DNA of 64,000 nucleotides, taken from Tardibacter chloracetimidivorans (GTDB lineage Bacteria; Pseudomonadota; Alphaproteobacteria; Sphingomonadales; Sphingomonadaceae). The stretch is taken from the NCBI RefSeq assembly GCF_001890385.1, contig NZ_CP018221.1, forward strand, positions 1,165,501 to 1,229,500. The letters run 5' to 3'. Positions 1 through 64,000 of the stretch are shown piece after piece. The notes under the pieces are model-generated. The model was not told the origin of the DNA, did not search any database, and worked only from the letters and a program-made list of their open reading frames with translations. The position numbers and the translations under genes were made by a program. Within the stretch, counting starts at the first letter, position 1. The number at the start of each line of letters is the position of its first letter.

Positions 1-258
1 ACACTCCATGCCAGCGAGCGAGCGCGCCTGGGGAATGTCGAGGTCGATATCCACAAGGTGGCCCGACTTCGCGCCGAGCTGCACACCGATATTCTTGCCG
101 CCCTCGAAGTCGCGAGCGGCGGGTGTGGCATTCTGCCAGCCTTTCTCGCTCAACGGTTGCTTGCTGTCGGGCTTCAACTGCACCAGCCGGAAGCCCGCGC
201 CGATATACGCCATTGCCGCATCGACCATGCGGGTTTCGTGCGGATTGCCGTCAGCCAT
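1..258 (-). CDS. Prim-Pol (bifunctional primase/polymerase) domain protein, partial
   Basis: Only the first 86 codons are present; the gene continues past the left edge. The start ATG (258-256) lies inside the end of the upstream gene (8-nt overlap), suggesting translational coupling. The visible part reads as the N-terminus of the plasmid/phage bifunctional DNA primase/polymerase family: a helix, then a WQNAT stretch (residues 41-45), a NIGVQLG strand and an acidic VDIDLD motif at residues 69-74, whose aspartates (D70/D72) would bind catalytic metal. Such proteins initiate replication of plasmids and phage satellites, often fused to a helicase, which would lie outside the window. Family assignment is by motif recall and the C-terminal half is unseen. 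Confidence 0.72.
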   Translation of the reverse strand, partial: MADGNPHETRMVDAAMAYIGAGFRLVQLKPDSKQPLSEKGWQNATPAARDFEGGKNIGVQLGAKSGHLVDIDLDIPQARSLAGMEC

Positions 259-577
259 GCGCCAGCATCCTTTCCGCTTCGCGGCGCACTGGCTCCGGCA
301 GGCTTGGTGGCAGGCAACGGTAGAGGGCGGCGTAGGGAGCATAGCAGCGCGCTTGCGCGCGGCCTGCCCAGTCGAGCTCGTCCTCAAATTCGCGGTCCAT
401 GTCGAACACGATTTCCGCGAACTCCACGGCCCGTTCGGCCGCATAATGGAGAGCGAAAGGCAATTCGCTGATTGCGGGCCTGCGGTCCTCTGGCGATGAT
501 GGTGCCCGATGGTTGGCTTCGGTCAGGCCCGCTCCGGTCCCCACCGGGGCGGGCTTTTCATATGGGACGCTCCTCAT
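251..577 (-). CDS. Small hypothetical protein of the integrated element
   Basis: A 108-residue protein that I do not recognise. The first 35 residues are rich in Pro, Arg and Ala. The rest is acidic and helical, with an AEFAEIVFDMD-like stretch around residues 50-62. The start ATG (577-575) overlaps the stop of the upstream AlpA-like gene in an ATGA arrangement, and its own 3' end overlaps the primase start. It therefore sits in a tight three-gene unit and is probably real. A DNA-binding or replication-accessory role is possible only by position; no motif supports it. Confidence 0.6.
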   Translation of the reverse strand: MRSVPYEKPAPVGTGAGLTEANHRAPSSPEDRRPAISELPFALHYAAERAVEFAEIVFDMDREFEDELDWAGRAQARCYAPYAALYRCLPPSLPEPVRREAERMLAHG

Positions 578-846
578 GCGTCACCGCCCGCATCCATCCA
601 TGCCCGCACATCGGCGGCGCGATAGCGGACGCTGGTTCCGACCTTCATGTATTTCGGCCCCGTGCGCTTCGCGCGCATCGTTTCCAGTCCCTTTGGCGTG
701 AAGCCGGTTAGCTGGGCCACTTGAAAGGAGGTGAGGTATTCGGGGGCAACGGGAAGCTCCCCTTGGCGCAAGCGCTCAACAAGGCGAACGGCGATCTGGT
801 CGCCAATTCGCTGGGCAAGCTCCATAAGAGCCGGATCAACAGACAT
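574..846 (-). CDS. AlpA/excisionase-like helix-turn-helix protein
   Basis: 90 residues. After a helical N-terminus, residues 37-62 form a winged-helix/MerR-type HTH (YLTSFQVAQLTGFTPKGLETM). A short basic wing with the G-P-x-Y-x-K-V-G pattern follows and the protein ends in R-A-W-M-D. This is the layout of AlpA/Xis-type DNA-binding proteins (HTH_17-like) that control integrase or early genes of phage satellites. It is first in a run of overlapping genes leading to the primase. The Shine-Dalgarno GGAG (857-854) is 7 nt from the ATG but lies in one arm of an inverted repeat (850-887), so translation may be structure-controlled. Confidence 0.72.
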   Translation of the reverse strand: MSVDPALMELAQRIGDQIAVRLVERLRQGELPVAPEYLTSFQVAQLTGFTPKGLETMRAKRTGPKYMKVGTSVRYRAADVRAWMDAGGDA

Positions 847-849
847 AGG

Positions 850-887
850 CCATCTCCGACCGCGTCCGGCGGTCTTTTCGGAGATGG
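850..887 (-). promoter_or_regulatory. Nested inverted repeat covering the ribosome binding site of the AlpA-like gene
   Basis: Outer arms CCATCTCC (850-857) and GGAGATGG (880-887) enclose a second perfect 6-bp stem GACCGC/GCGGTC (858-863, 869-874). On the minus strand the downstream outer arm contains the GGAG that should serve the gene starting at 846. The structure could be an operator for a dimeric regulator or an RNA hairpin that hides the start site. On the plus strand the inner hairpin is followed by TTTT (875-878), so a weak plus-strand terminator is an alternative. Confidence 0.45.
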
Positions 888-988
888 CAGTGGCCTGGGC
901 CTTGGCTGGCTGCCCATCTGTGGCGCGGTCAGGACGTTATGGCACCTGATGATGACCGACCGCCGCCTAGATGATGTTTACATGCCGA

Positions 989-2245
989 TCAGAGAGATTC
1001 GTCGCAACACTTTTCGGCATGCTGCGTGCGCTGCGGTGTACAGAGCGCCAACAAGTGCTCGGTCATCTTGTCCTGTGTGTCGAGCAAGCCGTCAAACAGC
1101 GCCTTTTCATGGACATATACGCCGTCGATGCCGGGCACGGCATGGTCGAGCATCAGGCGAGCGTTGATCCGGTCAATGCCGACGCGCTGCGCGACGGTGC
1201 GGTAGGTGTGGCGAAGGATGTGGCCGGTTTCGCTTGGCAGCGTCTTTTCCTTCCAGACCTGCGTAGCGATCACGTCCCGGCTGCTGTTCGCGCGGGTCGG
1301 GAACAGCCAGGGAGTGCCTGCATAGAGAAGGTCGCCCGCCGCAATTACCCGCTTCACAAGCTCGACCATGTATGGCGACAATGGCAGTGCGAAGGACCGG
1401 CCGGACTTCATGCGCGGGATCACAATGGCGCGCTCGTTCAGGTTCACCCATTCGCGGCGCAGCGATACCAGTGTCCCCGGACGAAGGCCGCTCAGCAGGC
1501 CCAGCACATGCATATCGCGCCGGATCGGGTTGGGGATTGCCTGCACCCGTTCCCACCAGTGAGGCAGGTCGTCGGGCATGATGACGCGGTTGCTGGCCCG
1601 CTCCTTATTGAAGGTGACGGCCTTGACCGGGTTGTCGCCAATGGCGTCGGGATCGTCCGCCGCCTTGATCGCGAGATTGAAGGCTGCGCGGAACTCCTTG
1701 AACACCATGTTCGCAGCGCGCTTGCCGCTTTCCCGCGTCAGCTCCTTGTGCCGCTCACGCGCCATGCTCCGCTTGATTTCGCTGATCGGAATATCAAGCC
1801 AGGCCTTGAGATGCCGGTCACGCCGGGACAACACATCCTCAATGGTCCGTTCGCGGCAATCACGAGCGCGCATATCGGCGGCATATTCATCGTACATGCG
1901 CCGCACTGTCCATGCATCCGGGTTGGCGGTCTTGTCGTCGGGGCGGGCGTTGGGGTCTTCGCCCCGCTTCACCTGGGCAATCAGCTCTTGGGCCCGCGTC
2001 CGTGCATCATCCAGAGTGATGTCGTCGGTGGTGCCCAGGGTGCGGCGGACGGTCTTGACGAAGCGGCGGCGGCCGCGCTCCCCGGTATAGAGGTCACGCT
2101 GGACCTTATAGCTTTTGCTCTTCTGGTTTATCTGGACGAGCAATCCGGTAACGGCCGTGTCGCGCACGGTGTAGGGACGGTCCAAATAGCCCAAGGTGCG
2201 GATGTAGCCCTCGGTAAGGCGGCGCGGTTGTGGGTTTACTGACAT
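989..2245 (-). CDS. Tyrosine-type site-specific integrase
   Basis: 418 residues, normal for tyrosine integrases with an N-terminal arm-binding domain (DUF4102-like, residues about 10-95), a central SAM-like core-binding domain (about 110-200) and a C-terminal catalytic domain. The catalytic set is complete: R255 in SGLRPGT, K280 in MKSGR, H342 and R345 in HILRH, H368 in LDHA and Y377 in GVYVH. It should integrate and excise the element at the adjacent tRNA-Arg site. It is transcribed away from the attachment site, with its start about 170 bp from it. The 142 bp between this gene's end and the AlpA-like gene holds only the inverted repeat. No sign of inactivation. Confidence 0.92.
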   Translation of the reverse strand: MSVNPQPRRLTEGYIRTLGYLDRPYTVRDTAVTGLLVQINQKSKSYKVQRDLYTGERGRRRFVKTVRRTLGTTDDITLDDARTRAQELIAQVKRGEDPNARPDDKTANPDAWTVRRMYDEYAADMRARDCRERTIEDVLSRRDRHLKAWLDIPISEIKRSMARERHKELTRESGKRAANMVFKEFRAAFNLAIKAADDPDAIGDNPVKAVTFNKERASNRVIMPDDLPHWWERVQAIPNPIRRDMHVLGLLSGLRPGTLVSLRREWVNLNERAIVIPRMKSGRSFALPLSPYMVELVKRVIAAGDLLYAGTPWLFPTRANSSRDVIATQVWKEKTLPSETGHILRHTYRTVAQRVGIDRINARLMLDHAVPGIDGVYVHEKALFDGLLDTQDKMTEHLLALCTPQRTQHAEKCCDESL

Positions 2246-2412
2246 TCTCGGCTCCTACGTTGCGAACCGTCTGCGCCACGCCAGCGAACCGTTTTCGAAC
2301 CGGGTGCTGGGAGTGGCACAAAGGGTGAACGAGGGGACTCATCTCCAAGAATGCGAGTGCAGACAATCGTTTAGAGTGCTACAGCGGGCTCAGCGGTGCC
2401 CTTGGGAAGGGA

Positions 2413-2457
2413 CTTCTAAGCAGGATGTTGCGTGTTCGAGTCACGCCGGGGTCGCCA
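2413..2457 (+). other. Displaced 3' half of tRNA-Arg(TCT): attachment site (att) at the element boundary
   Basis: The segment begins with a tRNA anticodon loop, CTTCTAA (2413-2419, anticodon TCT). It continues with the 3' anticodon stem GCAGG, a 5-nt variable region, a perfect T stem GCGTG/CACGC around TTCGAGT, the acceptor strand CGGGGTC, discriminator G and encoded CCA (2455-2457). The bases upstream (AGGGA instead of the needed CCTGC) do not pair, and no 5' half or D arm precedes it, so this is not a working tRNA. Tyrosine integrases commonly recombine in the anticodon or T region of tRNA genes. This copy is read as the right junction, with the intact tRNA-Arg expected at the left end, outside the window. 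Confidence 0.8.
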
Positions 2458-2480
2458 ATTCGCCTCACCACACTCCATCA

Positions 2481-3095
2481 TCAGGCCGTGCCGCCCGGCG
2501 GGACGAGGATCAGCGTCCGCCCTTCCACCCGCCATGACGCAAGCTGCGACAGGAAGTTCATGCCAAGGACATCGATGTCCCCGAGCGCGGGGGAAATCGC
2601 CACCTTGAGATCGCGCGTTGTTATGCCGCCAAGCGCCAGCTGATCTATCGTGCCCGCTTCGGCCGGGACGATGCCGTTGGCGGTTCGCATCACGATTGGG
2701 ACGATGTTCTCGCCACGGTCCACCGAGGCGCGCTGCGCCGTCTGCTCCGAAAGGACGGTGATGGTCGCGCCGCTGTCTATCAGCATCCGCCGCTCAAGCC
2801 CGTTGATGGTGGCCTGCGCCCAGAAATGCCCGTCGGGCGACATGCGGATGCGGACTTCGTCGCCCGCAATCTGCTGACCGTCCAGGCCAAGCCGCGCCGT
2901 GAGCCGCGCGAGGCTCGGCTCGAAGGGCGCTTGCTGGAACAGGAGGAACAGGCAGAAGGCCAGCAGCGCGAATGAAAACAGCGCGCGCAGCACGCGCCCG
3001 ACATAGGGGATGTTGAAGAGGAGGAGGAGCAGCGCGGCCCCGCCAATCGCATAGAGCGCGAGTTGCTGCCATTCAGGCGTGGTCGTGATCGGCAT
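2481..3095 (-). CDS. Membrane-anchored retropepsin-like aspartic protease
   Basis: 204 residues. Two hydrophobic segments (about 10-28 and 37-54) anchor the protein. The C-terminal domain carries the clan AA aspartic protease motif D-S-G-A at residues 107-110 after a hydrophobic strand, and a later I-D-V-L-G-M-N-F-L segment typical of the second half of the retropepsin fold. Bacterial members (the TIGR02281-type family, from memory) are single-domain proteases thought to work as dimers at the periplasmic face; substrates are unknown. It is the first chromosomal gene to the right of the element junction. Confidence 0.8.
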   Translation of the reverse strand: MPITTTPEWQQLALYAIGGAALLLLLFNIPYVGRVLRALFSFALLAFCLFLLFQQAPFEPSLARLTARLGLDGQQIAGDEVRIRMSPDGHFWAQATINGLERRMLIDSGATITVLSEQTAQRASVDRGENIVPIVMRTANGIVPAEAGTIDQLALGGITTRDLKVAISPALGDIDVLGMNFLSQLASWRVEGRTLILVPPGGTA

Positions 3096-3151
3096 GTCAG
3101 ACGTTCAACCACAGGCGGCGGCATTCGATCCCGCCGCCGGCCCCGCAGCGG

Positions 3152-3424
3152 TCAGTCCTCCTTGGCGGGGGCGTTGCGGTTTTCCTGCCCCTTCACATCG
3201 GTTTCGCCAAGCTGGCCGGTGCCGTGATAGGCGATCTCGCTCTGTCCGCCATGATCCATGAAGCGCGGACCCTTGCGCTTCTTCCTGCTGTGCGGATTGG
3301 GATAGGGGCCGCCGCCGCTCTCACCCGGAGTGCGTGTGCCCCCGGCTTCGCGCTGGCTCACGCCATCGGGCGCGCCCTTTCTCCTGCCGCCGCCGTCCGC
3401 CTGCATCGGTTGCTTGCGCGCCAT
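3152..3424 (-). CDS. Small hydrophilic stress-type protein of unknown function
   Basis: About 90 residues, nearly devoid of hydrophobic stretches and rich in Gly, Lys, Arg, Pro and Gln, so probably intrinsically disordered. A G-E-S-G-G-G-x-Y-P-N-P-H motif sits near the middle and G-G-Q-S-E-x-A-Y-H-G-x-G-Q-L-G near the C-terminus; I recall similar short proteins in other sphingomonads but know no function. The ATG at 3424 is chosen over an in-frame GTG at 3430 because a perfect AGGAGG lies just upstream of it. An EcfG-type promoter lies upstream (3480-3504), pointing to general-stress control. Confidence 0.65.
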   Translation of the reverse strand: MARKQPMQADGGGRRKGAPDGVSQREAGGTRTPGESGGGPYPNPHSRKKRKGPRFMDHGGQSEIAYHGTGQLGETDVKGQENRNAPAKED

Positions 3425-3479
3425 GATCACCTCCTGCCGCCGAGCGTCGCTCCTTCATGCGCGCGCGACCTCCCTGCCT

Positions 3480-3504
3480 AACGGAATGCAGGTGCGACTG
3501 TTCC
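3480..3504 (-). promoter_or_regulatory. EcfG-type (general stress sigma) promoter
   Basis: On the minus strand the sequence reads GGAAC (3504-3500), 16 nt, then CGTT (3483-3480). This matches the known alphaproteobacterial EcfG consensus GGAAC-N16/17-CGTT exactly. It lies 56 nt before the start codon of the small hydrophilic gene at 3424. Confidence 0.65.
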
Positions 3505-3648
3505 GCCCATCCGCCCAAAAGGGGGCGATCGCTAACCTGAGTAAACGCGCCTGTCAGCCCACCGCCGCCGCATTGGTCTGTGCCGTCCCGGTGTATCGAA
3601 CGAAGCCGTCGCGCAGGCGTTGTCCGCATATCCCCAAGGAGAAGCATC

Positions 3649-3828
3649 GTGAACGATCAGCAGCAGCCGCAAGAGCCCACCAATCCGGGAGACGTGGCAC
3701 CCCCCGGCACGCCGGGCACGGGCGAGAATATCTGCCCGAGGTGCAGCGGGTCGGGCGTTTATGAAGGCGAGCAATGCCCGCTTTGCAACGGGACGGGGAA
3801 GGTGATCGAGGGGATCGGCGGCGCTTGA
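3649..3828 (+). CDS. Small double CxxCxGxG zinc-binding protein
   Basis: 59 residues from a GTG start at 3649, chosen because AAGGAG (3636-3641) lies 7 nt upstream. The N-terminal half is Pro/Gly/Gln-rich. The C-terminal half has two DnaJ-type half-sites, CPRCSGSG and CPLCNGTG, 10 residues apart, which together should bind one zinc ion. It resembles the cysteine-rich domain of DnaJ reduced to a minimal unit, so a chaperone-like or protein-binding role is conceivable but not shown. It converges with the sugar operon on the other strand, with 10 nt between the stops. Confidence 0.72.
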   Translation: MNDQQQPQEPTNPGDVAPPGTPGTGENICPRCSGSGVYEGEQCPLCNGTGKVIEGIGGA

Positions 3829-3838
3829 GGCGACGCTT

Positions 3839-4888
3839 CTAGCCCAGCGCGACGGTGGCGATCGGCCGGTCTGCTTCATGCAGCGCGCGCGAGCGGCGAT
3901 CCACGCCCAGTTCCTTTGCAAACCACCGGCAGGTGGCGGCCAGCCCCTCCTTCAGCGGCACCTGCGGCGCCCAGTCGAGCAGCGCCTTGGCGCGGCCGAT
4001 GTCTGGCCGACGCCGCCGGGGATCGTCGACAGGAAGCGGCTTGTGGATGACGGGCGCGTTGCTGCCGGTGAGCGCGATCACCTGCTCCAGCAATTCCGAG
4101 ATGGTGTATTCGTCCGGATTGCCGAGGTTGACCGGCGAATGCGGCATGTCGTCGCGCTCCATCAGCCGTATCAGCCCTTCGACCATGTCGGATATGTAGC
4201 AGAAGCTGCGCGTCTGCGAGCCGTCGCCATAGATGGTGATGTCGCTTCCAGACAGCGCCTGACAGACAAGGTTCGACACGACGCGGCCGTCGTCGGGGTG
4301 CATCTGCGGGCCATAGGTGTTGAACAGGCGGGCGACCCGCACCTCGGCTCGGCCCATGCGCGCGAAATCGAACGCCATAGCCTCTGCCGCCCGCTTGCCC
4401 TCGTCATAGCAGGCGCGCGGGCCGGTGCAGTTCACCCAGCCGCGATAATCCTCGTGCTGCGGATGGGCTTCCGGATCGCCATAGACTTCGCTGGTGGACG
4501 ACAGCAGAAATCGCGCGCCGGTCTCTTCCGCCAGCCGCAGCAGGCGGTCTGCGCCCATCACGTTGGTGAGCATCGTATGCTCTGGGTCCGCCTGATATTG
4601 CGGCGGCGAGGCCGCGCAGGCGAGATTGTAGATGCGCGTGATCCTGCCTGCATATTCGTAGACCGAGAGTGGCAGCGGATCGACGATGTCGGCCCGGATG
4701 AAGGAAAAGCCCGGCTGGCCCTTCAACTGCTTCAGGTTGACGGGACGGCAGGTCTGGAGATTGTCGATGCAGAGCACCTGCTGCCCCTTGTCGAGCAGGG
4801 CCTGGCACAGGTGCGATCCGATGAAACCGGCGCCGCCGGCAACCACTGTTACGCTGTCATGTCCGTTCTTCATCCGACCATTCTCCAT
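3839..4888 (-). CDS. NAD-dependent SDR, UDP-glucuronate decarboxylase (UDP-xylose synthase)-like
   Basis: About 349 residues, an extended SDR. The nucleotide-binding GGAGFIG lies near residue 20, the S-S-T-S catalytic region at about 130 and Y161-x-x-x-K165 (YDEGK). The stretch N-L-A-C-A-A-S-P-P-x-Y and the following P-R-A-C-Y-D-E-G-K are hallmarks of UDP-glucuronate decarboxylases, which make UDP-xylose. It is the last gene of a seven-gene leftward operon. The start is uncertain: ATGs at 4942, 4888 and 4873 are in frame. 4942 would overlap the upstream gene by 26 nt; 4873 has GGAG at reasonable distance. Confidence 0.8.
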   Translation of the reverse strand: MENGRMKNGHDSVTVVAGGAGFIGSHLCQALLDKGQQVLCIDNLQTCRPVNLKQLKGQPGFSFIRADIVDPLPLSVYEYAGRITRIYNLACAASPPQYQADPEHTMLTNVMGADRLLRLAEETGARFLLSSTSEVYGDPEAHPQHEDYRGWVNCTGPRACYDEGKRAAEAMAFDFARMGRAEVRVARLFNTYGPQMHPDDGRVVSNLVCQALSGSDITIYGDGSQTRSFCYISDMVEGLIRLMERDDMPHSPVNLGNPDEYTISELLEQVIALTGSNAPVIHKPLPVDDPRRRRPDIGRAKALLDWAPQVPLKEGLAATCRWFAKELGVDRRSRALHEADRPIATVALG

Positions 4889-4916
4889 ATGGCCCTTTGC
4901 TTCCCTGCCGGCGTCG

Positions 4917-5999
4917 TCATCCGGCTTCGGCCAGGGATGCATTCGCCCTCACCGGCGTTGCTTCGCGGATATGCGCTTCCAGCTCGGCGGCCCTGGCGGA
5001 TGCGGTGTGCAGCGCAAGCACGCGGCTGCGGGCCTTGCGCCCCATCGCCTCGCCATCGCCGTCGATGATCGCCGCGACGACATCTTCGGTGTCGGCGGCA
5101 AGGATGATCTCCTCCCCCGGCGCCAGAAGCTCATCAAGGCCGGGCCAGATGTCGGAAATGATCGGCGTGCCGCATGCCGCAGCCTCGAACAGCCGGACGG
5201 ACGGGGACCAGCCGGCACGGATCATGTCGGCGCGCGTGACGTTGAGCGCATATCCGGACGCCGAATAGAACTCAGCGTGCAGCGCGGGGGGAAGGTGGTC
5301 GATCCGCTCCACATTGGCGGGCCATGCAATGCCTGCCGGATATTGCGCACCGGCTACGGCGAAACGGCGGTCCGGCATCCGTGCCGCGACATCGATGAGC
5401 AGGCGCTCAAGCGTTGGCTGGCGGTCGACGCTGTAGGTGCCGAGATAGGTCAGATCCCACCGCTTCTCGACCGGCCGGGGCCGGTAGGCGTCCGGATCGA
5501 CCGAGCAATAGAGAGCGCGCGCGGCCGGAGCGCCATGGCGCCGCTCGATCAGCTCCAGCGTCGGCCCGCCGGTGAAGGACAGATAAAGGTCATAGCCGGC
5601 GATGAGCTGCGGCGACAGATAATCGCAGTCGCCGTCCGCGATGCGGGCGAGCGTGACCGGCGTGTCGATGTCGTAGAAGGCCGTCACGCCCCCTGCCCAT
5701 TGCTGGGCGAGCCGGCCGACGGCGATCCCGTCCGGCACATAGGAGCCGACGATCACCGCGTCCGCCGATGCGATCTCGCTGTGCCAGCGGGAAAGCTCGT
5801 CGACGCTGCCGTAGAACGCCAGATCGCAATAATCCGGATGCCAAAGATCGCGGTGGCTGGCGTACCAGGGCACGTCGCGTTCAAGGAACAGCACCTCATG
5901 GCCGCGCGCGGCAAAGGCAGTCAGCAAGGCGCGATAGGTGGTGGCGTGCCCGTTCCCCCATGAGGAGGACAGGCTGAGGCCGAGGACGACGAGCTTCAT
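4917..5999 (-). CDS. Glycosyltransferase (CgeB/DUF3880-type)
   Basis: 360 residues from the ATG at 5999, which overlaps the upstream stop (ATGA). The N-terminus, MKLVVLGLSLSSSWGNGHAT, shares its pattern with the next two genes: short strand, S-x-x-W-x-x-G-x-A-x-x-Y-R, then a helix and R-G-H. The C-terminal half has the nucleotide-sugar-binding pattern R-L-F-E-A-A-A-C-G-T-P-I-I-S-D, typical of GT-B enzymes. No signal peptide or membrane segment, so it probably acts on the cytoplasmic side. Donor and acceptor are unknown; the neighbouring epimerases suggest deoxy-sugar or pentose donors. Confidence 0.75.
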   Translation of the reverse strand: MKLVVLGLSLSSSWGNGHATTYRALLTAFAARGHEVLFLERDVPWYASHRDLWHPDYCDLAFYGSVDELSRWHSEIASADAVIVGSYVPDGIAVGRLAQQWAGGVTAFYDIDTPVTLARIADGDCDYLSPQLIAGYDLYLSFTGGPTLELIERRHGAPAARALYCSVDPDAYRPRPVEKRWDLTYLGTYSVDRQPTLERLLIDVAARMPDRRFAVAGAQYPAGIAWPANVERIDHLPPALHAEFYSASGYALNVTRADMIRAGWSPSVRLFEAAACGTPIISDIWPGLDELLAPGEEIILAADTEDVVAAIIDGDGEAMGRKARSRVLALHTASARAAELEAHIREATPVRANASLAEAG

Positions 6000-7087
6000 T
6001 CCGCCGCCTCCATCACGCGCGCACGATATTGGGTGAGCAGCCCGTCGACCTGCGCGCCGCGCAGCGCATAGCTGTGCTCCGCCCGCACGCGCCGCAAGGC
6101 CGCATCCCCGATCTGCCGCGCTCTTTCCGGCGTGAGGGTGGAAAGATGCTCGATCACATCCATGCCGTCGCGAGCGACGAGCACCTCCTCGCCCGGCGTC
6201 AGGAACATCTCTATCCCTTCCCATGCATCGGTGATGAGGCAGGCCCCTGCGCCCGCCGCCTCGAACACGCGGGTCGCGGGCGAAAAGCCCATCTGCGCCA
6301 TGCTGTCGCGCGCCACGTTCAAGAGAGCCAGCGGGGTTGAATTGAAGGCGTTGTGATCAGCCGTATAGACATGGCCCAAATGCCGGACGTTTTCCGGCAT
6401 TTCCTTGCTTTCCCAACCGCTGCCGCCGATCAGGAACTGCCTGTCGAGCAGCGCGGCGGCGGGCTTCAGGAAGAACTGCTCGACCCTGCTCTCGCGGTCC
6501 GGCAGCCGGTTTCCGAGAAAGGCGAAATCCGCGGAAAAGCGCGCATCGGGCGGCACCGGGAAATGGGTGGTCGCGTCAAGCGCGTTGTAGACCGGCACAC
6601 AGGCGCGCGCGCCCATCTCCCGATAGGCGTTCACCACCGGATCGCCGCCGCCATAGGTGAGGACCAGGTCCAGTTCCGGCAGCGCGCGGCGCACCGCATG
6701 GGCGGGATCGGCCTTCATTTCATCCAGCGTCGCGGCTGCGTCCACGTCCCAGAAGATGCGGATGGCGCGCGGGGCCGCCGGCTCGATCATGCCATCCAGC
6801 AGCTCATCGTCGAAGACGCCGACGCCGCTTGCCTTGACGACGACATCCGCGTCGCCTGCCTCTGCAAGAACCTGTCGCACCGCCTGCGCGGTGGCGGGAT
6901 AGACGACGACCTTCGCCCAGTCGGGCGGATCCATGTCCCGATGTTGCTGCCGGTCGAACGCGTCGGGCTCGTAAAAGCTGATCTGATGTCCGCGCGCGGC
7001 CAGATCGCGCAATATGCCGCGATAATAGGTGGCCGCGCCGTTCCAGTAGGATGAGAGCAGGCTGGAACCGTAGAACGCTATTTTCAT
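5996..7087 (-). CDS. Glycosyltransferase (CgeB/DUF3880-type)
   Basis: 363 residues. The N-terminal signature S-S-Y-W-N-G-A-A-T-Y-Y-R-G-I-L followed by A-A-R-G-H matches the flanking glycosyltransferases, indicating tandem duplication. The C-terminal domain has R-V-F-E-A-A-G-A-G-A-C-L-I-T-D and P-G-E-E-V-L-V-A, the pattern of the Glyco_trans_1_2 type GT-B domain. It overlaps both neighbours by 4 nt, so translation is probably coupled. Sugar specificity cannot be read from the sequence. Confidence 0.75.
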   Translation of the reverse strand: MKIAFYGSSLLSSYWNGAATYYRGILRDLAARGHQISFYEPDAFDRQQHRDMDPPDWAKVVVYPATAQAVRQVLAEAGDADVVVKASGVGVFDDELLDGMIEPAAPRAIRIFWDVDAAATLDEMKADPAHAVRRALPELDLVLTYGGGDPVVNAYREMGARACVPVYNALDATTHFPVPPDARFSADFAFLGNRLPDRESRVEQFFLKPAAALLDRQFLIGGSGWESKEMPENVRHLGHVYTADHNAFNSTPLALLNVARDSMAQMGFSPATRVFEAAGAGACLITDAWEGIEMFLTPGEEVLVARDGMDVIEHLSTLTPERARQIGDAALRRVRAEHSYALRGAQVDGLLTQYRARVMEAAE

Positions 7088-8199
7088 GCGGATTTCCTCG
7101 CGAATTCGGCGGAAGGAGCGAGCGATTGAACGATGCCGAGGAGTTCGTCGGCGCGGTGGGCGCAGCTGTGACGTGCGCGGATCGTCTCCAGCCCGCTCGC
7201 GATCAGCGCGGCACGCACCGCCGGTTCCTCCTTCAGCATCCGGAGATGACCGGCCATTTCGGCCCCGTCGCGGGCGACGAGAAAGTCCGTGCCAGGCCTG
7301 AACAGATTTTCGGAATCCTCCCAGGGGGCGGACACCAGCGGAATGCCGCAGGCGAGCGCCTCGAACACCCTGATCGTCGGAATGCCGGGCAGGATCGTCG
7401 CGTAATAGCGGCGCGGCACATGTACCGTCGCCAGATGCCGCGCAAAGATTTCCGGCACGCGCGCATTGGCCGCCCAGCCATGATAGCGCGCATGATACCG
7501 GGCAAGCGTCCTCCGCGCCGCTTCGGGATAGCGCACCCCATAGACGTCGAGCGGCAACTGGGCCGCCCTCGTGGGGGCGAACAGAAAGTCCGTCAGTTCC
7601 TGCGTGCGCTCGCCGTCGCCCCAGTTGCCGATCCAGACCAGGCCATCGCGGTGGCCCGCCCCGGCCGGTGGGCGGAACAGCAGCGTGTCGGCAGCCTCGT
7701 GCCAGGTCCAGATGCGATCACCCCAGCCCCAGCGGCGGTAGACCTCGGCCAGCGCTTCGCCGAAAGCGAGCACGCCGTCATAGCCCGAAAGATTAAAGGC
7801 GCGGATTGCCTTTGGGTCGCTCACCGCCCGATGGTGCGTATCGTGGAACAGCAGGTTGAACCGGCCGCCCCGCTTCCTGAGCTGACCGATCGCGGTGACA
7901 AGGCCGGGCTCGTTCCATTCATGCACGACGACCAGATCGGCGTCGCCGATCAGCGCGGCGCAATCGTCCTCCGGCGTATAGGCCCGCGCCTGAAGCTCCG
8001 GATAGGCTGTGCGGAACGGCTCCAGTCCTTCAACGCCGTGGTCCGCCAGCAGATTGGCGAGGCTCCAGCCGTGCCAGGGCTCAAGCGCAACCACATCATG
8101 GCCGCGCAACGCCAGTTCGCGCAGTACGCCGCGCAGGAAATGCGCGTTGCCGTGGTTCCAGCATGAAGCGAGCGAATGGGTGAAATAGACGATCTTCAT
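7084..8199 (-). CDS. Glycosyltransferase (CgeB/DUF3880-type)
   Basis: 371 residues, the third paralogue of the tandem set. The start reads M-K-I-V-Y-F-T-H-S-L-A-S-C-W-N-H-G-N-A with R-G-V-L and R-G-H downstream. The C-terminal half carries P-T-I-R-V-F-E-A-L-A-C-G-I-P-L-V-S-A, then a P-G-T-D-F-L-V-A segment as in its neighbours. Cytoplasmic GT-B fold expected. It overlaps the previous and following genes by 4 nt. Confidence 0.75.
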   Translation of the reverse strand: MKIVYFTHSLASCWNHGNAHFLRGVLRELALRGHDVVALEPWHGWSLANLLADHGVEGLEPFRTAYPELQARAYTPEDDCAALIGDADLVVVHEWNEPGLVTAIGQLRKRGGRFNLLFHDTHHRAVSDPKAIRAFNLSGYDGVLAFGEALAEVYRRWGWGDRIWTWHEAADTLLFRPPAGAGHRDGLVWIGNWGDGERTQELTDFLFAPTRAAQLPLDVYGVRYPEAARRTLARYHARYHGWAANARVPEIFARHLATVHVPRRYYATILPGIPTIRVFEALACGIPLVSAPWEDSENLFRPGTDFLVARDGAEMAGHLRMLKEEPAVRAALIASGLETIRARHSCAHRADELLGIVQSLAPSAEFARKSA

Positions 8200-9308
8200 G
8201 CTGCCGCCGTCCTGCGCAAGGGAGCGGCGGATCGGGCGAGGCCGTCATGGATGGCGGCCATGTCGCGCGCCATCCGCGCCGGGCTGTAGCGCCGCGCGTG
8301 CAGCATCGCGCGCTTGCCGCTTTCAAGACGCAACGAGACGTCGCCGACAAGCTCCCCGATCGCAGAGGTGAAGCCGGCGACGTCATCGGGCGCGACAAAG
8401 GTCGCGACCCCGTCCCACAGTTCGCGGAATGTCGGGATATCGGACAGCACCAGCGCGCATCCGGCATTGGCCGCCTCCAGCACGGCCAGGCCGAACGGCT
8501 CGTACCGGGCGGCGGACACGAAGACGGGACGAGCGGCAAGGCAGGAAAGAAGCACCTCCTCCTCCACCTGCCCCATCAGGTGCAGGTTCGAGAGCTTCAC
8601 CGCTTCGCCATGCGGGCCGCGCACGCTTCCCGCCGCCTTGAAGGGAATGGCGAGGCCTGCCGCCACCGCATCGAGAACCCGGGCGTTCTTGGCCTTGTCC
8701 CACAGCCGTCCGGCCGTGAAGGCGAAGTCATGCATTCCGGCCGGGGCGCAGCTTGTCGAGCGGCCGTTGTAGACCACCAGCGGGCGTCTGGAGAGGCGAT
8801 AGCAGCCGCTCAACGCATCGGCGAAACTGACCGAAGGCGCGACGACGCGGTCGGCCGTTGCAATGCCTTCAGCCGTCATCTTTGCACGCCACTCAAGATC
8901 AAGCGGCAATGGCCCGTCATTGACGGCGCGCCACCATGTCCCCACGCAGCTGTGCGCCACCGCGACCACGGGCGCTTCAAACCGGCCCGACACGGCAAGC
9001 GCCGGGGCATGAAGCTGGACCACATCGGGCGCGATGCCGGTGCTCAACTCTGCGATCGCGCTTGCGCTCGCGACGACTTCCGCAGGGGTTTTGGCGGTCC
9101 AGTCCAGCGGCAGGCCGGTTTCGATGATCCGCACGTCGCCGACGTCGGTCACGGCGCGGCGCTGTTCGGCCGTGGGCGAAGGCCCGAGCACCGCAATCGT
9201 CGTGCGATAGCCGAGCGGCTTCAACGCAGCCACGAGATCGGCCGTATATTGCCACACGCCGCCGACCGCGTCGGTCGTGATGAAGAGATGCCGCGCGGCG
9301 CGCGTCAT
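8196..9308 (-). CDS. Glycosyltransferase family 4-like
   Basis: 370 residues, GT-B type. The N-terminal domain has the acceptor-side glycine stretch D-A-V-G-G-V-W-Q-Y, and the C-terminal domain has the GT4 motif E-P-F-G-L-A-V-L-E-A-A-N-A-G-C, whose first glutamate normally contacts the donor nucleotide sugar. It differs from the three CgeB-like enzymes downstream and may start the oligosaccharide, though the order of action is not deducible. It overlaps both neighbours by 4 nt inside the leftward operon. Confidence 0.78.
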   Translation of the reverse strand: MTRAARHLFITTDAVGGVWQYTADLVAALKPLGYRTTIAVLGPSPTAEQRRAVTDVGDVRIIETGLPLDWTAKTPAEVVASASAIAELSTGIAPDVVQLHAPALAVSGRFEAPVVAVAHSCVGTWWRAVNDGPLPLDLEWRAKMTAEGIATADRVVAPSVSFADALSGCYRLSRRPLVVYNGRSTSCAPAGMHDFAFTAGRLWDKAKNARVLDAVAAGLAIPFKAAGSVRGPHGEAVKLSNLHLMGQVEEEVLLSCLAARPVFVSAARYEPFGLAVLEAANAGCALVLSDIPTFRELWDGVATFVAPDDVAGFTSAIGELVGDVSLRLESGKRAMLHARRYSPARMARDMAAIHDGLARSAAPLRRTAAA

Positions 9309-10405
9309 GCCACCCCTCCCACTATTGCAAGCCGGGGAGATGCCGGGCCGCCTGATGTGCGCTCATCGGCGAGCCAGAGGGCAAGCCGGGCCACGCCCTC
9401 CCGCCAGAAGACCTTCCCACCAAGACCGAGCGCGCGATCGATGCGTCGCGTATCGGCGACGAAATAGCGCTGGTCGCCCTCGCGCCAGGGAGCGAAGCCA
9501 AGCTTCACCTCCCGCCCCAGAAGATCGGAGATGTGCGCGATCAGCTGGCGCAGGCTGACGGCGTTGGCCGGGCCGCCACCAAGATTGAAGGCGTGGCCGC
9601 TTGCCGCGCCGATGTTGCGCCAGAGCGCCAGATAGGCGTCCACCGCATCGGCGACATTCAACACGTCCCGCACCTGATGGCCGTCGCCATAGAGGGTGAT
9701 CTCGCGCCCCTCCATCGCGCGGATCAGGAAGTGGGCGACCCAGCCCTGATCCTCGGTCCCCATCTGGCGCTCGCCATAGATGCAGCTCATCCGCAGCACT
9801 GCCGCCGGGATGCCGAAGCTGCGCGCGTAATCCAGCACATATTGATCGGCAGCCCCCTTGGAGCAGCCATAGGGCGTATGGAAATCGAGCGGCCGGTCCT
9901 CGCCGATGCCGCGACCCGCGATCACGCGATCGACGGGCGCATATCCGCCTGTGCCAAGCTCCAGCGCGACATCGGCGAGATCGCCATAGACCTTGTTGGT
10001 GGAGGCGAAGATCACCGGCGGCGGATCGCTGCGGCGACGCACAGCCTCCAGCAGATTGAGCGTGCCGATGGCGTTGACCTCGAAATCGCCGCGCGGATCG
10101 TCAAGGCTGGTCGTGACGGCCACCTGCGCGGCCATGTGAAAGACCGCCGATGCCTGTTTCACCGCATCCGACAGGAGCGCCGCGTCGCGAATGTCGCCAA
10201 GAACGGGCATGATCCGTTTGCCGTGCCGCCATTGCAGCCATTCCAGATTGCGCTCCACCCCCGGCCGGGCGAGCGAGTCATAGACGATGACGTCGCGCCC
10301 GGAGTCTGCCAGCCGGGCGGCGATGTTCGAGCCGATGAAGCCTGCGCCGCCGGTCACGAGCACGGGGCGGCCATCGTCCATCGGAGCGGGAGGGCGGGCG
10401 GTCAC
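9305..10405 (-). CDS. NAD-dependent SDR, CDP-paratose 2-epimerase-like
   Basis: 366 residues, extended SDR. It has GGAGFIG at 19-25, a FASTNKVYGD segment near 133-142 and Y179-x-x-x-K183 (YGCSK) followed by G-A-A-D-Q-Y-V. The TNKVYGD and YGCSKGAADQ patterns are characteristic of CDP-paratose/CDP-tyvelose 2-epimerases. No partner genes for making CDP-paratose (cytidylyltransferase, 4,6-dehydratase, 3-dehydrase) are in the window, so the true substrate may differ. It has a 4-nt overlap with each neighbour. Confidence 0.75.
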   Translation of the reverse strand: MTARPPAPMDDGRPVLVTGGAGFIGSNIAARLADSGRDVIVYDSLARPGVERNLEWLQWRHGKRIMPVLGDIRDAALLSDAVKQASAVFHMAAQVAVTTSLDDPRGDFEVNAIGTLNLLEAVRRRSDPPPVIFASTNKVYGDLADVALELGTGGYAPVDRVIAGRGIGEDRPLDFHTPYGCSKGAADQYVLDYARSFGIPAAVLRMSCIYGERQMGTEDQGWVAHFLIRAMEGREITLYGDGHQVRDVLNVADAVDAYLALWRNIGAASGHAFNLGGGPANAVSLRQLIAHISDLLGREVKLGFAPWREGDQRYFVADTRRIDRALGLGGKVFWREGVARLALWLADERTSGGPASPRLAIVGGVA

Positions 10406-11526
10406 GCGACCAGCCCCCGGGCCTCAAGCTCCGCCCTTGCCTCGGCCACACGGTCGGACGCGGTCTGCTGTGCGACCCATTCGGAAAGCTCCTGCAGGCC
10501 TCGCCCGAAATCCTCGCGCGCGCTGAAGCCCAGTTCGCGCTCCGCCTTCGTGGTGTCGCAAAAGCAGTGCCGGATATCGCCCACCCGCGCCTTGCCGACG
10601 ATTTCGGGTCTCAGATCCTCCCGGCCCATGGCGCGCGCCAGTTCGACCGCGACCTCGGCCACCGAGCGGTCGCGACCCGAGCCAATATTGAAGGTTTCGC
10701 CTGCCGCCTCCGGAAGCTCCAGCGCATCGGCAAAGGCGCGGGCGACATCGCGAACATGGACAAAGTCGCGCCGCTGCTCGCCGTCCTCGAAGATCATCGG
10801 CGGCTGCCCGTTGAGCAGCCGGGCGGCGAATATGGCGAGGACGCCGGTATAGGGATTGGACAGCGCCTGCCCCGGCCCATAGACGTTGAACAGCCGCAGG
10901 CACACGCCCTCCATTCCATAGGGCTCGGCCATGATGTGCGTCGTGCGCTCCTGGACATATTTATTGAGCGCATAGACGGAGGCGAGGCTGGGCCGCTTCC
11001 ATTCCGGCGTGGCGAGCGGGGCGAGCGGCCTGCCCTTCCCGTCCACCGGCTCCCAGTTGCGCTGGCCGTCGCGCAGCATGGGGCGCGCAGCGTCTTCCAC
11101 CGGATTGCCTTCCGCGTCGCGATAAAGGCCCTCGCCATAGATGCTCATGGACGACGCGGTCACGATCCGCCGCACCGGCCGCTCGATGAGCCGCTGGAAC
11201 AATATCGCCGTGCCAAGGTCGTTGACCGAAGTGTATCGCTCCACTTCGTACATCGACTGGCCGACGCCCACCTCGGCCGCGAGGTGAACGACACAGTCGA
11301 TGCCGCAGAGCGCGCGATCCACCGCGCCGGAGTTGCGGATGTCGGCCCGGATCAGTTCGACATCGGGATGCAGGTCGGCGGGCCGATCCGTGTCGCCGTC
11401 CGTGTCCCCGTGTACCTGCTCGATCAGGCTGTCGAGGACGCGGACGGAATAGCCGCGCCGCAGAAGCTCTTTGCAGACGGAGCGCCCGATGAAGCCCGCG
11501 CCGCCAGTGACCAGAACATTTTCCAT
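10402..11526 (-). CDS. NAD-dependent SDR, dTDP-rhamnose 4-epimerase / UDP-glucose 4-epimerase-like
   Basis: 374 residues, extended SDR: GGAGFIG at 8-14, the S-S-M-S-I-Y-G-E-G catalytic serine segment at about 125-133, and Y185-x-x-x-K189 (YALNK). An insertion of about 35 residues between these (NPVEDAARPM through TPEWKRPS) is typical of the WbiB-like dTDP-L-rhamnose 4-epimerases. It is the first gene of the leftward operon, with its ATG 37 nt from an EcfG-type promoter. Substrate assignment is by family resemblance only. Confidence 0.75.
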   Translation of the reverse strand: MENVLVTGGAGFIGRSVCKELLRRGYSVRVLDSLIEQVHGDTDGDTDRPADLHPDVELIRADIRNSGAVDRALCGIDCVVHLAAEVGVGQSMYEVERYTSVNDLGTAILFQRLIERPVRRIVTASSMSIYGEGLYRDAEGNPVEDAARPMLRDGQRNWEPVDGKGRPLAPLATPEWKRPSLASVYALNKYVQERTTHIMAEPYGMEGVCLRLFNVYGPGQALSNPYTGVLAIFAARLLNGQPPMIFEDGEQRRDFVHVRDVARAFADALELPEAAGETFNIGSGRDRSVAEVAVELARAMGREDLRPEIVGKARVGDIRHCFCDTTKAERELGFSAREDFGRGLQELSEWVAQQTASDRVAEARAELEARGLVA

Positions 11527-11562
11527 AAAGTATCGCTAAATCACCTGTTTAATCTTCTACAG

Positions 11563-11587
11563 AACAGCTCCTTCTTCATCTTGTTCC
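11563..11587 (-). promoter_or_regulatory. EcfG-type promoter for the leftward sugar operon
   Basis: On the minus strand GGAAC (11587-11583) is followed by 17 nt and GTT (11565-11563). It sits in an AT-richer 206-bp intergenic region and gives a leader of roughly 30 nt before the ATG at 11526. It has one mismatch to the CGTT -10 element if a 16-nt spacer is used. Confidence 0.5.
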
Positions 11588-11666
11588 GAAACAAATAACC
11601 AGAATTGATCCATGTTAACGACGATTGACTTGAATATCCCATCACATCGAAAGTTTAATCGTTTCG

Positions 11667-11692
11667 GGAACCAGCATTACCTTCGAGACGTA
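11667..11692 (+). promoter_or_regulatory. Possible EcfG-like promoter for the rightward operon
   Basis: GGAAC (11667-11671), a 17-nt spacer and CGTA (11689-11692) occur on the plus strand, 40 nt before the ATG at 11733. The -10 element has one mismatch to CGTT, so this is a weak call. If real, both arms of the divergent cluster would share the same stress sigma factor. Confidence 0.3.
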
Positions 11693-11732
11693 AACCAGCA
11701 TCTACTTTGATGCATTTGGTTTCGGCGAGTTA

Positions 11733-12317
11733 ATGAAGATCTTTCTTGTTCGGCATGGCGCACATTCAGAGCTTGGCAAGGTGCTGAGCGGCCGCAGCCA
11801 GATTTCGTTGGATGCCGAAGGCGAAAGGCAGATTTCGCGGCTGGCCGAGCAACTCGCGGACAAGGGCATCGCCCGGATTGAGACCAGTCCCCGCCCGCGC
11901 ACCCGGCGGACGGCGGACATCATCGCCCGGCGGCTGGGCGTGGAAGTGGAGGTGGCGGATGCGTTGGACGAGATCGATTTCGGCGAGTGGACCGGCAAGA
12001 GCTATTCCGCCCTCGACGCAGACCCACGCTGGCATCGCTGGAACGACATGCGCGCAGCGGCGGCCACGCCCGGCGGTGAAGACATGAACGCGGTGGCCGA
12101 ACGCATCGGGCGCCATCTGGAAGAACTGGCGAGGACCGACGGCGCGCCGGTGCTGTGCGTGAGCCACGGCGACGTCATCAAGGCCGGCATCGCCCGTTAT
12201 CTGGGGCTGAGCCTCGATCATCTGCTGCGCTTCGACGTCGATCCGGCGTCCGTCAGCGTGATCGAAGCCGGCCCCTGGGGCGGACGCCTGACGCTGCTGA
12301 ACGGAGGCGCACCGTGA
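11733..12317 (+). CDS. Histidine phosphatase family protein
   Basis: 194 residues. The phosphohistidine motif R7-H8-G9 (VRHGA) is near the start, E80 lies in D-E-I-D-F-G-E-W, and the second histidine H145 in CVSHGD completes the phosphoglycerate-mutase-type active site. The size fits single-domain cobC/gpmB-type phosphatases. First gene of the rightward operon, next to an inositol-phosphate-synthase homologue; removal of phosphate from a sugar or inositol phosphate is a plausible role, but it is inference. The stop overlaps the next start. Confidence 0.82.
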   Translation: MKIFLVRHGAHSELGKVLSGRSQISLDAEGERQISRLAEQLADKGIARIETSPRPRTRRTADIIARRLGVEVEVADALDEIDFGEWTGKSYSALDADPRWHRWNDMRAAAATPGGEDMNAVAERIGRHLEELARTDGAPVLCVSHGDVIKAGIARYLGLSLDHLLRFDVDPASVSVIEAGPWGGRLTLLNGGAP

Positions 12318-13120
12318 GCGTGATGACGAAGCGCCAGAGCCATGTGCGCCAGCGGGTGGCCGAGCTTGGCCCCTGGTTTCACAACATCTGCATCGACGGC
12401 GTGTGGACCGCGCCCGACCATTTCCTGGGCAATTATCCGGATGTGAAGTTCGGCCGCTTTGCCGATGCCCTCCCCGCCGATCTTACCGGCAAGACGGTGC
12501 TGGACATCGGCTGCAACGCCGGATTCTATTCAGTGGAGATGAAGCAGCGCGGCGCAGCCGAAGTGCTGGGCATCGACTGGGACGACCATTATCTGGATCA
12601 GGCGCGCTTCGTCGCCGATGAACTGGGCCTCGACATCGGCTTTGAAAAGCTGTCCGTCTATGACGTGGCCCGACTGGGCCGCCGGTTCGACCTCGTCATC
12701 TTCATGGGCGTGCTTTACCACCTGCGGCACCCGCTGCTTGCGCTGGACCTGATCCGCGAACATGTGGCGGGCGACCTGCTGCTGTTCCAGACGATGCAGC
12801 GCGGCAGCGAGGAGGTGGTCGACGTTCCGGCCGACCACCCGTTCCACATGCCGGGGACCACGCGGCCGCCCGACTATTTCAACGATCCGGGCTATCCGCG
12901 CCTGCACTTCATCGAGCGCAAATATGCAGGCGACTGGACGAACTGGTGGGCGCCCAACCGCGCCTGTTCCGAAGCCATGCTGCGCGCGGCCGGTTTTTCC
13001 ATCGAAAGCCGGCCGGAAGAGGAAGTCTACATCTGCCGCGTCGCCGGAATGCCCTGTGCCGGATGGGGCATGGAAAGCGGCGCCGTCTACCCGGCTCGCC
13101 CTCAGGAGGACCATGAATGA
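12314..13120 (+). CDS. SAM-dependent methyltransferase
   Basis: 268 residues from a GTG at 12314, chosen because GGAGG (12303-12307) is 6 nt upstream and the GTGA overlaps the previous stop. The Rossmann motif I is VLDIGCNAG (62-70), followed by an acidic G-I-D-W-D-D strand end and the F-M-G-V-L-Y-H-L-R-H-P segment seen in carbohydrate and tRNA-modification methyltransferases (CmoB-like). It resembles the family annotated as TIGR04290 (Rta_06860 type), from memory, which occurs beside a GH-like gene and an inositol-3-phosphate synthase. The methyl acceptor is unknown. Confidence 0.8.
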   Translation: MSVMTKRQSHVRQRVAELGPWFHNICIDGVWTAPDHFLGNYPDVKFGRFADALPADLTGKTVLDIGCNAGFYSVEMKQRGAAEVLGIDWDDHYLDQARFVADELGLDIGFEKLSVYDVARLGRRFDLVIFMGVLYHLRHPLLALDLIREHVAGDLLLFQTMQRGSEEVVDVPADHPFHMPGTTRPPDYFNDPGYPRLHFIERKYAGDWTNWWAPNRACSEAMLRAAGFSIESRPEEEVYICRVAGMPCAGWGMESGAVYPARPQEDHE

Positions 13121-14040
13121 TTGAAGCAGCGATGATCTGGAACGAGCCCAACAACAAATCGCATTGGGACCCCGAGCTTGACCCCGAATGGGCGATCTAC
13201 GCCGACACGGTAATCCGGGCGGGCGCTGCGATCGAGACGGCGAATCCGGCCATCACCAAGGTATTGGGCGGCATGTCGCCGATCGACCCCCATTGGGTCA
13301 ATCTGATGCGCGGACAGGGCGCGCTGGACGCCGTCGATGTGGTTGCGGTCCACGGCTTTCCGCTGGACTGGAACCTGTGGCCGATCCACGCCTGGCCCGA
13401 AAAGATCGCCGAGATCGAACAGGTCGTGCCGGACAAGCCGGTCTGGGTGACCGAAGTGGGCGTGAGTTCCTTTGGGGCGGAGGAAGTGCAGGTCTTCGGG
13501 CTGGAGCGCACGGCCGAACTGCTGATCGGCCGCGCGCCGCGCGTCTTCTGGTATTCGCTTTATGACCTGCCGCAAAGCTGGGGAGCTACCACCCGCCACA
13601 GGGAGGCGGAAGGATCGAGCTATTACCGGCATTTCTACATGGGCCTGCTGCGCGAGGACGGAAGCCCGAAACCCGCGCTTGCCCGTTACGACCGCCACGC
13701 CGCCGACATGGGCCTGATGCAGTGGTTCCATTTCGAGGACCCGAGGCTGGACGACGCAGTCGCGTGCATGAAGCAGCTGGGCGTCCGCCATCTGCGCACC
13801 GGGCTGAGCTGGGCGGACAGCTTCCGCCCCGGCGCGCTCGACTGGTTCGACCGGCAGATGGAGGCGCTCACGGACTTCGACGTGACCCTCACCTTCTGCT
13901 TCACGCCCGAGCATCTGGGGATTGTCCCCCACCACACCAGCCCCGCGCGCGAACCGCAGGCCTTTGCCGATTTCTGCGGCTGGATGATCGAACGCTATGC
14001 CCCCGCGGTTATCGAGGAACGGGTCGCGATCCGCGCCTGA
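13117..14040 (+). CDS. GH-A clan (beta-xylosidase-like) protein with apparently permuted barrel order
   Basis: 307 residues. The protein begins directly with a clan GH-A acid/base motif, WNEPN (E10), and has the nucleophile-type strand WVTEVGVSSF (E113) and a strand-8-like VFWYSLYDLP. After that it contains segments that look like barrel strands 1-3: L-G-V-R-H-L-R-T-G-L-S-W-A, then V-T-L-T-F-C-F-T-P-E-H-L-G, then a helix F-A-D-F-C-G-W-M-I-E-R-Y-A. In ordinary GH39/GH5-like enzymes those strands precede WNEPN. No signal peptide, so it is cytoplasmic and may act as a synthase-like or trimming enzyme in the pathway rather than a scavenging hydrolase. Confidence 0.7.
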   Translation: MIEAAMIWNEPNNKSHWDPELDPEWAIYADTVIRAGAAIETANPAITKVLGGMSPIDPHWVNLMRGQGALDAVDVVAVHGFPLDWNLWPIHAWPEKIAEIEQVVPDKPVWVTEVGVSSFGAEEVQVFGLERTAELLIGRAPRVFWYSLYDLPQSWGATTRHREAEGSSYYRHFYMGLLREDGSPKPALARYDRHAADMGLMQWFHFEDPRLDDAVACMKQLGVRHLRTGLSWADSFRPGALDWFDRQMEALTDFDVTLTFCFTPEHLGIVPHHTSPAREPQAFADFCGWMIERYAPAVIEERVAIRA

Positions 14041-14052
14041 AGGAGACGGCCG

Positions 14053-15174
14053 ATGCTCGCGCCTGCCGCAAACCCGATCAACCTGGCCATCGTCGGAACC
14101 GGCAATTGCGCCAGTTCGCTCGTGCAGGGCCTTGCCCATTATGGCGAAGGCCTGAACGACCCGATCGGCCTGACCCGATATGAGATGGACCGCTATCGCC
14201 CGCACGATATTCGCGTGGTGGCGGCCTGGGACATCGACCGGCGGAAGGTGGGACAGGACGTCGCGAGCGCGATCTTCGCACGGCCCAACTGCACCACCCG
14301 CTTCTGCGAAGCGGTGGCGGATACGGGAACCTTGGTGGAAATGGGCCGGCTGCTGGACGGCGTCGCCGATCATATGAGCGACTATCCGGCCGACCGCACC
14401 TTTGTCCCCGCCGAACTGCCGGAGCCTTCCGAGGACGAAGTGACGGAGCGGCTGCGCGACGAGCGCGTCGACGTGATGATCAACTATCTGCCGGTCGGAA
14501 GCCAGCAAGCGACGGAGTTCTACGCCACATGCGCGCTGAAGGCCGGGGTTGCGTTCGTGAACGCAATGCCCGTGTTCATCGCCAGCGATCCGGCATGGGC
14601 GCGGCGCTTCGCCGAGGCGGGCGTTCCGGTCATCGGCGACGACATCAAGGCGCAGCTTGGCGCGACGATCGTCCACCGCGCATTGACCGACCTGTTCCGC
14701 CGGCGGGGCGTGACGCTGGACCGCACCTATCAGCTCAATACAGGCGGCAACACCGACTTCCTCAACATGCTGAACCGCACAAGGCTGACGTCGAAGAAGA
14801 TATCGAAGACCGAGGCGGTGCAATCGGTCGCCGCGCGCCGGATGGAGGATGAGAACATCCACATCGGCCCGTCCGATTACGTCGCCTGGCAGAACGACAA
14901 CAAGGTCTGCTTCCTGCGCATGGAAGGCCGCATGTTCGGCGGCGTGCCGCTGAACCTGGAGCTGCGCCTGTCGGTGGAAGACAGCCCCAATTCGGCCGGA
15001 GTGGCGATCGACATGATCCGCTGCGCCAAGATCGCGCTGGATCGCGGGCTGGCCGGCCCCATCGAACCGGCGGCGGCGCTGTTCTGCAAGCATCCGCCCC
15101 GCCAGATGACCGATGACGCCGCCCATGATGCGCTGGAGGCTTTTTTGAACGAAGGCGCGAAGGTGAGCGCATGA
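14053..15174 (+). CDS. Inositol-3-phosphate synthase homologue
   Basis: 373 residues. It starts with the NAD-binding motif IVGTGNCASSLVQGL, as in actinobacterial and archaeal myo-inositol-1-phosphate synthases. It retains V-M-I-N-Y-L-P-V-G-S, V-I-G-D-D-I-K-A-Q-L-G-A-T, Y-Q-L-N-T-G-G-N-T-D-F-L-N-M and K-K-I-S-K-T, the segments forming the active site of that family. The family cyclises glucose-6-phosphate to inositol-3-phosphate. It lies 12 nt after the GH-A-like gene. Inositol lipids and inositol glycans are uncommon in proteobacteria, which makes this gene the best pointer to an unusual product. Confidence 0.85.
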   Translation: MLAPAANPINLAIVGTGNCASSLVQGLAHYGEGLNDPIGLTRYEMDRYRPHDIRVVAAWDIDRRKVGQDVASAIFARPNCTTRFCEAVADTGTLVEMGRLLDGVADHMSDYPADRTFVPAELPEPSEDEVTERLRDERVDVMINYLPVGSQQATEFYATCALKAGVAFVNAMPVFIASDPAWARRFAEAGVPVIGDDIKAQLGATIVHRALTDLFRRRGVTLDRTYQLNTGGNTDFLNMLNRTRLTSKKISKTEAVQSVAARRMEDENIHIGPSDYVAWQNDNKVCFLRMEGRMFGGVPLNLELRLSVEDSPNSAGVAIDMIRCAKIALDRGLAGPIEPAAALFCKHPPRQMTDDAAHDALEAFLNEGAKVSA

Positions 15175-16130
15175 TGATGAGGGTCGCAGTGCTGACGGCA
15201 CCCGGCGAAGTACGCGTGGAGGAAGCGCCCCTGCCCGCTCCCGGCGCCGGACAGGTGCGGGTGAGGCTGGAGGGATGCGGGGTCTGCGCGTCCAACCTCA
15301 CGCCGTGGGCGGGGCCGGAATGGATGCAGTTCCCGACCGAGGGAGGTGCGCTGGGCCATGAAGGCTGGGGCATCGTCGATGCGGTGGGGCCGGACGTCGC
15401 AGAGGTGAAGCCGGGCGACCGGGTCGCCGCGCTGTCGTACAACAGCTATGCCGAATATGATCTGGCGGCGGCGAATGCCGTCGTGCGCCTCCCGCCGGAG
15501 CTAGACGCAACGCCATTCCCGGGCGAGCCGCTGGGCTGCGCCATGAACATCTTCCGCCGCAGCGGCATTGCGACGGGGCAGACCGTCGCGATCATCGGCA
15601 TCGGCTTTCTGGGCGCGCTGCTGACGCGGCTCGCAAGCCAGGCGGGCGCGCGGGTGATCGCCATCTCGCGCCGCCGGTCCAGCCTGGACCTGGCGCGGAC
15701 GTTCGGCGCGGCGGAAACCATCGCGATGGAGGACCACAACGATATCATCGAAAAGGTCCGTGAGCTGACGCAAGGCCGCTTCTGCGAGCGGGTGATCGAG
15801 GCGGTGGGCAAGCAATGGCCTCTCGACCTTGCCGCCGAACTCACCGCCGAGCGCGGCCGCCTTGTCGTGGCGGGCTATCATCAGGATGGTCCCCGCCAGA
15901 TCAACATGTGGCTGTGGAACTGGCGGGGCATCGACGTCATCAACGCGCATGAACGCGACCCGTCCGCCTATGTCGCGGGGATCGCCGATGCGGTGGAGGC
16001 GGTCGTGTCGGGGCGGATCGACCCCTCGCTGCTCTACACCCATTATTACCCGCTGGAGCGGCTGGGCGAGGCGCTGGACGCGACGCGCGACCGTCCGGAA
16101 GGTTTCGTCAAGGCATTGGTGACGCCATGA
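15171..16130 (+). CDS. Medium-chain dehydrogenase/reductase (zinc-type)
   Basis: 319 residues, MDR superfamily. The N-terminal GroES-like domain has E-G-C-G-V-C-A-S-N and G-H-E-G-W-G (catalytic Cys and His-Glu), but the usual four-cysteine structural zinc loop is absent. The Rossmann domain has I-I-G-I-G-F-L-G-A-L at about 139-148. It is coupled to the previous gene by overlap; alternative starts are the adjacent ATG codons at 15174 and 15177. It would oxidise or reduce an alcohol or ketone on a sugar or cyclitol; the Gfo/Idh neighbour suggests a keto-intermediate pathway. Confidence 0.8.
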   Translation: MMMRVAVLTAPGEVRVEEAPLPAPGAGQVRVRLEGCGVCASNLTPWAGPEWMQFPTEGGALGHEGWGIVDAVGPDVAEVKPGDRVAALSYNSYAEYDLAAANAVVRLPPELDATPFPGEPLGCAMNIFRRSGIATGQTVAIIGIGFLGALLTRLASQAGARVIAISRRRSSLDLARTFGAAETIAMEDHNDIIEKVRELTQGRFCERVIEAVGKQWPLDLAAELTAERGRLVVAGYHQDGPRQINMWLWNWRGIDVINAHERDPSAYVAGIADAVEAVVSGRIDPSLLYTHYYPLERLGEALDATRDRPEGFVKALVTP

Positions 16131-17170
16131 CCGAGGCAGCCCTTGCCACAGCGCCGGCCATGGCCGCGCGGCCGCGTCCCCGGATCGGCTTTCTCGGCAC
16201 CGGGTGGATCGGGCGGCACCGGATGGAGGCGCTTTGCGGAAGCGGGCTGGTGGATGCCGTGGCATGCGCGGATTCGTCGCACGAATGCCTTGCCGAAGCG
16301 CAGCGTCTCGCCCCCGGCGCGGCTGCCGCAACTTCGCTGGACGAACTGCTCGGCCTTGATCTCGACGGCGTCGTCATCGCAACGCCAAGCGCGCTTCATG
16401 CCGAACAGGCGATCAGGGTGCTGGAACATGGGCTTGCAGTCTTCTGCCAGAAGCCGCTTGGCCGCAACGGCGCCGAGACGCAGAAGGTGATCGCCGCCGC
16501 CCGCGCCGCCGACCGGCTTTTGGGGGTAGACCTCTGCTATCGCCATACCGAAGCGATGCGGCAGATCCGAAACCTGCTGTCCACAGGCGCGCTTGGGCGC
16601 GTCCATGCGCTCGATCTGGTCTTCCACAATGCCTATGGACCGGACAAGCCCTGGTTCTACGACCCGCGCCTTTCGGGCGGTGGTTGCGTGATGGACCTTG
16701 GTATCCATCTGGTGGACCTGGCGCTCTGGGCGCTGGATTTTCCCGAGATCGTGCAAGTCTCCTCCGCGCTCTATGCGGGCGGGGAGCCATTGGCGAACCG
16801 GACGGCGATGGTTGAGGACTATGCCGTCGCCACTCTTCACCTCGGCAATGGCGCGGTCGTGCGCCTCGCCTGCTCGTGGCGGCTGCATGCAGGGTGCGAC
16901 GCCGTCATCTCCGCAAGCTTCTTCGGCACGGACGGCGGCGCGACGCTGCGCAACGTCAATGGTTCCTTCTATGATTTCGTCGCCGAACATCATCAGGGGA
17001 CGTCGAACCTGACGCTCGCATCCCCGCCGGACGAATGGGGCGGCCGCGCGGCGATCGCATGGGCGCAGCAGTTGACGGTCAGCCCCCGCTACCGGCGGGA
17101 GGCGGATCGACTGACCGACGTGGCCCGTGCGCTGGACCTGATCTATGCAGCTTGCCCGTCCGCCGGGTGA
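16127..17170 (+). CDS. Gfo/Idh/MocA family oxidoreductase
   Basis: 347 residues. The N-terminal Rossmann motif is GFLGTGWIG (about 22-30), and the family signature C-Q-K-P-L (usual E-K-P) follows A-T-P-S-A-L-H. The C-terminal alpha/beta domain includes G-G-G-C-V-M-D-L-G-I-H-L-V-D, which supplies the catalytic Asp and His. Members oxidise inositols and sugars or act on keto-sugars. Last gene of the rightward operon. The Q in place of E in the EKP motif is a mild variation. Confidence 0.85.
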   Translation: MTEAALATAPAMAARPRPRIGFLGTGWIGRHRMEALCGSGLVDAVACADSSHECLAEAQRLAPGAAAATSLDELLGLDLDGVVIATPSALHAEQAIRVLEHGLAVFCQKPLGRNGAETQKVIAAARAADRLLGVDLCYRHTEAMRQIRNLLSTGALGRVHALDLVFHNAYGPDKPWFYDPRLSGGGCVMDLGIHLVDLALWALDFPEIVQVSSALYAGGEPLANRTAMVEDYAVATLHLGNGAVVRLACSWRLHAGCDAVISASFFGTDGGATLRNVNGSFYDFVAEHHQGTSNLTLASPPDEWGGRAAIAWAQQLTVSPRYRREADRLTDVARALDLIYAACPSAG

Positions 17171-17403
17171 CCGCCTACTTATATCAGGCCAGTCTGTTAC
17201 AAAATGGATCAAGAACCGGCGTCTCGCGTTGTGCATGGCGAGGGCGGACGGTCGCTGGGCCGCCTCCCGCCCATCGAAAACTTCGACATAGGGGAGTGAT
17301 CGCCCATGGGCGAGGCGCTGCGAACATTCAGACCGTGGAAAACGCGCGTCAGACGGACGGACGACCATATCGTAATTCGGCGATAGATTGCGGCGGCTTT
17401 AGC

Positions 17404-18078
17404 ATGGTCCATTCAGATATTCGGGATGTTATAGCCGATGATCTGTCGGACAGCGTTTCATATACGAAACTATACTTGCGTCCGCACCAGTTTCTAGCGC
17501 GCGAGAACGAAAGCCAGCCCGCGATCTATCGGATACTGGAAGGCTGGGCGCACCGCTTCCGGCTCCTCCCAGATGGCAGAAGACAGGTGACCCGGCTTTT
17601 CCTGCCCGGCGACTATTGTGAAATGGAATGGGCGCAGAACGGCCGATCGAGGGAGCCGATCGTGGCGCTGACCAACCTGCGCGCCTTGCGTATCGAATGC
17701 GACGATCTTCTGTATGCCTTGTCGAAAGATCATGAACTGGAAATGAAAATATGGTCGAAGATCGTTTCGAGTTCTTACCAACTCTCAGAATGGATAACAA
17801 ATCTGGGGAGAAAGACTGCACTCGAACGCCTGAGTTATCTGTTCTGTGAAATATTCGAGCGCCTTCGCACCATAAACCTGACTTATGACGACCAGTTCGT
17901 GATGCCGCTGACCCAGACCGATCTGGCAGACATCACCGGGCTGACGTCGGTTCATGTCAACCGCACGCTCAAGCAGATGCGCGAAAAGGGGCTGATCGAG
18001 CTGCAATCCAAATGGCTGCGCATCGTCGACATGCCCGAACTGCGGAAGGTCGCGTTGTTCCAGCCCGAGGGCCGCTAG
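17404..18078 (+). CDS. Crp/Fnr family transcriptional regulator
   Basis: 224 residues from the ATG at 17404. An N-terminal cyclic-nucleotide-binding-like beta barrel (about 20-115, with L-P-G-D-Y-C-E) is followed by a long helix and a C-terminal HTH: L-T-Q-T-D-L-A-D-I-T-G-L-T-S-V-H-V-N-R-T-L-K. No cysteine cluster of the FNR type is evident and the cAMP-contacting residues are not obvious, so the ligand is unknown. The Shine-Dalgarno is weak. It is preceded by 233 bp without a gene (17171-17403) in which I see no clear promoter, and may regulate the adjacent sugar cluster. Confidence 0.8.
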   Translation: MVHSDIRDVIADDLSDSVSYTKLYLRPHQFLARENESQPAIYRILEGWAHRFRLLPDGRRQVTRLFLPGDYCEMEWAQNGRSREPIVALTNLRALRIECDDLLYALSKDHELEMKIWSKIVSSSYQLSEWITNLGRKTALERLSYLFCEIFERLRTINLTYDDQFVMPLTQTDLADITGLTSVHVNRTLKQMREKGLIELQSKWLRIVDMPELRKVALFQPEGR

Positions 18079-18107
18079 CCGGCAACGACGCCATCAGGGC
18101 AAATCTC

Positions 18108-19294
<1,187 letters not shown>

Positions 19295-19295
<1 letters not shown>

Positions 19296-19882
19296 CACCC
19301 GATCTCCTGCTGGTGTTGCGCCCTGGTGCGCGCGGAGGTGGCGATCTCGCCCGCCTCCAAAAGCTGTTTCAGCCGCCTCAGGTCGCGCCGCGCCTGGATC
19401 GCAGGTTCGCGCTGGAACAGCTTGGCGATGAGCTTGCCGACTGCTCCGGCCGGCGGATCATATGCGATGGTCGCGGTGACGATGGTGCCGCGATCACCCT
19501 GGGCATCGCGAAAATCGACGCGGCCCTCGTTGCGGATATCCGCGCCTTCCACCGATTGCCAGGCGATGTGCTGCCCTTCCGCCTCGTCGGTGACGACGGC
19601 CTCCCACTCCACCGTCCTGCCCGCCGGGGCCTTTACCACCCAGTGAGAGCGGCGGCTGTCCAGCACCTCGACCCGTTCGACATTGTCCATGAAGGAAGCG
19701 AGGTTGGAGAAATCGCGCCAGAAGGCGAAAACTTCATTTCGGGGGCAATCGATCGTGACTGCGGCCGCAGTGAATGCGTCGCTTTTCGTCTTTGCCAATT
19801 CTTGGCCATCAACATCGATGTTCTGCTTCGGGGAAGACAAAGAGGCATCGTCCCCGCTTTCGCGGGTTGGGGTCGTCGCCAT
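19295..19882 (-). CDS. SRPBCC (START/polyketide cyclase-like) domain protein
   Basis: 195 residues from the ATG at 19882, chosen for AGGAG 8 nt upstream. After a polar, probably disordered first 45 residues, a START-like domain follows: [22 protein letters not shown], then [10 protein letters not shown]. The end is a basic helix with [12 protein letters not shown]. Such proteins bind hydrophobic ligands; no specific ligand is known. It forms an operon with the downstream dehydrogenase. Confidence 0.8.
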
Positions 19883-19909
19883 TTTATTTCTCCTGAAGGG
19901 TGATCGCCT

Positions 19910-19934
19910 AACCATCTTGCCCGCGACCCGTTCC
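19910..19934 (-). promoter_or_regulatory. EcfG-type promoter for the SRPBCC/dehydrogenase operon
   Basis: On the minus strand GGAAC (19934-19930), a 17-nt spacer and GTT (19912-19910) stand 27 nt before the ATG at 19882. This gives a leader of about 20 nt, the expected geometry for an EcfG promoter. Confidence 0.55.
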
Positions 19935-19996
19935 CGAAGAATCGGTGGGGCGAGTGGGATCGCCGGGCAGTGATTGCATCTGCGGCTGGCGGCCGC

Positions 19997-20380
19997 CTAT
20001 GCGGCCGCGCGCGCCGGCAAGGTGCGTCCCGTCGTCCGGTCCAGCCCGCGAGCCACCCAGATATCGAGCGCCGTCGCGCCGGCAACGACCGCCAGCGCCC
20101 CCAGGGCCACGCGGTTCCCCGGCGACTTGCGGGCGACCAGCCCGAGCGCGCCCAGATCCATCGCGTCGCCGAGCACGCGGTGCCACATGCGGGGCGCGTG
20201 CGCCGGGCTCTGGATCAGGCCAACCCCGGCGGCGATTTCGCGGCCTCCGAAGGCGCGCACGATGTTGCCGCGCTTCGGCACGTCCAGCGTGCGGGCGATG
20301 CGCCTCGCACCGAGCAGTTCCAGCGCGCCGAGGGCAAGCGAGAAATAGCCAAGACCAAGACTTATCTTCTTGTAATTCAC
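19997..20380 (-). CDS. Small membrane protein (DUF4267-like), stress operon neighbour
   Basis: 127 residues from a GTG at 20380, selected because GGGAG lies 8 nt upstream. Three or four hydrophobic segments: Y-F-S-L-A-L-G-A-L-E-L-L-G near 12, an amphipathic middle with F-G-G-R-E-I-A-A-G-V-G, then L-G-A-L-G-L-V-A and A-L-G-A-L-A-V-V-A-G-A-T-A-L-D. The G-x-R-E-I-x-x-G pattern is common in small alphaproteobacterial membrane proteins found beside SRPBCC genes. Function unknown. It lies upstream of the SRPBCC gene, which has its own promoter. Confidence 0.65.
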   Translation of the reverse strand: MNYKKISLGLGYFSLALGALELLGARRIARTLDVPKRGNIVRAFGGREIAAGVGLIQSPAHAPRMWHRVLGDAMDLGALGLVARKSPGNRVALGALAVVAGATALDIWVARGLDRTTGRTLPARAAA

Positions 20381-20482
20381 GATAGTTCTCCCGCGCAAAG
20401 GATTGTCGTCGACCAAAATGAAAAAGGCTGAACCGGCGACCCGGACCGGCCGGACCTGTGCTGTTCTTGCGCCATTGTTATC

Positions 20483-20507
20483 GGAACCTTTGAAGGCGGA
20501 TTTGGTT
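20483..20507 (+). promoter_or_regulatory. EcfG-type promoter for the DUF421 operon
   Basis: GGAAC (20483-20487), 17 nt, GTT (20505-20507) on the plus strand; with a 16-nt spacer the -10 element reads GGTT. The predicted transcript would have a leader of about 90 nt before the ATG at 20607. Confidence 0.5.
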
Positions 20508-20606
20508 CAAGGCGGAACACATCCCTCGACAGGGCGATGATTTCCATACCGGAACCATCACGAGCGGCGGCCGTTTTCCAGACCGGCGACGCAAGCGCCC
20601 GGAAGG

Positions 20607-21158
20607 ATGACGAGCAGGCTATTGAACCGTCCAACGTCCCGAGAACTTCCAGATGGGATGGCCGACCGTCACGCCACGGCGGGCGGGAGCTTCAGAAGAA
20701 ATCGGGGTTGGCTGGCCTTTGTCGTGCTTTCGCTGTTGATGGCAGGGGCGCTGTCCGGGCTGCTCGGCGGCGTTCACAACCGGGACTTGAGCATCGATAC
20801 TCCGGCAGCGGCAATGCGCGTCCATGCGCCCGCCGTGCTGCGCAACGGGGAGTTCTTCGAGTTTCGTGTCCAGATTACGGCCCGGCGCGACATTGCCGAG
20901 CCTGTGATCACCATCTCCGCCCCCTATTGGCGGGACGTCACGATCAACACCATGGTCCCCGCCCCCGCGGAAGAGACGTTTTCAGGTGATGCGTTCCAGT
21001 TCAAATACGAGGCGCTGAAGGCCGGCGACCGGCTGGAAATGAAGATCGACGGGCAGATCAATCCCGCGCGGATGGGCGGAAGCAGGGGCCTGGTGTCGCT
21101 GCTGGACGGCGAGACCCCGGTCGCGCAGACGCCCATCGAACTGACGGTGCTTCCCTGA
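20607..21158 (+). CDS. Membrane-anchored periplasmic protein of unknown function
   Basis: 183 residues. A basic N-terminus (R-R-N-R-G) precedes one transmembrane segment at about 36-52. The rest is a beta-rich extracytoplasmic domain with A-V-L-R-N-G-E-F-F-E-F-R-V-Q-I-T-A-R-R, resembling an immunoglobulin-like fold. Alternative start at 20658. Its stop overlaps the start of the DUF421 gene by one base (TGATG), and such pairs are probably functional partners. Function not known. Confidence 0.7.
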   Translation: MTSRLLNRPTSRELPDGMADRHATAGGSFRRNRGWLAFVVLSLLMAGALSGLLGGVHNRDLSIDTPAAAMRVHAPAVLRNGEFFEFRVQITARRDIAEPVITISAPYWRDVTINTMVPAPAEETFSGDAFQFKYEALKAGDRLEMKIDGQINPARMGGSRGLVSLLDGETPVAQTPIELTVLP

Positions 21159-21637
21159 TGGATATCGTCATCCGCGCGACCGTGATGTTCGTGGTGCTGT
21201 TTGTGCTGCTGCGCCTGCTCGGCAAGCGCGAACTGTCGCAGATGACGCCGTTCGAGCTGGTTCTGCTCATCGTGATGGGCGATCTGATCCAGCAGGGCGT
21301 TACCCACAATGATTTCAGCCTCACGGGCGCAACGCTGGCGATCGGCACCTTTGCCTTCTGGGCGCTGGTCCTCAGCTGGTTGAGCTATCGCTTTCCCCGG
21401 GCGGAGCGGCTGCTGGAAGGCGAACCGCGCATATTGATCCGCGACGGCGAAATATTGAGGGAAAATATGAAGCATGACCGGATCACGCCAAGCGAGCTGG
21501 AGGCCGAGATGCGCCTGGCGGGGATCGCGCGGACCAGCGATGTCGCCTGGGCAATATTGGAGACGGACGGAAAGATCAGCTTCATCGGCAAGACGGGGCA
21601 GCGACAGGCCAGCCAGCAGGACGAGAAGTCGGTTTAG
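21158..21637 (+). CDS. DUF421 (YetF-type) membrane protein
   Basis: 159 residues: three hydrophobic N-terminal helices including V-M-F-V-V-L-F-V-L-L-R-L-L-G-K-R-E-L-S-Q and F-E-L-V-L-L-I-V-M-G-D, then the conserved cytoplasmic domain with R-I-L-I-R-D-G and S-E-L-E-A-E-M-R. This is the YetF/DUF421 layout. Family members are linked to sporulation and stress in other bacteria; the biochemical role is unknown. Coupled to the preceding gene and likely under EcfG control. Confidence 0.85.
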   Translation: MDIVIRATVMFVVLFVLLRLLGKRELSQMTPFELVLLIVMGDLIQQGVTHNDFSLTGATLAIGTFAFWALVLSWLSYRFPRAERLLEGEPRILIRDGEILRENMKHDRITPSELEAEMRLAGIARTSDVAWAILETDGKISFIGKTGQRQASQQDEKSV

Positions 21638-21640
21638 CCG

Positions 21641-22657
21641 TCAGCGCCGCGAGGTCAGAATCTCCTCGTACAGCGCGATATATTCGTCGGCCATGCGGTC
21701 CACCGAAAAGCGCTTCACCGCCGCCGCGCGGCAGGCCCGCCGGTCGATCCGGTCGATCTGGCCGATGGCTGCGATCGCCTGATCCAGATTATTCACCAGA
21801 AACCCGGTCACGCCGTCCTCGATCAGTTCGGGCATCGACCCGCGCCTGAAGGCGATGACGGGCGTGCCGCAAGCCAACGCCTCCACCACCGACAGGCCAA
21901 AGGGCTCGTCGAAGTTGATGAGATGGAGCAGCGCCCTTGCGTTCCCCAGCGTTGCGGCACGCGCCGCGCCGCCCACCATGCCGATGTGGCGGACGCTTTC
22001 ACCGTCGAGAAAGGGCAGCACCTGCCGGTCGTGATAGGCCTGATCCTGAACGATCCCGGCCATGGTCAGGCTATGGCCCGTCGCCCTTGCGGCGGCAATG
22101 GCTTCCGCCGCGCCCTTGTCGGGATGGATGCGCCCGAAGAACAGCAGATCCTCGCCCCCCGCCGAGTTGAAGGGAAAGTCCTCCAGCCGGATGCCGTGAT
22201 GGATCGTCCGGGCATAGCGAAGCGCGGGATGGCGGTCGGCATCGCTGATCGAGACATAGGTGCCGCGATCATTATAGCGCGCATAGACCGGCACGATCCG
22301 CTCCGACGAAAAGCCGTGGATGGTCGTGACCATCGGCGTCGACACCAGCCGCGAAAAGGCGAGCGGAACGAAATCCGCCTGGTTGTGGAGAATGTCGAAC
22401 GCGCCCGCATGTTCAAAGAAATTGGCGATGTGCTGGATTTCCAGAACCTTTGCGTCGGCGCTCGGCTCTTCCGAATAGCCGCGCGGGACGACGGCCTGCA
22501 ATTTGCCGGAAGTGATGGAATCGGCGGTTGCGAACAGGGTCACGTCCAGCCCACGCGCGACGAGCGCTTCGGTCAGAAGGCTGGTGACAAGCTCCCACGG
22601 GCCATAGCCGCGCGGGGGTGTTCGCCAGGAGATGGAACCGAGCATCCCGACCCGCAT
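21641..22657 (-). CDS. Glycosyltransferase family 4
   Basis: 338 residues from the ATG at 22657, overlapping the upstream stop (TGATG); a GTG at 22660 is the alternative. N-terminal G-S-I-S-W-R-T-P-P-R-G-Y-G-P-W-E with downstream E-A-L-V-A-R-G-L-D-V-T-L-F, and the GT4 donor-site motif E-P-F-G-L-S-V-V-E-A-L-A-C-G-T-P-V-I near 240. Co-transcribed with a GH13 enzyme, so a role in making or editing a glucose-containing oligosaccharide or compatible solute is plausible but unproven. Confidence 0.82.
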   Translation of the reverse strand: MRVGMLGSISWRTPPRGYGPWELVTSLLTEALVARGLDVTLFATADSITSGKLQAVVPRGYSEEPSADAKVLEIQHIANFFEHAGAFDILHNQADFVPLAFSRLVSTPMVTTIHGFSSERIVPVYARYNDRGTYVSISDADRHPALRYARTIHHGIRLEDFPFNSAGGEDLLFFGRIHPDKGAAEAIAAARATGHSLTMAGIVQDQAYHDRQVLPFLDGESVRHIGMVGGAARAATLGNARALLHLINFDEPFGLSVVEALACGTPVIAFRRGSMPELIEDGVTGFLVNNLDQAIAAIGQIDRIDRRACRAAAVKRFSVDRMADEYIALYEEILTSRR

Positions 22658-24252
22658 CACGTCCTGCCGTCCATGATCAGCAGCAGGCCTTCGTCGGCGC
22701 GCAGCCCGCCAGCCGGAGAGACGGGCTGGCCGTCCGCAATCGTGGTGAGCAGCGGGCGAAAGCCAGTGACGTCCACCGGCAGCGGCTGGTCCCTGCCCGA
22801 CAGGTTCAGGATGATGCGCATATGCTCGCCCTCATGATGGCGATCATAGCTGAGGACATCGCCCGAGGCCCGCACATCGGCGCATTCCCCGATGGACAGC
22901 GCGGGATGCCCACGACGCAGCCGGAGCAGACGCCGGTACAGATGCAGCATCGAGCCTGTGTCCCCAAGCTGCGCCTCCACATTGCGGCTTTGCCAGTCCG
23001 AATGGAGCGGCAGCCAGGGCGTTCCTTCCGAAAAGCCGCCGTTCAGCGAGGCGTCCCATGCCATTGGCGTGCGGGATGGGTCCCGCCCAAGGCCGAGGCC
23101 CGGCTCGCGCAGTTCGCGCGGGTCCTTCAACTGATCGGGCGGTATCGTCACCTCGCCGATCCCGATCTCGTCTCCCTGATAGAGCGTGGGCGTGCCACGC
23201 AGCGTCAGCAGCAGCATCGCCGCGACCCGCGCCTGTGCTTCGCCCACCCTTGCCGCCATTCTTTTCGCGTCATGGCTTCCGGTCACCCAATTGGGCCAGC
23301 CGTGCGCCGGAAGCGCCGCTTCATAGTCGAGGATGAACCGGGCGATGGCTTCGGCGTGCCAGTCCGATTCCACCAGCTGGAAATTGAATGGCAGGTGCAC
23401 GCCGTCGCTCTCGTTACCGTAATAGGCCATCAGCCGGGGGAGCGGGAGGAAGATTTCCCCGATCAGCACCCGCTCGTCGCCGCCGTCATAGCTATCGGCG
23501 ATCCGCCTCATCTCGCGGATGATCTCGTGCGTTTCAGGCTGGTCGGTGGAATGAAGCTGCAGCACCTTGAACTTCTCTCCCATCGTGGGGTGATAGTCCG
23601 GGTTCAACGGATTGTCGGGGAGGCCCGCCGCCTTCACGATGTGCCACAATACGTCGATCCGGAAGCCGTCCACCCCGCGATCCAGCCAGAACCGCATGGC
23701 GTCGAGCATGGCGGCGCGCACATCGGGATTGCGCCAGTTGAGGTCCGGCTGCTCCTTTAGAAAGGCGTGGAGATAATATTGGTCGCTTGGGCCGTCATAT
23801 TCCCAGGCCGACCCGCCGAAATCGCTGGTCCAGTTATTGGGCGGGCCGCCACCGGGCGCAGGGTCGCGCCAGATGTACCAATCCCTTTTGGGCGATGCGC
23901 GCGACGAGCGGCTTTCGACGAACCAGGGGTGGCGGTCGGAGCTGTGATTGGGCACGAAATCCATCAGCAGCTTCAGGCCCCGCTGATGGACGGCGGCAAT
24001 CAGCGCGTCGAAATCGGCAAGCGTCCCGAACATCGGGTCGATGTCGCGGTAATCGGCGACGTCATAGCCGAAATCGGCCATGGGCGAGGGATAGACGGGC
24101 GAAAGCCAGACCGCATCCACGCCGAGATCGACCAGATGATCGAGCCGCCGCGCGATGCCGCTCAGATCGCCGACGCCGTCGCCATCGGAATCCTGAAACG
24201 ACCGGGGATATATCTGGTAGACGCAACCGCCTTCCCACCAACGCTTCGTCAA
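22657..24252 (-). CDS. GH13 alpha-glucosidase/oligo-1,6-glucosidase-like
   Basis: 531 residues, the usual length of GH13 subfamily 17/23/31-type alpha-glucosidases. All family regions are present: D-F-V-P-N-H-S-S (I), G-F-R-I-D-V-L with the nucleophile Asp (II), L-I-G-E-I with the acid Glu (III) and G-S-H-D (IV). No signal peptide, so cytoplasmic. It hydrolyses or transglycosylates alpha-glucosides; the exact linkage is not resolvable. First gene of a two-gene operon with the GT4 gene. Confidence 0.88.
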   Translation of the reverse strand: MTKRWWEGGCVYQIYPRSFQDSDGDGVGDLSGIARRLDHLVDLGVDAVWLSPVYPSPMADFGYDVADYRDIDPMFGTLADFDALIAAVHQRGLKLLMDFVPNHSSDRHPWFVESRSSRASPKRDWYIWRDPAPGGGPPNNWTSDFGGSAWEYDGPSDQYYLHAFLKEQPDLNWRNPDVRAAMLDAMRFWLDRGVDGFRIDVLWHIVKAAGLPDNPLNPDYHPTMGEKFKVLQLHSTDQPETHEIIREMRRIADSYDGGDERVLIGEIFLPLPRLMAYYGNESDGVHLPFNFQLVESDWHAEAIARFILDYEAALPAHGWPNWVTGSHDAKRMAARVGEAQARVAAMLLLTLRGTPTLYQGDEIGIGEVTIPPDQLKDPRELREPGLGLGRDPSRTPMAWDASLNGGFSEGTPWLPLHSDWQSRNVEAQLGDTGSMLHLYRRLLRLRRGHPALSIGECADVRASGDVLSYDRHHEGEHMRIILNLSGRDQPLPVDVTGFRPLLTTIADGQPVSPAGGLRADEGLLLIMDGRT

Positions 24253-24425
24253 GCCAGCCTCCAGTCGCGGGTGAAGAAGCGATCAATACCGCCATTGGTT
24301 CCTCATCACCATCAGGGTTCGTATTCGGCAGGGTTCGGACCCGGCTCCTTGCGCGCCGGGCGTTCAGTTCGTACCACGCCGCAAGGTCAGACAGTCGCTC
24401 ATTCTCACAAGCGAGGCGTTTTCCA

Positions 24426-25196
24426 GTGCCAGACAAGCCCACCGCCGCCGACCTTCAGGCCTTGTGCGAGGTGATGCGCCGCCTGCGCGATCCGGAGAAT
24501 GGTTGCCCATGGGACGTGCAGCAGGATTTCGCCTCGATCGCGCCCTACACCATCGAAGAGGCCTATGAGGTGGCGGACGCCATAGAGCGCCGCGATCTGC
24601 CCGCGTTGAAAGACGAACTGGGCGACCTTCTGCTGCAGGTCGTCTATCACAGCCAGATGGCGTCGGAAGCCGATGCGTTTTCCATAGACGACGTGATTTC
24701 CGCGATCACCCACAAGATGATCCGCCGCCACCCGCATGTGTTCGGCGAGGGCGAAAGCGCGGGTTGGGAAAATATCAAGGCGGCCGAACGCGCCTCCTCA
24801 AGCCAGCACGGCGCGCTTGAAGGCGTGGCGCTGGCCCTGCCCGCGCTGAAACGCGCCGAAAAGCTCCAGAAGCGGGCGGCGCGCGTCGGGTTCGACTGGC
24901 CCGACGCCAACGGGCCTCGCGACAAGGTGCTGGAAGAGCTTCAGGAACTGGACGAGGCCGCATCCCACGATCACCGGATCGAGGAATATGGCGACCTGCT
25001 TTTCGCCATGGTCAACCTCGGGCGGCATCTGGCCGTCGACGCGGAAAGTGCGCTGCGCCATGCAAACGCCAAGTTCACCCGCCGCTTTCAGGCGATGGAG
25101 ACGCTTGGCGGCGACGGATTTGCCGATCTTTCGCTTGAGGAAAAGGACCGGCTTTGGATGGAGGTCAAGGTGCGCGAGAAGCGCGACGCGATATAA
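24426..25196 (+). CDS. mazG: Nucleoside triphosphate pyrophosphohydrolase MazG
   Basis: 256 residues from a GTG at 24426. It has two MazG repeats: the first has C-P-W-D, T-I-E-E-A-Y-E and the metal-binding D-E-L-G-D-L-L-L-Q-V, the second K-V-L-E-E-L-Q-E-L-D and E-Y-G-D-L-L-F-A-M-V-N. It hydrolyses NTPs and dNTPs to NMP and pyrophosphate, including aberrant nucleotides, and affects ppGpp levels in E. coli. It converges with hflX, with 15 nt between the stops. The long upstream open frame is not used because the family N-terminus begins here. Confidence 0.92.
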   Translation: MPDKPTAADLQALCEVMRRLRDPENGCPWDVQQDFASIAPYTIEEAYEVADAIERRDLPALKDELGDLLLQVVYHSQMASEADAFSIDDVISAITHKMIRRHPHVFGEGESAGWENIKAAERASSSQHGALEGVALALPALKRAEKLQKRAARVGFDWPDANGPRDKVLEELQELDEAASHDHRIEEYGDLLFAMVNLGRHLAVDAESALRHANAKFTRRFQAMETLGGDGFADLSLEEKDRLWMEVKVREKRDAI

Positions 25197-25211
25197 CCGC
25201 GCCGATCGGCA

Positions 25212-26540
25212 TTAGGTCCTGACGGCCAAGCGCGCCTCGAAACGCCGCCGGTCCACGTCGCTGAGGCGCACGTCGACAGACCGGGTCGTCCCGTCCTCGC
25301 TCGCCTCCTCACGGACGACCGTGCCATGGGCGCGAAGCCACGCCAGACCCTCGCCGTCGCTGGAGGAGAGCTGAATGCGATGGACCCTGGCGGCCGCGGT
25401 CAGCCGGTCGGCGACGGCCGTAATCAGCCGCTCCAGCCCTTCTCCCGTGAGCGCGGACTGGGCGACCACATCGTCGCGGCGATCTGCCTCCGCCACCAGC
25501 GCAGCGCGCCGATCTTCATCGACCCGGTCCAGCTTGTTCCACGCTTCGATCATCGGCACGGCATCCGGCCCACCCGAGCGGACGCCCAGCGTGCCAAGCA
25601 CCTCTTCGACATCGGCGGCTTGCGCGTCGCTGTCGGCATGGGAAATGTCGCGCACATGGATGATGAGGTCGGCGCTAAGGACTTCTTCCAGCGTGGCCCT
25701 GAACGCGGCGACCAACTGCGTCGGCAGGTCCGACACGAAACCGACGGTGTCGGACAGCATCACCTTGTCATGGCCCGGCAGCCGGATGGCCCTGAGCGTC
25801 GGGTCGAGCGTGGCGAACAGCAGGTCTTCCGCCATCACATCCGAGCCGGTGAGCCGGTTGAAAAGCGTGGATTTCCCCGCGTTGGTATAACCCACCAGCG
25901 CCACCACCGGCCATGGCGCGCGCTGCCGCCGCGAACGGTGGAGGGTCCGCGTGCGCTTGACGCCCTCCAGTTCGCGCCGGAGCTTCGCCATGCGATCGCG
26001 GATCAGCCGCCGGTCGGTCTCGATCTGGGTTTCGCCCGGACCCCCCAGGAAGCCGAAGCCGCCCCGCTGGCGCTCAAGGTGGGTCCAGGAGCGCACCAGC
26101 CGGCTCGCCTGATAGTCCAGATGGGCAAGCTCCACCTGAAGCGTGCCTTCGCGCGTGGCCGCCCGCTCCCCGAATATCTCGAGGATCAGCCCGGTCCGGT
26201 CGATCACCTTTGCGCCAAGCGCCTTTTCAAGGTTGCGCTGCTGGATAGGGCTGACATTGCCGTCCACGACGACAAGTTCCGCCTCATGCCCCGCGACGGT
26301 CGCCGCAAGAACTTCCACCTGTCCGGTGCCGAACAGGGTGGCCGGGCGCGGGCTGCGCACGCGCACGACTTCAGCCCCGACGATGTCGAGGGAGATGGCG
26401 GCGGACAGACCAACCGCCTCCTCCAGCCTCGCTTCGCCGGAACGCCTTCCACCCGCTCCAAGATCGGGAACCACGACGAGCGCCCGTGCCCCGCGTGCAA
26501 TGCCCGCATCATCGGTGCGGGCGATGGTTATATCGGTCAA
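25212..26540 (-). CDS. hflX: Ribosome-associated GTPase HflX
   Basis: 442 residues. The N-terminal HflX domain contains [14 protein letters not shown] and [15 protein letters not shown] glycine-rich linker ([13 protein letters not shown]) follows, then the G domain with P-loop [14 protein letters not shown] switch II and N-K-L-D. HflX rescues or splits stalled ribosomes under stress. The ATG overlaps the hfq stop by 4 nt. Confidence 0.95.
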
Positions 26541-26782
26541 TCGTCAGCCTTGCTGTCGATCTCCGCAAGGTTGATCGGGCTTGCCGGCATTACGGTGGAG
26601 ATCGCATGCTTGTAGACAAGCTGCGAATGTCCATCGCGGCGGAGCAGCACCGAGAAGTTGTCGAACCAGGTGATCACGCCCTGGAGCTTCACTCCATTGA
26701 CCAGGAACATGGTCACCGGCGTCTTCGTCTTGCGGAGAGTGTTGAGAAAAATGTCCTGAAGGTTGTTGGACTTGTCGGCCAT
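26537..26782 (-). CDS. hfq: RNA chaperone Hfq
   Basis: 81 residues from the ATG at 26782 with AAGGAG upstream. Sm1 motif: [14 protein letters not shown]; Sm2 motif: Y-K-H-A-I. It forms a hexamer that pairs small RNAs with mRNAs; the short acidic tail (I-D-S-K-A-D-D) is typical of alphaproteobacteria. It lies downstream of ntrX and upstream of hflX, the conserved order of this class. Confidence 0.96.
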
Positions 26783-26900
26783 AGTTAGGCTCCTTTGTTG
26801 GCAGGCTGCTCTGGCCCGCAATTGCGCCGTGGATCGGCGACGAAACGCTTCGACACCTTCGAAGCAAGTCTATCATAGCATGTTGCGGTTGCGAAGAAAG

Positions 26901-28292
26901 CTATTCCTCTTCTTCCTCCCGTTCATTTTCGGTGAGCCCCAGCGCCTTTAATTTGCGGTGAAGCGCAGACCTTTCCATGCCGATGAACGCGGCTGTCCGC
27001 GAGACGTTTCCCGAAAATCGCCTGATCTGCGCTTTCAGATATTCGCGCTCGAAGGATTCCCGCGCCTCCCGCAGCGGCGTGGCGATAATGGATTTGACCG
27101 CCTGTTCGGGCGAAAGCCGCTCCTGATCGCTCAGCACCTCGGCGGGCAGGAGATCGGGATCGATCCGGCCGAGCCGCTCCGGCGGGGTGAGAATCAGCGT
27201 CCGTTCCACGACGTTCCGGAGTTGCCGGACATTGCCCGGCCAGTCGTAGGACTGCAGCGCGGCAACCGTCTCCGATGCCAGTTCGGGCACCGGCACACGC
27301 CGTTCGGCGGCGTAGCGCGTCAGGAAATGGTCGATCAGCGGCATGATGTCGTCGCGCCTCTCCGACAGGGCGGGAAGATGCACCGGCACCACGTTTAGCC
27401 GATAGAGCAGGTCCTCGCGGAACCGGCCGTGCGCGATCTCGTCCTGAAGATCACGCGCGGTGGAGGATATGACCCGGACGTCCACCTTAACCAGGCGGCT
27501 GCCGCCGATGCGGGAGAAGGTCTGCTCCGTCATCACCCGCAGGATCTTGCCCTGGGTGGTGAGTGGCATGTCGGCGACCTCGTCGAGGAACAGCGTCCCG
27601 CCATGCGCCTGTTCCAGCAGGCCGGGGCGGACAAGCTCGCCGCCTTCCTCCTTGCCGAAAAGCTGCTCTTCCACCCATTCAGGCTCCATCCGGGCGGAAG
27701 AAACGACGATGAAGGGGCCATTGGCGCGCGCGCTCCAGAGGTGGAGGATTCGCGCCGCGACTTCCTTGCCCGCGCCTGCGGGACCGCTGATCAGAACACG
27801 GCTGCCGGTAACGGCGACTCGCTTCAACGTCGCCCGGACATTGTTGATGGCGGGGGAATTGCCGGTCAGTTCCTCATCGGCCCCTACCCTGCTCCTGAGC
27901 GTCTCGTTTTCTCTCCGCAGCCGGTCGGTCTCGGTCGCCCGCGCGACCACCAGCACAAGCTGGCTGGCCTCGAACGGCTTTTCCAGAAAGTCCGACGCGC
28001 CGCGCTTGATGGCGGTGACCGCCGTCTCGATATTGCCATGGCCGGAAATCACCACCACCGGCAGCGTCGGATCGCGCTGCTTGATCTCGGCGAGCAGGTC
28101 CAGCCCGTCCAGCTTCGAACCGTGAAGCCAGACGTCCAGCAGGACGAGCGAGGGGCGGCGCTCCGACAGGGCGGTGAGCGCGTCGTCGCTGTTCGCCGCA
28201 CTTCGCGTCTGATAGCCCTCGTCTTCAAGGACGCCGGCGACCAGCTCGCGGATGTCCGCCTCATCGTCGACGATCAATACTTCAAGAGCCAT
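26901..28292 (-). CDS. ntrX: Nitrogen assimilation response regulator NtrX
   Basis: 463 residues from the ATG at 28292 (CGGAGG upstream). Receiver domain at 1-120 (V-D-D-E-A-D, phospho-Asp in L-L-D-V-W), AAA+ domain with G-P-A-G-A-G-K-E as Walker A and L-F-L-D-E-V-A-D as Walker B, and a C-terminal Fis HTH ending in a glutamate run. The GAFTGA loop that contacts sigma-54 is replaced by E-E-G-G-E-L, as known for NtrX, so it probably acts without sigma-54. Its start overlaps the end of ntrY by 11 nt. Confidence 0.94.
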   Translation of the reverse strand: MALEVLIVDDEADIRELVAGVLEDEGYQTRSAANSDDALTALSERRPSLVLLDVWLHGSKLDGLDLLAEIKQRDPTLPVVVISGHGNIETAVTAIKRGASDFLEKPFEASQLVLVVARATETDRLRRENETLRSRVGADEELTGNSPAINNVRATLKRVAVTGSRVLISGPAGAGKEVAARILHLWSARANGPFIVVSSARMEPEWVEEQLFGKEEGGELVRPGLLEQAHGGTLFLDEVADMPLTTQGKILRVMTEQTFSRIGGSRLVKVDVRVISSTARDLQDEIAHGRFREDLLYRLNVVPVHLPALSERRDDIMPLIDHFLTRYAAERRVPVPELASETVAALQSYDWPGNVRQLRNVVERTLILTPPERLGRIDPDLLPAEVLSDQERLSPEQAVKSIIATPLREARESFEREYLKAQIRRFSGNVSRTAAFIGMERSALHRKLKALGLTENEREEEEE

Positions 28293-30558
28293 CAGCCCTC
28301 CGGTTTGTTTGTTGTTCTTCGGGATTGTCGTTCGTCGGGTCCGGCTCGTCGCGCGCGGCCGCAAGCAGATGCATGTCGAATGTCATGCGGGCGATCGTTC
28401 CGCCGCCGGGCCGGTCCAGAAACTCGAGGTTTCCGAAATGCTCCTCGACGATCTTCTTGACGATGGCGAGGCCCAGCCCCGTTCCGCGCATGCGGGTGGT
28501 GACATAGGGCTCGGTGATGCGGTCCCGCTCGCGGGGAAGGCCGACGCCGTCGTCCAGCACCGAGACGACAAGCCTGCCGGCTTCCTGCGCGATCGCGATT
28601 TCCACCGAGCCGGCGGCGGAATCCGTCTCGCGCCTCGCTTCCACCGCCTCGGTCGCGTTCTTCACGAGATTGGTGAGCGCCTGGGCGATCTGCCGCCTGT
28701 CGCACACCAGCACCGGCGCAGGTTCGCCCACCGTCACGCGATATTCGATCGCCGGATGCGCCACCTCGTGCAGGAACAGCGTCTGGCGGGCGATGTCCAG
28801 CACCGGCTCCTCGCGGAAGACCGGCTTCGGCATGCGCGCGAAGGACGAGAACTCGTCCACCATCCGCCGGAGGTCGCCCACCTGCCGCACGATCGTTCCC
28901 GTCAGCCGCGCGAAGGTCTGCGGATCGTCGTTGATCTGCCCGCCGTATTTCCGTTGCAGCCGTTCGGCCGAAAGCTGGATGGGCGTCAGCGGGTTCTTGA
29001 TTTCGTGCGCGATGCGCCGGGCGACGTCCGCCCAGGCGGCGCGGCGCTGGTCCGCAAGCTGCTGCGAAATGTCGTTGAAGGTGAGGACATGGCCCCCCGC
29101 CACTTCCACCAGCTTGACGGCGAGCGTCTGCGTTTCCAGCCCGCGTTCGATCTGGACGATCATCTCGCCCTGTCCGGCGTCGATGATCTGCGCCAGCTCG
29201 GGCGCGGCATCGGCCAGCGGCTTGCCGACAAGCGCGCCCTCCTCCGCCTCCAGCAGCACTTCCGCCGACCGGTTGGCGAGCTGAATCCGGCCGTCGCCGT
29301 CCACCGACAATATGCCGGCCGTCACCCCGGCCAGCACGGCCTCGGTGAAAACGCGGCGGTCATCGAGCTGATCGTTGGCGGTGATAAGCTGCCGCGTCTG
29401 CGCCTGAAGCTGGGTCGTCATCCGGTTGAAGGCGCGCGCCAGCGTTCCGATCTCGTCGGGAGAATGCCTGACGGAGACGCGGGCCGACAGGTCGCCCGCG
29501 CCGACGCGCTCGGCCGCGGTCACCAGCCTGCGGATCGGGCTGACCAGCCGGTTGGCGAGCCAGAGCGCCACCCAGATGGAAATGGCGAGGATCAGCAGCG
29601 ACACGACGAGCAGGATGATGTTGAACCTGAGTTCAAGTGCGCGCGAACGAGTGACGAGCGTCTTGTAATCGCTCAGCGCCGTCTGGGTGCGCGCCACCTG
29701 CGCCAGCACCAGCGGGTCCACCTTGCGCGAGACATAGAGGAACACGGGCGTTTCGGGATCGAGCCGGATCAGCGCCTCCACCCGATCCCCCGCATCGGTG
29801 ATGACCCGGGCGGAGCCGGTCGAGACGGCGCTGACGTCCTGGGGGCGGATACGGCGGTCCAACGGTCGCCGGTCGAGATTGGCCCCCGCGATCAGGTTCA
29901 GCTCGCCGTCCGCCTGGACGACGACGGCCGCCTCGGACAGGTTGCGGGCCGCCACCTGCCACGCAAGGCCCTGCGCAAAGCTTTGCGATTCAAGGCCGAA
30001 TTCCTGACCATAGCCGCTTACGTCGCTCGCCATGGCAAGCAGATCGTTGACGATGCGCTGCTTGTTCTCCTGCACATAGGCCTGTGCGACGCGGTCGGCG
30101 TTTTCGAGGACGGTCTGCGCGCGGTCGGAAAACCAGAACTCCACGCCGTACTGGAAAAGCATGGATGCGAAGATCACCACCAGCAGGCTTGGCACCGCGG
30201 CGACGACCGAAAACAGCGCCACCAGCCGCACATGGAGCCTGGCCCCCGCCGTGCCCCGCCTGCGATGCCCGACAAGCAGCGCCAGCCGCCGGGCGATCAG
30301 CGTGATAAGCACCATCAGCGGCGTGAGATTGGCCACCAGCAGCACGGTGACGAGCGACGGCGGCAATCCGGCTGCGGGCGCGCGCACGCCCGTGACGATC
30401 GCATAGCTCGCGAGCCCGATCACCACGGCGACGACAGCCGTTGCGATTTCCACACGCGGATAGAGATCGACGCGCGACACCATGCGGCTCAGCCGCCTGC
30501 GGGCGCGCCTCCACGAGCGCCGTTTCTCGGCATCGGGCCTGATCCCCGGATTTTCCAT
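28282..30558 (-). CDS. ntrY: Sensor histidine kinase NtrY
   Basis: 758 residues. Three N-terminal transmembrane helices (about 35-55, 68-95, 110-140), a large extracytoplasmic segment, a fourth helix with HAMP (L-A-N-R-L-V-S-P-I-R-R-L), a PAS domain, the phosphoacceptor H-E-I-K-N-P-L-T-P-I-Q-L and an HATPase domain with G-T-G-L-G-L-A-I-V-K. Phosphorylates NtrX; in other alphaproteobacteria the pair senses nitrogen and redox state. AAGG lies 7 nt before its ATG. 56 nt separate it from the end of ntrC. Confidence 0.94.
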   Translation of the reverse strand: MENPGIRPDAEKRRSWRRARRRLSRMVSRVDLYPRVEIATAVVAVVIGLASYAIVTGVRAPAAGLPPSLVTVLLVANLTPLMVLITLIARRLALLVGHRRRGTAGARLHVRLVALFSVVAAVPSLLVVIFASMLFQYGVEFWFSDRAQTVLENADRVAQAYVQENKQRIVNDLLAMASDVSGYGQEFGLESQSFAQGLAWQVAARNLSEAAVVVQADGELNLIAGANLDRRPLDRRIRPQDVSAVSTGSARVITDAGDRVEALIRLDPETPVFLYVSRKVDPLVLAQVARTQTALSDYKTLVTRSRALELRFNIILLVVSLLILAISIWVALWLANRLVSPIRRLVTAAERVGAGDLSARVSVRHSPDEIGTLARAFNRMTTQLQAQTRQLITANDQLDDRRVFTEAVLAGVTAGILSVDGDGRIQLANRSAEVLLEAEEGALVGKPLADAAPELAQIIDAGQGEMIVQIERGLETQTLAVKLVEVAGGHVLTFNDISQQLADQRRAAWADVARRIAHEIKNPLTPIQLSAERLQRKYGGQINDDPQTFARLTGTIVRQVGDLRRMVDEFSSFARMPKPVFREEPVLDIARQTLFLHEVAHPAIEYRVTVGEPAPVLVCDRRQIAQALTNLVKNATEAVEARRETDSAAGSVEIAIAQEAGRLVVSVLDDGVGLPRERDRITEPYVTTRMRGTGLGLAIVKKIVEEHFGNLEFLDRPGGGTIARMTFDMHLLAAARDEPDPTNDNPEEQQTNRRADGS

Positions 30559-30614
30559 GCCTGCACCTTAGCAACAGTGCGTTGCATGTAAACAACACCC
30601 GGGCGACAGCCAGC

Positions 30615-32060
30615 CTATCCCATGCGACGGACGGTTGGCGCGTCGATGCCGCGTTCGGCCAGCTTCTTGCGCAAGGTGTTGCGGTTCATCCCCAACAGCC
30701 GGGCGGCGCGGACCTGATTCCCGCGCGCGGCGGCCAGACTCAGCAACAGCAGCGGCGGCTCGATCTCCGCCAGCACGCGCTCATAAAGGCCGTCCGGGGG
30801 AAGCGACCGGTCATAGGCGGCGAACAGCCGCGCAAGATAAAGCTCCATGGCCTCGCCGAGCGAGCCGGCCGTCTGCCCCAGACTCTCCTTGTTCTCAACG
30901 CCTTCCAGCAGCCCTTGCTCCACGGCGCCGGCGGTTATCGCCTCCTCGCGGCTGAGGGCGGCAAGGCGACGCATCAGATTTTCGAGTTCCCGGACATTGC
31001 CCGGCCAGGGGTGCGCCATCAGCCGGTTGACGGCATCGGGGTTCAGGGTCTTGCGGGGCAGGCCGAGCGCCGCCGCCTGATCCAGGAAATAGCGCGCAAG
31101 CTCGGCAATGTCGTCCGCGCGGGCCCTGAGCGGCGGAATCCGGACCGGCACGACGTTCAGGCGATAGAACAGATCCTCGCGGAACTGCCCTGCCTCCACC
31201 AGCTTGCGCAGATCCTTGTTGGTCGCGGCGATGATGCGGACGTCGGCGCGGATCGCGCGCGCGCCGCCCACGGTGGTGAACTCTCCAGATTGCAGGACGC
31301 GCAGCAGCCGCGTCTGCGCATCCATGGGCATGTCGCCGATTTCATCCAGGAACAGCGTGCCGCCCTGCGCCTGTTCAAACCGGCCGGATGTGCGCGCCTG
31401 CGCCCCGGTGAACGCGCCCCGTTCATGCCCGAACAGCTCGGATTCGATCAGCTCGCGCGGAATGGCCGCCATGTTGATGGCGACGAAGGACTTCTTGCTG
31501 CGCGGGCCGAGATCGTGAATGGCGCGGGCCACCAGTTCCTTGCCGGTGCCGGATTCTCCCAGGACCAGCACGGTGAGGTCGTTCGGCACGACGCGCGCGA
31601 TCGTGCGATAGACCTCCTGCATTGCGGCCGACCTGCCGATCAGCGGCAATGGCTCGTGATGGTCGTCGCCCTCCGTCGAGCTCTCTTCCTTGCGGGAGAG
31701 GACGAGCGCGTCCTGAACGGCGCGCGCCAACTCATCCAGATCGAACGGCTTCGGCAGATATTCGAATGCCCCCCGCTCGGTCGCGCGCACCGCCGTTGCA
31801 AGCGTGTTCTGGGCCGACAGCACGATGACCGGGAGGTTCGGATAGCTGCTGATGATCTCCGGCACCACGTCAAGGCCGTTGCCGTCGGGCAGCATGACGT
31901 CGGTGACAAGCACCTCACCATAGCCTTCGGCAAGGGCGAGACGCATCGAAGCAAGGTCCGGCACGGCCCTCACCTCATGCCCCGCCTGCTTCAACGCCTC
32001 GCTCACCACGGTGCGGATCGCCGCGTCATCATCGACGACCAGAATCTTGCCGGGGCTCAT
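30615..32060 (-). CDS. ntrC: Nitrogen regulation response regulator NtrC
   Basis: 481 residues from the ATG at 32060, overlapping the ntrB stop (ATGA). Receiver with V-D-D-D-A-A; AAA+ domain with G-E-S-G-T-G-K-E, an intact sigma-54 contact loop G-A-F-T-G-A and L-F-L-D-E-I-G-D; C-terminal Fis HTH (A-R-L-L-G-M-N-R-N-T-L-R-K-K). Activates sigma-54 promoters of nitrogen assimilation genes when phosphorylated by NtrB. The presence of GAFTGA contrasts with its neighbour NtrX. Confidence 0.95.
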   Translation of the reverse strand: MSPGKILVVDDDAAIRTVVSEALKQAGHEVRAVPDLASMRLALAEGYGEVLVTDVMLPDGNGLDVVPEIISSYPNLPVIVLSAQNTLATAVRATERGAFEYLPKPFDLDELARAVQDALVLSRKEESSTEGDDHHEPLPLIGRSAAMQEVYRTIARVVPNDLTVLVLGESGTGKELVARAIHDLGPRSKKSFVAINMAAIPRELIESELFGHERGAFTGAQARTSGRFEQAQGGTLFLDEIGDMPMDAQTRLLRVLQSGEFTTVGGARAIRADVRIIAATNKDLRKLVEAGQFREDLFYRLNVVPVRIPPLRARADDIAELARYFLDQAAALGLPRKTLNPDAVNRLMAHPWPGNVRELENLMRRLAALSREEAITAGAVEQGLLEGVENKESLGQTAGSLGEAMELYLARLFAAYDRSLPPDGLYERVLAEIEPPLLLLSLAAARGNQVRAARLLGMNRNTLRKKLAERGIDAPTVRRMG

Positions 32061-33196
32061 TTGCGCGGTTCCAGATGACGGGGCAGCAGGATGCGGAATA
32101 CCGTGCGGGCGGGCCGGCCCTCGCGCGCATATTCCACCACGCCGCCATGATCTGCCACCAGCTTGGCGACGAGAGCAAGGCCAAGCCCGCTTCCCTTTGG
32201 CTTGCTGGTGACGAACGGCTCGAACAGATGATCGACGACATCGGCGGGCGCGCCCGGTCCGGTATCGATCACGCACACCTCGATCGGGAGAGACAGCCGC
32301 CCCCCGTCCGGTCCGGTCACGCTATAGCCGTGGCGATAGGCGGTGGTGACGACAATTTCGTCCCCGCTGCCCGGCAGGCCGACAGCTTCGGCCGCATTCT
32401 TCAACAGGTTGAGGAATATCTGGATCAGCCCGTCGCGGCTGCCGCTCACCTCGGGAAGCGACGGATCATAGAGTTCGCGCACCGTCAGATCCCGCGCGAA
32501 GCCGCTCTTGGCGATCTCCCGGACATGACCCAGAATGGCATGGATGTTCTGCGGCTCGTAAAGCACGGGCCGGTCGTCGGTGAACCCTTCCATCCGGTCA
32601 ACAAGCGCTGTGATTCGATCCACCTCGTCGCGGATCAGCCGGGTGAGCGATTCGGCGGATTTGGGGGCCGCCCGCTCCAGCAACTGCGCCGCCCCCCTGA
32701 TCCCCGACAGCGGATTCTTGATTTCATGAGCAAGCATCAGCGCCGCGCCGGTTGCCGCGCGGGCGGCCCCCTTGCCAACGGCGTTGCGGTCGATCAGCGA
32801 GGTGGCGGCGCGGGCGTGCATCGCGACCACCCGCCAGCCCGGACGCTCCACCAGCGGCGAGAGCATCAGGTCGGCGCGATGGCGGCGGCCTTCGACCGGC
32901 TCGATCTCCAGGCCATAAACGGCGACGCCAGCATCCTCGGGCTTTGACGCGGGCGCTCTGGCCAGCATCGCTTCGGCTTCCGGGATAAGCTGGGCGAGCG
33001 TGACCTGCGAAAGCGAACTCTGGCTGCGGTTGAACAGCGTCTCGGCCGCCGCATTGGCCAGCCGCACGCGGTTTTCACTGTCGATCACCAGCACCGGCGT
33101 GGGCAGCGAAAACAGGACTTCGACCGCCGACGGCGAGGAGTCACCGCCCCCGAAGGGCCACAAAACCGCGCTCAGGCGGCCTGGGCGCACAGCCAT
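32057..33196 (-). CDS. ntrB: Nitrogen regulation sensor kinase NtrB
   Basis: 379 residues, soluble. PAS domain at about 25-95 ([11 protein letters not shown]), H-box [14 protein letters not shown] and ATP-binding G-S-G-L-G-L-A-L-V. Phosphorylates and dephosphorylates NtrC under PII control. Its first 25 nt overlap the 3' end of dusB, consistent with one dusB-ntrB-ntrC transcript. Confidence 0.94.
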
Positions 33197-34185
33197 GGTT
33201 CATAGAAAAGGTGGAGCATCTGAAGCACGGCGCGGCTGCTCTCTTCCTGATTGACGCGGTTCCGGAAGTCGGCCGATCCGGGCAGGCCCTTTGTGTACCA
33301 GCCGAGATGCTTGCGCGCGAGATTGACGCCGGTGTGCTCGCCATACAGGCTCAGCATCGCCTCATAATGCTCGACGATGACGCGGTATTGCTCGTCAAGC
33401 GACGGGTCGGCCAGACGCTCCCCGGTTTCGAGCCACCGCATCAACTGCCCCAGAAGCCAGGGCCGGCCATAAGCGCCCCGCCCGATCATAACGCCGTCCG
33501 CACCCGACTGGCGAAGCGCAGCATCGGCATCCTCGACGGAACAGATGTCGCCATTGACGATGACGGGCACCGACACGGCCTGCTTGACGTTTCGGACGAA
33601 CGCCCAGTCGGCCTCGCCGCGATACATCTGGCAGCGTGTGCGGCCGTGGACGGTGATGAGCTTCACGCCCAGATCCTCGGCGATGCGGGCCAGTTCAGGC
33701 GCGTTGAGGCTGGCGTGATCCCAGCCCATCCGCATCTTGAGCGTGACCGGAAGATCGACCGCCTTCACCGTCGCCTCGATCAGCGACGCCGCCAGCTTCA
33801 GGTCGCGCATAAGGGCGGAACCGGCGTGGCCGTTGACCACCTTCTTCACCGGGCAGCCCATGTTGATGTCGATGATCGCCGCCCCCCGGTCGGCGTTGAG
33901 CTTCGCTGCCTCCGCCATCACATGCGGCTCGCACCCGGCAAGCTGCATCGACACGGGATGCTCGATGGGGTCCCACTCCGCCTTTTGCAGCGACTGGCGA
34001 GTCTCGCGCACCATCGCCTGGCTTGCGATCATCTCCGTCACGGTCAGGCCGGCGCCATAGCGCTTCACGATCGCGCGGAAGGGACGGTCGGTCACCGCCG
34101 TCATCGGCGCAAGAATGACGGGCGTCTCGACGCGCACCGGCCCGATGTCGATCGGCCGGAGAAGGGGCTGGTTTGTGGATCTCAC
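33172..34185 (-). CDS. dusB: tRNA-dihydrouridine synthase B (NifR3)
   Basis: 337 residues from a GTG at 34185. FMN-dependent TIM barrel with [15 protein letters not shown] at the start, the catalytic cysteine in [14 protein letters not shown] and [10 protein letters not shown]. Reduces uridines in the tRNA D loop. Its linkage to ntrBC is the classic nifR3-ntrB-ntrC arrangement. Confidence 0.94.
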
Positions 34186-34267
34186 GCAATCTGCCTAAAA
34201 AACGGGCACCCGCCCTTAACGCGAAACGTGCTGGCGGGCAAGGGAACGAACCGCTAGACCGCGCCGC

Positions 34268-35431
34268 GTGAACAGGGATTCGACAGGGCGGGTTGTTGCT
34301 CTGCTCGTGGCGGCGGGGCGCGGGGCGCGTTCCGGACTTAACGGGCCGAAGCAATACCACCGGATTGGCGGCAGGGCCGTGCTTGCGCACGCCGTTGCCG
34401 GCCTTGAAGCCTCGAGCGTGGTCGACACCATCATTCCGGTCATCCATCCGGACGATATAGAACTTTACGAGCGCGCGACCGCCGGGCAGAGCCTCGCCGC
34501 TGCCGTGCATGGCGGGGCGACGCGGCGTGAGTCGGTGCTGGCGGGGCTGGAGGCGATCGCCGCAAGCGGCGGGGCTGATGTCGTGCTGATCCATGACGCC
34601 GCCCGGCCATTCATCCCGGGCGAAGTGGTTGCCCGTCTGCTTCAGGCGCTGCGGGCCTCGGATGGGGCCATTCCGGTGCTGCCGGTGGTCGACACCATCA
34701 TTCGCGACGGCGTCAACATCGACCGGGCGGGATTGACGCGGGTGCAGACGCCACAGGCTTTCCGCTTCGATTCCATTCTTGCCGCCCATCGCGCCTGGAC
34801 CGGGAGCGAGCCGACCGACGACGCCGAAGTTGCGCGCGCGGCGGGCCTCAGGGTAGCGGAGGTTGCCGGGGATGAAATGCTGAAGAAACTGACGGCGCCG
34901 GACGATTTCGGCTGGGCCGAACGGACCATTACGGCGGCGATGACGACGCGCACCGGCATGGGATTTGATGTCCACGCCTTTGGCGAGGGCGCTTCGGTGT
35001 GGCTGTGCGGCGTCGAAATCCCGCATAGCCGGGGCCTCGTCGGCCATTCCGACGCCGATGTGGGGCTGCATGCGCTGACCGACGCCCTGCTCGGCGCGGT
35101 GGGCGAAGGCGATATCGGGACGCACTTCCCGCCCTCCGAGCCGCGCTGGAAGGGAGCCGCCTCCCATCTGTTCGCCGAACATGCGCGGGACCTGATCGGC
35201 GCGCGCGGCGGCGTGATCGATCATGTCGACGTGACCCTGATCTGCGAGGAACCTAAGGTCGGCCCGCACCGCGCCGCTATGCGGGCGCGCGTGGCCGGCA
35301 TGTTGCAGGTGGACCCGCACAGGGTTAGCATCAAGGCGACGACGACCGAACGGCTTGGCTTTACCGGCCGCCGCGAAGGCATTGCGGCGCAGGCCATTGC
35401 AACCATTCGCCTGCCAGACAAGTTGGAATGA
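34268..35431 (+). CDS. ispDF: Bifunctional IspD/IspF isoprenoid enzyme
   Basis: 387 residues from a GTG. The IspD part (1 to about 225) has L-L-V-A-A-G-R-G-A-R and V-L-I-H-D-A-A-R-P-F. The IspF part begins with G-M-G-F-D-V-H-A-F and has G-H-S-D-A-D-V-G-L-H-A-L-T-D. It carries out the cytidylyl transfer to methylerythritol phosphate and the later cyclisation in the MEP pathway. The D-F fusion is known in alpha- and epsilonproteobacteria. The stop overlaps the next start. Confidence 0.94.
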   Translation: MNRDSTGRVVALLVAAGRGARSGLNGPKQYHRIGGRAVLAHAVAGLEASSVVDTIIPVIHPDDIELYERATAGQSLAAAVHGGATRRESVLAGLEAIAASGGADVVLIHDAARPFIPGEVVARLLQALRASDGAIPVLPVVDTIIRDGVNIDRAGLTRVQTPQAFRFDSILAAHRAWTGSEPTDDAEVARAAGLRVAEVAGDEMLKKLTAPDDFGWAERTITAAMTTRTGMGFDVHAFGEGASVWLCGVEIPHSRGLVGHSDADVGLHALTDALLGAVGEGDIGTHFPPSEPRWKGAASHLFAEHARDLIGARGGVIDHVDVTLICEEPKVGPHRAAMRARVAGMLQVDPHRVSIKATTTERLGFTGRREGIAAQAIATIRLPDKLE

Positions 35432-35958
35432 ACATGATCTCCGAGGACCTGATCGAACTCGCCCGGCGCGTCCTGGATGCGAACAGGGCCGCCGGCAAGC
35501 GCATAGCCGTGGCCGAATCCTGCACAGGCGGCCTTGTTTCAGCGGCGCTTACCGAACTTCCGGGCGCGTCCGACGTGTTCGAGGCGGGATTCGTCACCTA
35601 TTCCGATCAATCGAAAGAGGAAGTCCTGAACGTCCATCGCGACGTGCTCGACACATTCGGGGCGGTTTCGATCGCCGTCGCCTGGGCGATGGCCCAGGGC
35701 GCGCTGGCGCGGAGCAATGCCGATGTGGCCGTCGCGATCACTGGCATCGCGGGGCCGGACGGCGGCTCGGAGAAGAAGCCGGTCGGGACGGTGGTGTTCG
35801 CCCGCGCGCGCCGTGGCGCGGACCCGAAAGAGGTGATCGCCGATCTCCAGACCTTCGAGGACCGGGGACGCCACGAAATACGCCGTCAGGCGGCGCTGTG
35901 CGCGCTTGAACTGCTGCTGCCGGAAGCGCCTTCGCCGGACACCGCGCCCGCCGCATAG
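35428..35958 (+). CDS. pncC: CinA C-terminal-type nicotinamide-nucleotide amidase
   Basis: 176 residues, a stand-alone CinA-C domain: A-E-S-C-T-G-G-L-V-S near 32, E-A-G-F-V-T-Y-S, and G-I-A-G-P-D-G-G-S with K-P-V-G-T-V. It deamidates nicotinamide mononucleotide for NAD recycling. Starts within the ispDF stop. Its last 73 nt overlap the end of the gene on the opposite strand. Confidence 0.9.
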   Translation: MNMISEDLIELARRVLDANRAAGKRIAVAESCTGGLVSAALTELPGASDVFEAGFVTYSDQSKEEVLNVHRDVLDTFGAVSIAVAWAMAQGALARSNADVAVAITGIAGPDGGSEKKPVGTVVFARARRGADPKEVIADLQTFEDRGRHEIRRQAALCALELLLPEAPSPDTAPAA

Positions 35959-36380
35959 AGCTTGTTCGCCCGCGCCTCGAACGCCTTCACCATCTTGCGC
36001 AGCGCCTCATCGAAGAAGCGGCCCGCCAGCGTGTCCAGCATCCGGTTGCGGAACGCGAACTCGACGTTGAAATCGACGATCGACCCGCCCTTGCCGTCGG
36101 GCTGGAACCGCCAGTCGTTGTGCAGATATTTCATCGGCCCTTCGATATATTCCACATCGATCGAACCGGGGCGGTCCAGCGTAACGCGCGACGTGAACTT
36201 TTCCCGCAGCGGGCCGAAGCCGACGAGCAGATCGGCCAGAATCTCCTGCTCGGTGCGCGACCGGATGCGAACGCCCACCACCCACGGCAGGAATTGCGCA
36301 TAGCTTCCGATGTCCGACACCAGATCGAACATCTGATCGGGGCTGTAGGGCAGTTCGCGAGTCTCGGAATGCTTCAACAC
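35886..36380 (-). CDS. COQ10/RatA-type START-domain protein
   Basis: 164 residues. Single SRPBCC domain: Y-S-P-D-Q-M-F-D-L-V-S-D-I-G-S-Y-A-Q-F-L-P-W near the start, then V-T-L-D-R-P-G-S-I-D and V-D-F-N-V-E-F-A-F-R-N-R. This is the ubiquinone-binding COQ10/RatA family; it probably helps ubiquinone function rather than acting as a toxin. Located 1 nt downstream of lipA on the same strand. The C-terminal 20 residues are serine-rich and encoded in the stretch overlapping pncC. Confidence 0.88.
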   Translation of the reverse strand: MLKHSETRELPYSPDQMFDLVSDIGSYAQFLPWVVGVRIRSRTEQEILADLLVGFGPLREKFTSRVTLDRPGSIDVEYIEGPMKYLHNDWRFQPDGKGGSIVDFNVEFAFRNRMLDTLAGRFFDEALRKMVKAFEARANKLYAAGAVSGEGASGSSSSSAHSAA

Positions 36381-36381
36381 G

Positions 36382-37299
36382 TCAGCGCTTGGCCAGTTGC
36401 GCCTCTCGCGCCGCCTTCAACCGGGCGAAATCTTCCCCCGCATGATAGCTGGAACGGGTGAGCGGCGAGGCCGAGACGAGCAGAAAGCCCTTGGCGCGCG
36501 CGATGGAGGCATAGGCGTTGAACGTTGCCGGAGTCACGAAATCGGCGACCTTGGCGTGGCGCGGCGTCGGCTGGAGATACTGGCCGACGGTCAGGAAATC
36601 GATGTCGGCCGAGCGCATGTCGTCCATCACCTGGTGGATTTCCATGCGTTCCTCGCCCAGCCCGACCATCACGCCCGATTTGGTGAAGATGGTGGGATCG
36701 AGCTTTTTCACCGTCTCCAGCAGCCGGAGCGAGGCATAATAGCGCGCGCCGGGCCGGATGGTGGGATAGAGCCTCGGCACGGTTTCAAGATTGTGGTTGT
36801 AGACGTCCGGCCGGGCCGTGACGATCGCCTCTATCGCGGCATCCGCCTTGTTGCGGAAATCGGGCGTCAGAATCTCGATGGTCGTATCCGGCGTGGTCCG
36901 CCGCAGCGCCTCGATCACCTTCACGAACTGGCTTGCGCCGCCATCGGGCAGATCGTCGCGATCCACCGATGTGATGACGATATGCTCAAGCCCAAGCTCG
37001 GCCGCCGCATCGGCGACATGCTGCGGCTCCTGCGAATCGACCGCGCGGGGCATGCCCGTCTTGACGTTGCAGAAGGCGCAGGCGCGGGTACAGACATCGC
37101 CCAGAATCATCACCGTCGCGTGCTTCTTGGTCCAGCACTCGCCGATATTGGGGCAGGCCGCTTCCTCGCAGACGGTCGCCAGCTTCAGGCGTCGCATCAG
37201 CGAACGGGTCTGGTCGAAGGCCGCGCCGACGGGGGCTTTGACACGAATCCAGTCAGGCTTGCGCTGACGCGGTGCGGGCGGGATGAGGTTGGTGGCCAT
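36382..37299 (-). CDS. lipA: Lipoyl synthase
   Basis: 305 residues from the ATG at 37299. The auxiliary 4Fe-4S cluster cysteines are in [12 protein letters not shown], the radical SAM cysteines in C-T-R-A-C-A-F-C, and the C-terminal R-S-S-Y-H-A-G motif is present. Inserts sulphur into octanoyl chains on lipoyl domains such as those of PdhC and PdhB encoded nearby. Divergent from the carbonic anhydrase gene. Confidence 0.95.
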
Positions 37300-37366
37300 A
37301 TGAATGCGAGATAGGCGTTTCGATCGCCTCTTGCCACCCCTCTTTGCCCGCGATACCGGATGTCGC

Positions 37367-38050
37367 ATGAATGGCATCGATGATCTTGTCTCCGGCTACC
37401 GCCGGTTCCGCCGGGGCGCCTATTCCACCCAGCGCGCCCGTTTCGACGTTCTCGCCAACCAGGGCCAGTCGCCCAAGGTGATGGTGATCGCCTGTTCCGA
37501 CAGCCGCGTCGACCCCACCATGATCTTCGACAGCGGACCGGGCGAAATGTTCGTGGTTCGCAACATCGCCAATCTCGTCCCCCCGTTTGAAACCGGGGGC
37601 GGACGGCATGGCGTGTCGGCGGCGCTGGAGTTTGCGGTCACCCAGCTTGAGGTGAGCGACATCGTCATCCTTGGCCATGGCGGCTGCGGCGGCGTGAAGG
37701 CATCGCTGAGCGAGGCGTTCAAGGACGCAAAGCCCGGCGAAGGCGGCTTCATCGCCCATTGGATCGACCTTCTCGACGAAGAGCGGGACCGGGTCCGCGC
37801 CGCCGCCGCGCTGCACCCCGACCTTGACGCACAACGGGCGCTGGAACAGGCGGCCGTTCGCGTCAGCATCCGTAACCTGCGGACCTTCCCCTGCATTCCG
37901 GAGCGCGAGGCCGAAGGCAGGCTGACGCTGCGCGGGGCCTATTTCGCGATCTCCGACGGAATCCTGCACCTTCTGGACACGGCGACGGACAGGTTCGAAC
38001 CCGTGCCTCTCAACTGGACGGCGGGCGACGACGACGGAAGCGGCGACTGA
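37367..38050 (+). CDS. Beta-class carbonic anhydrase
   Basis: 227 residues from the ATG at 37367. Zinc ligands: Cys in A-C-S-D-S-R (with the Asp/Arg dyad), then His and Cys in G-H-G-G-C-G-G. Interconverts carbon dioxide and bicarbonate, which carbamoyl phosphate synthase and carboxylases consume. No signal peptide. A strong palindrome (38080-38110) follows the stop. Confidence 0.93.
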
Positions 38051-38079
38051 GCGTTCCGTTCTCCCGAAGTCCTTGAATG

Positions 38080-38110
38080 TCGTCATGCTGAACCAGGTTC
38101 AGCATGACGA
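38080..38110. repeat. Perfect palindrome, REP-like element or bidirectional terminator
   Basis: Arms TCGTCATGCTGAAC (38080-38093) and GTTCAGCATGACGA (38097-38110) are perfectly complementary around a CAG loop. It lies between two convergent genes (carbonic anhydrase and lpd). I recall near-identical palindromes scattered between genes of many sphingomonads, so it is probably a dispersed repeat that may also stop transcription in both directions. Confidence 0.75.
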
Positions 38111-38117
38111 ATGTCCA

Positions 38118-39515
38118 TCAGAAATGCAGCGCGCGGCCATAAGCGCCGAGCACGCTTTCATGCATCATCTCGCTCAGCGTCGGATGCGGGAAGACGGTGT
38201 GCATCAGTTCCGCCTCGGTCGTCTCAAGCTGGCGGGCGACGACATAGCCCTCAATGAGTTCCGTCACTTCCGCGCCAATCATGTGCGCGCCCAGCAACTC
38301 GCCCGTCGCCTCGTCGAAAACGGTCTTGATGAAGCCTTCCGCCTCGCCGAGCGCAATCGCCTTGCCGTTGCCGATGAAGGGGAACTTGCCCACCTTCACC
38401 TTGCGGCCGCCCTCCTTTGCCTTGGCTTCGGTCAGGCCCACGGACGCGACCTGCGGGCGTGAATAGGTGCAGCCGGGGATGTTGCCCTTGTCCATCGGGT
38501 GAACGCCCTTGTGCCCGGCGATCGCTTCGGCCGCGACAACGCCTTCATGGCTCGCCTTATGGGCCAGCCAGGGCGGGCCGGTGACGTCGCCGATCGCCCA
38601 GATACCGTCCACATTGGTGCGGCCATAGGGATCGGTGTCGATATGGCCCTTGGTGGATTTCACCCCCAGGGCCTCCAGACCGATGTTTTCGGTGTTGGGC
38701 GCGATGCCGATGGCGACGATCGCGTGGCTGAACTCCTGGTTCATGACCTTGCCGTCCGCGCCCTTGATCGTGGCCTTGACGCCGCTGCCCGTCGCTTCCA
38801 GCTTTTCGACGCCCGCCCCAGTCAGGATCGTCATGCCCTGCTTGGTGAGCGCCTTGGCCATGAAGTCCGACACTTCGGCGTCTTCCACCGGCAGGATACG
38901 GTCCAGCATCTCCACGATCGTCACGTCCGCGCCCATGTCGGAATAGAAGCTTGCGAACTCCACCCCGATCGCGCCCGATCCGATGACCAGCAGCTTCTTG
39001 GGCATTTCCGGCGGCACCATCGCGTGACGATAGGTCCAGATGCGCTTGCCGTCCGCCTTGGCGAACGGCAGGTCGCGCGCCCGCGCGCCAGTGGCGATGA
39101 TGATGTTCTTTGCCTCAAGCTCCGTAGTCTTTCCATCCTTGGCGACGGAAAGTCTGCCCTTGGCGACGATCTTCCCCTCGCCCTCGACGACGGTGATCTT
39201 GTTCTTCTTCATCAGGCCCTTGACGCCCGAATTGAGCTGCCCGGCGACCTTGCGTGAGCGGTCGACCACCTTCGCCAGATCGAACGACGGCTTTTCCACC
39301 GACAGGCCATAGGCATCGGCATGGGTGATGTAGTGATAGACCTCGGACGACCGGAGCAGCGCCTTGGTGGGGATGCAGCCCCAGTTAAGGCAGATTCCGC
39401 CCAGCTTCTCCCGCTCGACGATGGCAACCTTCAGCCCGAGCTGTGCGGCGCGAATGGCGGCGACATAGCCGCCCGGTCCCGATCCCAGGACTACAAGATC
39501 AAAGGTGTCAGCCAT
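38118..39515 (-). CDS. lpdA: Dihydrolipoyl dehydrogenase (E3)
   Basis: 465 residues from the ATG at 39515 (AAGGGA upstream). FAD motif G-S-G-P-G-G-Y, redox disulphide in G-G-I-C-L-N-W-G-C-I-P-T, NAD motif G-S-G-A-I-G-V-E, and C-terminal H-P-T-L-S-E. Reoxidises dihydrolipoamide in the pyruvate dehydrogenase complex. Last gene of the pdh region, 57 nt after pdhC. Confidence 0.95.
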   Translation of the reverse strand: MADTFDLVVLGSGPGGYVAAIRAAQLGLKVAIVEREKLGGICLNWGCIPTKALLRSSEVYHYITHADAYGLSVEKPSFDLAKVVDRSRKVAGQLNSGVKGLMKKNKITVVEGEGKIVAKGRLSVAKDGKTTELEAKNIIIATGARARDLPFAKADGKRIWTYRHAMVPPEMPKKLLVIGSGAIGVEFASFYSDMGADVTIVEMLDRILPVEDAEVSDFMAKALTKQGMTILTGAGVEKLEATGSGVKATIKGADGKVMNQEFSHAIVAIGIAPNTENIGLEALGVKSTKGHIDTDPYGRTNVDGIWAIGDVTGPPWLAHKASHEGVVAAEAIAGHKGVHPMDKGNIPGCTYSRPQVASVGLTEAKAKEGGRKVKVGKFPFIGNGKAIALGEAEGFIKTVFDEATGELLGAHMIGAEVTELIEGYVVARQLETTEAELMHTVFPHPTLSEMMHESVLGAYGRALHF

Positions 39516-39572
39516 GATTTTCCCTTTTGTCGTCGCCTTATCCGGCATCCCGCCGGAGCGACCAACTATTGA

Positions 39573-40886
39573 TTAGGCGAGCATTGCGAGAGGCTTTTCG
39601 ACCAGACGCTTGAACGCCTGCATCAGCTCCGCCCCGACCGCGCCGTCGACCGCGCGATGATCGAAGCTGCCGGTGGCGCTCATCACCGTCGCCATACCAA
39701 GCGCGTCGTCGACGATATGTGGCCGCTTCTCGCCCGCGCCGACCGCGAGGATCATCGCCTGGGGCGGATTGATTACGGCGTCGAACTGCTTGATGCCGTA
39801 CATGCCGAGGTTGGAGATGGACGCCGTGCCGCCCTGATATTCATGGGGTTGCAGCTTGCCGTCCCGCGCCCGGGCGGCAAGGTCCTTCGCCTCCGTCGCG
39901 ATCTGCGAAAGCCGCTTGTTCGCGGCGTCGGTGACGATCGGCGTGATAAGGCCGCCGGGGATGGCGACGGCCATGGAGATGTCCACCCGGCTGTATTTCA
40001 GCAGCGTATCGCCCGTAAAGGCGACATTGGCGTCGGGCACCTCGACCAGCGCGACCGCAAGCGCCTTTATGAGAAGATCGTTGACGGACAGCTTCACGCC
40101 CGTCTTTTCAAGCCCGGCGTTGAGTTCGGCGCGCAGCCTCAACAGCGCATCGAGATTGCAGTCCATCGTCAGGTAGAAGTGCGGCACCGTCTGCTTCGAT
40201 TCGGTCAGGCGACGCGCAATCACCTTGCGCATGCTCGACAGCTTGATCACCTCATGCGGGATTTCGCCGCCGGCCGCTTCCGCCGGTGCGGGTGCCTGCC
40301 CGGCCGGGGCCGATGCGGCCTTGTCCACCGCAGCAGGCGATGCAGCAGCGCCTTCAAGGTCCGCCTTCACGACACGGCCGCCCGGCCCGGAGCCCTGGAC
40401 CTTGCTCAGATCAATGCCGGATGCCTCGGCCAGCCGTTTGGCGAGCGGGCTGGCCTTGACGCGATCACCCTTTTGCGCGGGCGCGGCGGACGCCTTTTCC
40501 GGAGCGACCGACGATGCATCGGCAGCCTTGGCCACTTCCGGTTCCGGCCGGGGTTGCGGCGCGGCTTGCTTGCTTTCAGTCGCCTGCGCCTTCTCGGACT
40601 TTTCTGCTTTCGCGGGCTTTGAGGGAGCCGCCCCGGCGTCCTCACCTTCGGCCGCGAGAAGCGCGATCACCGTGCCGACCTTCACGCCATCGGCGCCTTC
40701 GGCCACTGCGAGGCTCACGATCATGCCTTCGTCGACCGCCTCGAACTCCATCGTCGCCTTGTCGGTCTCGATTTCCGCCAGCAGATCCCCGGACGCGACC
40801 TTGTCGCCCTCCTTCACCAGCCACTTGGCAAGCGTTCCCTCTTCCATCGTGGGGGACAGGGCTGGCATCTTGATTTCAATCGGCAT
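39573..40886 (-). CDS. pdhC: Pyruvate dehydrogenase E2, dihydrolipoamide acetyltransferase
   Basis: 437 residues. One N-terminal lipoyl domain (K43 in [10 protein letters not shown]), an Ala/Pro/Lys/Glu-rich linker, the peripheral-subunit-binding domain ([15 protein letters not shown]) at about 145-180, a second flexible linker and the catalytic domain ending in F-D-H-R-A-V-D-G. Forms the core of the complex. It is separated from pdhB by a GGDEF gene. Confidence 0.95.
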
Positions 40887-40944
40887 TTCTTACTCCAGTG
40901 GATGCAGCGGCTTGCATCGATGACATGACCCGGATCAGGACCCG

Positions 40945-42717
40945 TTACACGGCGGCCAGCCGTATCTCGGCGCGGCGAATATCCTCAAGCGAAGCAAGCT
41001 CCACGCGATTCCGTCCCCCGCGCTTGGCGAGATAGAGCGCGTGGTCGGCGGCGACGTAGAGCCGCTCGAACACGGCCGAGAAAGACGCCGGCGCAACGGC
41101 AAGGCCGATGCTGATGGTGATGCCCCTGCCCGCGCCGAGCAGATCGGCGAAGCTCGCCCCGGCCAGCTGGCGGCGCACGCCGTCGGCATAGTTCATGGCG
41201 TCTACCGCGGCTTCGGGCGGGAGCACGACGGCGAACTCCTCTCCGCCGATCCGGCCCACCGGGTATCTGGAGCCGCATTGCTGCTCCAGCAGCTCGCCTA
41301 TCCGCATCAGAACGCGATCGCCGATGTCATGGCCGAAGCCGTCGTTGACCTCCTTGAAGTGATCGACGTCGATCAGGACAAGGGCGGAGCCCATCTCCTT
41401 GCTCATGATGGCGCGCGCGCGATGGACCAGTCCTCTTCGGTTCAGCAGGCCGGTCAGCGGGTCGGTCTCGGCCAGCGACCGTAGCCGCTCGCTTTCCGCC
41501 CGGGCGGTGTCGCGCTCGCGCCGGATGCCGCTCAGGCGGACGGCCGCCGCCGCCGAGAGCAGCAGCGCCTGGAGGACCGTGGCGATGAAGATGTGCAGAT
41601 GGGCGGCGATGCCAGGTCCAAAGGATGCATGACCTTGCAGGATGTTCAGCATCACCGCGAGGAACGGAAAGCTCCACCCCAGCGCATAGAGCGTGGCCGG
41701 CTTTCGCTCCCGCTTCAGCGCGCGAAGCAGCCCGACGGCGATCAGCAGCTGGGTGACGACAACCAGCGTCAGGACAATTCCGTCCACTGCGGGAAACAGG
41801 GCCGGGCCGGCATAGGTCGCGACCAGAGCCGCGCCCAAAAGCATGATCGCCAGCACACGCTGCGCGCGCTCCAGCCAGAAGGGCAGCTGACCTTCGCTGA
41901 AGAACTCGACGAAGAAGATGACGCCCATCGCCATGCCCGTCGCCGCGACGAAATAGGTGAATTGCGATACGTCCGCCGTCGCCATTCCGGGCGCGACATA
42001 ATGGATCAGCCCCGTCCAGCCCAGCCCATAGGCCAGCATCGCGGTCATCCATGACAGGTAGATCAGCTGAAGCCTGTGACGGACCCCGCCCAGCAGCAGC
42101 AGGTTGTAGAGCATGCTTGCCGCCAGCGCGCCGCCGAATACCCCGCTCAGCAGCAGCCAGCTGTCATGGGCGCTTTTGACCGCAGGCTCCGCCGCCAGTT
42201 CGACCCGCTGCAACAGGCGCGACGCCGGCAGGCCGTCGACGCCGAGATAGATGGCGGTGATCGCGGACTCTCCGGCCGGAATGGGCAGGTGGACGTTGTT
42301 GCCCAGCAACCAGTTCCGCCCTAGCCCCGGCTCATCGAATGTCACGATCTGGGCTTCGCCCCGTTCGCGCTCGATCAGCAGCCGGGCGGAATCGAACCGG
42401 GTTTCATTGACCAGTATCGACCATGAGCCGTCGGATGTGCGGGCGGCGGGCGGCGGCTCCATCCGAAGCCACAGCCGGTCGCCCTTGTGGGGCTCTTCCC
42501 CACGGCAATGATAGTCGAGCTGCCGGACATATGACGGGGACACGCCCGCGTCCTGCGCCCCGGCCGCGGCGCAGGCGTCCGCCAGAAGATCAAAGCGGCC
42601 TGATTCCGCCCGTGCAGGACCGGTCCAGAGCACGAGCAGCAGAAGCGCCGGAATCAGCGCAGCAATCCGTGAGGCAGCACGGCCGAGCATCCCGAGGGAC
42701 AGCTCGCGGGGCCTCAC
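40945..42717 (-). CDS. Membrane GGDEF protein (7TMR-DISM-like sensor, probable diguanylate cyclase)
   Basis: 590 residues. A signal peptide (cleavage near 37, A-R-A) and a beta-rich periplasmic domain (about 40-180) resembling 7TMR-DISM extracellular domains are followed by seven hydrophobic helices (about 185-395) and a GGDEF domain (about 425-580). The active-site loop is GGEEF at 491-495, with [10 protein letters not shown] upstream, so cyclic di-GMP synthesis is likely. The inhibitory R-x-x-D site is absent (RYPV in its place). The start overlaps the pdhB stop (ATGA), so the gene is embedded in the pdh operon. Confidence 0.88.
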
Positions 42718-44126
42718 CTGTAGCAGACCTTCCGAACCGCCTCGACCACATCGTCGGCCTTCAGCAGCGCGGCCTTCTCAAGCTTGGCCGCATAGGGCAG
42801 CGGCACATCCTCGTTGGTGACGCGAAGGATCGGCGCGTCGAGGTCGTCGAACGCCCTTTCCATCGCAACCGCGCTGATCTCCGACGCGATCGAACAGACC
42901 GGCCAGCCTTCTTCCGCCACGACCATGCGGTTGGTCTTGGCGAGCGAAGCAAGCACAGTATCGTGATCGAGCGGCCGAAGCGTGCGCAGATCGATCACTT
43001 CCGCGTCGATGCCCTCTTCGGCCAGGCGCTCGGCCGCTTCCAGCGCAACGCCCACGCCGATCGAATAGCTGACCAGCGTGACGTCGCTGCCCTCGCGGAC
43101 GATCTTGGCCTTGCCGATCGGAAGCACATAGTCATCGACCCTGGGCACGTCGAAGCTCTGCCCATAGAGCAGCTCGTTCTCCAGGAACACGACCGGGTCT
43201 TCGGACCGGATCGCCGCCTTCAACAGGCCCTTGGCGTCGGCGGCAGACCAGGGCGCGATCACGACCAGGCCCGGCACGCTCGCATACCAGGGGCCGTAAT
43301 TCTGGCTGTGCTGCGCGCCAACGCGCGACGCCGCGCCATTGGGGCCGCGAAACACGACCGGGCAGCGCATCTGGCCGCCCGACATATAGTTGGTCTTGGC
43401 CGCCGAATTGATGATGTGATCGATCGCCTGCATGGCGAAGTTGAAGGTCATGAACTCCACGATCGGCCGCAGGCCGCCCATCGCCGCGCCGACGCCGATC
43501 CCTGCGAAGCCATATTCGGTGATCGGGGTGTCGATCACCCGCTTTTCGCCAAACTCATCGAGCAGGCCCTGGGTGACCTTGTAGGCCCCCTGATATTGGG
43601 CGACTTCTTCCCCCATCACGAACACGCGCTCGTCGGCGCGCATTTCCTCGGCCATCGCATCGCGCAGCGCTTCGCGAACGGTCGTGCGGACAAGCTCCGC
43701 CCCTTCGGCCAGCTGCGGCTCGGCGGCCGACGATGTCGCCTCGCTCGCGGCGGCGAGCGTCTGCGCGGCCGATTCGGCCTTGGCGGGCTTTGCGGATTCC
43801 GGTTCCGGAGCGGGGCCTTTTTCGGGTTCAGTCACCTTCTGCTTCCGCGCAGGCGATTTTTCCTTCGGAGCGGAGACGTCCTCACCCTCGGCGGCAATAA
43901 GCGCGATGACAGTGCCGACCTTCACGCCGTCCGTTCCCTCGGGAATGGCAATGTCGGCGATCGTGCCTTCGTCCACGGCCTCGAACTCCATCGTCGCCTT
44001 GTCGGTCTCGATCTCGGCGAGAATATCGCCGGAGGCGACCTTGTCCCCCGCCTTCACGAACCATTTGGCGATCGTTCCCTCCTCCATTGTGGGGGAGAGC
44101 GCGGGCATCTTGATTTCGATCGCCAT
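42714..44126 (-). CDS. pdhB: Pyruvate dehydrogenase E1 beta with N-terminal lipoyl domain
   Basis: 470 residues. A lipoyl domain (1-80, K43 in [10 protein letters not shown]) nearly identical in pattern to that of PdhC is joined by an Ala/Pro/Glu/Lys linker to the transketolase-like E1 beta domain (from about 145: [13 protein letters not shown]). The extra lipoyl domain on E1 beta is known in alphaproteobacteria. It overlaps the pdhA stop by one base (TGATG) and the GGDEF gene by four. Confidence 0.95.
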
Positions 44127-45223
44127 CAGTAACGCTCCACCAGAACGTCGGTGTGCAATTCCGAAAGCTCCGGTTCCGGAGACGTTTCCGCGAAATCGGC
44201 TGCCTCTGCCACCTGTGCCCGAACCTCCTTCTCGATCTGCTTAAGCTCATCCTCGGACACGCCCGCTTCGGCCAGATCGCGCTTTGCATGTTCGATCGGA
44301 TCGGACTTTTCGCGAACGGACTGAACCTCCTCGCGCGAGCGGTATTTCGCAGGATCGGACATGGAATGCCCGCGATAGCGATAGGTCTTCATCTCAAGCA
44401 GGATCGGCCCCTTGCCCGATCGCACCCATTCGACCGCCACTTCGGCCGCGCCGCGCACCGCAAGCACATCCATGCCGTCAATCTGGAGGCCAGGGATGCG
44501 GAAGCTCTCGCCCCGCCGGTAAAGCTGGTCCTCGGCGCTGGCGCGGTTCACGCTGGTGCCCATCGCATATTGGTTGTTCTCGATCACGAAGATGATCGGC
44601 AGCTTCCACAGCTCGGCCATGTTGAAGGCCTCGTAGACCTGGCCCTGATTGGCTGCGCCGTCGCCGAAATAGGCGACGCTGACCCCGCCGTCCCCGGCGT
44701 ATTTGTGCTTGAACGCCAACCCCGCGCCGATCGGCACCTGCGCGCCGACGATGCCGTGCCCGCCGTAGAACCCGTGCTCCACCGAGAACATGTGCATCGA
44801 GCCGCCCTTGCCGCGCGAAATGCCGGCGGCGCGGCCGGTGAGTTCGGACATGATGACCTTGGGGTCGATGCCATAGGCCAGCATATGGCCATGGTCGCGA
44901 TAACCGGTGACGACGCTGTCCTTGCCGACCGTGAGCGCCGACTGCAAACCCACCGCGACCGCTTCCTGACCGATGTAGAGGTGGCAGAAGCCGCCGATCA
45001 GCCCAAGCCCGTAGAGCTGCCCGGCCTTCTCCTCGAACCGGCGGATGAGAAGCATCTGCCGGTAGAGATCAACCAGCTCCTGCTTGCTCGCCTTGTACCT
45101 ATCTGGTTCGTCTGGCCGTTCGCGATTGGTTGCTGGAGGGGCCGGGGAACGGCTTGCGCGCTTGGGCGCCGGGGTTTTTCGGGAACGAGCGGGAGACGGG
45201 GGTTTCGCCACGATCGACGCCAC
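44126..45223 (-). CDS. pdhA: Pyruvate dehydrogenase E1 alpha
   Basis: 365 residues with a basic Ala/Pro/Ser-rich N-terminal tail of about 40. The thiamine-diphosphate motif is [15 protein letters not shown]. The phosphoserine-loop equivalent is [11 protein letters not shown]. First gene of the pdh operon; 88 nt separate it from the FtsB-like gene upstream. Confidence 0.95.
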
Positions 45224-45311
45224 CTTTCAGCACAGCGAGGAAGACACAAGCCCCCTATAGCCGCCCTCTCCGGCAAATATCAACGCAATGTACGAAAGCC
45301 GACGAACAAAG

Positions 45312-45623
45312 TCAGCCGAGCGGGATCACCACTTCGTCAGGACGAACCACGCCCAGATTCTTGCGGACCAGTTCATCGGCCAGGTCCGGGTCGACCTTGC
45401 GCGGATTGAGCAGCCGGGCGCGCTGCTCCAGCTTCTTGCGCTCACCATCCAGGTGAGCGAGCCGAGTTTCAAGCTCCGTCCGTTCGGCCGTGTAGCCACC
45501 CCAGGCGAGCAGCCCCGACGGCCCGATGATCGCGTGATAGGCGAAATAGCCGATGAACGCGACGCAAAGCGCGGGCACCACCGCGCTCCGCGCCATATTC
45601 AGCAAGCTTCCGTTTCTGCCCAT
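45312..45623 (-). CDS. ftsB: FtsB/DivIC-like septum formation initiator
   Basis: About 103 residues from the ATG at 45623; a TTG 36 nt upstream is in frame and the ribosome site is weak either way. One transmembrane helix (A-L-C-V-A-F-I-G-Y-F-A-Y-H-A), then a coiled coil with T-E-L-E-T-R-L-A-H-L-D-G-E-R-K-K-L and a conserved tail with P-D-L-A-D-E-L-V-R-K-N-L-G. Division-complex component. The eno-ftsB-pdhA order is common in this class. Confidence 0.85.
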   Translation of the reverse strand: MGRNGSLLNMARSAVVPALCVAFIGYFAYHAIIGPSGLLAWGGYTAERTELETRLAHLDGERKKLEQRARLLNPRKVDPDLADELVRKNLGVVRPDEVVIPLG

Positions 45624-45664
45624 GGCGCCGATTGAATCAGAGCTTCTGTCCCATATCAAGCCTA

Positions 45665-47575
<1,911 letters not shown>

Positions 47576-47589
<14 letters not shown>

Positions 47590-48034
47590 CACGGTCGCGC
47601 CACCAGAACCCCTGACCGACGATGCGCCGTTCGAGACCGTAACCGAAGACGAGGCTGCGCCTGATCCGGGACTGGGCGACCTGTTCCGGAACATGCTCCA
47701 GAATGTCCGCTCTTTTGCAGACGCGAAGATCGATCTGGTGCGGGCGATATGCCTCGCCAGGCTGAAAGCGGTGCAGGCATCGGCGATCGCGCTTGTGGCG
47801 GCCGCCCTGCTGTGCCTGTCGGCGCTGACCGCCCTTCTGGTCGGGCTCGTGATGGCCTTGGGACCGATCATCGGTCCCTTTGTCGCTACCTTTGCGGTAA
47901 GCCTCGGCGCGCTGGCTGTTGGGGCGATCCTCGCCATTTACGCCGCCGGGCGTCTCAAGGCCGAATTCTCCGCGCCGATCATGGATGAAACGCGCGAGCC
48001 TCAGGAGAGTTATGGTCATGACCCGGCACAGTGA
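47576..48034 (+). CDS. Phage-holin superfamily (DUF1469-like) membrane protein
   Basis: 152 residues from the ATG at 47576, overlapping the previous gene by 14 nt. An acidic N-terminus, then a helix (R-N-M-L-Q-N-V-R-S-F-A-D-A-K-I-D-L-V-R) and two transmembrane segments (about 62-85 and 95-118). These YqjE-like proteins accompany YqjD-type genes; despite the superfamily name this is not phage lysis machinery. Function unclear, presumably envelope integrity under stress. Confidence 0.8.
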
Positions 48035-48866
48035 AATCGCCGAGGCACAGGCACGGGCGGCGCTTGCTCGGCAGGAGTTGAACGGCTCCGTCAATGCACT
48101 GGTGTCGCGCATCAAGCCATCGGGGCTGGCGCACCAGGCGTTTTCGGGCGCGCGCAAGGCGGGCTGGGTTTCGGTGGCGTTTCGGGTCTATCGCTATCGC
48201 GCGACGGCGCTGACCGTTCTGGGCCTTATCGCCAATCTCAAGGCCCGGAAAAAGCGCAAGGCGGCCGAGCAGGAGGCGACAGCCGCGCGACGCGAGGCCG
48301 ACAGGGCACGGAGTATGGCTCTTTTTTCGCCGTTCCTTTCGCGGCGCGGCAGAAGCGAACGGCAGCGCAAATCGGGTAGAGGAGTATCGACGATGACGAA
48401 CAGCTTGAAGGAATCCGCTGAAATCACGCGCGAACGCATCCGCGCGGCCGCCGATTCAGCGTCGGAGCGGGCGGCGCATGTCCGCGAAACCGCAGGCGAG
48501 CGGGCGAACTCCGCCTATTCCTATGCCAGGGAGCGCGGCAGCCGGATCGTTGATCGGGTAAGGGAAAGGCCCGTAACCGCGATCATCGGCGGACTGGCGG
48601 TCGGCGTGCTTGCAGCCGCCCTTATCCCCGCCCTGCGGAACCGCTCCGTCCGGGCAGGTCATGCAGCCTCGGACGCGCTCGGCCGCTACCGCGAGCGGGC
48701 GACCGGCACGTTGCACGACATCAGCGGTCGGCTGGACGAGCTGGGCGTCAACCGCGAACACGCCCGGGAGACGTTGGACAAGGCGTGGACGGCAGCCAGT
48801 GACGTGAGCGCAATCGCCACATCGGCGGCCCGCGACGCGCTGCACAGGATCAGAAAAGACTTCTGA
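48012..48866 (+). CDS. DUF3618-like plus YtxH-like fused protein, with a possible internal start
   Basis: 284 residues from the ATG at 48012 (AGGAG upstream), overlapping the previous gene by 23 nt. Residues 1-127 look like a DUF3618-type protein (S-E-I-A-E-A-Q-A-R-A-A-L, V-S-R-I-K-P) ending in a very basic stretch. Residues 128-284 look like an independent protein: an Arg/Ala/Glu amphipathic helix, one transmembrane segment (A-I-I-G-G-L-A-V-G-V-L-A-A-A-L-I) and a polar tail. A GAGGAG sits 9 nt before the in-frame ATG at 48393, so the second half may also be made separately. Confidence 0.75.
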   Translation: MVMTRHSEIAEAQARAALARQELNGSVNALVSRIKPSGLAHQAFSGARKAGWVSVAFRVYRYRATALTVLGLIANLKARKKRKAAEQEATAARREADRARSMALFSPFLSRRGRSERQRKSGRGVSTMTNSLKESAEITRERIRAAADSASERAAHVRETAGERANSAYSYARERGSRIVDRVRERPVTAIIGGLAVGVLAAALIPALRNRSVRAGHAASDALGRYRERATGTLHDISGRLDELGVNREHARETLDKAWTAASDVSAIATSAARDALHRIRKDF

Positions 48867-48950
48867 ACCGCGCGTTCAACCGTTATTCACGCGCCTTTGC
48901 TAATCTGTCCAGAATGCGGATCGTAATTCCGCGTTACGTTGGAGTAATGA

Positions 48951-49562
48951 ATGCGATCGATCCTGAAAGCTTCCCTGCTTGCGTTGGCCGCGGCGTCCGT
49001 CCCGGCTGTGGCTGTTGTTGCTCCCGCCCATGCGCAGACCGCATCGTCCCAGGCCGCCGGGCAATTCGTCGACCAGCTCGCCGACAGGGCCTTTGCGATA
49101 TTGAGGGACAAGTCGCTCAGCCGGGACGAGGCGCGGCGGCAGTTCCGCGCAATGCTGAAGCAGCATGTCGCGGTGAAGCAGGTGGGAGACCGGCTGATCC
49201 GATCGCACCGCTCGCAGGTGTCGCCGCAGCAATATGCCGCATATAGCGCCGCCTTCCCCGATTATGTCGTCGGCACCTATGCCGACAGGCTTTATGATTA
49301 TGCCAACGCCGATCTGACGATCGTCCGGGTGCAGCCGGTGGGAAGCGGATATGCGGTGTTCTCCCGCGTGACGCAGCCGGGCCAGTCGCGGCCGTTCGAG
49401 GCGATCTGGTCGGTGATGAAGATCGGCGACAAGTTCCAGATCACAAACCTGACGGTGGCCGGGGTCAACCTTGCGCTTACCCAGGAAGCCGACTTCCGCA
49501 GCGTCATCCAGCGCAACGGCTTTGACGCCCTGGTCCGGTTCATGGAATCGAAAAAGAGCTAA
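48951..49562 (+). CDS. mlaC: MlaC-like periplasmic phospholipid-binding protein
   Basis: 203 residues. Signal peptide with cleavage near 28 (A-H-A). The mature part has A-R-R-Q-F-R-A-M-L-K-Q-H-V-A-V, Y-A-A-Y-S-A-A-F-P-D-Y-V-V-G-T-Y-A-D-R-L, and a lipocalin-like beta half with W-S-V-M-K-I-G-D-K-F-Q-I-T-N-L-T-V-A-G-V-N-L-A, the family signature. It shuttles phospholipids between membranes; the mlaDEF partners are not in the window, so it is encoded alone. GGAG lies 6 nt before the ATG. Confidence 0.88.
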   Translation: MRSILKASLLALAAASVPAVAVVAPAHAQTASSQAAGQFVDQLADRAFAILRDKSLSRDEARRQFRAMLKQHVAVKQVGDRLIRSHRSQVSPQQYAAYSAAFPDYVVGTYADRLYDYANADLTIVRVQPVGSGYAVFSRVTQPGQSRPFEAIWSVMKIGDKFQITNLTVAGVNLALTQEADFRSVIQRNGFDALVRFMESKKS

Positions 49563-49635
49563 AGCTGGCGTTACCGCCTTGAACTCCTGCGGCCTTACCG
49601 CCTAGTGAGCCGCTTCGGTATCAAGGAAGTTATCA

Positions 49636-49866
49636 ATGGCGGACAGCAAGCTGCATCTCGTTTTCGGCGGACGTGTGACCGACCCCCAGGGTCTGGATTT
49701 TGTCGATCTCGACAAGCTGGACGTGGTCGGGATCTTTCCCGACTACAGGTCCGCCGAAGAAGCCTGGCGCAGCAGCGCGCAGCGGACGGTCGACGATGCC
49801 GAAATGCGCTATGTCATCGTCCACCTTCATCGCCTGCTCGATCCAGAACCCAATCTGAAGGCGTGA
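49636..49866 (+). CDS. DUF4170 domain protein
   Basis: 76 residues: L-H-L-V-F-G-G-R-V, D-L-D-K-L-D-V-V-G-I-F-P-D-Y-x-x-A-x-x-A-W, and R-Y-V-I-V-H-L-H-R-L-L-D-P. This is the complete DUF4170 pattern of alphaproteobacteria, a ferredoxin-like small domain of unknown function. Convergent with the rhomboid gene 13 nt away. Confidence 0.82.
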   Translation: MADSKLHLVFGGRVTDPQGLDFVDLDKLDVVGIFPDYRSAEEAWRSSAQRTVDDAEMRYVIVHLHRLLDPEPNLKA

Positions 49867-49879
49867 CAGGCGGCGGAGG

Positions 49880-50503
49880 TCAGGCGCGCAGGGTCGCCAG
49901 CGGCTTTGCGAGCACCAGACCGGCGATGAACCCGCCAATGTGCGCCCAGATCGCGATGCCGCCCTGGGGACCGTTCAAAACGAGCCCGATCAAAAGCTGA
50001 AGGCCGATCCACGCCGCGGCGAGCCACAACACGGTCCGGGTTTCGGACGACAGGAACCGGCCGCTGGGCGCGGTGCGATTTCCGAAATAGATGGCATAGG
50101 CGCCGAGGACCGCGGACACGGCGCCGCTTGCGCCGATCACCGGGACGGTCGATTCCGGAGAGACGATATATTCGGCAAAAGCCGCCGCATAGGCGCCGGC
50201 GACATACAGGATGAGCAGCCGGCCGGAGCCCAGCACCCCTTCCACCATCCGCCCGAGATAGTAGAACATCACCATGTTGAAGCCCAGATGGGCGATCGAC
50301 CCATGCAGCAGCGTCGCGGTGATGGGCGTCAGGATGATCGGAAACCCGCCGGGCACGGTGATTGTGCCGGAGATGCGCGCCGGAACCAGGCCCGCCATAT
50401 AGGCATAGGCTTCCCTCGCCCCGGAACCGGAGACGAAGAGGAGAACGAAGGCCGCAATGGTGGCCCATGCGATCCCCTGCGTCACACGCGGCGCAGGCAA
50501 CAT
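49880..50503 (-). CDS. Rhomboid family intramembrane serine protease
   Basis: 207 residues with six predicted transmembrane segments. The nucleophile motif is G-A-S-G-A-V-S (about residue 130) and the catalytic histidine is in A-H-I-G-G-F-I-A-G near 188. H-L-G-F-N-M-V-M-F-Y-Y-L-G-R supplies the helix-2 motif. Cleaves membrane proteins within the bilayer; substrates unknown. It is 17 nt downstream of greA on the same strand. Confidence 0.9.
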   Translation of the reverse strand: MLPAPRVTQGIAWATIAAFVLLFVSGSGAREAYAYMAGLVPARISGTITVPGGFPIILTPITATLLHGSIAHLGFNMVMFYYLGRMVEGVLGSGRLLILYVAGAYAAAFAEYIVSPESTVPVIGASGAVSAVLGAYAIYFGNRTAPSGRFLSSETRTVLWLAAAWIGLQLLIGLVLNGPQGGIAIWAHIGGFIAGLVLAKPLATLRA

Positions 50504-50520
50504 CAGACCGCTATCCGGCG

Positions 50521-51000
50521 TCAGATGAACTCGAGCTTCGCGATCTGGTAATAGCGGTCGCCCGACGGAGTGGAGACTTCCACATCATCGCCCACCTGGC
50601 GGCCGATCAGGGCGCGCCCGAGCGGCGACAGATAGGAGATGCGGCCGATCTTCGCGTCGGCTTCGGTATGGCCCACGATCTGGTACTTCACCGGCTTGTC
50701 GTCCTCGTCGAGCAGGTGGACGGTCGCGCCGAACACCACCTTGTCGCCGCTGAGCATCGTCGGATCGATCACCTGCGCGCGCGACAGGCTGTTCTCGATG
50801 TCGGCGATCATCGCCTCGACCTGGCCCTGCCGCTCCTTGGCGGCATGATATTCGGCATTTTCCGACAGGTCGCCATGCGCGCGCGCTTCCTCGATCGCTT
50901 CCACGATCGAAGGACGTTCAACCGTCCGCAGACGATGAAGCTCCTCCGTCAGCCTTGCGTGGCCCTCAGCGAGCATTGGCACCTTTTCGACCGTAGCCAT
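50521..51000 (-). CDS. greA: Transcription elongation factor GreA
   Basis: 159 residues from the ATG at 51000 with AAAGGA upstream. N-terminal coiled coil with the acidic tip [15 protein letters not shown], then the FKBP-like domain with [10 protein letters not shown]. Stimulates transcript cleavage in backtracked RNA polymerase. Follows carB by 78 nt. Confidence 0.95.
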
Positions 51001-51078
51001 CTCAATCCTTTCGTCCGCAACCGCCAAAACTGCCCTCCGCCCCAACGCGGGGCGCACATCAGCAGCAATGCAGGAAAT

Positions 51079-54000
51079 CTATGCGTCGATCGATGAATAG
51101 TAAGACTGGAGCGACCTGACTTCAAGGGTCTCGCCTCTGAGAGCCTCTATCGCCTGCGCCGCAGCGAGACTTGCCGCCGCCGTGGTGAAATAGGGCACCT
51201 TGCCGTAAAGCGCCGACGCCCGGATCGACTGGCTGTCCTGCAGCGACCGCCAACCCTCGGTGGTGTTGAAGATCAGGGCGACCTGGCCGTCCTTGATCTT
51301 GTCGACGATATGCGGCCGCCCCTGCTGAACCTTGTTCACCCGCTCCACCTGCAAGCCCTGGCCCAGCAGATAATCGGCGGTGCCCTGGGTGGCGATGACG
51401 CCAAAGCCCAACTCCAGCAGCTTGGCGACGGCGGGCACGATATGCGTCTTGTCGCTGTCCTTGACCGATACGAACGCCGTGCCCTGGGTGGGCAGCATCG
51501 TGCCGCCGCCGATCTGCGCCTTGGCGAACGCCGTCGCGAAATCGCGGTCGATTCCCATGACCTCGCCGGTCGAGCGCATCTCCGGCCCAAGCACCGGATC
51601 GACGCCGGGGAAACGGGCGAAGGGAAAAACCGCTTCCTTTACAGCTATATGGCCAAAGTTGCTGTAATCGACTGCAAGGTCGGGGAAGGACGAGAGCGCC
51701 TCTCCGGCCATCACGCGCGCCGCGACCTTGGCGATCGGGCGGCCGGTCGCCTTTGCGACGAAGGGCACGGTCCGGCTGGCGCGGGGGTTCACCTCGATCA
51801 GATAGACCTCGCCATCCTTCACCGCGAACTGGACGTTCATCAGCCCGCGCACTTCAAGAGCTCTGGCAAGAGCATCCGCCTGACGCTTGATTTCAGAGAC
51901 AATTTCTGCACTCAGGCTGTAGGGCGGCAGGGTGCATGCGCTGTCGCCGGAATGGACGCCCGCTTCCTCGATGTGCTGGAGCACGCCCGCGACGACGACG
52001 GTTTCGCCATCGGCCAGTGCATCGACATCTACCTCGATCGCGTCGCGCAGATAGCGATCGATCAGCACCGGGCTGTCGCCCGACACCTGCACCGCGAACT
52101 GGATGTAATTGTCGAGCTGCTCGGCGTCCTCGACGATCTCCATGGCGCGGCCGCCAAGCACATAGCTTGGCCGCATCAGTACCGGATAGCCGATGCGCTC
52201 GGCGACGGCCAGGGCCTCCTCGCGCGACCGGGCGATGCCGTTGGCGGGCTGTTTCAGTCCCAGCCGCTCGATAAGGGCGGCGAAGCGCTCCCGGTCTTCG
52301 GCAAGGTCGATCGCATCGGGGCTGGTGCCAAGGATGGGAATGCCCGCATCCTCGATCTCCTGCGCCAGCTTGAGCGGCGTCTGCCCGCCGAACTGCACGA
52401 TCACGCCCAGCAATGTGCCCCGTGATTGCTCCAGCTTCAGTATCTCAAGCACGTCCTCGGCGGTCAGCGGCTCGAAATAGAGGCGGTCGGAGGTGTCATA
52501 ATCGGTGGAGACGGTCTCGGGGTTGCAGTTGACCATGATCGTCTCGAACCCGGCCTCGTCCAGCGCGAAGCAGGCGTGGCAGCAGCAATAGTCGAACTCG
52601 ATCCCCTGGCCGATGCGATTCGGTCCGCCACCCAGGATGACCACCTTCTTGCGGTCGCTGATCCCGGCCTCGCATTCGGCCTCGCCGAAGCTGGGCGCTT
52701 CATAGGTGGAATACATATAGGGCGTCTTCGCCTCGAACTCGGCCGCGCAGGTGTCTATGCGCTTGAAGACGGGGCGGACGCCCAGCTTGTGACGAAGCGC
52801 GCGCACCTCTTTCTCGGTGATGCCGCCCGTCATCGCCTTTACCGCATCATGGACGATGCCCGATCCGCGCGCCTGTGCGCGTGCGTTCAGATGATTGTCG
52901 CCATTGCGGAGATTGGCGGATTTGAGCGCAAGCTGCGCCAGCCGCTTGTCGGAAAAGCCCATCGCCTTCAGCCGCCTGAGCCCCGCCGCATCGTTGGGCA
53001 GGCCATTTTCGATCACGCCCCGCTCCGCCGCCACGATCTCGGCAAAGCGCTCCAGAAACCAGGGGTCGTAATGGGTGAAGTTCTGCACTTCGGCCACGGT
53101 GAAGCCCTCGCGCAGCGCCTGCACGGCGACCAGAAGCCGGTCCGGCGTGGGCCTTACAAGCTCCGCCTCTATCGCAGCGCGCGACGCGCCTTCCAGCGGC
53201 TGATAATCGTCAAAGCCGCACAAGCCCGTCTCCAGACCCCGCAGCGCCTTCTGCATGCTTTCGTGGATCGAGCGGCCGATCGCCATCACCTCGCCGACCG
53301 ATTTCATGGCCGTGGTCAGAAGCGGCTCCGCGCCCTTGAACTTTTCAAACGCAAAACGCGGAATCTTGGTGACGACATAATCGATCGTCGGCTCGAACGA
53401 GGCGGGCGTCGCGCCGGTGATGTCGTTCTGGATCTCGTCCAGCGTATAGCCGACCGCCAGCTTCGCCGCGACCTTGGCGATCGGGAAGCCGGTCGCCTTG
53501 GATGCAAGCGCGGACGACCGCGAGACGCGCGGGTTCATCTCGATCACGACCAGCCGCCCGTCCTTGGGATTGACTGCGAACTGTACGTTCGAACCGCCTG
53601 TTTCCACGCCGATTTCACGCAGGACCGCGATGCTCGCGTTCCGCATGATCTGATATTCCTTGTCGGTGAGCGTGAGCGCGGGCGCGACGGTGATGCTGTC
53701 CCCCGTGTGGACGCCCATCGGATCGACATTCTCGATCGAGCAGACGATGATGGCATTGTCGTTCCTGTCGCGGACGACCTCCATCTCATATTCTTTCCAG
53801 CCGAGAAGCGACTCCTCGATCAGCACCTCCGTGGTGGGCGAGGCATCAAGCCCGCCGGTCACGATGCGGACGAAATCTTCCTTGTTGTAGGCGACGCCGC
53901 CGCCGGTGCCGCCAAGGGTGAAGCTGGGGCGGATGATCGCCGGAAGGCCGGTAAATTCAAGCGCCGCAAGCGCCTCCTCCAGCGAATGGGCGATGCGCGA

Positions 54001-54435
54001 GCGCGCCGATTCCAGCCCGATCCTGTCCATCGCGTCGCGGAACTTGAGCCGGTCCTCGGCCTTGTCGATGGCCTCGGCGTCCGCGCCGATCAGCTTGACG
54101 CCGAACTTGTCGAGCGTGCCGTCCCTCGCAAGCGCCAGCGCGGTGTTGAGCGCCGTCTGCCCGCCCATGGTCGGAAGCACGGCGTCAGGCCGTTCCTTCT
54201 CGATGATCTTCGCGACGATCTCGGGCGTGATCGGCTCCACATAGGTCGCGTCCGCCAACTCCGGATCGGTCATGATCGTCGCCGGATTGGAATTGACGAG
54301 GACGATCCGATAGCCCTCCTCGCGCAGCGCCTTGCACGCCTGCGTGCCCGAATAATCGAACTCGCACGCCTGGCCGATGACGATCGGCCCCGCGCCGATG
54401 ATAAGGATGGTGGAGATGTCTGTTCTTTTAGGCAT
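51079..54435 (-). CDS. carB: Carbamoyl phosphate synthase large subunit
   Basis: 1118 residues from the ATG at 54435 (family N-terminus [17 protein letters not shown]); an in-frame ATG at 54450 is possible. Two homologous ATP-grasp halves ([13 protein letters not shown] and [12 protein letters not shown]) and a C-terminal MGS-like allosteric domain. Makes carbamoyl phosphate for arginine and pyrimidines with CarA. A pair of hairpins lies directly upstream (54456-54497). Confidence 0.97.
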
Positions 54436-54455
54436 TTGGGGTTGCACCATGTGTA

Positions 54456-54497
54456 CCCTCTCCCCTTGTGCGGGAGAGGGTCGACGCGATAGCGTCG
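54456..54497. repeat. Double-hairpin REP-type repeat upstream of carB
   Basis: First stem CCCTCTCCC (54456-54464) with GGGAGAGGG (54472-54480). Second stem CGACGC (54482-54487) with GCGTCG (54492-54497) around a GATA loop, followed by a G-rich tail to 54508. The composition matches dispersed GC-rich repeats common in proteobacterial intergenic DNA. It lies within the car operon, between the small secreted-protein gene and carB, so it could attenuate or stabilise the transcript. Confidence 0.75.
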
Positions 54498-54543
54498 GGG
54501 TGAGGGGGTGTGCGGCGAATGACGATGTCGCTGGACTTCGCCA

Positions 54544-54813
54544 TTATTGTATCACGGGCTGGAGGACGACGCGGACCTTGTTCCGGTCGCCCCATTGGTT
54601 GAGGCATTTGAGGACCGCGTCATCCAGCGCGGCGTCGGTCACGAAAATCGTCTTTGCGGGCGTATCGAGGCGGGCTTGCGACGGCGGCGCCTTGCAGTCC
54701 TGAAACCGCTCTACAGGCGCGCTGTCGGCACTCTGCGCCTGCGGCCTTGCGGCAACGGCGGGAGAAAGCGCCGTGACGGTGAGCATTCCGGTTGCGATCA
54801 GCCGCCCGATCAC
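54544..54813 (-). CDS. Small secreted protein of unknown function in the car operon
   Basis: 89 residues from a GTG at 54813 that overlaps the carA stop (GTGA). A signal peptide (I-A-T-G-M-L-T-V-T-A-L-S-P-A-V-A-A) is followed by about 65 mature residues with two cysteines (F-Q-D-C and L-K-C-L) that could form a disulphide, and a conserved-looking V-T-D-A-A-L-D-D-A-V-L-K-C-L-N-Q-W-G. I do not recognise a family. Confidence 0.6.
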   Translation of the reverse strand: MIGRLIATGMLTVTALSPAVAARPQAQSADSAPVERFQDCKAPPSQARLDTPAKTIFVTDAALDDAVLKCLNQWGDRNKVRVVLQPVIQ

Positions 54814-56042
54814 GCGCCCTTCCCCAGCATTCCGACGAACTTTTCGAACAGATAATGGCTGTCCTGCGGGCCGGGGCTGGCCTCCGGATGGTATTGCACG
54901 CTGAAGGCCGGCCGGTCGGTCAGTTCGAAGCCGCAGTTGGAGCCGTCGAACAGCGAGACATGGGTGGCGCGCGCGTTTTCCGGCAGCGTCGCCGCCTCGA
55001 CCGCGAAGCCGTGGTTCATGCTCGTGATCTCGACCCGGCCGTCGTCCAGCCGCTTGACCGGGTGATTCGCGCCGCGGTGGCCCTGGTGCATCTTGGCGGT
55101 CTTCGCGCCCACCGCGATGCCGAGCATCTGGTGGCCAAGGCAGATGCCGAACAGCGGCTTTCTGGTGTCGAGCCACTGCTGGATCATCGGCACCGCATAG
55201 ACGCCGGTCGCGGCGGGATCACCGGGGCCGTTGGACAGGAACAGGCCGTCCGGCTCGTGCGCCATGATCTCTTCGAAGGTAGCCCTGGCGGGCAGAACGG
55301 TCACCCGCGCCCCGGCATCCACCAGATTGCGTAGGATGTTGCGCTTGATGCCATAATCGATGGCGACGACATGGGGGCGTGTCTCGACTTCGCTCGACAC
55401 GAACGACGAAGGTGAGCCTTGTTCAGAAAAATCGTTCGTCCCGCGCGAGGTCGAGGGACGCGCGTAGCCCGTTCCGAGTTTCCACAGGCCCTCGTCCCAC
55501 TTGTAGGTCTGGCGGGCGCTGACGTCCTTCGCCAGGTCCATGCCTTCAAGGCCGGGCCATGCCCGTGCCCGGGCGAGCAGCGCATCGATGTCGAACGCGC
55601 CCTTCGCGTCATGCGCGATCACGCCGTTAGGCGCGCCGTTCATCCGGATGCGGCGGGTGAGCGCCCGCGTATCGACCCCGGCGATGCCGATCCGGCCGTT
55701 GGATTTCAGCCATGCGTCGAAGTTCTGCGTCGCGCGGAAATTGGACGGCTGGGTGATGTCCTCGCGCAGCGCGCAGCCAAGCGCGTGAGGATTGAGCGCC
55801 TCTACGTCATCGACATTGGCCCCGACATTGCCGATGTGCGGAAAGGTGAAGGTTATGATCTGCCCGGCATAGCTCGGATCGGTCATCACTTCCTGATAGC
55901 CGGTCATGGCGGTGTTGAAGCACACCTCGCCTACGGCTTGCCCCTCCGCGCCAAGGCCATGGCCCCATATGACAGAGCCGTCCGCCAAAACCAGCACGCC
56001 CGTGGCTTTGTCGGGCGCGCGTTCGGGGTCGGCAACGGCCAC
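54810..56042 (-). CDS. carA: Carbamoyl phosphate synthase small subunit, with an internal repeat-derived insert
   Basis: 410 residues from a GTG at 56042, chosen because AAGGAGG is 6 nt upstream; an ATG at 56078 is the alternative. N-terminal swivel domain (G-V-L-V-L-A-D-G-S), then the class I glutaminase domain with the nucleophile in G-I-C-L-G-H-Q-M-L-G and the H/E pair near the end. Residues about 195-222, between the two domains, are low-complexity (S-S-F-V-S-S-E-V-E-T-R) and encoded by a palindromic repeat pair, an in-frame insertion absent from ordinary CarA as I recall it. The catalytic residues are intact, so the enzyme should work. Confidence 0.95.
   Translation of the reverse strand: MAVADPERAPDKATGVLVLADGSVIWGHGLGAEGQAVGEVCFNTAMTGYQEVMTDPSYAGQIITFTFPHIGNVGANVDDVEALNPHALGCALREDITQPSNFRATQNFDAWLKSNGRIGIAGVDTRALTRRIRMNGAPNGVIAHDAKGAFDIDALLARARAWPGLEGMDLAKDVSARQTYKWDEGLWKLGTGYARPSTSRGTNDFSEQGSPSSFVSSEVETRPHVVAIDYGIKRNILRNLVDAGARVTVLPARATFEEIMAHEPDGLFLSNGPGDPAATGVYAVPMIQQWLDTRKPLFGICLGHQMLGIAVGAKTAKMHQGHRGANHPVKRLDDGRVEITSMNHGFAVEAATLPENARATHVSLFDGSNCGFELTDRPAFSVQYHPEASPGPQDSHYLFEKFVGMLGKGA
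55378..55460. repeat. Inverted pair of REP-type hairpins inside carA
   Basis: Two 29-nt units, 55378-55406 and 55432-55460, are inverted copies of each other (about 23 of 29 positions identical) around a 25-nt spacer. Each has a stem of six: CGTGTC/GACACG in the first and, read on the opposite strand, CGTCCC/GGGACG in the second, followed by AACGA. The stem differences are compensatory. The whole element adds about 28 codons without shifting the carA frame. Confidence 0.8.
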
Positions 56043-56177
56043 GGGCGGCCTCCTTCTTTCAGCGTGGTTGGCGGGCAAACGGCGGGTGGTCTAGGCACCC
56101 CCCGCCGTCCCGTCAATCCTGTTAAATCATGCAAGTCTGCGTTAGACTGGCTCTTTCCACATATTACAAGGACCGTC

Positions 56178-56630
56178 ATGATCCGTGACGATATAAAGGC
56201 CGCGCTTGTCCAGTCGATGAAAGCGCGCAACGAGGCCCGTACGTCCGCAATCCGCCTGATTCAGGCGGCGATCAAGAACAAGGACATCGAACTGCGCACC
56301 GGCGCCGCGCCCGCCGACGATGACGCGCTGGTCACCGACGTGCTTCAGAAAATGGCGAAGCAGCGTCGCGAATCGATAGAAATGTTCGACAAGGGCGGCC
56401 GCACCGAGTTGGCCGACGCCGAACGCGCCGAGTTGGCCGTCATCGAAGGCTTCCTCCCCGCGCAAATGGACGAGGCGGAGGCAAGGGCCGCGATCGACGC
56501 GCTGGTCGTTGAGCTGGGAGCAACCTCGGTCAAGGACATGGGCCGGGTGATGGCGGCGCTGAAAGAGCGCTACGCCGGCCAGATGGACATGAGCCGGGCA
56601 AGCGGACTGGTGAAGGCGGCGCTGGGGTAG
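56178..56630 (+). CDS. GatB/YqeY domain protein
   Basis: 150 residues from the ATG at 56178 (AAGGA 7 nt upstream). All-helical: M-I-R-D-D-I-K-A-A-L-V-Q-S-M-K-A-R-N, R-L-I-Q-A-A-I-K-N-K-D-I-E, K-Q-R-R-E-S-I-E-M-F-D-K-G-G-R and F-L-P-A-Q-M-D-E. It resembles the tRNA-binding tail of GatB, but its role as a separate protein is uncertain. Divergent from carA. A REP palindrome begins 7 nt after its stop. Confidence 0.9.
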   Translation: MIRDDIKAALVQSMKARNEARTSAIRLIQAAIKNKDIELRTGAAPADDDALVTDVLQKMAKQRRESIEMFDKGGRTELADAERAELAVIEGFLPAQMDEAEARAAIDALVVELGATSVKDMGRVMAALKERYAGQMDMSRASGLVKAALG

Positions 56631-56636
56631 TGAACG

Positions 56637-56676
56637 CCCCTCCCTTCAAGGGAGGGGAAAGGGGTGGGTAATGGGC
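56637..56676 (+). repeat. Left REP palindrome of the DUF559 cassette
   Basis: Perfect 10-bp arms CCCCTCCCTT (56637-56646) and AAGGGAGGGG (56648-56657) around a single C, followed by a G-rich tail AAAGGGGTGGGTAATGGGC. The tail includes the start codon (56671) of the DUF559 gene. It may also terminate yqeY transcription. Confidence 0.8.
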
Positions 56677-57072
56677 GGTCGGGTAAACCCGAGACTGGCA
56701 GGATTTGCGCGCGACATGCGCAAGGCGCCCACGCCCGCCGAGGCGATGCTCTGGCGCTCATTGCGCAACAGCCAACTGGCCGGATTGAAATTCAGCAGGC
56801 AGATCGTGATCGGCATGGCGATCTGCGACTTTGTTTGTCGCGGATTGAAACTGGTGATCGAGGTCGACGGTGAAACGCACACGGACCGTTCAAAGGACGA
56901 AAGGCGCGATCAGGCCTTGATTAAGCTCGGCTATCAAGTCCTGCGCTTCACGAATGACGAGGTTCGCTCCAATCTCGACGGCGTGCTTCGGGCGATCATG
57001 CATGCGGCGGACGCCATTTCCTGCCCCATCCACCCCCCTACCCCCTCCCTTGAAGGGAGGGGGGGTGGATGA
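56671..57072 (+). CDS. DUF559 (Vsr-like, PD-(D/E)XK) nuclease-related protein
   Basis: 133 residues. N-terminal A-R-D-M-R-K-A-P-T-P-A-E-A-M-L-W is the DUF559 signature. The likely catalytic residues are D53 (I-C-D-F), E64 and D66 (V-I-E-V-D-G-E-T-H), the PD-(D/E)XK arrangement of very-short-patch-repair-like endonucleases. The last 12 residues ([12 protein letters not shown]) are encoded by the right-hand palindrome, and the start lies in the left one. The stop overlaps the dnaG start by 4 nt. Function of the family is not established. Confidence 0.82.
   Translation: MGGRVNPRLAGFARDMRKAPTPAEAMLWRSLRNSQLAGLKFSRQIVIGMAICDFVCRGLKLVIEVDGETHTDRSKDERRDQALIKLGYQVLRFTNDEVRSNLDGVLRAIMHAADAISCPIHPPTPSLEGRGGG
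57024..57070 (-). repeat. Right REP palindrome of the DUF559 cassette
   Basis: Arms CCCCCTCCCTT (57041-57051) and AAGGGAGGGGG (57053-57063) around one G. The outer sequences ATCCACC (57028-57034) and GGTGGAT (57064-57070) are also complementary, so the hairpin can extend. The core is the same as in the left element, and the inner flank read on the minus strand (TAGGGGGGTGGATGGGGC) resembles the left tail. It encodes the DUF559 C-terminus and the G-rich leader of dnaG. Confidence 0.8.
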
Positions 57073-58868
57073 CGATCTCCCCCGCCTTTCTGGACGAACT
57101 GCGCAACCGCGTGGCGCTGTCGGGCGTGGTCGGGCGCGCGGTCAAGCTTGTCCGCGCCGGGCGGGAATGGAAGGCCTGCTGCCCCTTTCACAACGAAAAG
57201 ACTCCGAGCTTCTACGTCAACGACGACAAGGGCTTCTATCACTGCTTCGGATGCGGCGCGCATGGCGACGTGATTCGCTTCCTCACCGACCATGAGGGAC
57301 TTGCCTTTCGCGACGCGGTGGAGCGTCTGGCGGTGGAAGCCGGGCTGGAAATGCCGCAGGAAAGCCGCGAGAGCCGCGCCGTCGAGGCGAAACGCACGGG
57401 GCTGGCCGATGTCATGGCCGCCGCCGCCAGATGGTATCAGGATGAACTTGCAAGCCCGGGCGGCGTCGATGCGCGCGCCTATCTGGAGCGCCGTGGCTTG
57501 AGCGCGACCGCGATCACGACGTTCGCGCTCGGCTATGCGCCCGACAGCCGCACACGCCTCAAAGCGGCGCTCAACAGCTATGGCGTGCCCGCGCTCGTCG
57601 AAGCGGGCCTGCTGATCCGGCCGGAAGACAGCGGCCGCGAGCCCTATGACAGGTTCCGTGGCCGGCTGATGTTCCCAATTCGCGATACCCGAGGCCGCGT
57701 GATCGCCTTTGGCGGCCGTATCCTCGGCGATGGCGAGCCGAAATATCTGAACTCGCCCGACACACCGCTGTTCGACAAGGGACGGACCCTCTTCAACCTG
57801 GATCGGGCGGGACCCGCCGGCCGCAAATCGGGCCGGCTGATCGTGGTCGAAGGCTATATGGACGTGATCGCGCTGCACGAGGCAGGCGTCATCGAAGCCG
57901 TCGCCCCGCTCGGCACCGCATTGACCGAGAACCAGCTGGCGCTGCTGTGGCGGGTGGTCGACACGCCCCTGCTCTGCTTCGACGGCGACGCGGCGGGACA
58001 GCGGGCGGCGCTGCGGGCGGCGCTGCGGGCGCTGCCGCTGCTGAAGCCGGGCAAATCGCTGGCGTTCATCACCCTGCCGCCGGGGCAGGATCCGGACGAT
58101 CTGGTCCGCGCGGGCGGGGCCGAGGCGTTCGATAGGCTGGCGGCGCGGGCCGAACCGCTGGTGGAGCGGCTCTGGCAGTCGGAACTGGCCGCACTGCCGG
58201 TTTCCACGCCGGAGCAGCGGGCAGGCCTGCAGGCGCGGCTGCGCGATCTTGCTCGGTCGGTGGAAGACGTTGATGTCCGCCAGGCCTATGAGCAGAACTT
58301 CCGCGAGCGCTTCTATCAGCATTTCCGCACGCCGAATCGCTTCTCGCCCGGTTACCGCCCGTCACCGCCGCAATCGCGCGTGGCGGCGCGCAAGCCCGCC
58401 GACACCATCCTTTTCGCACTGGTCGTGGGCCTGCTGGAACATCCCGAACTGATCGTGCCAAATGCCGAAACGCTCGGCCGCCTCCAGATTGGGGACACCG
58501 AACTGGCCCGGCTCCGCGATGTGCTTCTGGAAACCGCGATGCGCGATCCCCACCTTGACAAGAGCACGCTTGACCACAATTTAGCCTCGGCGGGCGTGGG
58601 CGCGTTGGCAGAACAGGTGCGCCGTTCAAACAGGCTCGCCTTTTTCTTCACGCGGCAGGGTGACGACAGCGAGCGGGCGGCACAGGAGCTTGGTGCCGTT
58701 CTGGAGGTGCTGGCGGCGCTTGAAACAGTGGACGCGGCGCTGAACGAAGCCACCAATAGGCTTCGGGCAAGCGCGGCGCAGAATGATCTGGACGAGCAGC
58801 AGAAGCTGCTCCGCCAGAAGGACAGGCTCGACGCCAGGCTTAAAGCGCTGGCGCGAACTGAAGATTGA
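57069..58868 (+). CDS. dnaG: DNA primase DnaG
   Basis: 599 residues. CHC2 zinc finger in [12 protein letters not shown] and H-C-F-G-C-G, RNA-polymerase core with G-R-L-M-F-P-I, TOPRIM with [11 protein letters not shown] and D-G-D-A-A-G. The C-terminal helicase-binding region is short. The ATG is overlapped by the DUF559 stop, and its purine-rich leader lies inside the right palindrome. Confidence 0.95.
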
Positions 58869-58909
58869 AGATAGGCGGCAACGCCGGAACGGCAGGGCGA
58901 ACGACAGGC

Positions 58910-60958
58910 ATGGCGAAAAGCGAAGCAGTCGCAACGGAATCCATCGACGGCAAGGCAGAGCGCGACGCGCCCCTGATCGACCTGAACGGAACCGCAATCA
59001 AGAAGCTGATCGCGCGCGCGAAGAAGCGGGGCGTCATCACCTATGACGAACTGAACGAGGCGCTTCCGCAGGATCAGATGTCTTCGGAGCAGATCGAGGA
59101 CGTGATGTCCGCGCTCTCCGAAATGGGCGTCAACATCGTGGAAAACGACGAGCGCGAGGGCGATGGCCAGGAAAGCGCCGAAGGCGAGGAAGAAGAAACC
59201 TCGCTTGATGAAGGCGAGGCTTCGACCACCTTCACCCCGACCGCGACGAAGAAGGAAACGCTGGATCGCACAGACGATCCGGTGCGCATGTACCTGCGCG
59301 AAATGGGCGCGGTGGAACTGCTTTCCCGCGAAGGCGAAATCGCGATCGCCAAGCGCATCGAGGCGGGTCGCGACACGATGATCGCCGGGCTGTGCGAAAG
59401 CCCGCTGACCTTCAACGCCATCATCGACTGGGCTGTCGCGCTGAACGAAGGGCGCATGCAGCTTCGCGAGATTCTCGACCTAGAGGCGATGCTCTCGAAG
59501 GACCCGACCCCCGATGAGGTGGAAGGCGACGAGGACACCGGCGACGGCGAGATCAGCGCCAAGACCGCCGGTCCCAGCTTCAAGGAGGACGAGGACGAAG
59601 AGGAGGAGCCCTCCGCCACGGCCGACGAGGATGAGGAGAATTACACCGAGCGCCGCGCGCCCCGCCCCGCCGAGGAGGATGAGGAAGACAACGCGCTTTC
59701 GCTTGCGGCGATGGAAGAATTGCTGAAGCCGGACGCGCTGGAGCGTTTCTCCGCGATCACCGACGCCTATACCAAGTTCACCCGCCTTCAGGACAGCCGC
59801 CTCGGCGCGCTGGCCAATGGCGAGGACATCAGCGACCGCGACGAGCATGGCTTCCAGAAGCTGCGCGAAGAGCTGACGGAAATGGTGGAGGCCGTCCACT
59901 TCCACAACGCCAAGATCGAGTATCTGGTCGACCAGCTCTATAGCTACAACCGCCGCCTCACCACTCTGGGCGGGCAGATCCTGCGGCTGGCCGAACGGCA
60001 CAAGGTGCCGCGCAAGGACTTTCTGACCCAGTATATGGGCAGCGAGATGGACGAGAACTGGCTCCAGCGCGTGGGCCAGATCGACAAGAAATGGGCCGCG
60101 TTCGCCCAGGGCGAATCAGGGGCGGTCGAAAAGATCCGCGCGGAAATCGCCGAGATCGCACAGGCGACCGGGATGGAGCTTGGCGAGTTCCGCCGCATTG
60201 TCAACATGGTGCAGAAGGGCGAGCGCGAGGCCCGCATCGCCAAGAAGGAGATGGTGGAAGCGAACCTGCGCCTCGTCATCTCCATCGCGAAGAAATACAC
60301 CAACCGCGGCCTGCAGTTCCTGGACCTGATTCAAGAGGGCAATATCGGCCTGATGAAGGCGGTCGACAAATTCGAATACCGCCGTGGCTACAAGTTCAGC
60401 ACCTACGCGACCTGGTGGATCAGGCAGGCGATCACCCGCTCCATCGCCGATCAGGCGCGGACCATCCGCATTCCGGTCCACATGATCGAGACGATCAATA
60501 AGCTGGTCCGCACGAGCCGCCAGATCCTTCACGAGATCGGCCGCGAACCGACGCCGGAGGAACTGGCCGAGCGTCTGTCGATGCCGCTTGAGAAGGTCCG
60601 CAAGGTGATGAAGATCGCCAAGGAGCCGATCAGCCTGGAAACGCCGATCGGCGACGAGGAGGATTCGCACCTCGGCGATTTCATCGAGGACAAGAACGCA
60701 GTCATTCCAATTGATGCCGCGATCCACGCCAACCTCAAGGAAACGGTGACCCGCGTGCTCGCCTCGCTCACCCCGCGCGAGGAGCGCGTGCTGCGCATGC
60801 GCTTCGGAATCGGCATGAACACCGATCACACGCTGGAGGAAGTGGGCCAGCAGTTCTCGGTGACGCGCGAGCGCATCCGGCAGATCGAGGCCAAGGCGCT
60901 GAGGAAACTCAAGCACCCGTCGCGCAGCCGCAAGATGCGGAGCTTTCTGGACCAATAG
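58910..60958 (+). CDS. rpoD: Primary sigma factor RpoD (sigma-70)
   Basis: 682 residues from the ATG at 58910; a start at 58865, overlapping the dnaG stop, cannot be excluded because the ribosome site is weak. Region 1.1, a long acidic insert (about 205-270, runs of Glu/Asp), region 1.2 ([11 protein letters not shown]), region 2 ([13 protein letters not shown]), region 3 and region 4 with [19 protein letters not shown]. Housekeeping transcription. Confidence 0.96.
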
Positions 60959-61146
60959 TTGGCCGGTCCCGGCGGATAATGCCCAAGGCGTTACAAATCG
61001 GGACCGAAATAAACGTCGTGTTTACAGCCTTCTCTCTATTCATCTGACAAACGTCGGCGGCACGGGCGCGATTTCCGTGCCTCGCCGGCCATTTGTTCGG
61101 GGATGGTGCGGCCGCTTCGGGGCCGCAACACAGAGAGGAAGCATAG

Positions 61147-61818
61147 TTGCCAGCAAGCCGACCACAGCCGGTGCCTGCTGATTCAAGCGAAGCACCCTTT
61201 CGGGCGTTCGTCGAGGAGACGATCGCCTCGTCGGGATCGGCGAATCATGACTTTGTCGGCCTCCTTGCCGGCTCCGGCCCGGTCTCGCGCCCCACCATGG
61301 CCGATACGCTGCATCATCTGAGCCTGCTCCACGGCAACCGGCCCAGCGTTTTTGAAGTGGTCGCCCAATCCGCGCTGGTTCCTGCGCCGGAATGGCTGAA
61401 CGCCGCCATGCGCGCCTTTGCCGGTGAACGGGACCTCATGTCCCGGCTGATGGTGGCGGCAGGGCCGCCGCCAAGCCGACTCGGCCAGACCAGCGTACAG
61501 GAAACCGTCAGCGGGACGCGGACCGCGCTTCTGACCCTTGCCGGGTCCGACCGGCTGGGCTGCGCCATAGGCGCTGCGGCTGCTCTTCTGCTGGACTGGG
61601 ACGGCGTGTCGGAAGCGCTTGCCGGCATTGCGCAGCGCCTTGGAGCCGACGCCGGGCGGCGCCATCAGGCCTGGCCATCGCCGGCCGAGACGATGCGGAT
61701 GGCTGAGACGGCCGCCGCCCTGCCCGGCGGGGAGCGCGCGGTGCGGTTCGGCTTCCAGACGCTGCTGGCGCAGCACCGCGCGTTCTGGAACATCGTCCAG
61801 TCCCGCGCGACGGCGTAA
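61147..61818 (+). CDS. Hypothetical protein, probably lineage-restricted
   Basis: 223 residues from a TTG at 61147 with AGAGGA upstream. Helical, with no signal peptide. Notable segments: D-T-L-H-H-L-S-L-L-H-G-N-R-P-S-V-F-E near 55 and a hydrophobic C-I-G-A-A-A-A-L-L-L-D-W near 138. H-H-L, H-G and late histidines could bind a metal but no known motif is matched. It lies alone between rpoD and the MoxR gene; a sphingomonad-type conserved unknown is my best description. Confidence 0.65.
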   Translation: MPASRPQPVPADSSEAPFRAFVEETIASSGSANHDFVGLLAGSGPVSRPTMADTLHHLSLLHGNRPSVFEVVAQSALVPAPEWLNAAMRAFAGERDLMSRLMVAAGPPPSRLGQTSVQETVSGTRTALLTLAGSDRLGCAIGAAAALLLDWDGVSEALAGIAQRLGADAGRRHQAWPSPAETMRMAETAAALPGGERAVRFGFQTLLAQHRAFWNIVQSRATA

Positions 61819-61897
61819 AGCTCTTCGGCCGCGCGCTTGCCTTGCAGGCCGCTCCTTCCTATGCGTCAAGCCAAGCTTTGATCGGGAAGGCCGCACG

Positions 61898-62740
61898 ATG
61901 CAATTTGAAGGTACCAGCGCCTATATCGCCACCCAGGACCTGAAGGTCGCGGTGAACGCGGCGGTCGCGCTCCGCCGCCCGCTGCTGGTGAAGGGCGAGC
62001 CGGGCACCGGCAAGACGGTGCTTGCGCATGAGATCGCGGCCACCGTCGGCGCACCGCTGATCGAATGGCACGTCAAATCCACCACCAAGGCGCAGCAGGG
62101 CCTTTACGAATATGACGCCGTCGCCCGCCTTCGCGACAGCCAGCTGGGCGACGAGCGCGTTCACGACATCGCCAATTACATCCGGCGCGGCAAGCTGTGG
62201 GAAGCCTTCACCTCCCCCACCCTGCCCGTGCTGCTGATCGACGAGATCGACAAGGCCGACATCGAGTTTCCTAACGACCTGCTGCAGGAACTCGACCGCA
62301 TGGAGTTCCATGTCTACGAGACCGGCGAGACGGTGAAGGCGGCCGAGCGGCCGATCGTCGTCATCACGTCGAACAACGAGAAGGAACTGCCCGACGCATT
62401 TCTGCGGCGCTGCTTTTTCCACTACATCAAGTTTCCCGACCGGGAGACGATGCAGGCGATCATCGACGTTCACTTCCCCGGCATCCAGAAGATGCTGGTC
62501 GCAAAGGCGCTCGACGTCTTCTACGAGCTTCGCGACGTTCCGGGACTCAAGAAAAAGCCTTCGACCTCGGAACTGCTCGACTGGCTGAAGCTGCTGCTGC
62601 ACGAGGACATGCCGCTGGAGGTTCTGCAATCGCAGGATCCGAAAAAGGCGATTCCGCCCCTGCACGGCGCGCTTCTGAAGAATGAGCAGGACGTCATGCT
62701 GTTCGAGCGGCTGGCCTTTCTCAACCGCCGGGGCGGCTGA
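61898..62740 (+). CDS. MoxR-type AAA+ ATPase
   Basis: 280 residues from the ATG at 61898. Walker A G-E-P-G-T-G-K-T near 33, Walker B L-L-I-D-E-I-D-K-A-D near 113, sensor 1 V-I-T-S-N-N-E-K and the arginine-finger region R-R-C-F-F-H. MoxR ATPases usually act with VWA-domain partners in protein or metal-cofactor maturation (CoxD-like); a partner is not seen here because the next gene is on the other strand. Confidence 0.9.
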   Translation: MQFEGTSAYIATQDLKVAVNAAVALRRPLLVKGEPGTGKTVLAHEIAATVGAPLIEWHVKSTTKAQQGLYEYDAVARLRDSQLGDERVHDIANYIRRGKLWEAFTSPTLPVLLIDEIDKADIEFPNDLLQELDRMEFHVYETGETVKAAERPIVVITSNNEKELPDAFLRRCFFHYIKFPDRETMQAIIDVHFPGIQKMLVAKALDVFYELRDVPGLKKKPSTSELLDWLKLLLHEDMPLEVLQSQDPKKAIPPLHGALLKNEQDVMLFERLAFLNRRGG

Positions 62741-62748
62741 TCCTCTGA

Positions 62749-64000
62749 TCAGATCAGATAGCCAAGTTCGTAAAGGCCCCACTGCCTGCCGCTGAACATC
62801 AGCGGCACGAACACCGAACGAAGCGCCCGATAGCGCCCCTCGCCGAAATCCTGGCGATAAGTGAAGAGGAAATAGTCGCCCTCGCTGTCCAGCGCGGCGC
62901 GCGTGGATGAATCCATGAAGATGCAGCGGTTGCGGCTGTAGAGGTGGTTTTCCTCCTCGTCCTCGCCCTGCGGCTGGCTGCGCTCGCTGATATGGGTGGG
63001 CAGAAAGCCGTTCATGTCGATCATGCAGCAGCCGACGATCGACGCGCGCGCCGCCGTCTGGCGGTCCAGAACCGGGCGCAACATCCGGTCGGCAAAGGGC
63101 ACGAGGCCCGTCATGTACTTTCGCGGCTCATGCCCCGGCAACGGCACATAGCTGGTATCGAACAGCTGGCCGAGTTGAAGTTCGCCCGTAGCGAGCGCCG
63201 TCTCGACGATCGCCCGCACCTCCTCCGCGCCGACAAGCGCAAGCTCGATATAGGGCGTGTCGGGCGTCCTGATGCCGCTATGGGCGACCCTGTCGAGCAT
63301 GCGGTTTGACAGCAACTCGAGCGCGTTCAGCCTTTCCTGGGCGTCGCCAAGGCTCTGCACATGCGCTTCGGCCGAGCATGCGAAGGTTTCGAGCCCGCCC
63401 TGCACGCATTCCACGGCCACCCGACTTGCATCCACCCGTTCCGCGACCCGCGCGGTGCGGTGCTCGAACTGACGGACGAACTGGGAAATCACTTCAAGCG
63501 CGCTGGTCACCTCCGACGCGCCGGTCCGCGCTTCCTGCCCCAGGGTGATGCCGGTCTTCAGATTCTCGATGATCGCCACGGCCTCGTCGTTCAGGAGGCG
63601 GATGCGCCGGTCGATATCACCGGTGACGGCGCGCGTGTCCTGCGCAAGCTTCTTCACTTCGCCGGCGACCACCCGGAAACCGCGTCCCGCCTCGCCCGCG
63701 CGGGCGGCCTCGATGGTCGCGTTGAGCGCCAGATAATCGGTCTGCCGGGCCAGCGCGTCGATGGTGCCGGACAGGGTGCCGACCAGGCCAAGCGCCTCGC
63801 CAAGCGCATTCAGCCGATGGTCCAGCCCCACCACCAGATCAATCATGCCGTTCACCGAATCCATTGCCCGTTCGATCACCGCATGGCTGGACGCGATCGA
63901 CTGCTGCGCCTGGTTGGCGAATGCCTGCGCATCCAGCGTAGCGTCGGCGACATCCTGCTGCCCGTCCAGAAGCTCGGCCGAGGTGGCGCGCAGGCGCGAC
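62749..64000 (-). CDS. Methyl-accepting chemotaxis-type receptor, partial, with C-terminal sensor domain
   Basis: The frame stays open to the right edge, so the N-terminus is missing; about 416 residues are visible. The signalling hairpin tip is present (L-A-L-N-A-T-I-E-A-A-R-A-G-E-A-G-R-G-F, then V-A-G-E-V-K-K-L-A). About 200 further residues follow, ending in a compact beta-rich domain (from about D-T-S-Y-V-P-L-P-G to Y-E-L-G-Y-L-I) that resembles a Cache/PAS-like sensor. No transmembrane helix is seen in the visible part, so it may be a soluble receptor. Confidence 0.82.
   Translation of the reverse strand, partial: SRLRATSAELLDGQQDVADATLDAQAFANQAQQSIASSHAVIERAMDSVNGMIDLVVGLDHRLNALGEALGLVGTLSGTIDALARQTDYLALNATIEAARAGEAGRGFRVVAGEVKKLAQDTRAVTGDIDRRIRLLNDEAVAIIENLKTGITLGQEARTGASEVTSALEVISQFVRQFEHRTARVAERVDASRVAVECVQGGLETFACSAEAHVQSLGDAQERLNALELLSNRMLDRVAHSGIRTPDTPYIELALVGAEEVRAIVETALATGELQLGQLFDTSYVPLPGHEPRKYMTGLVPFADRMLRPVLDRQTAARASIVGCCMIDMNGFLPTHISERSQPQGEDEEENHLYSRNRCIFMDSSTRAALDSEGDYFLFTYRQDFGEGRYRALRSVFVPLMFSGRQWGLYELGYLI

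Follow-up and report, generated by a model that had tools for sequence, protein, structure and literature searches.

The gene located at 13117..14040 (+) encodes a 307-aa protein whose clan GH-A (GH39/PslG-like) barrel is circularly permuted, as judged from its open reading frame, its profile matches and its predicted structure. All coordinates refer to the window, i.e. the whole 64,000-nt stretch of Tardibacter chloracetimidivorans DNA that was analyzed (contig NZ_CP018221.1 of assembly GCF_001890385.1), and the window protein is designated P0001. The order of the barrel strands along its chain is 4-5-6-7-8-1-2-3 and not the 1 to 8 order of clan GH-A. The explanation favored here, to which a probability of about 0.8 is given, is that of a permuted GH-A glycosidase with a preserved active site, standing in for a copy fused to SDR1 and playing a role in a cytoplasmic glycan pathway. 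The permutation, its conservation and the sharing of the gene cluster were established by computation. The protein would be a cytoplasmic, retaining beta-glycosidase-type enzyme of clan GH-A fold, with PslG (GH39) as its nearest solved relative. The permutation would have retained both the barrel and the active site, Glu10 acting as acid/base and Glu113 as nucleophile. The permuted gene appears to occupy the place taken in other Alphaproteobacteria by an unpermuted, SDR1-fused copy, within a putative glycan assembly cluster comprising SDRs, four glycosyltransferases, a UDP-glucuronate-decarboxylase-like SDR and a methyltransferase. Most likely, the enzyme would act on a cytoplasmic glycan intermediate by trimming, proof-reading or transferring a glycosyl unit.

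The initial annotation had proposed a circularly permuted GH-A-like barrel, and this proposal is borne out by the profile comparisons, the predicted model and the existence of homologues in the normal order. Residues 1-195 (13117..13701, +) contain barrel strands 4-8 and helix 8, and residues 196-296 (13702..14004, +) contain strands 1-3 and helix 3, as delimited by the model secondary structure and the profile matches. The protein begins at strand 4 with the motif WNEPN and ends after helix 3, which is where strand 4 would begin, as had been claimed. The motif had been placed at residues 7-11; it is indeed present but occupies residues 8-12, its Glu being residue 10. Nothing homologous precedes it, in agreement with the view that strands 1-3 find no room there. 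A profile built from six normal-order domains (A2) matches the native window protein in two reversed pieces of 101.9 bits (hmm 109-290 on residues 6-191) and 51.5 bits (hmm 3-102 on residues 198-295). When the protein is cut at residue 192 and rotated, a single piece of 154.3 bits (hmm 3-285) is obtained, and cut-point scans with the same profile peak near 186-198. The total score only rises from 151.1 to 154.7 bits upon rotation (about 167 without the C-terminal tail) because scoring is local; what matters is that the two pieces become one. Shuffled controls reached at most 0.4 bits in 50 shuffles versus 151.1 for the window protein. The two reversed pieces were recovered in all of the 100 distinct permuted proteins, and 67 invariant columns are common to the rotated P0001 and four normal-order domains. 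The reciprocal search, using a normal-order query, revealed the reversed arrangement in six genomes of the permuted form. The window protein therefore possesses homologues carrying the same segments exchanged, both of them complete. The old termini seem, from the alignments, to be joined near residues 186-198 by a short link between helix 8 and strand 1.

The permuted loci were collected from 12 fetched regions, the 80 best of a pattern scan and 11 loci of a phylum search. Some genomes occur twice among these 103 loci, which yield the 100 distinct proteins mentioned above, that of the window included. Each locus displays one co-linear match that begins at residue 1-2 and reaches residue 291 or beyond, with an identity of 66% or more. 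The aligned start codon is not ATG, GTG or TTG in five loci, where the true start must be elsewhere nearby. A single match to the C-terminal third was found per locus: neither a second copy of strands 1-3 nor a duplicated intermediate with these strands on both sides was detected in the 103 loci. In-frame upstream stretches of at least 15 aa produced two matches at chance level (E 0.15 and 0.22) in the same set. The two sequence checks put forward in the initial annotation thus came out in its favor, as no upstream in-frame segment encodes strands 1-3 and all 100 distinct proteins share the same order without an N-terminal copy of these strands.

The AlphaFold2 model of the permuted protein, computed from 13 sequences, has a mean pLDDT of 78.8 and a pTM of 0.84. 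Strands 4-8 are predicted at residues 2-8, 47-50, 75-79, 109-114 and 143-145, followed by strands 1-3 at E199-201, E225-231 and E255-261, so that in this predicted model the two halves contribute eight strands to one barrel. The C-terminal third, in which the segment GVRHLRTGLSW and a strand-3-like segment had been noticed, is thereby modeled inside the barrel as strands 1-3 and not as a separate domain. Loops with a pLDDT under 50 (residues 11-15, 83-86, 157-169, 264-266 and 268-273) include the residues right after Glu10. Comparison of the permuted model to the PDB using Foldseek and VIA-align aligned it to closed barrels from residue 1-3 to about 295-299. The matches are mixed TIM barrels with a best E of 2.3e-4 and a best Z of 13.8, the latter being 7uek (214 residues, rmsd 3.4). 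They include endoglucanases, which we take to be of the GH5 type (clan GH-A), among GH20, GH84 and unrelated TIM barrels; PslG and GH39 are absent from the 50 matches listed. No family can be assigned from the permuted model by itself. As a control, the normal-order domain was modeled alike from six sequences (pLDDT 74.5, pTM 0.80) and displays the corresponding elements in the ordinary order. This second model matches PslG at E 1.7e-12, and its structural matches at Z about 20 are PslG and mostly beta-glycosidases, presumably of the GH1 type; Klotho domains are found among its structural neighbors as well. The weak matches of the permuted model, as opposed to the strong ones of the normal-order model, agree with what is expected when sequential aligners are given a permuted barrel.

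Trp8, Asn9, Glu10, Pro11, Asn12, His79 and Glu113 are invariant in the 100 distinct permuted proteins, and both predicted catalytic Glu are kept in the six normal-order domains of A2. The signature of clan GH-A is present, N9-E10 being located at the end of strand 4 and E113 at the end of strand 7, with strands taken from the model. The strand-7 motif had been correctly assigned to E113. Glu10 (13144..13146, +) is the predicted acid/base, by conservation and by alignment to the Glu of the PslG WNEPN motif. Glu113 (13453..13455, +), in VWVTEVG, is the predicted nucleophile and aligns to the Glu of IWSTEWG in PslG. This alignment was obtained with a profile of 13 permuted proteins (A1), the only one of our PDB sequence searches to find PslG (E 4e-7). 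The match consists of two reversed pieces, residues 201-297 on chain positions 25-131 and residues 3-154 on 132-301, with both catalytic Glu aligned; the piece of the C-terminal third is weak by itself (i-Evalue 2.5). The aligned Glu of PslG are 111 residues apart, which fits the Glu165 (acid/base) and Glu276 (nucleophile) given in the available excerpt of PMC11912335. A retaining mechanism employing Glu10 and Glu113 is suggested by this alignment. Searches of PDB sequences with the normal-order domain returned nothing, either as a single sequence up to E 1 or as profile A2 up to E 0.1. No GH39 model was found among the Pfam matches of the window protein up to E 1, and no GH13 or GH70 family among its Pfam, NCBIfam and PDB-profile matches. 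Pfam recognizes the protein through PF11790 (Glyco_hydro_cc) alone, with 22.3 bits for a gathering cut-off of 21, over residues 3-120 of 307 (profile positions 67-177 of 237); the NCBIfam search gave no match up to E 0.1. The protein thereby illustrates how a profile library can overlook such permutants.

The ATG of the permuted gene, preceded by AGGAGG, overlaps by 4 nt (ATGA) the stop codon of a TIGR04290 family methyltransferase gene (12323..13120, +; 362.8 bits for a cut-off of 300). Position 12323 is the chosen start of the latter, GTG 12314 being an alternative. Among the 80 kept loci, 77 allowed the overlap to be measured, and it is exactly 4 nt in 63 of them. The permuted gene is under purifying selection, with NG86 dN/dS values of about 0.1-0.2 in six comparisons, these figures being rough as dS reaches 0.8-1.3. 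A histidine phosphatase family gene (11733..12317, +; PF00300) lies upstream of the methyltransferase gene. Downstream of the permuted gene are found a homologue of inositol-3-phosphate synthase (14053..15174, +; TIGR03450 429.5 bits, below the cut-off of 638), a zinc-binding dehydrogenase (15171..16130, +; Pfam) and a Gfo/Idh/MocA oxidoreductase (16127..17170, +; Pfam). The opposite strand carries SDR2, of the NAD-dependent epimerase/dehydratase family (10402..11526, -; Pfam and NCBIfam), the epimerase/dehydratase SDR1 (9305..10405, -; Pfam), a GT4 glycosyltransferase (8196..9308, -; Pfam and NCBIfam), three glycosyltransferases (4917..8199, -; Pfam PF13524) and SDR3 (3839..4942, -), an orthologue of proteins annotated as UDP-glucuronic acid decarboxylase family. 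The first two PF13524 open reading frames overlap, so one of their starts is probably later. UDP-xylose, UDP-apiose or another compound are candidate products of SDR3, the synthesis of UDP-apiose being considered in the light of the accessible part of PMC5607165. A phage-integrase-family gene (989-2245, -; PF00589 and PF13356) is located near one edge of the glycan cluster and may mark a genomic island.

Conservation of the neighborhood was counted in the best 80 of at least 572 relatives (E up to 1e-10), some loci being cut by contig ends. The methyltransferase is present in 77 of these loci, the phosphatase in 68, SDR2 and SDR1 in 64 each, Gfo in 63, GT4 in 61, the dehydrogenase in 60 and inositol-3-phosphate synthase in 43. 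Plasmids of Paracoccus yeei and Sinorhizobium meliloti carry all the cluster genes and a polysaccharide pyruvyl transferase. On the S. meliloti plasmid, the methyltransferase lies about 14 kb away and the permuted protein is annotated as beta-xylosidase. Genes for polysaccharide pyruvyl transferase and F420-hydrogenase-beta-like proteins were observed at L202:18626-21063 in P. yeei and L203:16876-19351 in S. meliloti. One unannotated stretch of S. meliloti 1021, picked at a guessed position, gave no match. None of the titles listed in the pathway literature searched concerns this glycan cluster, the available portions of PMC12239276 and PMC8250049 hold nothing on it, and no paper on the TIGR04290 family was found in the literature searched.

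Matches to the window protein were found in 6 of 59 near genomes and in 14 of 385 genomes of the class, its own genome being included in both counts. Eight of the 14 class matches are full-length co-linear orthologues with 66-100% identity, and the remaining six consist of two pieces in the opposite order. Profile A1 matches 22 of 398 phylum genomes: 12 are co-linear, two opposite (G217 and G680), and the other eight are weak, with best E values between 2.3e-10 and 6.5e-4. Scanning the species-genome collection with a pattern gave at least 599 stretches, at least 572 of them relatives; the best 80 relatives are all co-linear, as expected since the closest ones were kept. Plasmid records contributed 146 matches, 98 of which extend over at least 80% of the query. 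Most of the weak plasmid matches listed cover just residues 7-185 or 7-190, and several are annotated as NAD-dependent epimerase. Among these weak matches, the domain order was established for Rhizobium sp. N6212, whose protein WP_064812443.1 follows the normal order over the full domain (hmm 3-300, 493 bits).

The normal-order barrel is the N-terminal domain of an SDR protein in seven genomes, six of them from the class search (G073, G091, G153, G217, G220 and G317) and the seventh being G680. The protein that carries it is the SDR1 orthologue, with the segment equivalent to P0001 residues ~197-295 first, then that equivalent to 7-190 and finally the SDR domain. The larger piece shares 31-38% identity between the two forms, and the class search detected no permuted copy in its six normal-order genomes. 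On the Rhizobium plasmid, the fused form is accompanied by SDR1 and SDR2, the GT4 gene and the three other glycosyltransferases, together with SDR3, Gfo and the dehydrogenase. Neither a phosphatase nor an inositol-3-phosphate synthase was found on this plasmid, and methyltransferase similarity is limited to a fragment. A search at the level of the order of G220 covered three genomes. A tree was built from 51 of the 100 permuted proteins (rotated, less than 85% mutual identity), six normal-order domains and five outgroup rows, leaving out the near-identical normal-order row L032 and the decayed copy of G405. One branch (94/86) sets the permuted rows apart and another (100/99) the normal-order rows, in a rough tree with long branches and unsettled bootstrap. 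The barrel was probably permuted once. Both forms occur within family f102 (permuted in G263, normal-order in G153) and within f181 (permuted in G546 and others, normal-order in G680), which suggests transfer or differential loss.

Of the 385 class genomes, 15 are SDR2-positive (E up to 1e-90). A GH form is present in 13 of them (7 permuted, 6 normal) versus 1 of the 370 others (Fisher p 2.7e-21, related genomes not being independent). No clear SDR1 or GT4 orthologue was found in the two remaining SDR2-positive genomes, G086 and G129, and no GH in the stretches fetched from them. The methyltransferase occurs in all 11 genomes tested (7 normal-order, 4 permuted). Inositol-3-phosphate synthase, in contrast, tracks the permuted form (3 of 4 permuted versus 0 of 7 normal-order genomes tested); products or steps may therefore differ between the two forms, and this pattern counts against a simple replacement. 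It hints at an inositol-containing product variant associated with the permuted form. Two genomes contain sequences of both forms. In G405, the permuted gene (L034) is grouped with methyltransferase, phosphatase and synthase apart from the SDR-GT4 cluster, and SDR1 is fused elsewhere to a normal-order domain (L035:5835-7784); this domain has lost WNEPN and the strand-7 Glu and leaves profile positions 68-135 without a match. The SDR half of this fused protein still aligns well, and by its sequence the normal-order GH copy appears decayed or decaying. G263, a MAG as judged by the matching record L115, contains the permuted gene together with part of a fused normal-order gene, located at a contig edge and keeping the strand-7 Glu: either both forms coexist or the assembly is mixed. 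Replacement is accordingly not strict. A long open reading frame with a CxxxCxxC-like motif, which we take to resemble a B12-binding radical SAM protein, adjoins the fused GH-SDR1 genes of G405 and G263 (L173 and L174).

Several other explanations were weighed against the favored one. That the chain is no permutant at all and that its C-terminal third is a separate domain added to a partial barrel would agree with the Pfam match, which recognizes residues 3-120 alone. In alignments with the normal-order homologues, this third nevertheless corresponds to their strands 1-3, and it completes the model barrel, making such an arrangement very improbable. An assembly, frameshift or annotation artefact has a negligible probability: nothing was found in its favor, and it would have to account for 103 loci from many assemblies, each with one co-linear match at 66% identity or more, and for purifying selection. 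The existence of pseudo-enzymes in clan GH-A, exemplified by the Klotho domains near the normal-order model, raises the case of a non-enzymatic, lectin-like or scaffolding pseudo-glycosidase binding the growing glycan. Both predicted catalytic Glu are however invariant in the 100 permuted and six normal-order sequences, and the decayed normal-order copy of G405 lost exactly the catalytic motifs; we regard this case as improbable. The cytoplasmic location and biosynthetic role proposed in the initial annotation are plausible, considering the neighborhood and the lack of room for a signal peptide in a chain that begins at strand 4. Retaining clan GH-A enzymes can transglycosylate. The biosynthetic neighbors, the missing signal peptide and the inositol and nucleotide-sugar genes of the cluster would also suit a transglycosylase that forms a glycosidic bond in the product rather than hydrolyzing one. 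The sequence does not distinguish transfer from hydrolysis, the nearest solved relative PslG hydrolyzes according to the available excerpt of PMC11912335, and the transglycosylase is rated as rather unlikely.

The relationship between the two forms allows for more than one history. The permuted enzyme could be a paralogue performing a different step, in an inositol-containing branch, without having replaced the fused domain. The association of inositol-3-phosphate synthase with many permuted genes and its absence from the 7 normal-order genomes point in this direction, as do the separate location of the permuted gene in G405 and the possible presence of both forms in G263. Such a history is doubtful given that 13 of the 15 SDR2-positive genomes have either form, that among these G405 alone has both and with its normal-order copy decayed, and that the methyltransferase accompanies the two kinds in all 11 genomes tested. 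Within the favored reading of a permuted glycosidase standing in for the fused copy, a tentative scenario can be drawn in which a single permutation freed the permuted copy from its SDR fusion, the freed copy took over the same glycan step in many Alphaproteobacteria and the old copy was lost or, as in G405, is decaying. If true, the two forms would constitute a natural before-and-after pair with which to examine why permutation of TIM barrels takes place before strand 4.

Permuted TIM barrels are already known. The GH13/GH70 mapping of motifs to strands places the GH70 cut before strand 4. The GH70 glucansucrases, when compared to GH13 (clan GH-H), are likewise natural circular permutants of a glycosidase (beta/alpha)8 barrel, and their motif order II-III-IV-I, as given in the accessible part of PMC11299179, corresponds to a cut topologically at the same place as in the window protein. 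They differ from it by their clan, their independent origin and their nature of large secreted multidomain enzymes. In the literature searched, they are the natural TIM-barrel glycosidase permutants; no natural permutant of clan GH-A appeared in the titles or abstract openings listed, most subscription papers being outside the scope of this search. Transaldolase and class I aldolase are TIM barrels also related by permutation (excerpt of PMC2213659), but they are not glycosidases, the shift is of two units and the relation is remote. The CE4 domain of PgaB, which belongs to a polysaccharide system, is carbohydrate-active and likewise circularly permuted; it is described as a 7-fold alpha/beta barrel and is no glycosidase (available part of PMC13366581). 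PslG, encoded in the Psl exopolysaccharide cluster, is a GH39 endo-beta-glucosidase (PDB 4zn2, 5bx9 and 9g17) with the same barrel type and an aligned Glu pair, its gene similarly lying inside a polysaccharide synthesis cluster (excerpts of PMC9075953 and PMC11912335). The differences reside in its normal strand order, a 416-residue construct exceeding the barrel, another cluster and a remote similarity (E 4e-7). It is described as an intracellular hydrolase whose loss alters Psl signaling and biofilm formation (excerpt of PMC9075953), and it offers a precedent for the presence of a glycosidase among glycan-synthesis genes. The normal-order GH-SDR1 fusions are direct homologues with the same catalytic motifs and a matching SDR/glycosyltransferase cluster. 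They differ by the 1-8 strand order, the SDR fusion and the lack of inositol-3-phosphate synthase (7 genomes); the window protein is free-standing with a rotated barrel, and its gene overlaps that of the methyltransferase.

Each of the two topologies is still found in living relatives whose clusters match, among them rhizobia and sphingomonads that can be handled in the laboratory. The cost or benefit of the permutation is therefore directly measurable on one enzyme, and the finding also draws attention to a widespread, uncharacterized glycan pathway. A 699-aa open frame (13102-15201, -), antisense to the permuted GH gene and to the inositol-3-phosphate synthase homologue, is probably a high-GC shadow ORF.
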